This document shows positions 1 through 64,000 of a stretch of DNA of 64,000 nt, one piece after another. The translations under genes were made by a program, and so were the position numbers. How positions within the stretch are numbered: the first letter of the stretch is position 1; the number at the start of each line of letters is the position of its first letter. The notes under the pieces were generated by a model. The model saw only the letters and a program-made list of their open reading frames with translations. It was not told where the DNA came from and ran no database searches. Source of the DNA: Phlegmacium glaucopus. Lineage: Eukaryota > Basidiomycota > Agaricomycetes > Agaricales > Cortinariaceae. The stretch spans positions 1 through 64,000 of the forward strand of contig MU130710.1 in the NCBI GenBank assembly GCA_015039465.1, in the 5' to 3' direction.

Positions 1-67
1 AAGGAAGGCTGGAAATTGGGTTGGGAGAAGCATAGTATTTTGCTGAAGAGGTTTCTGAGAAAAAATG

Positions 68-1195
68 TCAAGATTTTGCTTTTATATCAGAAGTCAAAAA
101 CACATACTCAGATGCAATTTTTTTCAAATCCTCTTTGGATTGGGGACGAGTTGAGAGTGCCCCACAGGCCAATAAATTAAGGATATTCTTGTTCTTCTTA
201 TTCTTCTTTAATATGTTTTGGAAGCGTTCTGGGAAAATAATTTGCAAGAGCTGGAATAGAGTTCAAAGATTTAGAATAATCACAAAAAAGGTGAGCAAAC
301 TAACCTCGTGAGCTGGAGCTGAGCCAGTATTCCCTGGGGCAATGTGCAAATCCCCTGTACATGGATCACAGTGTGTTGTAATGATGACCAAGAACCGAGT
401 CCACCTGATTGAAATATTCAGTGCTAGAAAAATAAGATAGAAATTAACATACTCTTTGTAGTCACCCTCTTCAAAATCCTGAAGCATGGTATCCAATTGG
501 GATTCAAAGTCATTTTGTGGATCGTCAAAGTTGAACATCAGGTCAACAAGGACCAGGTTACCCTGAAGCCAGGGTGCCAAATGATGGTATGTAATGAGTG
601 AAGTTGAGTCCACCATCCCCTGGAGGTGGATAGAGATGATAGCGAGAGGAGTGACATCGATTCTTGGCCAATTTTCTCTGCCTGGACCACGAGATTTAAA
701 CATCCAAGGCTAGATTGGCATAAAGATTAGTGGTTAAGGAAATTAAATGGCAAACATACATAAGGTGCAAACTGATCTTTTTTCAAGAAACAGGGAGGAC
801 ATTCAAAATCAATATGATCAATCCCATCCTTGAGTTCGAAGTTGATGCAGGAACAGCAAATTGAATTTGTGTTGCAGGTTATACAAATTACAACCTCGCC
901 ACCATCTCGGCATCCACTGCACCACTAGATAATTCATTAGTGAGATAAATAGCAAGAACATAACACCACTAACAACACCAGAAGGTAACCTAGCCCCAGT
1001 AGTTGTGTAGAACAAACTCTCTGTGTTAGTGAGCTTTAAGGCCTTTTTTCCCCTGGAGGTCTTTGTAGTCTTGGTACATTCACGGAGGCAATTACTGGGG
1101 GGAGCCTCAGCCCCACAAGCAAATTTGTAAGATTTTTGAACATTTCTTGGTCGGAGAGTGTCACGCTTGGAGGTGGTAGCCATGCTGAATTTCAA
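68..1195 (-). CDS. Agaricomycete hypothetical protein with Cys-rich N-terminal motif
   Basis: Five exons can be joined by short GT-AG introns while keeping one frame. The N-terminal exon (from about 1195; the second Met, MATTSK, is the likelier start) is followed by a Cys-rich stretch at about 920-790 reading CSGCRDGGEVVICITCNTNS and then paired Cys residues, like a small zinc-binding knuckle. Next come a conserved-looking block (PWMFKSRGPGREN), a core ending in WTRFLVIITTHCDP, and a last exon LLQIIFPERFQNILKK ending at TGA 68-70. Introns are about 50 nt, for example one starting gtatgt at the exon ending FAPY. I recognise the style of an expanded Agaricomycete protein family but know no function for it. 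The joined frame and regular introns argue for a real gene. Confidence 0.6.
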
Positions 1196-1475
1196 TGGAA
1201 GTGGTTTGTTTATATACTATCATCCTACGCAGCCTTGTGGCTGGTGTCTCCAACGCAGCCATCTTGAACAGCTTCAATGATCAATGAGACATAGCCACAG
1301 TTCCACATTGAGGTCACCGATGTAACTGCCACTTAGAGTTACTCTAATCTTCAGTCACAAGTCAATAATATGTATCTGAATTTTCAATACAACAGTTACA
1401 AGTATAGATATAATATTGTAATACTTCCTAATACACTACCTACGGCATCTATGGTGGTACATATTACACAAGCAA

Positions 1476-2215
1476 GCATGTAGAACGAGGCGGTGTGTGG
1501 GCAATACACCGCCTCGGACTAGGCTCAAGGCTGCACCAGAAAGATGGGGGGTGTGAAACAAAGGTATAGAACGAGGTGGCATGTGGGCCATACGCCTCGG
1601 ACTAGGCTCAAGGCTGCACAAGCAAGCTGGGGGGGTGTGAAATAAAGAAAAAAAAAAGTATAGAATGAGGCGGCGTGTGGGTAATACGCCGCCTCGGACT
1701 AGTCTGAAGGCTGCACAAGCAAGCTGGGGGGGTGCGAAATAAAGAGAAAAAAAAGTATAGAACAAGGCGGCGTGTGGGTAATATGCCGCCTCAGACTAGT
1801 CTGAAGGCTGCACAAGCAAGCTGGGGGGGTGCGAAATGAAGAGAAAAAAAAGTATAGAACAAGGTGGCATGTGGGTAATATGCCGCCTTGGACTAGTCTG
1901 AAGGCTGCACAAGCAAGATGGGGGGTGCGAAATAAAGAATAAAAATAGTATAGAATGAGGTGGTGTGTGGGTAATACGCCGCCTCGGACTAGTCTGAAGG
2001 CTGCACAAGCAAGATGGGGGGGGGTGTGAAATAAAGAGAAAAAAAAAATTAGAACAAGGCGGCGTGTGGGTAATACACCACCTTGGACTAGGCTCGAGGC
2101 TGCACGAGCACGATGGGGGGGTGTGAAACAAAAGGAAGGTGCAGAATGAGGCAGTGTATGGGCAATACACTGCCTTGGATCAGCCTTGAGACATTGGGGG
2201 GGGGGGAAATAAAGA
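1476..2215. repeat. 96-bp minisatellite, 8 units, each with a hairpin
   Basis: Eight head-to-tail copies of a unit of about 96 bp begin near 1480, 1566, 1660, 1756, 1854, 1950, 2049 and 2140. Each unit has an inverted repeat (for example GAGGCGGCGT / ACGCCGCCTC around a 9-nt loop), a conserved GGACTAGTCTGAAGGCTGCA segment, a G-run and an A-run. Open reading frames over this stretch on either strand come from the repeat and are not supported as genes. Confidence 0.9.
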
Positions 2216-2249
2216 CACAGAGGGAGCGTACCTCGCTCCTCCCATCTAT

Positions 2250-2395
2250 CTGCTCATCATGGTCATTTCCTCGTATTTGTTTCGTCTTGGTCGTTTCCTC
2301 GTATCCGTTTCATTGTGGTCGTTTTGTCGTGGTCGTTGGGTTGTATTCATTTTGTCATGGTCGTTTTGTTGTGGTCGCTTTGTCATTATGTGCCC
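2250..2395. repeat. Degenerate short tandem repeat
   Basis: Imperfect copies of a motif close to TGGTCGTTTTGTCGTGGTC, about 15-20 nt long, follow one another. Overlapping frames in several phases come from the repeat. The adjoining 2400-2700 holds no gene I can support. A 10-nt inverted pair CGGAGTGCCG / CGGCACTCCG lies at about 2735-2800. Confidence 0.55.
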
Positions 2396-2859
2396 ACATC
2401 CCTCGAGAGGGGAGGGGCACAGTGTGGGTATGGGGTACCCAGTCGTCGTTTGGTGCGCTGACGTGGCAAACACCCCTCACACTCGAAGAAAGCCCGGATC
2501 GACACCCAGGTTGTTTGGCCACCACCTGCATACGAGGCGATGACACGGCATGGTCGCATACGGATCCACACCGCTTTCCACATTCTAGGCTCGGGACGGG
2601 AAAGGTGGAGTGGGGGTGGAAGTGGTGGATGATGCGTTGCGTTGGATCTGAAACAATACAAACATGATCATGTGATCATATAAACGTACCCAAGATAACC
2701 CAGATAATATATATCATATGCTGGACTTTCATTTGAAACTCCGCCCGGAGTGCCGAAGCTGCCAACAATAGATCAATTAACTAATCACGGCACTCCGGCA
2801 TTCCTAAAATGGTTGGGACATAATAATTTCCACACGCAAACTTTTTATTTTGCACACAA

Positions 2860-3120
2860 CTTGAAAATATTTCCGCGCAGCACATAAATTTCTGCGGGTA
2901 GACTAAATATTTCTGCGCAACCTAAAATATTTCCGTGCAACCTAAAATATTTCTGCGCAAGCCAAAATGTTTGCGCACAAGCCCAAGAATATCTGTGCAG
3001 GCAAATAAATATTTGCGCACTTGTATAAATTTTTTAGGGCACCACTAATATATATTTTGCAGGGTCAAAACATTTCTGCGCACTGTACAAATGTTTTGGC
3101 GCACGAGATATATTTCCGCA
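2860..3120. repeat. Degenerate A/T-rich repeat with TTTCTGCGCA core
   Basis: About ten imperfect copies of a unit resembling AAATATTTCTGCGCAACCT occur at 20-28 nt spacing just upstream of the kinase fragment. The GCGCA core is kept while the spacers drift. No coding potential is seen. Confidence 0.6.
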
Positions 3121-3133
3121 AACCATTATTTAT

Positions 3134-3685
3134 GTGTATTTAATACTTCCCCAATCGGACAGCCATAGTGCAAAGCAACGGCCCACATCTCTAGTTGTCA
3201 AGTTCGTACATCGTTACAAAGAAGAGGCTCATAGGCTATTAGCGGACAAAGATATGGCACCAAAACTCCTCCATTATGGCAAAGTTGGCGGCATTCGTGA
3301 CAGCGATCTTTCGCGTGGCCATCTCTACATGGTCGTTATGGATTATGTTGATGGTATGACCGCGGACATTGCACATCTGCGCAAATTACTTCCTCCGAAC
3401 TTCCTCGACCAGGTTAAAGGAATCTTGACTCGTTTGCACGATCATGGCTATGTGTTTGGCGATCTTCGTGGCCCAAATATTATGGTTACAAAGGACGACA
3501 AAGTCATGTTTATTGACTTCGACTGGGTTGGCAAAGACGGAGAGTGTAGATATCCTATCATAATGGCCCAGTCTATTAACTGGCCAGAGGGTGTAAGGAA
3601 TGGCTTAGGCGTGATGAAGAAGGAGCACGATCTGCATATGTTATTACAGCTGGTTCCGAGCTCCTTGGCTTGGTCTGATATGTAA
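3134..3685 (+). pseudogene. Protein-kinase-like fragment (fungal family)
   Basis: This 183-residue uninterrupted frame keeps kinase-like landmarks. VVKF near residue 24 sits where the ATP-binding Lys would be. HDHGYVFGDLRGPNIMV near residues 112-128 matches a catalytic loop with D and N. MFIDFDWVGKDGECRYP is a DFD metal-binding equivalent. The glycine-rich loop and normal N-lobe start are missing, and upstream sequence is a degenerate repeat, so the copy looks 5' truncated. It resembles the kinase-like proteins expanded in Agaricomycetes. It could still be expressed as a short protein. Confidence 0.55.
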
Positions 3686-4000
3686 CTTATGTATGAAATT
3701 GGATTCATTCAACCCTCGATGTCATAGCCGGTGATGAATGAATGTGACCTTGCTTATCTCTTTCAATAAACAGTATCGTCTTTCTTCCTGAGATGTCAAC
3801 CCCAGTGAAACCGGGATCTGAGCCGTTCTGAGGAACTTAGTGGCCTGTAGCCCAAGCGCACCAAAGCGTAGACAAAAAAAAAAGAAATGGGTTGAGGGTG
3901 GTACTGGCGGAATGTACCTCAGAGTGCACCGGATCTGACGACTCCTAGACGATTATGTAGTCCTGATAAAAAAAATTCTTATATTGAACAACGTTGAGGC

Positions 4001-6151
4001 TCAAGTATACTTGCGCAACAAACTACGGAGCTCCTTTCTAGCAATGCCGTCTTCTTCCCATGCTTTCGCGAACTTCACTTTGAATCCCTCAGCATTCCTC
4101 CTCAGTTCCTGCCCTTTCTCACCACGACATAGATCAAGGGTTTGTCGTATTTCGATACCCACTGCTTCGCGCGTCCCCTTGGGGACAATTCCGTTCCTGT
4201 GGATAACCTTGAGACCCTCTCCGCTCCTGACTTGGAAGAGTTCGAAAGCAACGTTGAGATTTTCTGTGAGGTGTGCAGCAGCAGCCGGTTGATCTGCGTC
4301 ACAGGGCCAGCAAATTCTGACATAAGAAAGGTAAATGCCAGGTTGAGTTGTAAAATTATTGGAAGGCCCTTACAAAGGGATACCACTCCCAAGAGATTCA
4401 GTGATGCTATTAAAACCACCGTGAGTAACGAACCATCCGGTTGCCTGGGGAAGGATTTGTATTCTGAGTATTGAGAGGCCAGAACAAGTAAAGAAAAAGA
4501 AATACCGGGTGATTCAAGAGATATTGCTGTGGAGACCAAGTAGTTAGCAATCCCAGACCCGATGCCTTGACTCTTTCTATCTGTTGCTCTGATATTTTGG
4601 CGAATGGGGATGCATGGGCAAGAATCTGATTAATTCAATGATGAGCAAGGGTCCGTAAACTATCTTTATAGAAAGCAGCTTGTCACGTACAAATGGTGTT
4701 TTCTTTTCAATGAGGGCTTCGATCAACTCGTCAACATATTCTGGAACCGTGGGCCAGAAGATGGTGCCAAAGGAGATCTGAGCAGAAATTAGTTGGGGAC
4801 TCATAGGTGGCCAGAAGGTGCAAGGATCTTACAAAGAATACCGAGCGTTTTCCATGCTCTACTAGCATTTTCTCAAGGAACGCCTCGACATCGCCGCTTG
4901 CCCCCTCTTCGCTGTTCTTACTCTCAATGCCGTAACCAAGGGGCAGAACGGGTCCAAGAACATGAACTTCCTTCTGCGTGTCGGCGAACCACTGTTTCAT
5001 TGCGTCCAAGGACGCACCGTCGTAGATGGAAGAGGTAGTCACGATTACCCCGTCGCATTCCTTGAAGAAACTGTGCGAAATTTAATAAGATACTATCAAC
5101 TGGCAGAATGTTTATCCTTACGTGTAGCCTCCTCTTACGATAGCGTGGACGGGTTTGTCAAATGGAAGCTAAACGTTCATATAATCGTTTGAGATAGGCC
5201 CTGTTTAGCTCAAACACCTCATACCTTTTGCGGGAAAAATTCGTGGTCGTACATTGCAGGAAGGCCAGTAACACGAATAAGTTTTCCTTCTGTACGCCTG
5301 AATATCTTTGGATATAAGACCAGTTAGTCCATTTTTGTAAATGTGATATAGAAATATTCACCTCTTCACCAATGTCGATGGATGCCACCCCAGCACGAGC
5401 AGCCTCTGCATCAATTTTTGCACCGATATCCCCTAGACCACCCATAGATTCCGGACCAAAAAGACGTAAGAGTGCCCCAGCGCCGGCTGCTACGCAAGCT
5501 ATTATGGGCACAGAACGACCAGTGACTGCTCTAGTAGCATACAATTGAGGAAGTGCAAAGAACTAGAAGTAAAAGACAGAGAGATGATCTATTAGTATCA
5601 CAGACGATCATACAAATTAGCAGACTTGCATCTAGGATGGCCAAAGAAGGCGCGGGAACGGCATCAAACGTTGTACCCGTTACGGAGCATGTAATCGGCT
5701 TGGCCTCATACAGAGTCTGGTACGCTGCAGGGTATGCATCTGCGAAGATTTTCACTGCATCGAACATTTCGGCGTCATTGGATGGGCACGGCGAGAGGAT
5801 CCTTTTTAAAAAAGTTCGAGGTTGAGTATAAAGTGTGTGATACATACAACTCTTGAGCATCTACCTAATGCGTTGGAGAGCCTTCGCAGTTTCCGAAGGC
5901 TCGTCGCGAAATTGACGTGATATCTCGGCTCGGGCTTTCTCGAGTAGGTGCGGAACAACGATGAAGGTCACTACACTGTTTTCCTGTTCACGGACGATGC
6001 GCGTCGCCAGAACACAGAAAGGTCGGATATGCCCTGTCGGATATGCCAAATGAGTGACCCTTGGATCAAAGGCGTACTAGAATTAATGATGGATCTTACC
6101 CCAAGCTGCGAAGGGCAAAAGCAGAAGATGAGAAATGTTCGTCGATGTCAT
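4001..6151 (-). CDS. UDP-glycosyltransferase (GT1 family)
   Basis: Predicted to transfer a sugar from a UDP-sugar to a small acceptor; the acceptor is unknown. The start is ATG 6149-6151 (MTSTNISHLLLLPFAAWGH), with a short first intron whose removal gives AAWGHIRPFCVLA, the usual N-terminal His region of these enzymes. Exons joined in frame give NDAEMFDAVKIFADAYPAAY, GIESKNSEEG, ISFGTIFWPTVPEYVDELI, TWSPQQYLLNHP and the C-terminal donor-binding motif ATGWFVTHGGFNSITESLGS, then LICWPCDADQPAAAAHL. The gene ends at TGA 4001-4003 after ELRSLLRKYT. About nine exons and about 500 residues are normal for the family. No breaks were seen, so it is likely functional. Confidence 0.88.
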
Positions 6152-7277
6152 TGTCTTGATTAAATTAACCTCAAATCGAAGGGTACTTGGTAGTGGCGTC
6201 AGTAGTGTCGTTTCGACTGCGTCTCTTATACTTTATTGTATGATGCGTATCAGTTTGGTGATGCATTAGGGTGAGTGCTCGGATCGGATTTACTGGACCC
6301 AGGGTAGTATCTGTTACCAATCAGTATCTGCTATCCATCGGTATCTGTTACCAATCAGAGAGATTTCAAATAGGTGTGTCCTGCAATCACATTTAGTAGC
6401 GGTCAAAGAATTAGGGCGATGACTACACGATTTTCCCCGGCTTCTCAACCCCCTGTCAAACGTCAAAAAACTTACTACGGTTGAATAATCGCGCTCAACA
6501 ATCATTAATCATGGCAAGAGGCGATTCGAAGATTGGACGATTATTGCTAAAACCGCCTACTTTGACCACTACTAATGGTTTGGATCCGCCAGTGGGAGTG
6601 TTGAGGATAATTAAGGAGCCTGAGGAAAGTGACTACCGCCCGTTTCGCTGGAGCCTAGAGTATTAGAAAGTCACGAATATCTTTAATTCTGTGGCTATGG
6701 TAAGGATGATAACAGGCAGACTGATGCAGAGAGCTGCAGTACGCGTGGCTTGAGCAACGTGCCACAGTATTGACAGGCTCAGTTGAGGTCATCGCCTAGT
6801 AGTAGTATCAAATAACCTTATTAATTATTATGACAAATTTAGATTACTCAAGTACTCCTGAGCTCCCTCATGCTGATTTACCCGGGATTTACCGGCCCCC
6901 CGTAAATATCTCTACTTATGGCACTGGAAATCCAACAGAGACGCATCACTGGCCAATAGACGTGCACAACAAAAGCAGGTGCAGTCGCCTTCATAAAGTT
7001 AAGTTACAAGTACCGTCTGACGACAGCAAAACCAAATCCTTCATATCAGTTTATATCATGATATTTACCCTGTTGTTGTCCATCCGGTAAGGTTTTCCAT
7101 CTAGTTGTAGCAAGCTTTTCAAGGATTTGAAGATTAATGTACTGTTTATAATCTGAGACCAGAGCGAGTATACATGGAATGGATGAAATAACCTACCTTT
7201 GGTTGTGTGAGAACTGGCTGGGCCATCTGTTGCTAGAGAAATAGTAGTCAGGGTCTCAGAACGCGGTCGTGCATTTC
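6152..7277. other. Intergenic region without a supported gene
   Basis: This stretch holds the 5' flank of the glycosyltransferase gene and two short plus-strand frames (6481-6666 and 6830-7090) whose products match nothing I recognise and have no clear intron context. A small tandem repeat at 6307-6357 is listed separately. Confidence 0.5.
6307..6357. repeat. 17-bp tandem repeat, three units
   Basis: GTATCTGTTACCAATCA, GTATCTGCTATCCATCG and GTATCTGTTACCAATCA follow directly. Units 1 and 3 are identical. Confidence 0.85.
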
Positions 7278-7890
7278 TAGTGATGCCAAAGTTCAGTTCT
7301 GAACTGACTCACTGAACCTGAACTGACTGAACTGAACTGAACTGAACTGAACTGAAAAGTTCAGTTCAGTTCAGGCATCTGGAGAATTGGCAGTTCATCC
7401 AGTTCGAACTGAACTGAACTGCTGAACTGATAGGTCCTGGAAGGATGAGAAATTCTTATATATTGATTTATGTTTCCTGGAAATTAGTTCTTTAGTGATG
7501 TACAAATGATTTGGAAGTCCTTTTGGGAGTAAAACAATGATTGAGCAAGGAGATAATGGCCAGACTTGGTATATGATGATGTGATTATGTTATATATTAG
7601 CAGTATCCATTTTGGAACATAAATACAAATCAGTGGTGTTATATATTCTCAAGGGGTCCTGAGATCATACATGAGTAGGAATTAAGTGCCTAAGGCCTAA
7701 GGATGGTCCTTGGACCATAAAATTTCCAATAATAAGTAAAATATAGAATTTATAACAGTTCTTCAGTTCAGTTCAGTTCGAACCAGTTCTTTAACAGTTC
7801 AGTTCAGTTCAGGAAAAACTTAGTCTGTTCAGTTCTCAGTTCAGCAAAAAGTGCTGCTGAACTGAACTGAACTGAACTTTGGCATCACTA
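7278..7890. mobile_element. Non-autonomous hAT element with GAACT-rich ends (613 bp)
   Basis: The terminal inverted repeat TAGTGATGCCAAAGTTCAG at the left matches CTGAACTTTGGCATCACTA at the right. The element is flanked by a perfect 8-bp target duplication TGCATTTC at 7270-7277 and 7891-7898. TA ends plus an 8-bp duplication are hAT hallmarks. Both subterminal regions carry runs of the pentamer GAACT in opposite orientations (about 7306-7436 and 7760-7880), probably transposase binding sites. The internal sequence is non-coding, so movement would need a transposase in trans. Confidence 0.93.
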
Positions 7891-8073
7891 TGCATTTCAA
7901 GCCATTAGTATTCATGCTCAATGCCTGTGTAAAAGGCCACTTGCCCAGGAGACCGATGCTGAATTCTCTCAAGAAATCAAGTAGACCCTGTCATTAAGAT
8001 GAAGTAAAGGAAATATTGTTGAAATATTGTGTGCTGCTTAAAGAATAGATGCTGAGGAGGGAGCGCAAATATA

Positions 8074-8284
8074 CACTGCTGGCAGCAGGTGGTGTTTCTT
8101 TTGGAAAAACTTATTTTTAGAAATGTTTTGTCACTTCTAAAACATTTTTCTTAAGGTTACACCAAATTAATTCCCTTATAAGGAAGTTGTTTTGGTGTAA
8201 CTTTAGGAAAAATGTAATCAGAGATGACAAAACATTTCTAAAAATAAGTTTTTCCATCAGAAACACCACCTGCTGCCAGCAGTG
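8074..8284. mobile_element. Fold-back MITE-like element (211 bp)
   Basis: Almost the whole element is one palindrome. CACTGCTGGCAGCAGGTGG at the left pairs with CCACCTGCTGCCAGCAGTG at the right, and the arms continue with few mismatches to a small central loop near 8180. ATA flanks both ends (8071-8073 and 8285-8287), a possible 3-bp target duplication, or TA if one base is trimmed. The superfamily is unresolved (Harbinger- or Tc1-type). Nothing is coded. Confidence 0.85.
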
Positions 8285-8316
8285 ATATGCGGTTGTTAGC
8301 AAAATCCCTTGGAGTT

Positions 8317-8725
8317 TCAGGCAGAGGGGATAGACTCGGACATTTGGTTAGTATCTTTCGGTAGTTTGAGCTTGCTCACCCAATCACTAAGAGAGAAAGA
8401 AGATTGATGAAAAAAAGTGGTGAAAATAGCTTTGAACTTACCCAGTCAAGATCTCTGCCCTAACTTCAATGCATCCATATTTGATACTTGCGCTCTTCCT
8501 AGTGCTCGCTTGTCCTGAGAAGGATAGCTGTACAGTTAGTCAAGCCCACACACTATGGAGACAATGAGCAACCAATCTCCCCACTATGGAACAGAACTCA
8601 CAAAACGAGATGCCACCCAACTTGAAAACAAGGCCCTCTGATAAGCTTTGGGTAATCTCTTCAGCAATGTCTCTGAACCAACCAAATCCACAAGAGTCTT
8701 TGGATCATGTTGGCAAGACAAAGAA
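8317..8725 (-). pseudogene. 3' exons of an unrecognised gene, cut off by the hAT insertion
   Basis: Minus-strand exons read CQHDPKTLVDLVGSETLLKR, then LPKAYQRALFSSWVASRF, then two introns with good signals (one starting gtaagttc and ending ctcttag at about 8400-8455), ending MSESIPSA at TGA 8317-8319. Removing the 9.3-kb hAT element and one target copy joins this sequence to flank at 17997 onward in an open frame, with a possible acceptor at about 18010. The middle part loosely resembles the C-terminal region of NAD-glutamate dehydrogenases, but I cannot confirm this. Probably non-functional because of the insertion. Confidence 0.4.
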
Positions 8726-9896
8726 TAGGGAATGTCACGAGTTTGTAAACCCATGTGGCAGGTAGAGGCCACGGGTGCATACAGGTGTGGGTACGGGTTG
8801 AGATTTAGTAACCCTTGCCCAACCCACACCCATGACACGGGCACAGCGGGTTTTGTACATGAATGCTACTTGCTCAATGGGTATTTGGCACTGCCTAGCA
8901 AATATTGGGCGGCAACAGACGGCAGACCTTCCTACTGTATACAGTGCCTGTGGTGTTGATCCCAAAACAAAAAAATTGCATTGAAAAAATATATCCGCAT
9001 CTGTCAGAACTACATCCCACATCCCAAACCTATGCTGACAGATTCTCCTGAGGCCTCTGGCCCTCATAAACATAAACTTTCGACAAAGGTGACTACTAAT
9101 GGTGACCCTGAGGTGGAACGAAAGAGGAAGAAATTAGAAGCAAAGAAACAGAGTACGAAACCAGCACCTATCCAAAAACACTCTTCGACTCAGACCTCTG
9201 TGAAAACAAAGACTACAACAAAGGCAGCTGTGAAACCAGCCCCACGACCATGACGCCCTCTGTTGAGGATGAGGAGATTGAGGATGAGTTGGATTACCAC
9301 ACCTCTGTCCCACCTCGCAATCCACAACACATCCTGGAGGCCACCAATGGGAGTGATGATGATGTTGACACCCCAGCACCACCTCACAAATCCACCACAT
9401 CTACAAGGAAACCTATCATTATGAAACGGCGCCCCTCCGTTGAGGTTGAAGAGATTGAGGATGAGTCAGATTACTGCACCTCTGTCCCACCTCACAATCC
9501 ACGACATGTCCTGGAAGCCGCTGATGGGAGTGACAATGACATTGAGGAAGATCCCGCCCCTAGTGGAAATGAAGAGGGTGAGGCGCCTGAAGAAAGTGAT
9601 GAAGCCAAATTGGGTATGCAGCTTGATTATTGCCTCAGACACTAAACTAACCATTAGTACGATAGAACAATTGTCCAAGGATTGGACTTCACCTATCTAT
9701 GTCTTTTTCAGGATGTTGCCTCGCATTGACTATGTGGATGGCTGTCAGGCTCACATATTTGAATGTGCAGCTGGGAGGTGTCAAGGTAAGAATGGGAGGG
9801 ACATTCATTGATATTTGGACAAGGGCGATGCAAAGTCAACAAGTGGCCTGTGTCGGCATGCAACAAAATGTTGGGGTGCTGAAGCGGTGAAGTTGG

Positions 9897-10240
9897 TGTA
9901 GAAATCTAAACCGCTTAGTGGTAGATTATTTATAAACATGCTTCAATTAAGCTATATAGTGATTTAAGATCACAAGACTCAGCCACGGTATAACGGACTA
10001 AATATATTGTTGCTGTACCTATATAGTGATTTAAGATCACAAGACTAGGCAACAGTAAGTAAGGTAAGATAGGGGAAGAGTTTTGTGGATTGCTCACCTC
10101 AGCCACAGTATAACGGACTGAGGTGAAGCAGTGAATCTACATAGTATATATACATTTATGAACAATGATAGTGGCCTGCTGTGCCACTATCCATACTTAG
10201 TCTTCGGTGGCCCTCTGGTTCATTTATCCGAATATCAACA
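9897..10240 (-). repeat. 3' LTR of the copia element (344 bp)
   Basis: It starts TGTAGAAATCTAAACCGC and ends AATATCAACA on the plus strand. It is 67 bp longer than the other LTR because of an extra segment at about 9980-10046 that repeats the neighbouring TATATAGTGATTTAAGATC stretch. Confidence 0.95.
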
Positions 10241-10250
10241 CTCCTCCTCA
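10241..10250 (-). other. Polypurine tract of the copia element
   Basis: On the minus strand TGAGGAGGAG directly precedes the 3' LTR, the expected site for plus-strand DNA priming. Confidence 0.75.
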
Positions 10251-10257
10251 CCGTAGA

Positions 10258-13200
10258 CTAAGTAGACACTCCTCCTCGCATGGGATCGCGGCAGGTGATA
10301 CCCAAGAAAGTGCAAAGCCGAGTGAATTTGGCGGCGTCCAGTGGTTTCGTGAAGATATCAGCGATGTTATCCTTTGTGTTGATATAGGACAGGGTAATGT
10401 CACCTGACTGAATGTGTTCTCGCAGAAAGTGGTATTGGATGTCGAAGTGCTTGACCCTAGCATGGAAGGCTGGATCTTCAGACAGGGTAATGGCTGCGTT
10501 GTTATCGCATAGGATAGTGGTGGGGGAACTGGGTGGTAGCTGGATGCCGGACAATAAAGTTCGCAACCAAAGGGCTTCTTTTGCGGCCTCAAATGCTGCT
10601 GTATACTCTGCTTCACAGGTTGAGGTAGCAACAGTGCGTTGTCGTCGTGCCTGCCAACAGATTGGACCCGATCCTAATGTAAAACAATAACCACCGACGC
10701 TGCATCTGGTGTCTGGGCAGTTACCCCAGTCAGAGTCAGTGAAGCCAAGGAGTTTTATCTCATTGGTGCCCCCAAGGGTTAGTTGCATCGACCTAGTACC
10801 TTTTAGGTATTGTACTACCCATACAGCAGCGTTCCAATGGATGTACAAGTAGTTGTCGAGGAACTGAGACAACTGCTGTACAGCATAAGAGATGTCGGGG
10901 CGAGTTCCAACAGCTAGATAAATGAGGCAACCAACCAGGGAGCGGTAGGGAGTCTTTGCCAGTTGATCATTATCTAAAGGAGTCAGCAACGACTTATCTG
11001 GGCGACTGAGTTTTAGACCCGGGTCCATTGGTGTTGAAACCGGGTGGCTTTGGTTCTGACCGAACTGTTGTACGACTTTGTTGATAAGTGCCGTTTGGGA
11101 TAGGTGGATTGTTTTTGTTGTTCTGTCCCGTAGAATAGCTATACCAACACAGTATTTTGTGTCGCCAAGGTCTGATATCGTCCATAATGATTTCATTTGT
11201 GACTTGAAGTTCTCATTTTCAGATTGTGAGCTGGCTATTGAGAGAAAATCGTCAACATGGACAGCAGAGATTACTGTACCTGCCGATGTATTCCTGTAAT
11301 AGATGCATGATTCGCAAGATAAGCGGGTAAAGCCCCAAGTCATCATGGCGTCATTCATCATTTTATTCCATATCCTCCCACTTCGCTTCATCCCATACAA
11401 GCCTCGTTGTAGCATCCAAATGTACTCCTCCTTTCCGGTTTCTTCAAATCCAATGGGTTGCTCCATGTACTGGACCTCGTCATCGGGTAGTAAGCCGTAA
11501 AGAAAAGCTGTTTTCACATCGATTTGCTGGGCATCCCAGTCAAGTGTTGCCGCAAGGTGCAGAAGGATACGCCAAGATTCCATGCGTGCAGTTGGTGAGG
11601 TTGTGCTCGTATAATCTTTACCATAAATTTGTTCAAAACCTTTGAATACCAGACGTACTTTCCATCTAATAGGGAGACCGTCTGAGTTTCGTTTGAGCCT
11701 AAAAACAGGGTGGCCTTTTCAAATTTTTGTGGTGGAAGGTACCTGAGACTGATGGATGAGTTTGTATACTCCCATTTCTTTCAACGAAGCTAGTTCTTCA
11801 AGGTATCCTGCTTCCCACTGGGTACCATATGGGGACATTTTAGCTTCCTGCCAGGTTTTCGGCTCATCAAGATCAAAGTTGTCAAAATCTGCTTCAGGGA
11901 TTGTTGCTATGGCCGCTAATATTCGATCGGTCCTTTCTATTTCTGATTCATCAGGCGTGTCAAGCTTCAGATGGTCAAATACATCACATAGTTCTTTGAT
12001 CGCTTCATTCTCCCCCTGTAGTTCTTGTTCCGATTCATTTGATATAGAGTTATTTGAGTGAGTTGATTTGTTTTGGGTGAGCCTTTTGGCACTTTCTTTA
12101 GATTGTTGTATAGCGTTTTCAAGTCGGCTGGGACGTGTTATGCCAGTGGACGTATTGAGTTTCTTTTGTGCCAAGCGATAGGATCGTCTAGGTACGTCGG
12201 TGTTCAAATCAGCCACATGATTGTTCTGAGTATCATGATTGGTATCCACCGTCAGTGGTGTTTCAGGTGTATCGATGGATTCGTAATGGTCAGGTCTGTT
12301 TTTGTTTGATGGTCGAACTTCATCTTCTGATTGAATAGGGTCCTCATGATCAGGTGTACTTTCTGGTGTTGAGGTCGGAACAGGTAGTCCTGTAGGAATT
12401 GTCTGTATATGGCCTTCATGTGACTCAATAAATCGGACATGGTAGGAACTGACAACTTGTCTGGTGGAGCGATGGTAGCAGCGGTAGCTTTTGGCATTAA
12501 GGTCATAACCAATTAGTACACATTCAACGGAATGTTTGTAGATTTTTGGGTTGTTACAATTTAGTATTAGTGTGAAGACTTTGCATCCGATTTTGCGCAT
12601 GTAGGAATAGTCAGGTTTTCGGCCATGCCACTTCTCGTATGGGGTACTATCACCTAGAGAGTGGGTGATCGTCTTCGCATGTAGGTGTGATGCTGTTAGG
12701 TATAGTTCATCCCATAGGAAAGGGGGTAGGTTGGCATGGATTGGCATGGTGCGTGCCTTGCCCATCAGAGTCTGATGCATACGTTCTACCCGTCCAATGT
12801 GGGCTGAAGTGATGGTGCAGTGAACTCGTGTTGTGTCCCTCGCGATTCGATCCATTGCTTCATTTCTTCAGTTTTTAATTCACCGTTATCTGTTCTGTAT
12901 TTCCCTACTGATAGCCCTGTTTCTCTTTCTCTGGCAATCTCCCATGCTTTTAGATACTGAAAAGCTTCATCTTTTGATTTCAAAAGGATAGACCATGGAT
13001 AACATGAATAGTCATCAACAATATTCATAACATATTTGTTACCCGTTCGTGATTCCACTGCCATGGGCCCAGTTAAGTCCACCCATACTATTTCTAGCCT
13101 TTTAGTTGCTTTTCTTTCCTCCTTTCGTATTTTGGGAACTGGCGTCTTCATCTGTTTCCCAAGAATACATGAGTCACACTTTGGTGGTGTAGTAGTAAGG

Positions 13201-14933
13201 GAGATGGGCATACCGTCAATCATGCCCTTTCTTGCCATATTAGCAATGGCTTGAAAGTTTGCATGACCTAGACGACGATGCCATGTCTCGAGATTTGGGG
13301 AATGAGTGATCAAATAAGCGGCTTTGTTTGGTGGAGCATAGATGTTAAGCGCGTAGAGATTCTTTCCATGGACCAAGGATCCATACGCCATCGTCTTTCC
13401 AGATGTGCGATTGGTTATCCAACATGTGAGATGGTCGAAGTGAACTAGCACATTGGAATCTTTGGTGACTGATGACACTGAAATTAATTGTACGGTAGAG
13501 TTTGGTATGTATAGTGCATTCTTGAGCCATAGATACAAATTCTTTGCTACTGGTATCTTGATGTTCCCAATTCCAATTGCTTCGATGACGGAGCCACCTA
13601 TTCCTTTTACCTTATGGGAGAAAGGTCGAAGGTTGATGAAGTCACCTTTGACTGGGCTGATTGCCGAGCTTGCACCTGAGTCTAGAAAGAAGGGGTTGCT
13701 GATGGCAGAGTGAGTGAATGTGGATGCGGTTGTGGTGTCGACACTCTTTGTTGAGTAGTCGTTCCAGTTGATACTAACTTTGTATTCTTTGTCAGACTCA
13801 ATGTCATATTGCTCCTCCTGAATCGCTGCCATGAAACCGTGGTATTCAATATCATCAGCGGGGAGCTGCTCAGGTTCCATGGATGCGATTCTGGCAAATT
13901 CCCTGGCAGTAGGATGGGTCTCAGTTAAGGGAGTGAGCAATGAGGTATCGGTGTACATGAGGTAGGAACGTCCATCGGTCCCTCGAACAGATACCTGGAC
14001 ATGAGGAGAAGAGCTGGAAGCAGACGCAAGGGAAATATGGGGTTTGGACTCTTTGTCCCTTTGCCGGGCCTCCTTCAACTCCTCAATTGTCTTTCCGGCC
14101 ATCCCTCCATTCGGACGGATGCACCATGGGGCAGTATGTCCAGGGCATTTGCAGTTTGCGCAGATGACAGGGGCTTTGCCTTTTTGGGTAGCTTGGGCAG
14201 CTAAAGCGACCGTGATGTCGCCCTTTGGAGCCCGTTGTTTATCTCCCATCAGCATCTGATATTCCTGTTCTAGGAAGTCCACGAGATTATCAACAGTGTA
14301 AGGGGAAGAGATGGTGGAGGCACGGAGGTCTCTCTGGATAATGGCACGGGAGTGGTCAAGGCCAGCTCCAAGTGCTTGGAGAACGATGATGGATATGAAT
14401 GTTTCTTTGTTGATGCCACCTTGCATACGGAATGCCCGACGTAAGTCATCTCGTAGTTGTCGGACTTTCACCATCATCTGATCGTCATGGTCGATGCGAG
14501 TAGTGAGAGCGCTTTGGATCAGGTTCGCCTGCTTTATAGGTCCCTCCTCGAGATGGTAAGATTCCAATTTTTCCCAGGTCTCCTTAGCACTAGTGAATGT
14601 GGATATGAGGTCTCTCTCAGTGGGAGAAAGACTGGATCATAGGAAACCTTGGACAGATCGGTCATTGGACACCCAGTTGCGGTGTGCATTCGGCTGAAGA
14701 TCCAACGGGGGTGCTTTGGAGATGTCGTCAGTTAGGTGAGAGCCGAGACCAGCCATGTCGAGGAGATCCAAAATTTTGGAGCTCCACCTCTTCCAATTTC
14801 CCCCATCCTTGTCAAGTCGATCGCCGTTGAAGGTGAAAGATATAGTCTCTTTTGTCACGATGGGTTTGGAGGCGTCGGCAAGTGTAAGAGGGTTTGGAGG
14901 GGAAGAGGACTGGTTCTCAGGGGGAACGGTCAT
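10258..14933 (-). pseudogene. copia Gag-Pol polyprotein, interrupted
   Basis: The order on the minus strand is Gag (from MTVPPENQSSS at 14933), a CCHC knuckle CANCKCPGHTAPWC near 14140, protease with FFLDSGASS near 13680, GAG-pre-integrase ETWHRRLGHANF, integrase VDLTGPM and YRTDNGEL, reverse transcriptase DVKTAFLYG and VHVDDFL, and RNase H FTDSDW, ending at TAG 10258-10260. Breaks: TGA in gag at 14637-14639, an apparent 1-nt deletion in integrase near 12811-12814, and TGA before RT at 11719-11721. Both TGAs are in frame with the flanking coding parts and sit where Arg (CGA) is expected. The last frame, RT to the end, is intact. Confidence 0.93.
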
Positions 14934-15044
14934 AGTTGTAGAGAGGAAAAAAATATTGTTGCCAGAAGGAAAAAGAAATAATCCCGATATTTGTTTTGCA
15001 GAAAAAATTTCTATGTCACGTCTTGTATAAAGTGTGATGCGAAA

Positions 15045-15055
15045 GGCCCATAACC
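15045..15055 (-). other. Primer-binding site, complementary to initiator tRNA anticodon arm
   Basis: Next to the 5' LTR the element-sense strand reads GGTTATGGGCC. This is complementary to GGCCCATAACC, the anticodon-loop region of initiator tRNA-Met (anticodon CAU). Drosophila copia primes from such a half-tRNA rather than from the tRNA 3' end. Confidence 0.75.
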
Positions 15056-15332
15056 TGTAGAAATCTAAACTGCTTAGTGGTAGATTATTTATAAACATGC
15101 TTCAATTAAGCTATATAGTGATTTAAGATCACAAGACTAGGCAACAGTAAGTAAGGTAAGATAGGGGAAGAGTTTTGTGGATTGCTCACCTCAGCCACGG
15201 TATAACGGACTGAGGTGAAGCAGTGAATCTACATAGTATATATACATTTATGAACAATGATAGTGGCCTGCTGTGCCACTATCCATACTTAGTCTTCAAT
15301 GGCCCTCTGGTTCATTTATCCAAATATCAACA
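15056..15332 (-). repeat. 5' LTR of the copia element (277 bp)
   Basis: It starts TGTAGAAATCTAAACTGC and ends AATATCAACA. Apart from the 67-bp indel, it differs from the other LTR at five positions by hand alignment, all C/T or G/A. Confidence 0.95.
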
Positions 15333-18300
15333 GTTGGCAGATGGTACCAAGGATTTAGAGGCTGCACATGCAATCTTGCTGAAGATGAAGTTGCGTGATG
15401 GGACAATTGCGGCCGAGTTTGAACATATTGGGAGAGGCAAGGTCACCTATTTGCACCGTCAGCATACTTCAACCGAAGCAAGGTAAGAAACATATCTTTA
15501 AGCAACCTTTTTCCACCTGACTTCCTGTGCCATTCATAGGGCCAAAATTGTCTGTTGGGTGTCAGAGAATAAATGACCATTCAAAACTGTAACTGATCGT
15601 GGTTTCCGCAGCATTATGAAGACTGGAAGGCCAGCATACCACATTCCCTCTGCTGAAACTGTCTCCTGTGACGTATGGAACGTGTTCATTTATGTCCAAA
15701 AACACGTTGCAAAGATCTTACAAGTCAGTACCATGATATGTGTATTCCTCATCGTAAACTCACCTTCAAGGCTCAACCACTGCAGGAACACAAAGGGGCA
15801 CTGAACTTTGCAACCAATACATGGACATCCCCAAATCACAAGGCATACATGGCGGTTACAGTCCATTTTGAAAATGAAGGGGTGCCCATGGAAATGCTTC
15901 TTGACATCGTGGAACTTGCATGCTCACATTATGGCTTCAATTTGGCAGCTGTGTTTGCAAAGATCCTTAAAGATTTTGGGATTAGCGACAAGGTGAGCAA
16001 GTTATCTTGTGGAGAGGGTGTAATTGACTCACTGGATATGTGTAGATCCTCTCAATTACCTGTGACAATGCATCAAACAACGACACAATGATTGAAGAAC
16101 TCGCCCATTTGCTTGACAACTTCCCAGGTCCTGCAAATCAAACTCGGTGTTTCTTGCACATATTAAACCTGGTGGTGAAGAGCATCATTCAACAATTTGA
16201 CTTACCCAAATCCAAGAAAGCATCAGATGTCGGGGATGAGGACAATACTATGCTGGATGCAGCTACAATTGAGCTTTTGAAGCTCGCTGGTGATATTGAC
16301 CTGGAAGAAGACATAACGGCAAGTGCTGGTGATGGGGATGATTCTGATTCTGTAGAAGATGATGATGATGAGGGGTGGATAGATGAACATAATGAGATGA
16401 CAGGAGCCGAGTTGAATGAGCTGGCGATAAGTGTTCAACCTGTCAGGTTATTGTTGACCAAGGTAAGAAATCAATTACATAATATTTCATTATCTCATTC
16501 TCCTTTCAGCTGCGAAAGGTTGCGTTCGCTATAAAATACTCGACAACCATTATCTTACCACAATGGTTTTTGATCCTCAACAATCTCAAACTTGCCAAGC
16601 GTATGATACCCCATGATGTGACAACTCGCTGGAATTCAACATTCAACATGCTCAACTTTGCCATCGAGCATATTGCAGCAATCAGCACAATCACTGGGGA
16701 TCATGATATGAAGTTGAGGCAGTATGAGCTCAGCAAAGACAACTGGAATTTTGCACACCAGCTTCAGGATGTTCTCAAGGTATGATGTCATTCTCAATTT
16801 CTATCTGCCCTACTCACTTGTTATATAGATATTCAAGGACACAACTTTATTCTTTTCCTGAGGGACACCCAGCATTGCCTCTGTCATCCCCGCCATGGAT
16901 CACATTGATGAACACCTTGCTATGGCTGCCATCAACAACAAATACCCTCTCGCAATCAAGGCTGCCCTCGCAATTGGCAAAAAAACTCTTAACTGGTACT
17001 ACAACAAAACAGATCACTCTGAGGTGTTCAGGATCGCAATGGGTACAACTTTTCTTACAGTTTTAATGTTGTTTCTCATCTATTGCTAGTATTGCACCCT
17101 TGTCACAAGCTCCAATACTTCAAGAATGCAGGATGGCAGGATGACTGGATTGAGCAGGTGGAGGAGATTGTCTGTACAGAATTTGATCTATCATACAGAT
17201 CCCCAGACCCAAGTTGGGCAACCTTGCAGGAGACTCAACTTTCTAAAGCAGAAGTACGTGTTTCAAACTGTCATCCTATATAAAAGTCTCACTGTTTACT
17301 ATATATAGACTGCACCACCCAAGTCATCCATAAACATCTTCAATAATCTGCCCTTCCTTCAAGCACCCAGACCAGCAGAGTTGTGTAGCGAATTGGATAG
17401 ATATCTGGGCACTGATCCCAAGCACGTCACCGATGCCCTAGCTGGTGGTATGAGCACAAACATGTGTACCCTTGTCTTCATCGGATGGCACTAGATTACT
17501 TATTGATCCCAGGTACATTCTTAAATCCCAATTTCAGAAAATTTCTTGACCATCAATTTATTTTAGCAACATCAGTTGACGTTGAACGTACTCTCAGCCA
17601 AGGCCAACTTCTCCTGTCGCACATACATAACCAGCTCTCTGTTCAGTTGACGCGGGCCTGTTATGTCTTGGTATCTGGAGTGAGATGAGCTATGTGAGGG
17701 ACAAGGACGTGAAGGTGGCCACTGTGTTACCTGAAGTGGGCTCAGATGAGGAGGAAGACAACTTGGGTGATGATTGGGATGCTATCTAGTGTACATTAGA
17801 TAGGTTTTTTTCTGTTACAGTCGCTTTTAATGTGAACCCGTGTTTCAATCCTGTATGGGTTTTGATACCCGTGGGTTATACCCAACCCATGACCTGTACC
17901 TATCAAAACCCGTACCCTTGTGTATGGGTACGGGTTTTAATGGGTATGGGCACGGGTTGCCCTGAAAAACCCCAGGGTAGCCCATGACATTCCCTAACAA
18001 AGAACACCTAGTGCTGAATAGTGATTATCAAAAGTCACGAATGATAAATCAGAAGCAGCATAAACATGGCCACAGTGGGCCACTGTAGACAGCAACAACA
18101 GCAAGTAGCTCACATGCAAAAAATGTATAGTCAGTCTCGGCAACCAGCTAACACTCCTTACTACATTGGTACATTGTACTCGTTCCTCGTTCATCTACCT
18201 CCACCTTATTTTCCCTTAATTCATGGCTGAGGCTTTTGCTGATGATGTTGAAGCCTCAACCATTGTCATATATTCTGTACAAACAATGTGATGAGTCAGC

Positions 18301-20301
18301 ACCCTCAGTTCGTTTTTGGTTGATGGGTCTTCTTTTCCTGAATAGTGAGAAACATGTGGGATAAAATGGACGCTAAAACAGCATTACAAAATAAGGCCTT
18401 ATAGAAGGTGCAAAACATTGTGAACATGCCTTTTTGTCAACAATCTGATCGCTTCACAAGACTGTTTTTCAATATCTTCAATAGTACAAACCGGCTCCTG
18501 GAACTTGTTCAGACATTGCCTGGCAAAGTCAAGTGCAAGTTCCCATTGTTCAGTTGATTTACAAGGACCAGAACGAGTCTGTCGGCCAGAAGTCTTACAC
18601 AACCATCAGTGTCATGAGCACAACTTGTTTCCTTCTGGCTTACATTGTCATCAGTGCAATTGCACAACAGTTGCTGAGCAGGTGAGGAACCACCGAACCA
18701 GTCTGGGGAGGTATTAGAGACTTTGCCATAAGGTCTGAGAACAACAAACTAACAGGTGACTCAGGTGGCCTCTCATGACTTGCTTTGACAGAGGCAGCAA
18801 GACCTTCCACATAGGCAAATAGAACCACGGTAAATACTTTATTTGTCACTATGGAATAAAATTAGCCTTCAGAAAGCCAAATGGGAAAACCACATGCCAT
18901 GTATCATATCTGCCATGAACATTTCTCTTGTGGTGCTTACGTGCAGCGTCTCATCAAAGGCAAACTTCCTTTGGCTTTGATCATATGAGTAAAAATGAAA
19001 GGTCTGGAGGTCAGTAAGTAAACCATGAACATGCAGGCTTTCATATTGGGCATTCTTGTTCATTTCAGCAGCTGCTGTATACAAGCTCAGCATAACTCAA
19101 GAACAAGAATTCAGGCTTACAAAGTAGCTCAAGGAATAGTTGTGCAACATTGTCCTTCCCTTGGTAAGCCAGCTTCATTTCAACCACAAAGAAAAGAATA
19201 CCCCCAATCATGAATAGCTGTATCAAGTCTCTGTCAGAAAGTTGACATATATTGAGCAATACACCCACCTCATGCTTGACCTCACCTCTGCTAGAGTAAG
19301 CTGTTGGCATCATTGGGTGCTCCGGCTTATCAATAATCCGACCTTGGAATAATCCGACAATTGGGATAATGTACTTGGTGTAATGTGAGCACACAAAAGT
19401 ATCCTTATAGTTGGACATACTGCATCAAAGACTCTAACTCGCACCTCTTCCCTTTCCTGAGAAACTAGTTCTTGATAGACGTCTTGGATGTGCCATGCCA
19501 TCTTGGTGGTAGTCTCATGAAAAGACGGGGGGAGAAGAACAGGATCAATCGAGAAGGAGTCAAATTTGGTCATTGTAAGATCAACAGGGAGATTGAAGGT
19601 GGGTGCAAGTTCACTCCATTTTGCATACGAGAAGGATGGCAGGCCTAATCTAGTCTCTCGTAGACAGCTTTGATATATGTGATGTGACATGAGTTATAGA
19701 TCATGATATATGAAGTCTGTTGTTTACTGCGCCCCCAAACCCGTGCTAGAAAATGTTTATGTAATCTTTGGACTTCAAAATCATCTTCATCTCCTCTGAG
19801 TGCGATAATTGAAGTGTCTTTTCACCTGTTTTCAGAGAGAAAGTATTTCTATTGGATCCTTAAATGTATTATATATATAATTTAGGAGTATCTGAGGCGA
19901 TGTGGATGCTTTCACGAAAATTAGGTGCATGTCAAGTTGAGCTCCAAATCATGTGCACCACTTTTGGCTTGATTTCCTACTGACGAGGAAGTCACATAAA
20001 CACCCATCCTCCCAGCCCCAAATTTTAATTTATATGGTGCCTAAGCTAAATATAACAACTTTCACACTACAGTCGAACCCCTCTTAACCCATACCCCTTG
20101 GTGGAAGGCCCAGGCTATGGGTTATGACCAGTCATGGGTTTAGAGGGGTATGCTAAAAATAGACTCGAAAAAATCCGAAAAAAATCAGGAAAAAATTCAA
20201 CGGTACAGAACAGTGCTAAATTATACTACGGATGTCACTTTAGGATAGTTTGAACAGTAAAATCTATAATCTCTGAAAAAAATTAGTTAAAACAGTATCT
20301 T

Positions 20302-20619
20302 TCAAACTGTACGTTTCCGTTTTTTTCCTGCAACCTTCACTAAGTCACCTGCCCATTCCCTCAGCTTATTCACAATCCCTTTTCGAGCTTCATCCAAGCA
20401 TTCAAGTTCTCGGTTGTAGTCAGAGGCTGACTCCAGAATGTTGAGAATATGTTCTTCGTCAATAGTGTTGGCTTCATTATCCAGCCACTGTTCGTCTAAT
20501 GACGGAATAGTCTCTTGCCTACTAGCTAGCTTTGTGTCAAGTTCCTTTTTCCGAGTCTTGATGGTCTTTTTAAATTTAGCCAACCCATTCTTAAGAATTT
20601 CAAGTGGTTTAGAAGCCAT
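20302..20619 (-). CDS. 105-residue charged protein carried by the pogo-like element
   Basis: It is a single exon with an ATG just inside the right part of the element's left arm and a stop 230 bp from the terminus. The product begins MASKPLEILKNGLAKFKKTI, has an acidic middle (SLDEQWLDNEANTIDEEHIL), a helical ASDYNRELECLDEARKG segment and a basic tail (KVAGKKRKRTV) like a nuclear signal. There is no DDE catalytic motif. I have the impression that similar stand-alone proteins are widespread in Agaricomycetes, but this is from memory. It may be a DNA-binding or accessory factor, or the remnant of a larger transposase. Confidence 0.6.
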   Translation of the reverse strand: MASKPLEILKNGLAKFKKTIKTRKKELDTKLASRQETIPSLDEQWLDNEANTIDEEHILNILESASDYNRELECLDEARKGIVNKLREWAGDLVKVAGKKRKRTV

Positions 20620-20776
20620 ATAACTTATGGGTTGGGGGTAAAAAATAAATTTGTAAGTGCATTTTCAAGCTATTCAGTAGGTGCAGTGGCACATCATGAC
20701 TCCTAGACAGTTATATTCATTTCAGCATGGTGGCGCATCACCAATGAACTAATTCTTTGACTGTATGACTAAGGAA

Positions 20777-22709
20777 TAGTGATGGTCAAGGGTAACCCCA
20801 GGGTGGAATTAGGCTGACCCTTACCCTTACCCTCCAAAAACCCTTACCCTTGGCTGAGGGTAAGGGTTTTGGAGGGTAAGGGTAAGGGTTTCTGAGGGGT
20901 TGGAGGGTAAGAAACCCCAGCAGGGTTTAGTGCAAGGGTTTGGTCCAAATCCTTCCTCAAGCTTTGTAATCCAAAGGAGCCTTCAGAGTAGCTATTATTT
21001 AAAACATGTTCAGGGTGGTTAAAGGTGTTTAGCAATAGATTTTAAATGAAATAGAGAGGGTTTGACTAGTATTTTAAGCTACTGATTGTTGTGAAAGCAG
21101 TGAGGCCTCTTTAGATTGCTTTTTCTCTGATTTAAAGTCAATTTTATAGATACACAACAGTTAGATCACAGGGGTCGACTGCGTCGACATGAAACCTTGC
21201 TGCATTTCTAATCACTTTGATATTAGTTCACATGTCATCATACTGCTGAGTGTAGCTATTGTAATCAGACTACAATATATATAAAAATGAAATGAAAGAA
21301 TGAAAAGTTTTGAATACAAGTCGGCAGCCATTCCATGCATGAAGTTGGCTTGGACGCTTACACAACATGATACGCTAAGGAGTTCTAATCCCACTGAAAG
21401 ATTTGTATATGGGTCAGTAGCCATTTGATGGACGAAGTTAGATTGGGTACGCTCACCATTTATTCTGCCTTTTCTTTTTCTTAAGTGGTCCTTCAATGAT
21501 TGAGGATTCTCCCTCAGTTGCGGTAGCATCTTCATCCTCATCAATAGCTCTTTTTTTCCCTTCTGCCTTCAACAACGCGCAGGAGGCAACATCTTCCTGA
21601 GTGAGAACTTGTCCAGACGTAGAACTTGAGTGATTCGTTTCAGTACTGACACTGCTGGCGAGTTCAACTTTTGATGCACCTGCAACGAATTCAGGCTTGA
21701 TGGCAGATTCGAATTGGTGTGGTGAAGTGGGCCGAGAAGTCAATTGATGCTTATACTGACTGCATCATCCGTCAGGCTGGAGACAGCGAGGCCGAAAGGT
21801 TTGAGCAGCACTGGTGACGGACAAATCTACAATATTTCATGGTCAACATCAATTATATCAGGAGATTTGGTTGGATGTACCCAAAGTTTGGATCAAGCAA
21901 AAAGAAAAAGATGGCGCGGTGATGATGTGCAAGGCTCGTGCAGTTTACAGATTTGATAAGGCAATCAATTTGAAAGGGTGAAGTGGGACGGGCATTCCAT
22001 TTATCAGTATGGAAGTTATTGGGGATGTTTACATCAACCCAAAGTCCAAGCAATGTCCAAGAGGGCACGATGTTGGGATATTTGGGAGGAGCAATCGGAA
22101 GGTAGAAGGACATTGTTAAATGGGGGGCAGCGTGTTGAGGCAATTCAAAGATAGAGAGAGAGAGAGGCTGAGGTTGTTTTTTTGTGCGTCGTCATGACTT
22201 TTGCGATTCGTCCTGAGTATGGACAAAGTGTACATTCGGAATTATGAGGTGAACGCATAGAGTGTATTGGTGGTCGCACATGAAGGAGGGAAGGGGTCGT
22301 TGGTTGGGCTACATTGTAAATGGATTTAGAACCGTGCCTTCCATCGCACAGTTTGCCAGCTGAATATAGCCGATGAACGAATTCTGTGGGGGGGGGCAAA
22401 CAAGTACAAAAGGATGTTATCAACTTTTCGGTACTTTTAGAAGGTTGAGCCATGAACGAAATCGTATTGTATTTGTTTGTGTTAGTTCATGACGGTGCAA
22501 AACAATAAATGTGTAATTTAGACCCGGCGGAAACCTTGCTTTACAGCAAGGTAACTCTGATATCAGAGAAATAAAAATTCCCAAAAATACCCTGACCCCT
22601 CCAGAAGGGTAAGGGTTTTTCAAGGGTCAAAAAATCTGTACCCTGACCCTGACCCTCCTTACCCTTACCCTTGTACCCCAGGGGTTTCTCAAACCCCTGC
22701 CCATCACTA
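20777..22709. mobile_element. hAT element, probably non-autonomous (1.93 kb), nested in the pogo-like element
   Basis: The ends are TAGTGATGGTCAAGGGT at the left and its near complement ending CCATCACTA at the right. A perfect 8-bp duplication CTAAGGAA lies at 20769-20776 and 22710-22717. Subterminal AGGGTAAGGGTT repeats lie at both ends in opposite orientation. Internal minus-strand frames (21453-21743 with an acidic then Lys-rich tail KKKKRQNKW; 22145-22453) match no transposase I recognise and could be captured host sequence. Confidence 0.92.
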
Positions 22710-23399
22710 CTAAGGAACTGTGTCTAATATGGTAGGCAAACCCTATGGGTTTTGCCCACCGGAGGGTATGGGTTATGGGTTACTGTGGACCTATGGGTTA
22801 TGGTATGCATTTCCCTGCGAACCAAGTCGGTGGACAGCTGGAGCTATGGGATATAAGGGGTTATGGGTTTTGAGAGGTATGGGTTAAGAGGGGTTCGACT
22901 GTAAAAAGTAGCAAAAGGCCTCTGTCGTCGCGTGAGCTCGACGCGACGATAATTCAAAGTCCGAAGATTACATAATGATTTTCTAGCACAGGTTTGGGGG
23001 CGCGGTAAAAACAGGACTAGGCCTAATCTGGCTTTCTTTATCTGAGAGGCACTGATCTGCCCAGCATGGGCAAGTGATGCAAGAACATAAGCAAGGTCAG
23101 GCCCAAGTGACAAAAGGCTCTGCATCCACCCATCCAGAAGATCTACATCCTGTATAGGAGTTGCGATTGCAGCTTCATTGGCTGTGCGTTTTTTTCCTTT
23201 CGACTTTCCCATGCTGACGTCAGGAAACCACTCCAAACGCTGACGACGCTGGGTTTGAAATGTATTACAAATCGTATTACATAATAGCGCAGAATGTGAA
23301 GCATCGTCAACCTTACTAAGGAGCTCAGCGCTAAATTTCGAGTTTCCAAGCGTAAGTACCGTTTAGCTGATGCGGTCCAAATCTCCTTCATCGAAGAAC

Positions 23400-24283
23400 T
23401 CGAAGGTGAAACTCCGAGTTGAGCTTTTTTTTTCCGTCAAGCTCATTCGTGATCATTGTGAGATTTCGTCGACATCTAAGACCGTGACTGACGAATTGGT
23501 TGAAATGGCCCAGCACTAGAAGAAAAAGACAAGGGTTCCAACCTCGAATCCGAGTCTTTGCTACCTGCCTCCACTATGAGAAAATAACGGAGGAGTAAAA
23601 AAGGACCCTTACGAACAGAGCCCAACAAATCATGAGGTATGCTTATTTACTCGTTTCAGCCACTCGTACAGTCATCCATCCCATGCAATGTCACCCCCAT
23701 GGAAATCTTCCACCTTGCGCATCATCTGCATCTCCTTATGGAGGGCTGCTATTCTGCGCCAATTGTCAAAGAAATCTTCCGGCCCGTGCACTCTATTGCT
23801 TCCAGAGAAGTCTTCCAGCTCATGCTCCAATCCGGCTAGGCCTCCACCAAAAGTCTTCCAGCTCGTGCCCCACCCCCAGGTCTCCACATATCTCCGAGCC
23901 CGGCCTGAAAAGAATTGAAGCCCCATTGTAGGATACTTTTGAACATGCCCGATTAGTTTCAATTTATGTTGCTTTTAATGATAAGTCTTGTTTTGAGACG
24001 AAGGTTTCTTTCTGATAACATTTTAAGTAAGCATGCGTTAAAGAAAACCAGGGCCTGAGTCGCGGGCAGGAGGTACAACAAAGGTTTTTTTTGGGGGGGA
24101 CTAAAAAAAAAGGAAATCAACAAGCGAAGAAAAGCAACGAGTAACGCAGCGGGCAATACTGGAAGTCTCAGCAACCAGCGTGGCATGTCCAAGGGGGGAA
24201 AAAAAGGCTGCGACGAAGCGACTCACTTATTTAAGTTATTGGCAATAAGCATATCAACTTCTGTTTCGTCGGAAGAGTGTTTA
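23400..24283. other. Intergenic, no supported gene
   Basis: This stretch holds a few imperfect copies of a motif like AAGTCTTCCAGCTCGTGC at about 23770-23870, which create overlapping frames on both strands, and homopolymer runs near 24090. Nothing recognisable is coded. Confidence 0.5.
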
Positions 24284-25113
24284 TTATTCTTGTTTTAAGT
24301 TGCGAGGTACTCGAGTCAGACGCAATGAAGTTTTCCATGATACGATAGCAAGCCAACAGAAGCATATGATAATCGTTAAAGATGTCAAAGATTCGACCAG
24401 GGGTAGATCTGAGATGGAGCCCAGAGGAACTGTTATTACATTCATATATGATAAATCCGCCTTGGCAGAAAGGAATTCTGGATGGGCAGGAATAGGAATA
24501 AAAATGTTTGGTGGGGCTTTGGGGAGGAATGCGGTAATATGTGGCGGTAATAATGCGGGAAGTTGAGTTGCATTGTCGACAAGTGTTGCTAAATCATGGG
24601 TGTCAATGAAAGAAAGAAAAAAGTAACAAAGATCAGCTCACGGGATGCTTTACATAGCAAGAATGCAATAGGCGCGTCGACTTGGACGTGCTCATACGGT
24701 TTCTCTGATCCAGATGTTAACGAAGGTGGTGCTGGGACTCCATAACGCAGATGCATCGGCAGCTCTACCGTGACATTCCACATCTGAGAAGAGGCTGAAG
24801 TCTCATGGCGCCTCCCATCGTCATGAATACTTGAAGGAAGCCTGACATTCAGCAAAACATCAGAACCTCGTTCTACCTCTCGCGACGCGTGTACAGGTTT
24901 TTCCAAATCGCGACTTCCCCAATGATGAAACGTGTAGGTATTGTTTCTTTGTGAGAGTTCGTGGGGGTCAACGAAAAGCAGCGGTGGGAGTTTGAAATAG
25001 AGATGAAGAGAACATTGTGCAAGAGATGATGAACCAGGTGAGAGGTGGACGAGGTTGGTTGAGATTGGATGAAATCCTTGGCTGGGGGAGATGTTTGTGG
25101 TGATGTAGGACAT
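24284..25113 (-). CDS. PIGX: PIG-X / Pbn1-type subunit of GPI mannosyltransferase I
   Basis: An ER membrane protein that stabilises the first GPI mannosyltransferase (PIG-M/Gpi14). Exon 1 (ATG 25111-25113) has the family landmarks: LHLYFKLPPLLFVDPHELSQ, then RDLEKPVHA, and ELPMHLRYGVP. One intron (gtgagctg ... gatttag) follows LLCKASP. Exon 2 reads LVDNATQLPALLPPHITAFL and contains a transmembrane helix SLTIIICFCWLAIVSW near the C-terminus before a short basic tail, ending at TAA 24284-24286. The lumenal beta-domain followed by one C-terminal membrane span is the expected topology. Confidence 0.85.
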
Positions 25114-25364
25114 TTTAACCTGTGCTGGTGGAATGGTGCCGAGCTAGACCTTCCGAGTTATACAAGAATAAATAAGGTCATAGCTTCAAACTCATTTGCA
25201 CGAGCGGCTACTAGTACCAAACTAGTACTACACCGGGTGGCACATCTACACGACGCGCACACAATCCAGAAAGTCCTGACATTGAATGCATATCTTATAA
25301 GTTAATACTCTCTCTCAAACTTATCTAAATTCTCAAACAATTGACCCATGCATGTTGCAGAACT
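25114..25364. promoter_or_regulatory. Shared upstream region of PIGX and the RING-CH gene
   Basis: The two start codons are only 251 bp apart and point away from each other, so this stretch must hold both promoters. No specific element is identified. Confidence 0.5.
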
Positions 25365-27216
25365 ATGGTTGATAACAGCACAATCATGAACACACGAATT
25401 CCAACAGTAAACGACCTGCGTGTACGGTTGTTCCCCCCTCCTTTTCTTTATTTACTCGCTAAAAGTCGAAATACAGGTCAAACTTTGTTACATTTGTAGA
25501 GAGGAAGAACATTATGGCAATCGTTCGTACTTCTTTTTGAAACGGGATTGCTATAACTCATTCCTGATATCTTTTAGCACCAGAAGACCCACCCCGAAAA
25601 TGGACGCATCCATGTACCTGCACACTAGTTGCCCACGAGCAATGTCTGCTCAAATGGATACAAACATCGCAGGGAAACGCCTCGCGCGCACCTAATGCCC
25701 TCAAGTGTCCTCAGTGTGGAACAACATACCAATTGGAAAGTAATAAACCCATCATACTACGTGTATTTTCTGCCGGAAACAGGATTTTTCAACAGTTGGG
25801 ACGATATTTCACTGTGATTGGCACACTGTCAGTCATAGGTGTGGTAGGCACGAGTACGTGTCCTCATTTCCCTCGCCATTATATTCTAGCTGATCGAGTC
25901 GAATATGAAAATTTCATTTAGGTGTGTACGTTTGCCTAACTGCATATGGTCTCTGGGCTGTACAGAAATTCATTGGGACAGAGTGAGTTATTTTGAAAAC
26001 TTTCCGACAAGTATGGCAGATTTTATAATATTTTCTCCCCAACCCCAGGATGTTTGACATGATATTGACAAATGATCCATCAAATTGGCCATGGTCAGCT
26101 TACATCAATCTTCCTCTCCTCCCGATCAGTCTTGTTTCCTCCCGATTTCAAGCATCCAGCCTGCTTATTCCATTACTTCTCATCTGGCCACCTGCAAGTT
26201 CAGGACCTGTTGGCGAGCAAGGCCGACGCCTATTTGAATACTGGTCCAAACCAGAAAATGCTGCTCGTTTATCCCAAATGAAGTTCAACCCAACACATAG
26301 CTGGCCACCTCCACCATTAATCTTGGGTGTCATTGGTCTTCCCGTGATACGTGTTTTCTATCACAGATTTTACGCCCGTCTATATTTGAAGTGCATGGGT
26401 ACCCCTCTCCCACCTCCACGAAGAGTGAGAACAATGAATTTCAATGAAGGACCATTCGTGATTCGTATACGTGCTGATGGACAAGAGCAAAATCCGAATG
26501 TCGAACTACAGCAGCAGCAGCAGCAGCCACCTCAAGCTGCAGCTGCAGGTGAAGACCCAGACCCTAACGCAGCAGCAGCTGAAGCCGCCGAACAACTCAT
26601 CGAGATCAACGCTGCTTCCCTTGGACGACGAATCGGAGGTGCTCTCATCATCCCTGCTATCTCTTCCTTCATGGGCAACCTCCTCTTCCGCCTCTCCAAA
26701 CACTCAAGCATACTACGTTCATTCCTCGGCATCCGCCCGCAAAGGGTAAGTTGGGACACGTTGCCACCTTGGGGTCTTCGTTCTCGACTGGGATTGATTG
26801 GTATTGATAAGGGGTGGAACGATCTAAATCTATATCAAAAAGCGACGATGGGCTTTCAACTTTTTGTTAACACTTTTTCGAGTGGGTCGAGGACGTATGT
26901 GGATTCTGATCCTGTGTGGTGGGTGTTTCTTTTCTTGGATTTGAATTTGGGGAGGGATCTGATGATTGGATTTATTCATGTATAGGTGGCGGAATGCTGT
27001 TGGATTTGGACTTTTCATCGTGGTATGTATCTATTGTGTTCAAGTCACAACCTTTTTTTTTGAACCCTAGATTATTTGCTGTAGGTGAAAGATTGTGTTC
27101 AACTATTACATCTATGGCTTGCTAAGCGCGAGCTGGAGTCCCGTCGGGTGAAGGATCGAGACTTCAAGGGGGTTGATATTCGGGAACTTGATTTGTTGCC
27201 CTCATTTTACCGTTGA
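25365..27216 (+). CDS. Membrane-bound RING-CH (MARCH-like) E3 ubiquitin ligase
   Basis: Predicted E3 ligase in an internal membrane. Seven exons read from ATG 25365 (MVDNSTIMNTRIPTVND). The RING-CH domain is at residues 23-81: C23, C26, C47, C49, H54, C57, C78, C81 in the C4HC3 order, with CTLVAHEQCLLKWIQ as the central part. Hydrophobic segments follow (FTVIGTLSVIGVVGT, VCLTAYGLWAVQKF, ALIIPAISSFMGNLLF). A CAG run codes QQQQQQQ before an Ala/Glu-rich linker. The last exons read FGLFIVVKDCVQLLHLWLA and end LDLLPSFYR at TGA 27214-27216. The domain plus multiple spans recalls mitochondrial or ER MARCH5-like ligases. Confidence 0.85.
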
Positions 27217-27522
27217 TAAAACCACCTAGTTGTACATAATAATATTCTTGGAGATGTATACAATGTAATCGCATTCAAAGCATTTTCAGACCGAGTAGAG
27301 GTGAAAAAATAAGCCATCAAAGGCATATAAGCATGTATTGGACGACTATTACTAGACGACAAGGCATATGTATATCAATCAAAGGAAAAGACATGCATCA
27401 CGAATAAAGCTCAACATAGGGCACGAGACGCTTTTTAGTTTCAAGTCAAAGGAAAAGAGAAAGGATGGCAAACGAAAACGAAAAGAAAGAGCCAACGCGT
27501 ATTAAAAACGAGAAATTGTGAC

Positions 27523-28551
27523 TTAATGATCATAGGGAGGGGTCTGAGCCCGATCTTTTTCTCTGTCGTCCTTCTTGTCATTTTCGATTGGAGGAGTTCG
27601 TGCACGGTCGCGGTCGCGGTCATCTCTTCTGCGATCGGGGGTTGGGCTCCTCCTCCTGTCCGGGGATCTGCTTCTCCTCTTCCTTTCACGATCATCTCTT
27701 TCCCTGTCCCTATCCCTGTCCTTATCGTCTCTCTCAGATCGTCTACGTGGACTGCGAGAACGCTCGCGATCACGGCCAGAGCGATGAGCAGGCGGCGGGG
27801 GTGGAGTACGCCTGTCGTAGCGCCAAACGGAGGAAGGCGGATTCTTGGCCCACTAAAAACGTTTCTCGTTAGCCAGAATTATATATGTCATAGGTTCGAC
27901 TTATTACCTGAATACTTAAACGAGATCCTTCGAAGTATCTTCCATGCCTAACAAACAGCAAAAGCATTTCAAACCATTCTCTTGGAAAAAAAAACGATGA
28001 AGACATACATGTCATAGTAAGCGTCTTCAGCATCACGCCTGCTTCGGAATTCCACAAATGCATAACTACGTTATCGAAGGGTCTTTTTGAGCGATCGTGT
28101 TCTCTCGAGGTGATTGAAAAAGCGCGGCAAGGTATTATTTTATCGACGATGACGCGACGCGCATGCAAGTGGGTAAATAGATAGAGTAAAATCGAATCGA
28201 CCGGTGCACAAGGAGGTCCACAGCACAGAAATGCCATTCTCAAAAAGACGACGCTCGACGGTTGGGGTTCGATTCGACCTCGACCTCGAACGGTTTTTGA
28301 CTCCGACTTCGACTAGCGCGGCAAAAACGAGGAAAAATTAAAGTTGCAGGGAAATACTTACGGATTGTGACTAGCGTGAGGGTTGCGAGGAGCAGGGACA
28401 TCGCAGCGAACTAACTGACCAAATCTGTTGTATGGTTTTTTTTAGTTGTATGATTGTGAATTTGGTGAATTGCTGACCTTTCGAATTCGTACGCGAGGTC
28501 GCGAGCACGAGTTGCTGGGTGAAATCCGCTGACGAAAAGAATGCGAGCCAT
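27523..28551 (-). CDS. SR-type splicing factor (one RRM plus RS tail)
   Basis: Binds pre-mRNA and promotes splice-site use in the nucleus. ATG is at 28549-28551. The RRM is made from four exons: ILFVSGFHPATRARDLAYEF, FGQLVRCDVPAPRN, YAFVEFRSRRDAEDAYYDM and HGRYFEGSRLSIQWAKNP, close to the Srp1-like pattern with RNP-2 and RNP-1 equivalents. The last exon is an Arg/Asp/Ser-rich tail (SPRRRSERDDKDRDRDRDRE) ending RAQTPPYDH at TAA 27523-27525. Intron 2 is about 310 nt, far longer than the 50-60-nt introns around it, and contains an open minus-strand frame with an ATG. Confidence 0.88.
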
Positions 28552-28758
28552 AATGAAAGTTGAGTTCAAGTTTGAGAAACGTAAGAATTATGTGGTTAAA
28601 AAGGAGCCTTAGAAAATTTGGTCTTGTTTGGTTTGTGGCAACGCAACATTGTCTTTTTGGTTTTCAACTCGTTTGTGGAGGTAAGCTGAACAACCTCTAC
28701 GGTAATCTTTTACTTGACATATTCTAATGAATTTATAGATGATATCCTAACTATTCGT
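28552..28758. promoter_or_regulatory. Shared upstream region of the SR and PPR-like genes
   Basis: Divergent start codons lie about 207 bp apart. No defined element is identified. Confidence 0.45.
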
Positions 28759-31140
28759 ATGAAAAAATTTGTGTTGCAACTGGCAAACAATTCAATACGT
28801 CTCTTCTCGACCACAAATATTCTCAGAGAATCGTCACGTCCTGTTAGAACCAGGCAATACATAGAAAATTTCTATAGGCAAAGTCACGATCCTATATGGC
28901 GCCTAGTCGACATCCTACAAACCTCTGGCGGTCGTAGCGAGGTCACAGAAGCCCTGCAGAAAACCAATATCTCCATTCAAGAATTTGGCCATTGGGTGCC
29001 AGTAATCTCCCAGCATGACATTGCATCTGCTGTCCTAAAATTACAAGAAATTGGAGGTTCTTCTACGTCTCCGGGGATCCATCGACAAGATACAGACGTT
29101 GGTTCGCCACCTGCCATTCCTATCCCCTCATGGGTGGTCCTCTATCTAGTCGGATTTAAAGTACGAACTCCAGCTCATGCAAAGGGACCGTTGTTGGATA
29201 TCCTTTACGGCCATCTCCATAAAGCCCCGACTTCTATTCAAGGTCCACTTCTCATTTTGGCGCTTTCTCATCTTGCAAGATTTAACATCTTGATTCCTAT
29301 TCGACATATTGTCGACACATTCCTTAACACTACTCTTCTTGATCCTCATCGCCAATTCAACCTCTTTCTGCAGACGTTATCTTCTATCCCCTATAGGTCT
29401 GTGGATAATGCCAATAACGTAGTCGCTATCCTCAAAGCCATGGAAGCACGTCAACTCAAGCTTCGATCTGCAACTTATGATGCGTTGCTCAACGACCGTT
29501 TCGTAACACTCCAATTGACCAAGTTCTTGCAAGCACGAATGGTACAGGAGGGGTTTGTACCGACAGCCTCCCATCTAGAAGCATACCTCCGTGTTTTCGC
29601 AAACAATGGAGCCATCCACGACGCTCAGAAGTATCACGAGGCTATACATTCTACTCCAACTCCGACAGGAGACGATGGAGACGAACCCATTCACGTATCC
29701 AAAAATCCGCAATATCGGGCCAATACCCTTCTTCTAGGTGCACATGACGACCGTGCCTCTGCATTCAACTTCCTTCGTACTCTGATGGAGCAGAAAACTC
29801 CATCTGCCAAGGAGCCTCTAACGCCGCACCCTTTACCTCATCGTCGTGAAGTTCGCTTCCTTCACAAACCAAAGTCCGATATCTACGATCAAACTGCCGC
29901 CTTGCACGTTGCAGCCAAAGATTTAACCACATCTACCCATCGACTTATCCGACTCTTCGTCAAGTTGACTTCAAGACCTACCATCGCCACCCACACCGTC
30001 CTTATCCGAGGTCTCCTCTTTCGCAAGGAATTTGCCAGAGCGGAAATTTCCTGGTCAAGACTTTTAAAAACAGGACTTAGTATTGATAAAGAGGCGCTGA
30101 CGACTGGCGTACAGGCATTGACACGAAATGGGAAACCGCATGCAGCATTCTTGCTATTGGAAAAATACGCCTTGAAACCAACTGATGACGATTCCTCTTC
30201 CGAAACTTCAATTCTACATCCCCCGGTGGTCATAAACGCTATATCCATGAACGAGTTCCTTGTTTCTCTTAAACGGATAAGCAGACCTGATGCTGTATTC
30301 AAATTTTGGGATTACATGGGAGTACTGTATGGGACAGAACCTAATACTCAGACGCTTTCCATTTTGCTTCAATCAGCGAGATTGGCATGTAGGATGGACG
30401 ACACGATCTCAGGTGCTTTGGCCCAGATGGGGCTTATCAATCCGTTCAGGAGACGCAAAGTCTATCGACCCAATCAATCTCGAGAAGAAGCTGTTGATGC
30501 AATCCTGACAGTACTTGGGCATCCTAGTCGTGGCGGGCTCAGGAGATATAATTCTGGGATATGGAAGGATCAGCTTCCACTAGAAGCGGCACGAAAGATT
30601 TTCCTTCAAGCACTATTCGGGAACGACCCTGATAGGCGTCTCCTCTCCGTCGAACCCCCTGCTAATGCCATGCGAGCCTCCTATGACAGTGACGCCTCCT
30701 CTGATTCTGGGATAGGCCTCATACCCCACATCAGCCCTAAAAAATACGTATTTACACCACCTCCCGATCTTTTCACCGCCGATGGGAAAAGTCACTACCC
30801 CCAGATCGTAGTTGCTAACGCCAACTGCTTCAACTATATTACCCTACTAGGAGTCACCGGCAGCGGACGAGCAGCTGAGATCCCATTAGTTCTAGCATGG
30901 ATGAAAGAACTTCGTATCCAACCCTCGGATTCAACGCTTGCAGTTGCGTTGGTGTTTTGGGCAGAGGTGGGTGTTCAAGCGCCGTTGGTTGAAAAGTGGA
31001 CTGGAGGACCAGAGAACAATGAGTACACGAAATTGGTGGATTGGATTAGAGATTGGGTTGGAGAGAAAAGGCTGCCTCATGCGAGGATGTTGTACAAGTG
31101 GCAGGGTATTGTGAAGAAAATGAGAGAGACAGGCATATGA
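28759..31140 (+). CDS. Mitochondrial PPR-like (helical repeat) protein, intronless
   Basis: One exon of about 793 residues. I prefer the Met at 28759 over the in-frame Met at 28714 because MKKFVLQLANNSIRLFSTTN is a good mitochondrial targeting peptide with a typical RLFSTT cleavage region. The body is built of paired helices in the style of pentatricopeptide repeats, for example NNVVAILKAMEARQLKLRSA, TYDALLNDRFVTLQLTKFLQ, ATHTVLIRGLLFRKEFARAE and LVLAWMKELRIQPSDSTLAV. Probably acts on organelle RNA or translation; the target cannot be inferred. Lack of introns is unusual among its neighbours. Confidence 0.75.
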   Translation: MKKFVLQLANNSIRLFSTTNILRESSRPVRTRQYIENFYRQSHDPIWRLVDILQTSGGRSEVTEALQKTNISIQEFGHWVPVISQHDIASAVLKLQEIGGSSTSPGIHRQDTDVGSPPAIPIPSWVVLYLVGFKVRTPAHAKGPLLDILYGHLHKAPTSIQGPLLILALSHLARFNILIPIRHIVDTFLNTTLLDPHRQFNLFLQTLSSIPYRSVDNANNVVAILKAMEARQLKLRSATYDALLNDRFVTLQLTKFLQARMVQEGFVPTASHLEAYLRVFANNGAIHDAQKYHEAIHSTPTPTGDDGDEPIHVSKNPQYRANTLLLGAHDDRASAFNFLRTLMEQKTPSAKEPLTPHPLPHRREVRFLHKPKSDIYDQTAALHVAAKDLTTSTHRLIRLFVKLTSRPTIATHTVLIRGLLFRKEFARAEISWSRLLKTGLSIDKEALTTGVQALTRNGKPHAAFLLLEKYALKPTDDDSSSETSILHPPVVINAISMNEFLVSLKRISRPDAVFKFWDYMGVLYGTEPNTQTLSILLQSARLACRMDDTISGALAQMGLINPFRRRKVYRPNQSREEAVDAILTVLGHPSRGGLRRYNSGIWKDQLPLEAARKIFLQALFGNDPDRRLLSVEPPANAMRASYDSDASSDSGIGLIPHISPKKYVFTPPPDLFTADGKSHYPQIVVANANCFNYITLLGVTGSGRAAEIPLVLAWMKELRIQPSDSTLAVALVFWAEVGVQAPLVEKWTGGPENNEYTKLVDWIRDWVGEKRLPHARMLYKWQGIVKKMRETGI

Positions 31141-31305
31141 TAAGTCAGGAGCTCGAGTTAGATAATAGAGGGAATATTTTGTCCATTCCATTAATACAAA
31201 CTCGAGATCGTTTGTAAACCCTTTACACAAATGTACATAGTTACAGTTATATTTAACCCCGGTTCATCTTCTATTCTGTGAAAGATAAGGATGTACGGAC
31301 CCGAA

Positions 31306-32282
31306 TCAGGTACGTTTCGCAAGCTGTGCTTTCTTCCTTGCCTCGGCTTCCTCAGCCTTGGCTACAGGACGAGTCAGTACCGAGTCAGGTTCAGAACTGA
31401 AAGTCGTGGACGAGTGCATGCTTACCTTCAGCTTCAGCTTTCCTCTTGGCTTGCGCAGCTTCACGCTCAGCACGAATCTTAGCAAGTCGGCTGAGGTCTG
31501 CCTTAGCCTCGTCCGTCTTTCCCTGCACATGTAGCTAAAGAGAGTTAAATGATTAATAGTCACAATGCCTATCACTAGATAGAGCTAACCTTCCAATATC
31601 TATCTTTTGCTTCTTGTTTCTCCTTCTGCTCCCTAAGGGGAAAAAATGAGGATTTTAAGAATCGGGTGGGTACCAATTATCCTAGCGTACCTTTCACGTC
31701 TTGACAGTTCTCTAGGAGTATTGAGGTCGGAAATGTTCATTTTTTGCTGAACATGGTTTGGGTTGATCAAATCAGGATCCTCCTCCTCTGCTTTTTTCTG
31801 TTTTTCTGCTGCTTCTTTCTTCTTTAGATCGCGTTTTTCTATACGAGTGAGCTCTGGTTGTGCAGGCGTTGCAGAGGTTCCTTCTTCCTCTTCGGACGAT
31901 TCTTCAGATGAATCCTCCTCCGATGAGTCCTCTGAACTTTCCTCTGAATCATCGTCGGCTTCTCCCCTGATATATAAAGTTCAGATTGGGAATCCATAGT
32001 TGAAAAAAAAAATAACGATCGCGATACGAGAGCGCACGCGATCAACTGGGTCCAAAACTCACCTATTTGCCCTCCTCTCTTTCTCTCCACCATCTTCCAT
32101 ACTCATGTGCTTGCTGTGATGTTTACTCGTTGAGCTCTGGATTATAGTAGATCATTGAATATATTACCTAAAATGTCGACCACCACCACGAGAAACCTTT
32201 GCCAATTTTCCTAGAATTTATTATTAGTATTTGATCTTTCTATAAAAGATCAAAATTTACTCGTACCTTTTCCTCGGACCAT
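31306..32282 (-). CDS. PDAP1: PP28/PDAP1 family phosphoprotein
   Basis: Small acidic/basic protein of the casein-kinase-substrate PP28 family. The gene has several short introns. ATG 32280-32282 begins MVRGKGKLAKVSRGGGRHF, then SKHMSMEDGG. An acidic Ser/Glu tract with CK2-type sites (SSEEDSSEESSEEEE) follows. The conserved core is KKAEEEDPDLINPNHVQQK, MNISDLNTPRELSRRER and AKDRYWKLHVQGKTDEAKAD, LSRLAKIRAEREAAQAKRK. It ends AQLAKRT at TGA 31306-31308. The order of glycine-rich basic start, acidic tract, NPN segment, ELSRRER and helical end matches the family. Confidence 0.88.
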
Positions 32283-32452
32283 GATAAGTAATAACTTTGT
32301 TTAGCTGTGTCAATGAACTTAGGACGGACGTCAGATGTAGAGGAGAGGCACCAGGTCTTGAGTCAGTGATTTAATAGGTCGAATTAGGACCGGAGTTTGA
32401 AAGTTGCCTTTGTATCCAAATCCGCCCTTACCCCTGCTACATACCTTGGACA
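32283..32452. promoter_or_regulatory. Shared upstream region of PDAP1 and NDUFA6 genes
   Basis: Only 170 bp separate the divergent start codons. A bidirectional promoter is likely. Confidence 0.5.
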
Positions 32453-32963
32453 ATGACAACAATACCCGCTCGTTTAGCAACGCTCACAAGGACGTCGCCT
32501 AGCACAACAGAAGCTCGGAAGCGTGTATTGTCATTATACCGAGAGTGGTATCGTTCTGTTAGTTTTGTGTTGTATTTCATTGGAAACAAAAACACTCACG
32601 TACAATTTTTAGGCTCCTGAAATCGTTGCTCTTTATACATTGAGTGTACCTCCAGCTTATGTACGGCACGCGATACGACAACGATTCGAGAGGAATCGAA
32701 ATGTTACGGACCCACGCGCCATTGATGTGTTGTTGTTAAAGGGGAGACAAGATTATCAAGAGACGATGAATGTTTGGAAGCAGCTGGATCATATAGAGGG
32801 TATTCTTTTGCAGCCTCAAGATAGGCCTCAAAGAACATTCTTGCAGAAGTTTTATGAAGGTGAGTTTATCACCCTTCGTATATCAAATTGTGTGTGGTTT
32901 TTACTTAAATGCTTTATAGGCCGGGATGAGCAGGCTGTCATTCCAGCTGCTTCTGGGGTGTAG
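32453..32963 (+). CDS. NDUFA6: Complex I subunit NDUFA6 (LYR protein)
   Basis: Accessory subunit of mitochondrial NADH:ubiquinone oxidoreductase that binds acyl carrier protein. Three exons: MTTIPARLATLTRTSPSTTE, the LYR motif RVLSLYREWYRSAPEIVALY, then VPPAYVRHAIRQRFERNRNV, DPRAIDVLLLKGRQDYQETM, NVWKQLDHIEGILL and a final exon ending at TAG 32961-32963. The length of about 130 residues and motif order fit the family. The introns begin gttagt and gtgagt. Confidence 0.92.
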
Positions 32964-34256
32964 ACATTTTAGAGCCAATATAAAATTTAAATTTCTTGGA
33001 CCCCAAGAGCAGATGTTTACTAGGCGATTTCTTCCGCCTTGATTCCACATTGGTGATCTCATCCCTTTAGATTTCCCGAGTAGATGCAGGATCGTTAGCA
33101 ACAATCTTGAATAGATCAACTTTTTAATGGGACCATGCACAATGCAGTTCGTCTACAACTAGCTGCATTCTCAAGCCCAACTTCCTCGAAGGACCGTTCC
33201 TGACCTTGCGCAGAGGGGCTTCAACCCACTCGGAGGACACGTCCAACCTTGTGACAAGGGCCTCGCAAATCCGCTTCTGTGCGGTGTCATGATCACCGGA
33301 GAGTCTCGATGGCGACTTTACAACTTTACAACTCATGATTGTATCGGCTAGATTATCAGGCCTTTTTCATCTGATACTCACGAAACGTGCTATTGGGTGT
33401 CTAAACCACCTTCAACTCGTCCAGAGATGTAACCCCCGGAAGGGATCATGCAAGGTACGTCCATCTACCAATTTGCGAACATAGTAATTTACTACCTCAC
33501 ATCGCACCAGAGAGCACTTTTAGAATCTTGTCTCTGGTAAGGAACTTGCGAAGGCAAGATTGCAAATTCTCCCATTCGCACCGGGTGAGGGAAGGCGAGG
33601 CACTGACACGGTCCACCGGTTGTTGTTTAGGTCACGAAAATGGACGATGACAAGGCTTAACCGGTAACCCTCTGGTCTTTTTACCTCATTTCACCTTGGC
33701 ATCAATTCAGGCCAGCGCGTTATTATTACGGATCAGCACGAGGTCAATATCTCAAGCAACTCGTGCTGTAATTCTGTGGGCGCCTTGCGAGCCTTTTGCA
33801 GTCGTGGAGAAGGAGGGGGGGGGGTTGGAATTTATCTTTGGAGAAAGAGGTTGGAGGAAGGGTTGTCGGATCCGAGGTATGATCTGTAGTCCATTGATGT
33901 GGACGGGGGGCGCAAAATTCCTTTGAAGTGGCATTCTTAACCCCAGCATCGTTGCTCACTCTCCTTCACAATCTCCCCTGTCATCGTCTCTATCAAATGT
34001 CATCGCAGTTTTTTTTTTCTTCCATCAGAACCTCATCTCAAAATCGTAAAATTTCAAAAGTTCATGGCACACTACAGTGAACTACACTACCAAGATATAA
34101 AGTACACAAACATCAAAACGGCGTGAAGCGTCGTTCTGAAACTAAAGGAATGTTACAGTACATCCTCAGAGCTTATAAGGAAGAGAGAAGTAGAACGCGA
34201 ATAAAGTAAATCAAGTGTATGTTTTCGTTCTCGTTCCGTCGAGGACGATGGGAGAA
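32964..34256. other. Intergenic between two gene 3' ends
   Basis: Short frames at 33124-33336 (minus) and 33696-33926 (plus) show no recognisable product, and the second overlaps an equally open minus-strand frame. I see no tRNA or snRNA signature. Confidence 0.5.
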
Positions 34257-35840
34257 CTAGAAGGGATTAATAACGGCTGGTCTAACGGGTGCTACTCTTG
34301 TACTCTCGGCATATGAGGGAGGCGAAAGTAATCCACCTTCACCCCCCGCTGCAGTTGTATCGTCATGGTGATAGAAAGATCCAAGCGTAGATGATGACCC
34401 CACAGAAGTATGAGTTGGGCGTTGTCCACCGACGACGACGGCGGCGGGGGGTTGCGCATCTACATTGTCGTTGTAGACGGGGTCGTAGCGACTTACAACA
34501 GTATTTTGCATCGTGTCATTCGACATTATAGAAGCGGAAGAAGATATATTGGGGCCGTTGAGAGGAAATGTCTCCGCATCACGCCGTCTTGGGAGGAACG
34601 GGTTGACTATAAAAGTATATCAGTTGAGTTTTAAGAATAGGATGGTAGGGGACGAAGGGGGGCTTACTGAGGTTATATTCAGATGTTTTCTTCCTTAGCC
34701 GTCGTCGTCTCAAAAAGAATACACCGCCAAGAAGGAGGACTACTATCAGGGAGATAACGATACCAGCAATAGCGCCGGGTGACAGCTTGCTCTGCGAGGA
34801 GCTGAGATCGCCGGATGCTGTGTCGGTAAGTGACGTAAGGTTCGGCCTGGTAGCCAAGGTGGCGAATGAAGGGGTGAACGTAATGTAATCAAAGCTGAAG
34901 GTTTGATTCACGCGGTCTGTGACGTTAACGACGAGGGTATGATTGCCAGGGGATAGGAAATCGTATGAGAAGAATTGAAAGTTTTGTTGTTGACCTAGTC
35001 GACTTTGGAACTGAGGTGTAGTAGTTGTAACTCGAAATGTTCGGGACAATGAGGAACCGTCCATTGTGAATGTGAGGGTTATTAGTCCTAGATTTGACCA
35101 GTTAAATATTCCGTAGATAGCGGCAGATTGTCCTAACGAGAGATGAGCTTTCTATTACAATGGGATTGGCAGTAAAAACCCGTACCCGTAAAGCGAAACG
35201 TCAGCTGATCGCCGATAGTTGACGAGTCCTGCGTTGAGTTGTGAAATGGGAGGCCATCTGGAAACTGTCCTGAGTTGAATAAGGCTTTATTTTGTTTCCA
35301 ATTGCCTTTAAACGTGAATGCAGGATCTTCATTGTCGACAATGGCTAGTTGACCTGCCAAGGGAGTATCTTGACCAACGGCGACGACAGCAAAATCAAGA
35401 GAAGTTCCTGCGAGATGACCAAGGGATATTTGATGTGAGCCTTGTGGTAAGGTTGGTGATTGATACCATTGTCGGTATGACGGTGGGTTGGGGTCATCGT
35501 AACTTGTGTTAGTGGGCTGACTTCCGTCGATAGAAACGGACAGTATTTGTGAGCCATTGAAAGCTGATGGTGTAATTCCGAAGAATGCCACAGAGGTTCC
35601 TGGTATTCAAGCTTTGATTTCAATTAAAAGAGAAGAGAATGTTTTGGCAAAAAGAAACTCACCTTGAAATTTCATGAAGATTGTACCAAACTGATTACTA
35701 CCTTTCGAAGCAAAGCTTGGGACTTGTTCAGTTCCATTGAACCAAGGGGTAAGGGTACTTGTGTTCCAATCTTTTGGACCGAAAAAGATAGAGTCTGTAC
35801 GCTTGTCGTCTACGACGATTAAGAGCGGAGCGCTTGCCAT
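34257..35840 (-). CDS. Single-pass membrane protein with two beta-rich ectodomains
   Basis: The start at 35840 (MASAPLLIVVDDKRTDSIFF) has no obvious signal peptide. Two similar-looking extracellular-type domains follow: one with TSVAFFGITPSAFNGSQILS and YRQWYQSPTLPQGSHQISL, a second with QSAAIYGIFNWSNLGLITLT and LSPGNHTLVVNVTDRV. Several N-x-S/T sites are present. One transmembrane helix, AIAGIVISLIVVLLLGGVFF, is followed by RRRRLRKK (stop-transfer) and a low-complexity cytoplasmic tail ending AVINPF at TAG 34257-34259. This layout is common among Agaricomycete surface proteins of unknown function. At least three introns. Confidence 0.7.
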
Positions 35841-35974
35841 CGAGGCGAAAGAGAGAGAGAGATTCCGGTTTCATAACACCCCGTAACTTACGTTGGTTAT
35901 TTTTAAGTATATTCATATGATTGTGGAATTGATGGCGGCGTTACGTTATGACAATGTTGCAGGGCTGTGCAAAC

Positions 35975-36440
35975 GTCACAAGTTTCAAGTTCTTTGCACA
36001 ATGCAACCAAGGTCCAGTCGCAACTGAGTGCTGTACTGTACTGTACTGAACAGATTCACGATCCCACAATGTGAGGTTAACAAATCGTCACGCTTCTGAG
36101 TGACCGAAATACATTATCGCCCACTGGCAACTGCAAAGGTAGAACTGATTACCCAGAACCATAACTAGATATGCCCCACTGCGACTTGAAAAGTGGACGA
36201 CACCAATCCGCCTTTCAGTTCTTTGCACAGCGCAAATTTACTAACCGTCCAAAAAACACATTTCTTTATAATTTATTTTTACTAGATCCCCGACATTTTC
36301 GGCCCCGCAAGGTGATACAACGCCCACTGCAAAGGCAGAACTGATTACCCTGAACCATGTCTCACTGCTACTTAAAGTATCGCTCAGACTTTCTGCAGCC
36401 AGATCATAAAGGTAGACGTACATCCGCTTTTCTTTGCAAC
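35975..36440. repeat. Diverged direct duplication of about 230 bp
   Basis: GTTCTTTGCACAATGCAA near 35984 recurs as GTTCTTTGCACAGCGCAA near 36215. CTGCAAAGGTAGAACTGATT near 36129 recurs as CTGCAAAGGCAGAACTGATT near 36325, followed in both by ACCC and GAACCAT. A 5-bp microsatellite (TGTAC)3 lies at about 36028-36045. The duplication lies in the upstream region of the kinase fusion gene. Confidence 0.65.
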
Positions 36441-36534
36441 TGTGTAATTGTCAGCCACAGGATAACGCCTGTTTCAATATAAAACTTTGTACTGAAATTA
36501 CACGTTGCCTTTCCACCCTTCTCCGAGTCTTATC

Positions 36535-39500
36535 ATGGCTTTCCCTCAATCTTTCTCAACTACTGCAGAATGTCCATTTATGACAGGCACGCCTTCAACT
36601 GTAACTGTCAGGTTGTCGTCCTCCGCGACACCAATAGCATCATCTCGCCGTGTATCGATTTCCAATGACATGAAAGCAGCAAACAGTTGCGTACCAAATT
36701 CGTTGGTTCGTTCTGTAACCTCCGCCAGCTTCTCGCCACGTAGAATGGCAGCTTTGTCAAGTGAGACGACTACGAATGGATTCGCAAATAACAAATTTCG
36801 GCTTTCCATTCAACAGTCAATATCCCAGGCTGTAGTGCTGCCTACCCCAGTCGTCAATGAACTCAAAGCGCCGGTAGAATCCCCCAGCTGGTGGAATCCG
36901 GCGAACGTTTTTCCCCGCCCTTGGGAGGACGATCACGACGACGAGGCAGCTTCAGTTCCAACAGAGCAAAAGCGTGTTTTTGCTCAAACCCGCGACGTAT
37001 GTAAAGACCTTTTTTTTTTTCCGATTTATATATTGATGGGCCTTCTGTTGTTCTTTAGGCTATTTGCACCACTCTTAAAACTATATGCGGCGTGGCTGGT
37101 CCAATTGCCCTGGAGGCAGTGATATCCGGAGTAGAGCTAATGGAACTTTGTCCGATACCAGCTATACAGGTTATTGCTAAAACGTTAATCAACATCTGGG
37201 AGGCTGTTAAACTTGTCGGTGTGCGTCTTGTCCTTTATACCCCTTCCAACGTCTTTTTATAATCATGATGCTGCTTTTTCGCTAGATGAATCGCCTTGCT
37301 ATTCTTCGTCTAACTCAGATGTGCACAACTATCTTGAGTGCAATTCATGAAGAATTTGCAAGGGGTGGTCACGTAGATGACCTTGCAGGTCCCGTCGCAA
37401 AACTGGAAAGGTAGACAAACTTGGAACGAAACATGCAATTGGATTACTGATGGATATTTGATATTCAAGTTCCTTTGAAGAATTCCATTCTGTTTTGAAA
37501 ACACAGGTTGGTACGCCGTTCCTTATGCGATACTTGAGGCGGGAGGATACGGCTCGCAAAATCACTGCCTGTCGTGAACAGATCATGTTCGCCCTTAATC
37601 AATTTCAGGTACGTTTGTCCACCGCTTTGGCCGCATATATTTTCTGAGGTACATCTCCAGACGACCATTCAAATGCGCACCTTCCACGCTGTACTCGAAC
37701 TAACTAATGTAAAATTCCATGGACTCGTTCAGTCGCTCATGCCTATACTTCATAATGGAAGGCTGCGAGCAGAATCTTGTCCTTTGGCAAACGACCATCA
37801 GGATTCAAATTTAGTTGGCCTTCCTCCCACCAGATCATCAATGGTTGAGGCGTCTTCAACTGAAAACATAGTCGTGACCTCCCTCAGGACAATTCAATCT
37901 TCCCAGCATGAAGAAGACACCAAATCCGATGGTGAAGATCTCAGACAGATGTTGAAGTCCGTGTTACTTACAGGCAGTGACGCTGATCTGTTTAACTGCT
38001 TGGAGATCGTGAGGGAAGAACTACCTGAGGCGTTGAAGACGCTTCAGCGAACTCGCGAGACTACGCAGAAGGATGGCGACACCCTTCATCAGGAATTTAT
38101 TGAAGGTGGTATTGATGCACTGAGACGCCTTAGCATCGATGTCGACACAAACTTGCCTAACTGGACAATCACCAAGTACGTCGCCGATCCTACTTCTTAT
38201 TATGATTTCATTCGCTGAACCGATTGCTTCAGATACGAGATTACGCTTGAACATAATATTGGATTCACACATTTCTCGAATGTTTACAAAGGAACGTGGA
38301 AAGGTCGTATAGTCGCGATTAAAGTCCTGTCTGAGCTTACGCCGTCTGCCGTCTTTCTTCGAGAGATGAATGTCTGGAAATCGCTTGATCATCCGAACGT
38401 TCTCCACCTCTATGGTGCAAGTAGTGCCACTGCCGAGCCTCCATGGTATTTCGTCAGCCCTTACTTGAAGCACGGCACTTTGGTCCAGTTCTTGAAGCGA
38501 GTATCTATGCACCAGAACCACGAGCCTGAAAATCTTGGTCCGATTGCAGAGAGGCTTAAGATGTCGACTAGCCGTAGCGGCTATGGAAAATCCCACAGGA
38601 TGGTGTTGAATGCAGGAGACATGTATCGCATTTTTCAGGAAGTTGCAAAGGGTATGGAGTATTTGCATCAGAATGATATTCTCCATGGGGATCTCAAGGT
38701 TCGTCATCGGATTTTTTCAATGGAAATACATCATATCCACTGATCCTTGTAATTTAGGCTGCAAACGTTCTCGTCGACGATAATTACAGATGTGTTATTT
38801 CGGATTTTGGTCAAAGCGAGATGAAATCGGAAGTTTATAGAATTACGGGCATCTCAGGATTTGGTCAGTCGCGTTTCATACTATGCTAGCCTTCTTTCAC
38901 TATACGCAATTGTTTCATAGTTGGTGGCACCCTTCGTTGGAAGGCTCCTGAGCTCTTGGACGGGGCTAGTACCTTGACACAGGCGACAGACGTATACGCA
39001 TTCGCGATTCTATGTATTGAAGTGCTTGCTATGGGTCAGGTGCCATGGTGTTTAGACGATGATGAATCTGTTCGGCACTTTGTCCTCAGTGAGGTTCCTT
39101 CTTTCATGGACGATATCTGATCTCTCAACATTCATTAGACCTCAACAAACGACCGACGATAGCTGCGGATTATTCTTCACCATTGCTACATGACCTCATT
39201 GGCGCCTGTTGGGATAAAAATCCTGATAATCGACCTTCGTTTACGTTGATTATTGAGAAGATTCAGCAACTCCGACTTAGCGAGGGTGAATCTGATGATC
39301 TGCAGTACACACCAATCATCCCTCAAATACCTGAGCGCAGTGAAATGTCTCTATCTCCTCAGTTATCGCCGAAATCCTTTTCGCCTACTTTTACTTGTGG
39401 GTCCTGATTCAATTCGTCGTTTCATTTTAGTCGAACTCTTTTTTTTTGACGTATCAGCGACCTCACAAGCATTCTCTGACTATTCAATGAGCGCATACTC

Positions 39501-40777
39501 GTCACCGATAACTTCAGAGGAATCAATCAACCCCTTGTATAAGGAAGAAACGACCCCCAATCTGTTCATGAAAATTCCCGAGTCTGTGCATTATGTGGTT
39601 GATCCGCCGGTGCGCTCAAAGGACGAGTATGCGGAAACGACAGCTTCAGATTCGCTGTGCGATATTTCTCATATGACGAATGGTCGACATTCGCCGCCAC
39701 CCTCTAGTAGTATCCTGGCAGACGCAAGGAATGAAAGACGGTATCGCCTTCTTTTGGAACATCAATTCCACCCTTCTCGTAAGTCATCAATCAGTCTCAC
39801 TGATCAATATAATGCTCAAATCTAGTTGGGATGATGCGGGATAGTTACATTGCCGCTTTGGAATCCAGTCAACGTAGAGCTTGGAGATGTTGGTTATCTT
39901 TCTAAACCCAGTGGAACCTTTGTCACTTTGTTCAATGCATTCAAGCCGCATAAAACATCGGGTGGGTTGACTGGGGGGATTCCCTCTCTCGCTGGATACG
40001 GAAAGGTTTCGAAAGGTATTCATCGTCAAGATAAAAGGAACGTTGCGCAAAAGGGACTTGATGCTGTATCTGGCTTTCTCACGTTCACCTCTCGCAGTAG
40101 TGATGTACCAATCTCGTTCGTTTGACCGTTCCGCTCTGTGTCTCCCTCAGGTTTACTGACCAATTATATTTTAGTCGGCGCGAATCTTTCCTACTTCGCG
40201 CTGGTCATAAATGTGCTCACATGTATACGGAAAGTGCGGAATACCAGTATATGAAGATGTTGACTACACCCAAGGCATGGTTTCAAGCAAATGTAGATGC
40301 TACTTTGCAAATCTATGGTCGTGATCATAATATTGAGAAAGAGGACCTTTTACTCGGTAGGTTTTTTATGATAAAACGCCCCTGCGTTTTGAACGTTTTT
40401 ATTTATTATTATCCTATTAGTGATTGGCGCATTGCAAGTTTCAAATTATGCTCTATTCGTGAGCCACAAACATCCTGATGGACATGTGAGTTCTTCCTTG
40501 ATATTCAGGTTTCTAATGGCCTCTATCTAATTCGTTATTCATCTTCGTTTAGGCTCATTTCAATGTCTTTTCGACTCAAAAGAAAGGACATCCATGGGGA
40601 ACGTTCACGACTGATACCAATATCCCTACTGGGTGTGGCGGTCCTTGTTATGATGAGCCCATTCGAGAGGAGAGTGATAGCGATAGCAGAATTTCCATTG
40701 TAGGTGAACCTCAGAAAACCATTCTTCTGGCGAGGCTGCGGTTCAAGCCTGACGTTATGGCGCCTACATCGTTGTGA
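36535..40777 (+). CDS. MLKL-like helical bundle, TKL kinase and C-terminal domain fusion
   Basis: A multi-exon gene read in one frame from ATG 36535 to TGA 40775-40777. The first 130 residues are Ser/Thr/Pro-rich. Next is a helical bundle (VISGVELMELCPIPAIQVIA, NIWEAVKLVGMNRLAILRLT, AKLERSFEEFHSVLKTQ) resembling the N-terminal bundle of fungal MLKL-like proteins. The kinase domain has GFTHFSNVYKG (P-loop), IVAIKVL, a catalytic loop HGDLKAANVLVDD (Gly replaces Arg of HRD, catalytic Asp kept), SDFGQSE, and LRWKAPELL, so it could be active. A Ser/Pro linker leads to a C-terminal domain (WNPVNVELGDVGYLSKPSGT; GYGKVSKGIHRQDKRN; ALFVSHKHPDGHAHFNVF; LLARLRFKPD). I associate that domain with stand-alone Agaricomycete proteins of unknown function. 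Confidence 0.75.
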
Positions 40778-41068
40778 TACTTGAAAAAAACCTACGACTA
40801 CCAACCCAATTTCGTTTCCAACCCCCCGGCTCTCTATCTTATTTTTCAACACCTAAACACCAACGCTCTTTTAAATTAGTCTGAACATCGTTAACTTTAT
40901 TACTCATTTATTCTACTACAATTTCTACACTCGCCCACACTTTTAAAAACTATACATGTACAACTACTTTCTGCACGGAATATGTATAATAATTCATTCT
41001 GTAATTTACTTGTCGGAGAAAAATCTAGACATTAAAAAGCGAGAAACCAAAGGTAGGGCTATATGTTA

Positions 41069-42460
41069 TTATAAAAGTTTTCCTATGAACGCTGCATATT
41101 CCTCTCTCGTGAATCCCCATTTCTCCAGCATTTGGCTTTCTCCGCCTTCCTTGGATTTCTGCAACTGTATCCACGTCTTTAGTTGGTCCTTTTGTGTCTT
41201 CGACAATGGCCCTCGACATGACACCGCACAAATATACAAAACCCTAGACCTGATTGTCAGCTATCTTCCTCCCATCAAAAAGAATGATTGAGCCTTACCG
41301 CAGAGCTTTCTCCTCAAAGTCTACGTCGGCCTCGGTATGTTCGCCGTCATCACCATAAGGTAGGGGACTGGTCACAGCAGTTATGATCGCTTCCAGAAGG
41401 TGGTGCTCACGGAATGCGTTGAGGGTAAGCTCAGAAGTGGATGTACGAGAAGGATCCTGGAGGTGAGCTGCATGAGAGTTGGCGTGAATTGGTTCGGGAG
41501 TGGGAGCTGGTTGTTGTTGTGTATCAGGTGTCAGAACGTTTGTGGATGAAGAAGGATCGGCTGCTGCTTGGGATTTGGTTGTGGAAGAAGTAGGGATGAG
41601 CAGGGAACCGAGAAGAAAGATGGTTTTTCGGCGAACAGAGATTGCGGGATCTGGAAAAGAGACGTTTTGGTAAGAACTATGTATGTGGTCAAATGATTTT
41701 TGTGTCTCACCTTGGAGTGCGACACGAAGTTTCGTCCAACCGTCTGCCTCTGGCGAGTCGAGAGCTTTCACGGCGGGAGAATTATGTTTCAATAGCCCAG
41801 ACAAGGTATATATAACCTTGGCACGAATTGATACGGATGAAGATGGGGATGGGTCCAAGAAAGAAAGGAGAGTCGGAAGCGGATTATATGAAAGATACTA
41901 GGAGAAAGAGAGAGAGGGCTTGATTAAATTTGCTTGGTACCGAGTAAAAAGATTTGGTTGCCTTACCACATCTTGTGCTGAAGGGTTATTCTGGAGTGCG
42001 GTACCGATGACCCAAAGGGCTTGTATTTTTATCTCTGACTTTGATGACTCTGAGGTGAGAAGCGATTGTAATGGTTCCCAGAGCTTCAATTTCTCGAGAT
42101 CTACACACATAATGAAATGAATATGGTCCACCTCGTCATACATTTATAAAAAAAGGACATACTGTTGGCATTGTCAATCTGCTCTATCAACTACCGAGAT
42201 GATCAGAATTATATTTAAAATAAGATTTAGGAGTTTTTTACCATTTCAAGATGGTCAAGGGCGTTGATTCGGTCGTCTTCGCTTCGGTTTGCATCAACTG
42301 CCACTGACATATCTTCCTTCATGAGTTCTGCATCAGGTTTTCCGAGGATCATGTCGATTATTGCTGGGTCTAGATCTTTGCGTTCCACTGGTGGACGATC
42401 CCCAGGAGCACTGTCTAGGGGGGTTGAATTTTCGATTGACCATCTGAGAAGTGATTGCAT
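41069..42460 (-). CDS. FES1: FES1-type Hsp70 nucleotide exchange factor
   Basis: Releases ADP from cytosolic Hsp70. ATG 42458-42460 begins MQSLLRWSIENSTPLD, the conserved N-terminus of Fes1/HspBP1. Armadillo-type helices follow: DRINALDHLEMLIEQIDNA, NLEKLKLWEPLQSLLTSES, IKIQALWVIGTALQNNPSAQ, IRAKVIYTLSGLLKHNSPAV and DPAISVRRKTIFLLGSLLIP. There is a Gln/Pro/Ser-rich insert (about 41430-41560) before LNAFREHHLLEAIITAV, and the protein ends REEYAAFIGKLL at TAA 41069-41071. About six exons, with small introns. Confidence 0.9.
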
Positions 42461-44063
42461 TGTGTTATTCGGTAGGTTCAATGAAAAAGGCTGATAAATA
42501 TATATTGTGTGAGTACTGACTCTACTAGAGACTTCAAGAATGTGCTCGAAGACATCATAGTTTGTGTGGTTGTGTTATGAATGAGGGACTGTCGGCGATT
42601 GAACCTTATATATACACAGATGAAGTTGTTTTTTTTTTTCATTTCTTCCACACCAACTAGTCTTGCGTTGACAATAAAGACAGCTTCTCCCCTTTGCATA
42701 TGGTGAGTCTTGTATCTCAATTAGATCCCACCACTGTGATGATTCAAAGATATACCATACTTTACCACATTCCGAATTCAATGTGGAATATTTTATCGAT
42801 TTCAGCCTTGTCTGATTACGCTCTTTTATGATTCGAATTCCTTTATTTTCAGCTCATTTCTGACTATCTTGCTTTCCATTTTATAGACCTTACTATGGGA
42901 GAAGGGGACCTGTCATCCATTTTTTTGACTTTGTGAGTATGTCTACGTTGGTGACACTTTTTTCTTTTTCTCCCCCAGTTCCTTGTTTGATGAAATTTTA
43001 CTCGATGGGCGGACACGAACCCTTTGCCCGCTAAAGTCTCCCGGTGTACAATGTGGAGATGGGTGGAGGTACTGTTGATACACATCGAAAACCTGATCTT
43101 CTTCATATTCTTTTCCTCTATTTCATGTTATTCTTTGGGACATATTTCGCTAACTCACCGCCCTTTTCAGATTTGATATTTCTATGGATTTCCTAATTCT
43201 TTGGCCCTCGGTCTTCATGTAGTGACCACACTAACTAGAGACTGCGGGTTGATGGTCATATATTTCTTCGTTCGACCCGTACACGATGCATCGGTGGCTT
43301 TGTAGTCGGATGCCATGAACTCAGGAATGCTCTTATAGGCCTTCGGGATCGTGTTTGGGCCAGCAGCTCCAATCAACAAGATGGCCTTACCTTCAAGGGT
43401 ATCGTTCTGCCGATTGATCAAGGTTGTTCACAAAAGTTCGACATCCATTCTGCTATGTACCAAGAAACGTCTGGGACCCTCACTCTGACCGAGAAGCTGG
43501 TTTTGCTAGAGATCATCGAACTGATCGAGTCGAATCGCATATCACTCCGGAGGTCGATCAAGAGTGGAAGACCCAGGGTTCGTGTAATGCCATTACTACC
43601 ACTACCTAGGTACTACGTACTTATCATTTTATGATCGCTAATTGCAAATTTGAAGGCCAGTGATTCTTGGTCTAGAAAAGGCTTATAGTGTGGTCGTCCT
43701 ACTCGGTTACCTTCAGACTCCTCCAGTCGTAAACCAATATTGTGGTACTCAACGATCCACGGCAGTTTTACTTGAAACGATCCATAGTTACACCTGCCTG
43801 AGGTTTTGGAATATTAATATTTACACAATCGAGAACGTTACTAAGTAAGCTGATAGTTAATTTGCCTTGTTCTTCCCTATTAACCATGTGATTTGAAAAA
43901 CGTCCTGGTGTTACACAAAAGTACAAAATATTTCCACGTGGCATAGATAAGTAGATGTCGAATTATGTGTCTGTGTAAGCAGTAGGGTGGCAGCGGCGCT
44001 TAATCGGGAATCCCCGGGACACAGGACGTATTCCGGGGCTGAGGACGGGGTAGCAAGTAGGGT
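42461..44063. other. Intergenic, no supported gene
   Basis: Short frames occur at 42864-43106 and 43215-43421 (minus) and 43424-43609 (plus). The one at 43215-43421 (LIGAAGPNTIPKAYKSIPEF) reads like real protein but has no recognisable relatives or gene structure around it; it may be a gene fragment. Confidence 0.45.
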
Positions 44064-44454
44064 TCATTTGTCTGGAAAGGTTGCTATCAGCTGATCTTCC
44101 CTCATCCATTCCTGTTTTACTACGTGGGGGCCATTACTTGTTTTCAAGGTGAAAACAACCAGCCACATATACATTTCGTCATTCTAATATAATGCGGATA
44201 TAAGTGGCGGGTACATAGTTTCCGAGCATAGGACTTACTAGTTGGATCAGTTGTGTGCGTTGACCAATAATTCCAACACGGCTAAAGAGTTCATGGTTTG
44301 CATCGACAACCATTACTTCTCCGCCATTCTGTAAATACGACCGACGTTGAGAATAAGACCAATATAGTTAGAGATATTTAACAATAATTACTGAAAATAA
44401 GTCGCCAGCTGGTGGTAAGCTGACGTGCTTACGATGAGTTCGAGTGGAAGGCAT
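44064..44454 (-). CDS. Short hypothetical protein, three exons (about 90 residues)
   Basis: Every exon is short, so it is easily missed. Exon 1 from ATG 44452-44454: MPSTRTHRKHVSLPPAGDLF plus S. Intron 1 starts gtaattattg and ends tttacag. Exon 2: NGGEVMVVDANHELFSRVGI, IGQRTQLIQL. Intron 2 starts gtaagtcct and ends atattag. Exon 3: NDEMYMWLVVFTLKTSNGPH, VVKQEWMREDQLIATFPDK, stop TGA 44064-44066. Both introns are phase 0 with good signals, and the product has a sensible beta-strand pattern. The function is unknown. Exon 2-3 codes a compact fold-like unit of about 70 residues. Confidence 0.7.
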
Positions 44455-46880
44455 TGGTAGACTCTGGAGGGAGGTTTAATGGGAGCGACGGGCTCAAATG
44501 GGATTGTTACTTGGCCTTGTTCTCGAGAGAATTCTTCTTTATATACACCTCGATGACAGGAGTGTTTTCCTAGTCATTTACCTCGGGGGTGCCCATTATT
44601 GTTGTTTCACAAGACTCAGGGCCTCGTGGTTTCCACGCCTCAGATATAACTTCGGTAAACGAGTTCCGTTGTCAGTGGAGGTCAAATTCGGAATTATAAA
44701 TAGATCATGGGCGCTTTCCGATCAAATTCTACTTGCAGATACGGCTAGATACGGAGGAACTAGAATGAGTAAGCGATTTATTTAGAAATTCGTTTTTTTA
44801 AATTCGATTCTAAGGTTAAAAACCATTTCCCCTTCGTACCCTGTTGTTAATGAGGGTGGCGATTGCTATGCTGTATGTTGCATGCTGTAGAGAAGCAACT
44901 TGGAATTTGATAATCAGCACGAGGCCTACATGCTAGTAGAACCACAGAGAATCATCGTTGAACGTTTGAACGTTGAACAATGATGTCAAGGCTGAGGGGT
45001 CTGACATCATTTCGGCTCTCGGTCTTCTTGCACCACTTGATCACGGTGATAAGAGGGAATTAATGACTCAGTGATCTTAAGATTCTTAACAAATATCACG
45101 TAGTTCTTCTACTGACAGAGGTAATAAGCGTTGATTAACTACTGAACATGTGAAAACGCACATATCGTCGTGCTGCGTCGCGTCTGAGGCTGTGGGGGCC
45201 TATTTTGGGAAGTTATGAACCAGCTGTATGTTTTTCATTGATTAATATGCGTTCGCCATGGATAAAAATTAAGCGATATTTGTTAGCCCTCAGCCCACTG
45301 TAGCCCTATACCCCAATATTAGTCTGTTTGCATGAGCGCTTAGCCTGGTAGGCGCCGGGAGAATGAGCGTTAGGCCTCCTGGCAAACAACAAAAAAAATG
45401 CAGTGATGTGTTCACGACTGACAGAAGACAAAACCGCCGAATGTTCGGTTCCACTATACTATCCCGGTCGTGAAGAGTGCTGGAGACTCTAGTCGGAATC
45501 TAAGCTCGGAATATGCGGATGGCGTCAGTCTTCTAAATGCTTGGGTCTTCTCGGAATGAGTTAGGAAGCGGTGTTTCGTCAAATAGACCTCCCTGGCAGG
45601 CATGCTGCTGCTGCATCTTGTACGCGTTGTAAGATGGATGATTTAGACGACACGACGAGAACGGCATGATATACATTAGTGCCAGAGCAGAGTCCGGTAA
45701 TCGGAGGGACATAGACCTTTTAGAACCACCAAGAACCCCAATGAAGAAGTCTGAATGCTCGCCCATCCATCCAGAAAGCGCACAATGGCCATCAGTTGGG
45801 TTAAATTTATTTATAGATCAAGTTGCAGGAGGAAACTATGAACGGGTGTTTTCCTCGAACTCACTCACCACTCCAGAAGCTTTGAATTCAAACGACCTGC
45901 TGAATATAAACTCTGTAGTCGACAAGACCTGTTTGTGTGGCTGTCTCAATGAGCCTTAACGAAGGGAGAGGGGTTTGATGGTGAGCACATACTGTATGCC
46001 CTGGTCCATTATTTTTCGCTAGTGCTTGTCGACTATAAACAACAAGGAACGATAGAAGGTAAATCTATTCTCGTATGTCCTTGCCAACATTGTGTCCTGA
46101 AAAAAATACAGTCGACGACAGTAACCACTGAAGCTGAGTGACGAAGTCCCTTGAGTCTCTATGAAAAATGGGTATCGGCCACAAAATGGCCAACATAGTC
46201 TCTACTGACATAACCAAATCGGAAGGCTGTATTTTAATTCAAGAGCGCATTGGTTGGCCGACAACGGTGAGAGCGTCTCCAAGTCCTGTCCTATAAATCA
46301 GCGTACATAAAAGCAAACACCGGCATCCTCATAGTCACATTTTGTGACAGTAGTCACCTCAGGCTCGAGAAACTCGAAATTTGCATTGCATGCCCTGAGT
46401 TCGGATACCAGGAGTATGACTTATCCTGTAAGCCCTCAACCATGTAATCAGTCTCTCCAATACTTACATACTATACTAGGCCTGGAAAGTTGCGAATTCA
46501 AAGCTCATCTATCATCTTCTCCAAGTCGCCCATTCTGAAGGTAAGTTGCAAGCCATATTGAGTCATTTCAGATTTTCTCATCTTTTGTTAGTATCTTGAC
46601 TTGCCCCTCGAATTTCAATCTCCTTGCAGACTGTTAACTTCCGAGGGCCAAGAAACTCAAAACGATGCAAGCTTTGGCATTCGTGTGCGGCATTGATGAT
46701 TCTAGAGCCCATTGCCTTCCAAATCTTAGGATCTTCTGTACCAACCGACAATTCATTGTTTCCTTGAATGACCCCGAGTCTACACGTCGTCAATAGGGTT
46801 GCTTTCGCCTCCATCTACGGAACCTGTTGAACTGACTGCGATGCCGCAGCAGACCCCTCGGTCCATTGAGTCTCTGTGTA
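44455..46880. other. Long region without a supported gene
   Basis: Scattered open frames (44498-44785 and 45666-45959 on plus; 45533-45766 and 46578-46814 on minus) have no recognisable products. The minus frame at 46578-46814 (KIWKAMGSRIINAAHECQSL) looks protein-like and may be a gene remnant. Confidence 0.45.
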
Positions 46881-46889
46881 TAATCTTGA

Positions 46890-47235
46890 CGCACAGACCC
46901 TCCTGGAATTGCAATGTGTAGACAAAAGACGTTACGGAAGCTCAAACACCAATCCTTTGGGAATATGTCTGCTTTGCACGAACAGCACCATTTGGTAACA
47001 TCGAATGGTTATCTGTTCATCGACGCACTAACACAGTCCATCCCTACGCTTCCCAAATCTTCGAGTATTTCGCGGAGGTGGTCTTTGGTGCGCTCTAAGT
47101 GGCAAGAAACAGGAGCTACGCGAGATGCTCATACATATCACGCAAACACGCCCTCGCCTTCGTGAATTGGATCATTGTGACTCCTATGACAAAGATGAAG
47201 GCTACAAACGAATCACTTTGAAGGCGAAGAGGGGG
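46890..47235 (+). pseudogene. Frameshifted hypothetical coding remnant
   Basis: One frame reads DVTEAQTPILWEYVCFARTA, FGNIEWLSVHRRTNTVHPYA, SQIFEYFAEVVFGAL and stops at TAA (near 47094). An overlapping second frame continues protein-like as ALSGKKQELREMLIHITQTR, RLRELDHCDSYDKDEGYKRI. A single indel near 47090 would explain this. I do not recognise the family, and no clear start is found. An intron could also explain the change, but no donor-acceptor pair fits. Confidence 0.4.
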
Positions 47236-48044
47236 AAAGGTTAGCTACACCGTTATGAAACCACCTCCTGGGTATGCTTAATTTGCGTCAAATATCGTCC
47301 ATGATACTTTCTAACTCTTCTTTCGTAGAAATGTAGGATGTATTTGACGTCACTGAAGCCTTTGACTAGCGTCAACGCCTTTCGACTTCTGGACCCGATT
47401 GCCTATTTGAGAAACCATGTATGTACAGCATTTGTCTGCGCCGGTATAATCATGAGCACCGATACCTCAGTCGGGGGGGTCAAGGGACTTGTGTTATTTT
47501 CGGACTAATGCAGCAATATAATTCTATCTCCAATTTTGGTTGTCGTTCATTCATTTCAGGCTTTTAGCTCTTAAGTCAAGATGCTCGATGTCGCAACGGA
47601 AAAAGCAAATCTTTTGCATGCCGATACTGCCCTCGGTCCCTGCCACTGTCTGGATCGACGGACCGACTCAGAAGGAAGACTGGGCTTGATGTTTACTCGT
47701 GAAGTGGGAGCAGGCTGCAGGCGGTTGTCTCCCTTTCCATGAGGCTAAGAGCTTTGATGCCTGCTGTCGGCCGTACTTGGAACCCTGGGGCCTGGGTAAA
47801 ACTACTGGGCGTGGCAGAGATGAAAAGGAAGCCGAGTTGGAATTACAACCATGGGCTTGAACCGCAACTTGGCGGCTCAAAGGACTAGGAACCTAAGGAA
47901 TATGACGGATTTCAGATGAGCGTACATACTATGTATATCTTGTTTCTGACAAGTCAATGGTGACAGTCACAACGTACCGTTACATTTTGACTGACCGTGT
48001 ACTCAACCTTCTTATCGTTCACATCTACGAAAGCATCTTTCGCA

Positions 48045-51000
48045 ATGTCTACTTCATCGGAACCCCAACTCACTGCTGAGGAGATTCAGGATTTGCAAGC
48101 AAAGTTTACTCGATTCCGTGTCCTCGTGATCGGGCGAGCCAATGCAGGCAAGACGACAGTCCTGCGAAGACTCTGCGACAGTACAGGAGAACCTACAATC
48201 TTCAGTCCAGATGGCGAAAAGGTGAAGTATATGGTGAAAGTTCATATCAGACATTGACATCCATGCCCATGATCACACAGATCGAGTCGTCGGCCCTTAA
48301 TCCATCGGTGGGGGTAAGCGGCTCCTGTACCAGTATTGGGTTATGTTCAATTAATATCTTCACACCGCAGCGTGGAGAGCATGACATTAAGAATCAAATG
48401 ATATTTAAGAGCAACTCTGGTTTTATCTTTCACGATTCCCGTGGTTTTGAAGCCGGCAGCGCCCAGGAGTTGAAGTTGGTACAGGATTTCATTAAGGAGC
48501 GTTCTAAGGCAACACATGTGAAGGAACAGCTTCATGCAATCTGGTGTGTTAGTACTCGCTTATAGAGAACAACCCTTTTCACAGAGAGAACAATGTTTTT
48601 ATAGGTACTGCATTCCAACAAGTGATGATCGGCCGATCACTGCAGCAGAGAAGAAGTTTTTCAATGAATGTGGGACGGGGCTTGGTATGTGTAGTCTTCA
48701 ATATTTTTCCACAAAAGATGATGACTCTTTGAAGTACCAGTGATTGTCTTGTGGACCAAGACTGATGCTCTTGACGCGGATAAAATCATGCAACTCATAA
48801 AGGAAGGTAAAAGTAAGGCTGAGGCAATGCAACAAGGCCCCCAAAAGGCCTGGACTGATTTTGAACAGAATATTCCGGAATGGTTTGGAGAGTTTAAATA
48901 TCCACCCAAGGCATATGTTGTATTTCGAAGTAAGTGTTATACTTGTTATAACTATTTGGCTAATTATGTGGTGCAGACATGCATGAGCCTGGAGCTGATT
49001 GTAAAGACTTGATTGAAAAAACGGCAGCTGCACTCTCTAGTGAAGAACTACAACAGCTCCTTCTTTCAACACAGCAAAACAATGTTGAGTTGTGTGTTGC
49101 ATATGGAGTTAGAAGGTGAACCATCATTTTTTAAATTTACCACATTAACATCATTCCTAGAGGTGTAAATGAGACAGGGCCCATTCTGTTGAAATATTTC
49201 AAAGACAATCAAAAACATGCAGTGGATGTGATGGCAACTGTGCTGGGATATTTTCCACATATTGTAGTATGTATTTGGTCAGATCAAAATAAGCCATTGA
49301 CAACTGATTGAGTTGTGTAGAGTGTTACCTTGGGCATTTAGTGTTTAAAATTTGGTTTAATATATATTTTGACAGCGTGTATGTAGGAAAAGAGTCACCA
49401 TTATATCTGGCTGCCAGTTACCTGACTTGTTCTCCAACAGATTGTAGGTGCAAGACCAATATGATCCTTAACTCTGGCTTACTCTTTTGACAGGTAGTAA
49501 GTACAAGACCATTTTAATCTGCCTTGACTCTGGCTTACTCTTTTGACAGTGGGTAAGTGCAAGATCATCTTGATCTGCCTTGATCTGCCTTACTCTTTTG
49601 GCAGTTGGTAAGTACAGGCACATGTTGATCTGCCTTGCCTCAACCCTACTCTTTTGGCAGTATGTAAGTGCAAAACCATCTTAATCTGCATGGACCCTGG
49701 CTTATTCTGTTGACAGAAGGTAAGTGCAAGACAGTGTTGATCTGCCTTGATTTACCTTACTCTTTGGACAGGGTGTAAGTGCAAGACAACCTTGATCTGC
49801 CTTGACTCTAGCTTACTCTTTTGACAGATGGTAAGTGCAAGACCATGTGGATCTGCCTTGACTCAAGCTTACTCTTTTGACAGTTGGTAAGTGCAAGAGC
49901 TTCTTTATCTGCCTTGACTTTTACTTTAATCTTTTGACAGGAGGTAGGTGTAAGACCATCTTGATCTGCCTTACTCTAGCTTACTCTTCTGACAGGAGGT
50001 AAGTGCAAGGCCATCTTTATCTGCCTTGACTCTAGCTTACACTTTTGACAGGTGGTAAGTCCACAACCATCCTTGGCCTGCCTTAACTGTAGCTTATTCT
50101 TTGACAGAGAGTAAGTGCAAGACCATCTTATCTGCCTTGACTGTAACTTACTCTGTTCACAGAGAGTAAGTAGAAGACCATCTTGATCTTCTCTGACTCT
50201 AGCTTACCCTTTTGACAGTTGGTAAGTCCAAGACCATCTTGGTCTGCTTTGACTTTAGCTTGCTTCTTTGACAGAGAGTAAGTGGAGGATCATCTTGATC
50301 TGCCTTGACTCTGGCTTACTCTTTTGAAAGACAGTAAGTGAAAAAACAATCTTGAGCTGCCTTGACTATCACTTACTCTGTTGGCAGGAGGTAAGTGCAA
50401 GACAATCTTCATCTGCCTTGGCTCTAACTTGCTCTTTGACAGTTGGTAAGTGCAAAACCATCTTGATCTACCCTTGACTGTAGCATACTTTTGACAGAGA
50501 GTAAGTGCAAGACCACTTTTATCTGCCTTGACTGTAGCATACTCTGTTGACAGGAGGTAAGTGCATAATCATCTTAATCTGTCCTGACTCCAGCTTACTC
50601 TTGTGATAGAATGTAAGTGAAGGACAATTTTGATCTGCCTTGGCTCTAGCTTCCTCTTTTGGCAGAAGGTAATATAAAACCATCTTGATCTACCCTGACT
50701 CTAGCTTACTCTTTTGACAGGAGGTAAGTGCAAGACCACTTGATCTGCCTTGACTATAGCTTACCCTGTTGACAGGCTGTAAGTGGAAGACTACCTTGAT
50801 CTACCTTGACTCTAGCTTACTCTTTTGTCAGTTTGTAAGTGCAAGGGCATCTTTACCTGCCTTGACTCTGGCTTAGTTTTTTCACAGGGTGTAAGTGCAA
50901 GACAACTTTGATCTGCCTTGACTCTAGCTCACACTTTGGACAGAGAGTAAGTGAAGACTATCTTAATCTGCCTTGACTTTAGCTTACTATTTTGGCAGTG

Positions 51001-54000
51001 GGTAAGTGCAAGACCATCTACATGTACTTTGAGTCTAGCTTACTCTTGTGACAGGGTGTAAGTGCAAGACCATCTTGATCTGCCTTGACTCTAGCTTACT
51101 ATTAAGACAGGATGTAAGTGAAAGACCATGTTGCCTTGGCCTTAGCTTACACTCTTTGACAGCATGTATGTGAAAGACAGTGTTCATCTGCTTTGACTCT
51201 AGCTTACTCTTTTGACAGTTGGTAAGCACAAGATCACCTTGATCTCCCTTGACCCTACCTAACTCTTTTGACAGGAGGTAAGTGCATGACCATCTTGATC
51301 TGCCTTGACTCTACCCTACCCTGTTGACAGTCTGTAAGTGGGAGACCATCCTTGATCTACCTTGACTATAAATTACTCATTTGACAGAGAGTAAGTTTAA
51401 GACCATCTTGATCTGATCTTGATCTGCCTTGACTATGGCTTACTCCTTTGATAGTTGGTAAGTGGAGGACCATCTTATCTGCCTTAACTCTAGCTTACAT
51501 TTTTGACAGTGGGTAAGTCCAATACCATCTGGATCTGTCTTGGCCTTAGTTTACTCTTTGGACAGGAGGTAAGTGCAAGAGCATCCTAATCTGTATTGGC
51601 TCTAGCTTACTCTTGTGACAGCTTGTAAGTGCAAAACCATCTCAATCTGTGTTTATCCTAGCTTATTCTGTTCACAGGATGTAAGTGCAAGACCATCCCA
51701 ATCTGCATCAGCTCTAGCTTACCCTTTTGATAGGAAGTAAGTGAAAGACAATGTTCATCTGCCTTGACTCTAGCTTACTCTGTTGACAGCATGTAAATGC
51801 ATGACCATTTTGATTCATCTTTACTCTAGCTTACTCTTTTGACAGATGGTCAGTGCAAGGACATCTTTATCTGCCTTGACTCTACCTTACCTTTCTGACA
51901 GTTTGTAAGTCCAAGAATATGTTGATCTGCTTTGACTCTAGCTTACTCTTATGACAGAGAGTAAGTGCTAGACCATCATGATCTGCATTGACTCTAGCTT
52001 ACTCTTTTGACAGGATGTAAGTGCAAGAGCATCTTGATCTTCCTTGAATCTACCTTACTCTTTTGACAGGATGTATGTGCAAGATCACCCTGATCTGCCT
52101 TGACTCTACCTTACTCTTTTGACAGGCAGTAAGTGCAAGACCATCTGATCTGCCTTGACTCTACCTTACTCTTTTGACAGTTGGTAAGTTCAAGATAACA
52201 TTACCATGCCTTGATTCTGTAGCTTACTCTTTTGACAGAATGCAAGTGCAAGACCATTTGATTTGCTCTGACTCTGGCTTACTCTTTTAACAGAGTGTAA
52301 GTGCAAGAGCATCTTAATTTTCCTTGCCTCTAGCTTACTCTTTTGACAGTTGGTAAGTCCAAAACAATCCTGACCTGCCTTGACTGTAGCTTACCTTTTC
52401 AACAGAATGTCAGTGCAAGACAATCTCAGTCTACCTTGGCTCTTGCTTATTCTTTTCACAGTGGGTAAGCACAAGATCATCTTGATATGCCTTGACTCCA
52501 GCTTAGTCTTTTGATAGGTTGTAAGTGAAGATCATCTTGATCTGCTTTGGCTCTAGTTTACTCTTTCAACAGTGGGTAGGTGCAAGATCATTCTGATCTG
52601 CCATGCCTCTAGCTTACTCTTTTGACAGGTCGTAAGTGCAAGACCATCTGATCTGCCTTGACTCCTACTTACCCTATTTACAGGCAGTAAGTGGAAGACC
52701 ATCTTGATCTATCTTGACTCTAACTTACTCATTTGACAGAGAGTAAGTCTAAGACCATCTTCATCTGCCTTGACTATAGCTTACTCTTTTGACAGGTAGT
52801 AAGTGAAAGACCATCTTTATCTGCCTTCACCTTGGCTAACAATTTTACAGATAGTAAGTGCATGACCATCTTGATCTGCTTTGGCTCTAATTTACTCTTT
52901 TGATAGTGGGTAAGTCCAAAATCATCTGGATCTGCCTTTGCCTCTTCTTACTCTTTTGATAGGATGTAAGTCTATGACTGTCTTGATCTTCCTTGACTCT
53001 AGCTTACTTTTTTGAAAGATGGTAAGTGCAAGGCTATCTGTATCTGCCTTGACTCTAGCTTACTCTTTTGACAGAAAGTAAGTGCAAGACAATCTTAATC
53101 TACCTAGGCTCTAGCTTACTCTTGTGACAGTTTGTAAGTGCAGGATCATCTTAATCTTCCTTGGCTCTAGCTTACTTTTTTCACAGAATGTAAGTTTGAG
53201 ACCATCTTGATCTGTGTTGACTCTGGCATACTCTTTTACAGAAAGTAAAACAAAACATCTTGATCTGTGTTGACTCTAGCTTACTCTTTTACAGAAAGTA
53301 ATGCAAACCATCTTGATTTGTCTTGACTCTAGCTTACTCTTTTGACAGGAGGTAAGTGCAAGACCATCTTGATCTCTGCCTTGCCTCTAGCTTACTCTTT
53401 TACCAGAAGGTAAGCACAAACCATCTTGATCTGCCTTGAGCTAGCTTACTCTTTTAACAGAAGGTGAGTGGAAATCATCTTAGTCTGTCTTGACTTTAGC
53501 TTACTCTTTTGATAGATGGTGAGTGCAAGGCCATCTTGATCTGCCTTGACTCCAGCTTACTCTTTTGACAGTTGGTAAGTACAAGATCATCTAGATCTGT
53601 CTTGGCTCCAGCTTACTCCTTTGACAGATGGTAAGTGAAAAATCCATTGTGATCTGCCTTGGCTCTATCTTACCCTTTTGACAGAATGTAAGTGCAGACT
53701 ATCTTGATCTGCCTTGACTTTAGCTCACTCTTTTGATAGGATGTAAGTGCAAGATCATCCTGATCTGCCTTTACTCTAGCCCACTCTTTTGACAGAGAGT
53801 AAGTCCAAGACTATGTTGATCCCCTTTGACTTTAGCTTACTCTTTTGACAGGATGTAAGTGCAAGATCATCTTGATCTGCCTTCAACTGTAGCTTACTAT
53901 TTTGACAGGATGTAAGTGCAAGAAAATTCTAAGCTGCTTTGACCTACCTTACTCTTTTGACAGTTGGCAAGTATAGGAGCATCTTGATCTGCCTTGACTC

Positions 54001-55677
54001 TAACTTACACTTTTGACAGATGGTAAGTGAAAGACAATCTTGAGCTGCCTTGACTATAGCTTACTCTGCTGACAGAGAGTAAGTATAAGACTATCTTGCC
54101 TTGGTCCTACCTTACTCTTTTGACAGGTGGTAAGTGGAAGACTGTCTTGATCTGCCTTGGCTCCAGCTTACTCTTTTGACAGCTGGTAAGTACAACCCCA
54201 TGTTGTTCTGCCTTGGCTTTAGCTTATGCCTTTGACAGAATGTAAGCACAAGACCATCTTGATCTGCCTGACTCTAGCTTACCTTTTTACAGAAAGTAAG
54301 TGCAAGACCATCTTGATCTGTGTTGGCTCTTGTTTACTCTTTTCACAGGAGGTAAGTGCAAGACCATCATTGATCTGCCTTGACTTTAGTTCACTTTATT
54401 GACAGGAGGCAGTAAGTGCAACACCATCTTGATCTGCTGTGACTCTAGCTTACTTTATTCACAGTTTGTAAGTGCAAATGCATCTTGATCTGCCTTGGCT
54501 CTAGCTTACTCTTTTGACAGAATGTAAGTGCAAGACCATCTTGATCTTCCTTGACTCTACCTTACTCTTTTGACAGTATGTATGTGCAAGATCATCCTGA
54601 TCTGCCTTGACACTAGCTTATCCTTTTGACAGACTGTAAGTGCATGAGCATCCTGATCTGCCTTGACCCTAGCCTACTCTTTTAACAGACTGTAAGTGCA
54701 AAGGCACCTTAATTTTCCTTGCCATTAGCTTACTCTTTTGACAGAATGTAAGTTCAAGATCATCTTGACCTGCCTTGACTCTAACTTACTCTTTTGATAG
54801 GAGGTAAGTGCAAGATAGCTATAATTATCAATGACCACTCTTTTACTGATGTTACAATGTCTTTGAACAGTGTGTAAGTGTACTGAATATCATTATTGTT
54901 GCTAATCTCATTGGCCTATTCTTTGGGCAGCATGTATGTTGAATATGTTACTTTTTCTACCATTTACTCCATGACATACATTTGTCAACAGAATGTATGT
55001 GCAAACACTTTGTGATCTGCTTTTTTCTCTGCTTACTTATGGAATATTATTACTTACAGACGGTAAGTATTACAATTACTCTTAAAATTGTTTTTTTATT
55101 GTCAGTAATAACATTTGGTGATTATTTTTACATCATTTCTATTTCTATACTCACTTTTTCTTATTCAGTTTTCATAAATTCCAATGTACAGCATTCCCTC
55201 TCCAAAATCATGTCATCCATTGTGAGTATTTGCTCTTTAGAAATACAAAGCTAATAAATTTCATTTTTCAAGCTTTCTGGCCTATCTCCCAACATTAACT
55301 CAAAAGAAACTACATACTGTGCAATTGGCATGCATCTGATCCAACTGTATTTTCCATACTCTCCATGTTAACTTTTCCTATTAGTTACAGCCATTCTTGG
55401 CCACCTGTCTTTCTTTCTTTACAAGGAATCACCAAGTACAGCTGACTCTTTGGAAAGAGCTGTCCAAATTTACCAGCAATCACCTTGTGACACCTCTGTC
55501 AAGCAAGCAGTCAACAATTATTTTGAAAATCTTTCCAAAGGCTCTCATGTCAATCATAAATTGTTGGTTCAAGAGGCTGTACAGATTGCAATGAATAATC
55601 TCATATGTATGGATCTTTTAATTCACTTCTTTTTATTTGTTGACAAGTACTAATTGGGAACTATAGCAAGGAAATAA
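48045..55677 (+). CDS. P-loop GTPase gene with about 103 single-codon microexons
   Basis: Seven conventional exons (48045-49266) code a G-domain protein of a family common in mushrooms: P-loop GRANAGKTT near residue 30, HDSRGFEAG (G3, DxxG) and VIVLWTKTDALD (G4, TKxD), then SEELQQLLLSTQQNNVELCV and MATVLGYFPHIV. The last conventional codon ends in phase 0 at 49266. From 49267 to 55062, intron-like units alternate with 3-nt exons (first AGT 49321-49323, CGT 49376-49378, ATT 49441-49443; last ACG 55060-55062). One exon, GAGGCA at 54406-54411, is 6 nt. Four conventional exons follow in the same frame: 55192-55221 (HSLSKIMSSI), 55273-55318, 55391-55606 (ADSLERAVQIYQQSPCD) and 55667-55677, stop TAA 55675-55677. 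Predicted length is about 520 residues. Acceptor choice at 55192 is inferred because an earlier AG gives a stop. Confidence 0.72.
49267..55062 (+). repeat. Tandem array of intron-like units spaced by 3 nt
   Basis: The unit is about 56 nt: a donor GTAAGTGCAAGACC, a middle like ATCTTGATCTGCCTTGAC, a branch-like CTAGCTTAC, and the acceptor TCTTTTGACAG, then 3 variable nt before the next donor. More than 100 units were traced. Units in the centre are alike; the first three and last four are clearly diverged. Two units use GC donors (52242, 53967), two use AAG acceptors, and several use TAG. The 3-nt positions vary freely while intron sequence is conserved. Confidence 0.93.
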
Positions 55678-56559
55678 GCCAATACTCAACTCAATTCATT
55701 ACACCTCTCTATGTGAAGAACAAAAAAAAAGAAAAACAATCATGTGGGCAGTGGAGAAGAGCTCAGAATGGAATCATGGATTACTGCTGGATATCTTTGC
55801 TTGTAATTGTAATTTGTGGAATGAATGATAGTGAAATCTCCATTGAATTTGTGTAAATACTCTTTTTTAGATGAACATTGGGGAAGTGTAAGTTAGTTCA
55901 AGGTGCTGGTAATAATTATGGATTCAGTTACCATAATTGAAGTTTTTTTTTGATCGTAATTTTCATTGAGATGGACAAGATGGAGCCTTGATGGAGCCCT
56001 ACAATACTTTTTGTATATCAATCCCCTACTTTATTTAAATATCTTGGTTGAGCCAAAAAATCAGCATAACTAAATACTAATGTTAGAAGGACTTGTATAT
56101 GCCATGCAGAGCAATGGCCCACACCTGCAAATTGCAAGAGAAAATGATGGATGTTTTTAGCGAGGTTATAAATCCCTTCCCTCACTATTGAGTATTGATC
56201 ACAGCGTAAAATGAGTACAATGACTTTATATTTCAGTATATTGTCCTTGTTATGTATACCTATAATTATTATCCGGTCACTATCATAACATTGAGGGTCG
56301 GAAATCAAGCATGAGTCGCATTTAAATATGGGCACAAGGTATCTAGTAGGCTTTATATATTGTTAAAAATGAGCCACGAATATATAGTAAAGCCCGTAGA
56401 TTGTGATTGATACCTAATGCCAATAGTACATGCCTGACTACAAGCATTTGTCGAGTACAGTCGTTGGGGGGCCCAAAATCAAGGCGTTCTTGTGTTCTGT
56501 CTGTCTGCCTGTCGTTAAAACGGCGTTGGAAAGTGGATAAATCCGAATCACGACGGTCG
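55678..56559. other. A/T-rich intergenic region between two gene 3' ends
   Basis: No recognisable gene. Frames at 56018-56335 (minus) and 56407-56661 (plus, overlapping the next gene) are not supported. Confidence 0.55.
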
Positions 56560-57266
56560 TTAAGTCTCGTTTCCCTTCAATACAGAAGCATAGGATCTTG
56601 GTTCTGTATGCTGCTCTTCGGGAATCTGTTCCCACTCATCATCTTCCCATTGGTATTCTAGACCCTCATCATCATCTTCCAAAGCAATAACATTTCGAAC
56701 TTTCTGCACGACTTCGAAATCTTTTGCGACGCCTGATTAGAATTATTTGATCATGAGCCTCCATTTAAAAAAATTTAAAAAAAATTAAGACGAAAAGCTT
56801 ACCTTTCCGCTTGGCGGGTCGTGCAATATCGAGTAAGGAAATCGTCATATCGGTGTGGTGGCGGCGGGTATTGCTTGTGTCTATAAAGTCGATTTTGAAG
56901 TTGTAAACGTCTTCTTCACGAATGAAAAGCTCTCCGTCGTCGACCTCAGTCCCGCTAAGGAAAGATTTACTGTTCCACTGCATGCCTTCCAGTCTGCTTC
57001 GGGACCGATGTTCCCCCTTGTATGTGTAGAACGACTGGTTAATTTCACGGCTTCAGCTCCTTATCGTCAGAAAATAGAAGGGTCGTTACTGACCTCATTT
57101 CCAGGAGTTTCGGCAAAAGCTCTATGGAACAGGGTTCCCTCCTGGTGAGCCTTTTGTCGAACGTGCTGAAGGAGGGAAGTATTAAAAGTACTGCACGCAG
57201 CTACTGACGGTTCTGACTTACTTTATTGAACGCTGTGCGAAGAGGAATGCCTTTTGATCTAGTCAT
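56560..57266 (-). CDS. Small hypothetical protein with acidic C-terminus
   Basis: Four exons. ATG 57264-57266 begins MTRSKGIPLRTAFNKHVRQK, AHQEGTLFHRAFAETPG. Exon 3 holds most of the protein: QWNSKSFLSGTEVDDGELFI, REEDVYNFKIDFIDTSNTRR and HHTDMTISLLDIARPAKRK. Exon 4 is VAKDFEVVQKVRNVIALEDD followed by an acidic Trp-containing stretch (YQWEDDEWEQIPEEQ), ending VLKGNET at TAA 56560-56562. All introns are short with standard signals. I recognise no domain; the basic N-terminus and acidic end could suit a nuclear protein. Confidence 0.6.
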
Positions 57267-57841
57267 TGAGGTATGAAGTGAAGTGTTTCAGCAAGTGTTA
57301 AAGTTTGGTTAGCTAGTGTGCGGTAGTTGAGGTGGAACTTGGAATCCAAGGGTTGTAGCAGGTAAAAGCTGCCACTGGCAAGTTTTTGGTTGTGAATGAA
57401 AATTAGCATATCAAGTGGCCTTTATGTAGCCGTACAGGCTTTGTAACACTCGGAGGTAAAACGACTCATGAGTCATTGGAAAGTAGCCTAGGTGAGTCAC
57501 AACTTGAACAGCTTGGGCGGTTTGGCACGGGCAGTGGGTACCGGCATCAATTGAAAGCAGTGCCGGTTGCAACCAGTTGCAACCACTGCAGTCATCCAGG
57601 CACGTCAATAAGTCACGTAAATTGTTATGAGCAGCGTAGAGTCATAGCGATTACCCAGTACTGACAGGCGGCACAGGCCGAAGGTCGACCGCATCCGCTG
57701 ATCTGACTCTTAGTAATCAAAGACCTCCAAGTTTCTCACGTTTTTCGTCTCTCTGATAACGAAATGCAAGTTGGAGTGAAATAAAATAGATGATTGTTCA
57801 TGATCGAGTAATAGAATCACAAAGCGCCTCTCGCTTTCCGT
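57267..57841. other. Intergenic, no gene seen
   Basis: Upstream flank of the small hypothetical gene and downstream flank of the GH92 gene. Short frames at 57411-57664 are not supported. Confidence 0.55.
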
Positions 57842-60800
57842 TTAGTCATAGCCTCCGGTTGACAAGGAAGGCGGAAGCGCGCCTTCACCACTGCCACATC
57901 CCAGTGTGATGTCGTCAGTCAGGGAAAGTTCAACTAAGGAACCGTTAACGAAAACATCCCAGTCGAGGTAACAATTTGACTTGTAAGGTTTTCCGTTTAC
58001 AGTAACGCTCTAGGAAAATAAAATAAGTTCAGGGAGTCACTGTTATGAAGGTCATAGTTAGGATTCAAGGTTTGGTAATCGTACCTGAACAAATACTTTG
58101 CCGCCAGTGCCATCAGGAGGATTTCCTGTGAATCCTTGTGATATGATCGTCGTGGTCGTATTGAATAATGGGTTAAAGAAATAAATTTGAGGGAAGAAAG
58201 GGGAAGATAACAAGTACTGGGTAGTCGCTGGGAGAGGATAAAGCCCAGCTAGATAGAAAAAGATATAACTTCCCATCGCCCCTAAGATAGAAAGATTTTA
58301 TCACCAACTACACACTTGATAAATCATCGCTCATTACCTGAATCTGAAAAATATTAGTGAGTCAATCAGAAAATAATAACCCTGGACAACAGAAATTAGT
58401 GCTCACCATCATTACCAGGCAACCCATTTATCGATGTGTTAAATGATTGTGCGATTATCTGCCTCGACCTTTGCGTGCTCAGACCTGGGCGGTTGGCGTA
58501 ATGATACATGAAAGGTATTTGCTGGGAAGGTTCATCGGACACATCAATATATTCCTATCAATAAAAACATTAGATCCGGGAGAGCGTCAGCGAGCGAAGG
58601 AATTCCAACTTGGTCAAAGATGAAATCGAGACGGGCTATAAAGTCGTCTACTCCTCCTTGAAGTTCGATCAACTTTGCGGTATCTTGTGGTACATACTGC
58701 GTGAAAGTAAAGATTATGCCAAGGGTATCGTCTATGTAAATTTAGGAAAACATATACCTGCGAATACTATTAAATTTCAACCGACATTATTAGCTCTAAG
58801 GATCAATTGAAGTTAAATCTGGCGTACAATAATGGGAGATGCTTGAGAGAGAGAATTATCTATCAGCGAAGCCGGCATGATTTAGATGCCGATGAGACGC
58901 ACATTCATAGAAACCATCCCGATTAGCGGCATTCAAGAAGCATGTAGAATGAGCAGGATCATGTACACTGCAATGCCTAGGATCTGTGAAGTTGAATGTC
59001 CCATTGGCAAACCGAGGCTTCCATTACTCAGATCAAAAAATGCTTATACTTGATATCAAGGTCTCACCTGCATTACTCCTACTACGTTTGGACTATCGGG
59101 AATTGTGATATTGGGGTTCCACAGATTCATGAAATTCGCCGCTCGTTTAAGATACTTGGAAGCATAGTTAAGCAAAAGAGCGAAGCAACAGCAGATAGGT
59201 AATGGGGACACCTTCTGTGTATCTTCTGTCTTTCCGAGAGCTTTAGCGACTTGAGAAATAGCAAAATCATTGAAAGAATGCTACGGTTCGATGTCGTAAT
59301 TGCATGTTGTAGGAGGCGAAGTCTGAAAGTACATACCTCGAGGGTTCGAGAAACTTGTTTAGTATTCGCACCACCTGAATCGAACATGTCCTGCGGGATA
59401 TATCCTGCACAAAAAATTGGCAGAGAAAGGAAGAAACATTATAACAAAGCAAGAGGAGGGCAGTCAAAAATTACACACCAAGCTGTTTCCAAACATCAGC
59501 TTGCCTGCCTTGTAAATTCCAGTTTGGCGATTGGATTTCTGCATCGGCTAGCAATGCATTGTACAAATCAGTCGCAGAAACATTCAATGCGGCTGCTTGT
59601 TTATTGAATCTGGAAAGGATAAATCAGCGTTTAATATCAAGCAGGACGCGGTTAATAATATTGCATGAGACAACAACGTACTTGACGAAGAATTCTCCCA
59701 AGATTGGATCGGCATCTATACACAAGTCAGAAGTAGAGTCATTGTCGAAGCAGATCAGAAATCCTCTTCAACATACTCGTTCCTCCTTGAATGAAATGCA
59801 TAGCTGTAGCTCCGCGACATTCAGGCAGCCACCCTGCGTCTTTGAAGTCAATTTTCCGTTGATGCCTAGATTGAATAATATATAAACAAACCTTCATGTT
59901 TCTGGATATCTATCATCCCTCGTACGATTCTTGAAAATGTGACTGGATCATGTAGGGACATGAGTGGATAAAGGGTTCGGTATGTATCCCACTTTTATTG
60001 AGATGTCTCATTGCTTTGTCCATGGGGAAGGAGGGAGACGAAAGACATACATTGCAATATAACGAGTCGTAATAAGGTTCTGTCGATGTCCACTTTGGGT
60101 TTTCCCCGCTATCTGAATACCATTTAGTACATAAATATGGATACAGAAAGATTTTGCGATATTAGCAAAGATGATTTGGACGTACAGTCAGCTGGTGATA
60201 CGTGGGTTCGATAAAGCTCACAACGCCAATAACACCGTCAGTTCCACGGAATATAAAAAATGGAAAGCACAGACTCACAGACGAATAAAACAATTGCACA
60301 GTTTCTAAAGGTATACCGGTCGCATCTACTTGTATCCGTCCAAGCAACTCATTCCACTGTGCACGATTGGCAGCATGCACACTATCAAAATCGAAATTGG
60401 GTATCTCTTCTTCCGCATTTGCACAGGCCTGAGCACTGGAAATAAAGGAAACTCCAACACGAACGAGGATTGTGGTCGTCTTTCCTGCAGGTGCAGGTGA
60501 GAAAGTGAATAAAGCTCCCATTTCTGATACGAAACCTTGAAAAAAAAAAGGGACGACGGGAATGAAATTGATGTGTATAGGGTAACGGGAAAGTGTTCAC
60601 CGTAATAAACTTGTAAGATGTTGGTTGTACCACTGACGGGGAAATTTGAGACCCAAACACCATATTCAATTGGTTTACCAAGTGTGTAGCCCGCTCCTTG
60701 GAATGAAACACAAGTGAAAGCCTCATACCGTCCTAAACAAAATGGCACTTAATCGAAGTCAACCTCAACAGTTCTTACTGAACTCACCTGGCCCAAATGA

Positions 60801-61817
60801 GGCTGCAAACGAAGCTCCTCCTTGAACTTGGGCGTTGTCGGGATCGAGTGTCATGACGGGATTTGTGCTGCTTTTTTGTCCATCATTTGTCAGGTCTACG
60901 AGGATACGCGGGTTAGTGGTGCCAGCTGGGAATGTGTATCTGTGAAGTGCGGTCCTCCGAGTTGAAGTAAGTTCGACTCGAACAGAGTTTGACTATAATA
61001 ACCGAGGTCATTGAAGGTCTTGGAACAGTGAGAGTAAAAAGTGCGTACCAAGTTGGTAGAAAAATATCCTGGAGATGCGAAATCGTCTGGAAAACCTGAT
61101 AACCGTAAATTTCAACAAAACATGGACCTAGAGGCGAGAAAAAGGGAATGGACCGAACCATCTGGTAATATTTTCCTGAGTAGCTTACGTCTAGCAATTG
61201 ACGTAGGACATTTTTCGAACGACGAGCACTGAGCGAACGGGAATATCTTGAAATTCGACAATGGTACGGACTGCCACAGTTATCAAAACACGGCATTTCA
61301 TGAGGCAAAAAAGCGAAAAAGAGACTGACGCCACCTGTGCCAGTATCATGCAATTGTGAAAAACCAGTGACATTGTAGATAGGGTTTGCATCATATCCAG
61401 CATGCTTTTCGGTGAAAGTGTATTCATGAATTTTGGTACTACTTTTGGAGTTTATAGAAATAGACTTGCGTTTCCTGGAGAATCCGTGTCCATGCCTACT
61501 TTGACCATCCCTTGGGGTAGGTTAGCGCCTAATAAGGGTTAAATGTTGAGTCTGATAAAGATTGGGATTGGTGTACGTACCAGGAAAGACGTGTCCTCCA
61601 TTGGTGGTGCCGATGAAAGGCAACACAAAACTGGCTGGATCGGTGATTTTAGGGATGGGTGGTCCAGGATGATAACTATTCGCACTGGCGGTGGTTCTAC
61701 CGGTGATGATACAATTAGCGCAAGAACAAAAAGTCGAAATTAAACGCACTGAGCATCGACCAAGACAAGTGTCGCAGTGACAGAAAATAAGTTGATCAAT
61801 AATATCCCTGACTTCAT
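57842..61817 (-). CDS. Secreted GH92 alpha-mannosidase
   Basis: Predicted extracellular exo-acting alpha-mannosidase on N- or O-linked mannans. ATG 61815-61817 gives a signal peptide MKSGILLINLFSVTATLVLV with DAQ cleavage region; the first intron uses donor gtgcgt. GH92 landmarks in order: SFVLPFIGTTNGGHVFPG, LPQGMVKVGMDTDSPG, AGYDANPIYNVTGFSQLHDT, the N-terminal beta-domain (GAGYTLGKPIEYGVWVS; KTTTILVRVGVSFISSAQAC), the linker RAQWNELLGRIQVDA, helical exons with QLGYIPQDMFDSGGANTKQV and SRTLEYAFNDFAI, FEGNDGSGAMG-type catalytic region before SYIFFYLAGLYPLPATTQYL, and the C-terminal NGSLVELSLTDDITLGCG. Stop TAA 57842-57844. More than ten exons; no breaks noticed. Confidence 0.85.
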
Positions 61818-62584
61818 CTCGATTGAGTTTGTGGCTAGCTAGGTCGCAGTCTGGCAAAGGCGTCGTTTGTTCGTTCTTATATGGAAGTCCTCGGTTTTGG
61901 GAGAACGGTTGTCGGGGCAAGGTCCAAGAAGGTCGTACGGCATGCTTGAAGGAAAAGAATTAGAACGGTCGTTGAGACTCGGACTCGAGCGAATAAGATA
62001 CATACATAATTCTTGTCCCAATTTAGTAATAAAAACTGGCTTCGAATTTCATGAAATACAAAATGTATGGGAAATATTAGGCGAAGAAACGAAGGGATAA
62101 TTGCGTCTGGATGAAATTCGCGTCGGCAAGGCTGAATACCATGCCAGATTTTCCTGTCTGCTCGTCCAATGTGCGTAGGACCTGTAAAGCGGGACTTGCC
62201 GGCTCGTGTCGGGCCTTCGGGCATCCCTCTGTGAAAAGCAGAAGGCCCTGAATAGTATATTTTAGCAGAGCTGCGACAGAGAATGTCGATGACGGGCGCT
62301 CGTCGTCCCGGTTTTCCAGTCCTTATACTATCGAGCGTTTTCGATTCTCATATCAAGACTGGTCACGAGTCTGTCATACATACAGAACATTGGTCTTTGG
62401 ACGAGGGGACAGAGGGACACTAATGTTAGGCTCAATATGGCAATTCCTATATAGTGATGCTTATGTCATCGACTTTCTCGCAACAGCACCACACAATATT
62501 TGCGGACAGGTGATAGTGAGATTACTGCTACGTCTTTGATCAAATTAGATTGGAGGAAGTACTACTACTCAAACGGTACAAATT
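61818..62584. other. Intergenic, no gene seen
   Basis: It contains the upstream region of the GH92 gene. Frames at 61867-62224 on both strands overlap each other and lack a recognisable product. Confidence 0.5.
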
Positions 62585-64000
62585 TCAGGCCTTTTGAACA
62601 GTCCTAAGATACTTCTCGAACAGACTTTTGTTGGTACTGGGGCTGCCTGTATCAGATTCCAGCTCAAACCATTCTGCGTTTTTCTCCCACAAGGCGTAGA
62701 AAACGTCGAGTTTACTGGGATCGGTGAAGTACAGGTAGCTGTACACAGCACGCCATGCACTGTCAAGTGCACCAACGACCCACCTGGAACGTAAAATCAG
62801 GACCACCGTACTACGGACGAAGAAATTAAATAGACTTACGCATGACGAACACTCAAAGCTTCTCCAGCAAAGTGGAGTTTGTTGTCGGCAGCGGGACGGC
62901 TCAGAGCTGTGTACATGTCGCCGAAATCTCCAGGTCCGAAAAATGCAAATGCACCTTACGTTACACAGTTAGCCTCGCAAACACTTGATAATCTTAATGT
63001 TTACTAACCTCCAGTCAAGGGGTTATGGTTCCAGTCCCAAGAATACATTTCCTTGAATCTGCTCGTCAGATAGCTGACATCGACATTGTGAACCGCAGCA
63101 AGATCGGCCAAAACTAGCGCTTTGAGCTGATCTTCATACTGCTGTTGACCAGTGCCGATCAAGGCCCCAAGTCGTTCAGAATCATATGTCCAGCAGTAAC
63201 TAGCAATAAGAGTGGTCGACGGGGTTTCGGAGTAGACGCCGTAAGATGGATAAACAATGGTGCGAATGGGAAGATCGGTGAACGACTGGCCACCAACGAT
63301 GTTGAAATTGTTGCCATCCCGATCCTGCCCAGTGGTCCACCATGTCTCACTAAACCGGATACCAACCTTGATTGAAGGACCGTAATCTGACGCGCGAAGA
63401 GCGTTAGCCTGGACAACATCAAGTTTACTTCCAGTCAGGTCAATTGCCCTGAGGTTGGGCATAGGAAGTGTTGAAATGACGTGAGAGTACACATGCTCTT
63501 GGCCTCCAGCTGTGACTGTCAAAGTAGAATCGGCAGAGTCGGGATTCGTTAAAGCAATAGAGGTAACTGGCGAGTTCAATGTGATAACACTGTCGCCTGC
63601 TTGTTTCCTAATTGCTGCTTCCATAGTATCGGGGAGAACGTGCGATCCTCCACTGAATAAACGATCACAGCATAAATAAGCGGCTCTGTATGAAGAAAAA
63701 ATAAGGACGTACTCAATGCACTTCCAGTCTATCACTCCGTCGCCGGCCTGTCCAAATGCGATCGCTTCTAATACTGTTTCAGTAAGTCCTCTATCATACC
63801 ATCCCGTGCTTTTGTCGAAGGTTTCCAGCCAGTTGACGACTTTGGTTGATAGATGGTCTTCCGGTATCCCAAGAGAAGGGTCTGGTGTGTACGCAAAGGA
63901 CATGTAAGAGCGGGTGGAGTGGGCATCCGCCCCCATCATCTTATCCCAGCCTGTCGTTGTGTGATTTTTTAGGTCGTCATAAAGCGCCTCGGCAAAAGGG
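62585..64000 (-). CDS. Flavin amine oxidase, 3' part (runs off the window)
   Basis: FAD-dependent oxidase of the monoamine/L-amino-acid oxidase type. Only the middle and C-terminal part lie here; the N-terminal FAD-binding GxGxxG region is beyond position 64000. Visible blocks: FAEALYDDLKNHTTTGWDKM, TVLEAIAFGQAGDGVIDWKC, GGSHVLPDTMEAAIRKQAGD, VISTLPMPNLRAIDLTGS, IKVGIRFSETWWTTGQDR, MYSWDWNHNPLTGG, and the C-terminal flavin motif LHFAGEALSVRHAWVVGALD. It ends SLFEKYLRTVQKA at TGA 62585-62587. At least four exons. Confidence 0.85.

Follow-up and report, generated by a model that had tools for sequence, protein, structure and literature searches.

In the open-licence literature searched, the nearest described cases to the architecture reported below are the micro-exon genes of schistosomes, the bicycle and megacycle genes of aphids and the microexons of plants. 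The schistosome genes possess very small symmetrical exons, which form most of the coding region and are said to permit protein variants through alternative splicing, and their fast-evolving products are found in secretions (PMC4350168). The bicycle and megacycle genes belong to a fast-evolving family with many small internal exons, almost all of them beginning in phase 2, the megacycle genes having more than 100 microexons for about 2000 residues (PMC9168663). Plant microexons, from one base (in APC11 and VPS55) to a few codons long, are included by splicing but escape annotation; the cases described are conserved and occur singly or two adjacent (PMC8831610). Regarding the introns, introner elements and fungal introner-like elements are near-identical short introns found at many sites (PMC4457414, PMC3879977).

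The locus described here lies in the window, a stretch of 64,000 nucleotides of the mushroom Phlegmacium glaucopus. As in the schistosome genes, the array exons are very small and multiples of 3 nt; unlike them, about a hundred one-codon exons follow one another, the genes form a fungal GTPase family, and the small exons hold 103 of the 521 codons of the window gene, not most of them. The aphid genes differ in phase, since the mushroom array is in phase 0 with one residue per exon, and in contrast to the plant microexons the mushroom arrays are long and hypervariable. Many copies of nearly the same intron, predicted to be spliced, are shared with the introner-like elements, but in the mushroom a copy lies at each codon of a single segment, within one gene family. 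A described run of consecutive one-codon exons was not found in the open-licence literature searched, in agreement with the original prediction, which knew of no precedent. With splicing predicted, the one-codon-exon architecture is rated as new in kind.

Structure of the array and its gene

The array was resolved by a splice-chain parser that gives no bonus for 3-nt exons and demands a GT or GC start and an AG end for each intron (Table 1). Its small exons number 102; 101 have 3 nt and one has 6 nt, giving 103 codons (309 nt) without a stop. The introns range from 48 to 109 nt, 86 of the 102 having 52-54 nt, and the parser assigns GT donors to 100 and GC donors to two. TRF describes the region as a single tandem repeat of period 56 with 95.8 copies (49466-54815). 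A local chain search gave three chains in 49000-56000, the longest with 45 introns; their exons were 3 nt long in 93 cases and of another length in one. Chains of three or more introns were absent from the remaining window on either strand, from the reverse strand of the array and from all five dinucleotide shuffles. The parser and these controls agree with the proposal of more than 100 intron-like units spaced by 3 nt and once by 6 nt; its size estimate of about 104 codons (312 nt) is corrected to 103 codons. Rfam and tRNA scans of the 64,000-nt window gave no matches.

Table 1. Coordinates of the window gene and of further array places in the genome
Feature	Position	Strand	Basis or remark
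Exons 1-7 (48045..49266)	48045-48221, 48281-48313, 48371-48543, 48605-48684, 48735-48929, 48977-49115, 49161-49266	+	in-frame assembly
One-codon-exon array: 102 introns and the small exons between	49267..55059	+	parser without exon-length preference, TRF, controls
First one-codon exon, CGT	49376..49378	+
Sole 6-nt exon, GAGGCA, two codons	54406..54411	+	parser
Last one-codon exon, ACG	55060..55062	+	parser
103rd intron, behind the last small exon	55063-55191	+
30-nt exon HSLSKIMSSI, directly behind the array, phase 0	55192..55221	+
Exon LSGLSPNINSKETTYCAI(V)	55273..55327	+
Predicted GC-AG intron	55328-55384	+	follows exon 55273-55327
Last coding exon as read here	55385..55653	+	TAA at 55651-55653
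Array places known as matches alone	C220:5623, C128:361958, C237:497439, C237:587241, C237:610917, C65:4992, C62:707737

The seven exons upstream of the array encode a P-loop GTPase domain and the part that follows it, 301 codons ending in phase 0 with ...YFPHIV. Together with the array and the three downstream exons they assemble into a single open frame, 521 codons long, that extends from 48045 up to the stop ending at 55653; this recovers the phase-0 end of the preceding exon and the open downstream frame that had been foreseen. The exon directly behind the array is of the xSISKIMSPI type, found in 32 of the 35 loci parsed in this genome. The true 3' end of the window gene may be spliced otherwise, some paralogue models ending ...NNLLSEK.

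The window protein carries GRANAGKTT, DSRG and TKTD, which we take to be the G1, G3 and G4 motifs of P-loop GTPases. Its Pfam and NCBIfam matches are under the curated cut-offs, with Arf and MMR_HSR1 of Pfam slightly under theirs. As for the fold, the model of P0019, a relative, can be aligned with known GTPase structures; its scores against IRG, septin and EngB/YsxC structures lie within about one Z unit of each other. A bacterial dynamin-like protein tops the Foldseek list, which names no function. The P0019 model has a mean pLDDT of 83 and is least certain in the variable stretch (residues 309-337 below pLDDT 50), the variable segment being of low confidence in AlphaFold models; the model of P0166 reaches a mean pLDDT of 50.9 and was not used. 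In the 32 of 35 array peptides with at least 20 residues, no helical periodicity was found beyond that of shuffles (sum Z/sqrt n 1.27 at 100 degrees).

A family of arrays in the genome

The genome searched comprises 60.5 Mb in 259 contigs, the window belonging to contig C246. A piece of the array gave 224 matches, and the strict unit pattern gave 859 (503 + 356), compared with 15 when the pattern was reversed as a control; viral contigs had no exact match to this pattern. Among the matches listed, one-codon arrays occupy at least 42 places: 35 parsed loci, namely the window and 34 fetched in sets of 20 and 14, and seven places known as matches alone (Table 1). A single gene had been proposed; the one-codon array in a GTPase gene stands, and the single gene gives way to a family with at least 42 arrays. 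The 35 loci hold 767 of the 859 pattern matches, a share to be read with the pattern's demand for a 3-nt exon, by which lone copies would be missed. Among the first 20 fetched loci, a GTPase exon of the window gene was matched in 19 (all except L012) and the last exon of that gene lay at most 1.2 kb behind the array in 18 (all except L016 and L023).

The parse of the 35 loci gave 1590 introns and 1555 internal exons, of which 1542 have 3 nt, six 9 nt, five 6 nt, one 24 nt and one 1 nt. Thus 1553 of 1555 are small symmetrical exons of 3, 6 or 9 nt, and the remaining two look like parse artefacts: on inspection, the 1-nt exon becomes AGG once its acceptor is moved two bases upstream, and at the place of the 24-nt exon (L013) CAT would suit as a first exon. 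In three of the 9-nt exons a codon has a changed donor, and an in-frame donor follows six bases on. After inspection of these odd cases, no frame-breaking exon length was found across the 35 loci. Weak donors led this parse to pass over four of the 102 small exons of the window; L012, with a run of N, was parsed from a free start and L053 without anchors, start anchors were not found at L019, L022, L026, L052, L061 and L063, and end anchors were not found at L016, L023 and L051.

Coding evidence and competing explanations

We predict with good confidence that the array introns are spliced out singly, joining the 102 small exons so that they encode 103 residues placed between the GTPase part and the conserved C-terminus. 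Judged from sequence, splicing together and translation of the codons is the most likely reading, and the first evidence for it is the shortage of stops. The window triplets have none in 103 where 7.1 are expected from their own column composition, an outcome reached in two of 20,000 column permutations. Over the 35 loci there are two stop triplets in 1542, against 142.5 expected from column composition, or 137 when expectations are summed locus by locus over those with at least 15 triplets; the lowest count in 2000 permutations was 112. The two stop triplets belong to L013 and L053, the former being opposite GAG in the close duplicate L028. Triplets ending in C are also scarce (2 of 1454), for which CpG loss is suspected, because C before GT makes a CpG and its change to T is synonymous.

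The splice ends are similarly well kept. The GT/GC-AG ends at 100% in the parser output exist by construction and are no proof; as the parser takes GT/GC and AG ends alone, parsed introns that consist of two fused units were examined. There are 21 of these among 1590, and their inner border AG-NNN-GT/GC is retained in 16, in a weaker context, the acceptor being lost in the other five (L011, L024, L056, L060 and L062). With three changed donors (L023, L054 and L055), about eight splice ends are broken in some 1600 units, well under 1%. Ordinary columns of the 53-nt introns are off consensus in 3-21% of copies, so unconstrained splice ends would fail far more often.

Two relatives on short JGI contigs, P0166 (1373 bases) and P0167 (955 bases), run from the GTPase part to the C-terminal part without introns, which suggests that they are spliced transcripts. 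Their junctions read YFPHL, 42 residues and NLFSNAMSFS in P0166, and YFPNVW, 50 residues and ISLSKIMSPI in P0167; the inserts are rich in acidic and aromatic residues and run directly into the SISKIM-type exon. The same borders flank the one-codon exons in P. glaucopus. The segment ends of P0166 (YV... and ...EHHDL) resemble YVPLF of L057 and KEHHDR of L058, and those of P0167 are not close to the array ends of P. glaucopus. With these two intron-free relatives carrying the corresponding peptide, we infer that the codons are included in P. glaucopus mRNA. The protein search that found them gave only one further match, P0004. A low-complexity stretch also follows directly behind WFPH in the relatives P0019, P0015, P0088, P0061 and P0005, all on short contigs, and is absent in many homologues.

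It is improbable, in our judgement, that the whole array is usually skipped and that the mRNA joins 49266 to 55192. Phase 0 on both sides would make such a skip harmless, and at the L027 array FPQIV is followed in P0004 directly by DSISKIM. P0004, however, is a gene model, and exact-stretch matching identifies it as a chimera of L020 array residues and L027 exons, which led to its rejection as proof of a transcript. Its insert aligns with the L020 array in 20 of 20 residues in order (score 91, the highest of 5000 shuffles being 63, with the first K of L020 added by hand), and it leaves out L020 codons, three of the five at weak donors. The model thus points both ways, towards skipping and towards inclusion. 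Its contig was taken as C237, as four other models from that contig match C237 loci over long exact stretches; an exact genomic locus for P0004 was not found when searched for. Moreover, unused codons would gather stops, in conflict with the two seen where about 140 are expected, and P0166 and P0167 hold the peptide.

A protein ending in the first intron after exon 7, with the array and C-terminal exons non-coding or part of a separate gene, is very unlikely. Existing models do have this form: P0001 and P0003 of P. glaucopus and P0002 of a relative enter the first array intron and then stop (...VVCI, ...VVCNWSD and ...VVCV, respectively), P0001 matching L028 on contig C8 exactly over 65 and 60 residues, and 19 short P. 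glaucopus models cover the C-terminal part alone. Against this, the read-through tails vary between paralogues, the arrays are almost free of stops, and P0166 and P0167 carry both halves in one frame. In addition, purifying selection acts on the exons downstream of the array, the C-terminal exon having a median dN/dS of 0.53 (33 of 35 loci), below 1 in 96% of pairs, compared to 0.26 and 0.33 for two GTPase exons (33 and 35 of 35 loci); one locus has a stop in exon 5 and one a stop in the C-terminal exon. P0142 seems to retain the tail of the last array intron, and since P0001, P0003, P0002, P0142 and P0004 stop, retain or skip, intron retention and skipping may both occur.

A non-coding minisatellite, its 56-nt units lying in a single long intron and owing their splice-like motifs to descent alone, has a negligible probability despite the TRF period of 56, as chance or minisatellite origin is rejected by the shuffle and strand controls, by triplets without stops and exon lengths of whole codons, and by splice ends broken far less often than ordinary intron columns vary. 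The stop depletion, frame-safe lengths, few broken splice ends, purifying selection and two intron-free relatives instead support the original prediction of about a hundred one-codon exons in succession within a GTPase gene.

Proposed splicing and possible role

A length of about 53 nt is well suited to intron definition, by which the array introns would be recognized. Each excision would add a codon to the growing upstream exon, and the next donor would then be preceded by an exon of normal kind. Loss of a splice site would drop or add codons and keep the frame, because every exon consists of whole codons in phase 0; the array could thus alter its length and content without killing the gene.

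As a guess, this large, diversified GTPase family uses its variable segment as a rapidly evolving surface for recognition or interaction, a role that would agree with the family's size, its fast change and its single variable segment. A further possibility, which we regard as doubtful, is a machine for diversity, where members of a mobile intron family separate one codon from the next throughout a surface segment, in more than 40 GTPase genes. Codons could then be added, lost, swapped or skipped singly and always in frame, giving a genomic repertoire that is rapidly rebuilt and, by partial skipping, a very large number of isoforms per gene; recognition of partners or of self and non-self is a possible use.

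If the codons are spliced in, the window gene would have about a hundred consecutive one-codon exons and the genome as a whole more than 1500, and spliceosomes would handle adjacent introns with three bases between them at scale. With the arrays, nature would provide a test bed for how small an exon can be and for intron definition. They also expose a hypervariable protein family, whose genes the present P. glaucopus models cut in two.

Separate histories of introns and codons

The consensus was analysed in the 934 of 1590 introns that have 53 nt. They follow one consensus, with columns conserved at 79-100%, C and G mostly at 79-92% and A and T mostly at 90-97%, and look like neutral copies of one master. 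Meanwhile, the codons between them are near random and without consensus, even where the introns are nearly identical. Pairs of identical introns taken from different loci (n = 330) share the codon in 7% of cases against 5.8% at random, and cross-locus codon pairs with both flanking introns at three or fewer differences (n = 1652) differ at 66% of bases. Within a locus, codons with two nearly identical flanking introns differ at 48% of bases, and identical intron pairs (n = 53) share the codon in 45%, which shows that some unit duplication takes place.

Duplication of whole units, intron plus codon, is not favoured as the main route of growth, as neighbours are barely more alike and codons are seldom shared across loci. 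Neighbouring introns show 8.24 differences, compared to 8.94 between introns of different loci. As regards target-site duplication at intron insertions, adjacent codons, counted among 3-nt exons only, are identical in 174 of 1507 cases (11.5%), a weak excess over the 8.0% of shuffled arrays (highest of 300 shuffles, 10.0%). Uniform introns with near-random codons would mean that near-identical introns entered existing codons, or that new codons come with new introns. This uncoupling of intron and codon histories would make the arrays a test bed for intron origin as well. In the collinear stretches of five pairs, introns differ at 6.5-10.5% and codon bases at 33-64%, figures that include many units which may not be true orthologues; for this reason, they do not establish point hypermutation or positive selection on the codons.

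The array peptide, as translated from the predicted exons, is hypervariable between paralogues. The sequences differ except near the ends, where I or V is the second residue in 22 of the 35 peptides and M the final one in 18.

Possible array turnover and codon composition

The paralogous array loci L013 and L028 are duplicates, 94% alike across 3.9 kb with the array included, while inside the array their codon bases are 42% different, compared to 10% for the introns. The sequences of this pair suggest that arrays may be rebuilt fast. Regarding codon composition, codons ending in C are nearly missing from the 35 array loci (2/1454), which may be a sign that CpG has been lost where the codon meets the GT. 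At another paralogous locus, L016 (+ strand), the array is broken off at locus coordinate ~5512, where unrelated sequence directly follows the last parsed unit, as if something had been inserted into it.

Array codons in gene models

P0004, a chimeric gene model joining array residues of locus L020 to exons of L027, omits five codons of the L020 array: three precede the weak donors GTAACT, GC and GTAGGTGG, and the other two together form one 6-nt exon. Homologous models from Laccaria, Suillus, Pisolithus and Mycena (P0028, P0057, P0060 and P0107) also end shortly past WFPH/FFPH-type motifs, with final residues resembling a read-through donor. Thus, as far as these protein ends indicate, the annotation break of the P. 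glaucopus models may also be present in other genera.

Other elements in the window

Further features of the window
Feature	Position	Strand	Description
Putative gag-pol	10258-14636	-	Extended open frames resembling the gag-pol of a Ty1/copia-like retrotransposon
Tandem repeat	1556-2132		97-base unit, 6 copies, 87% matches
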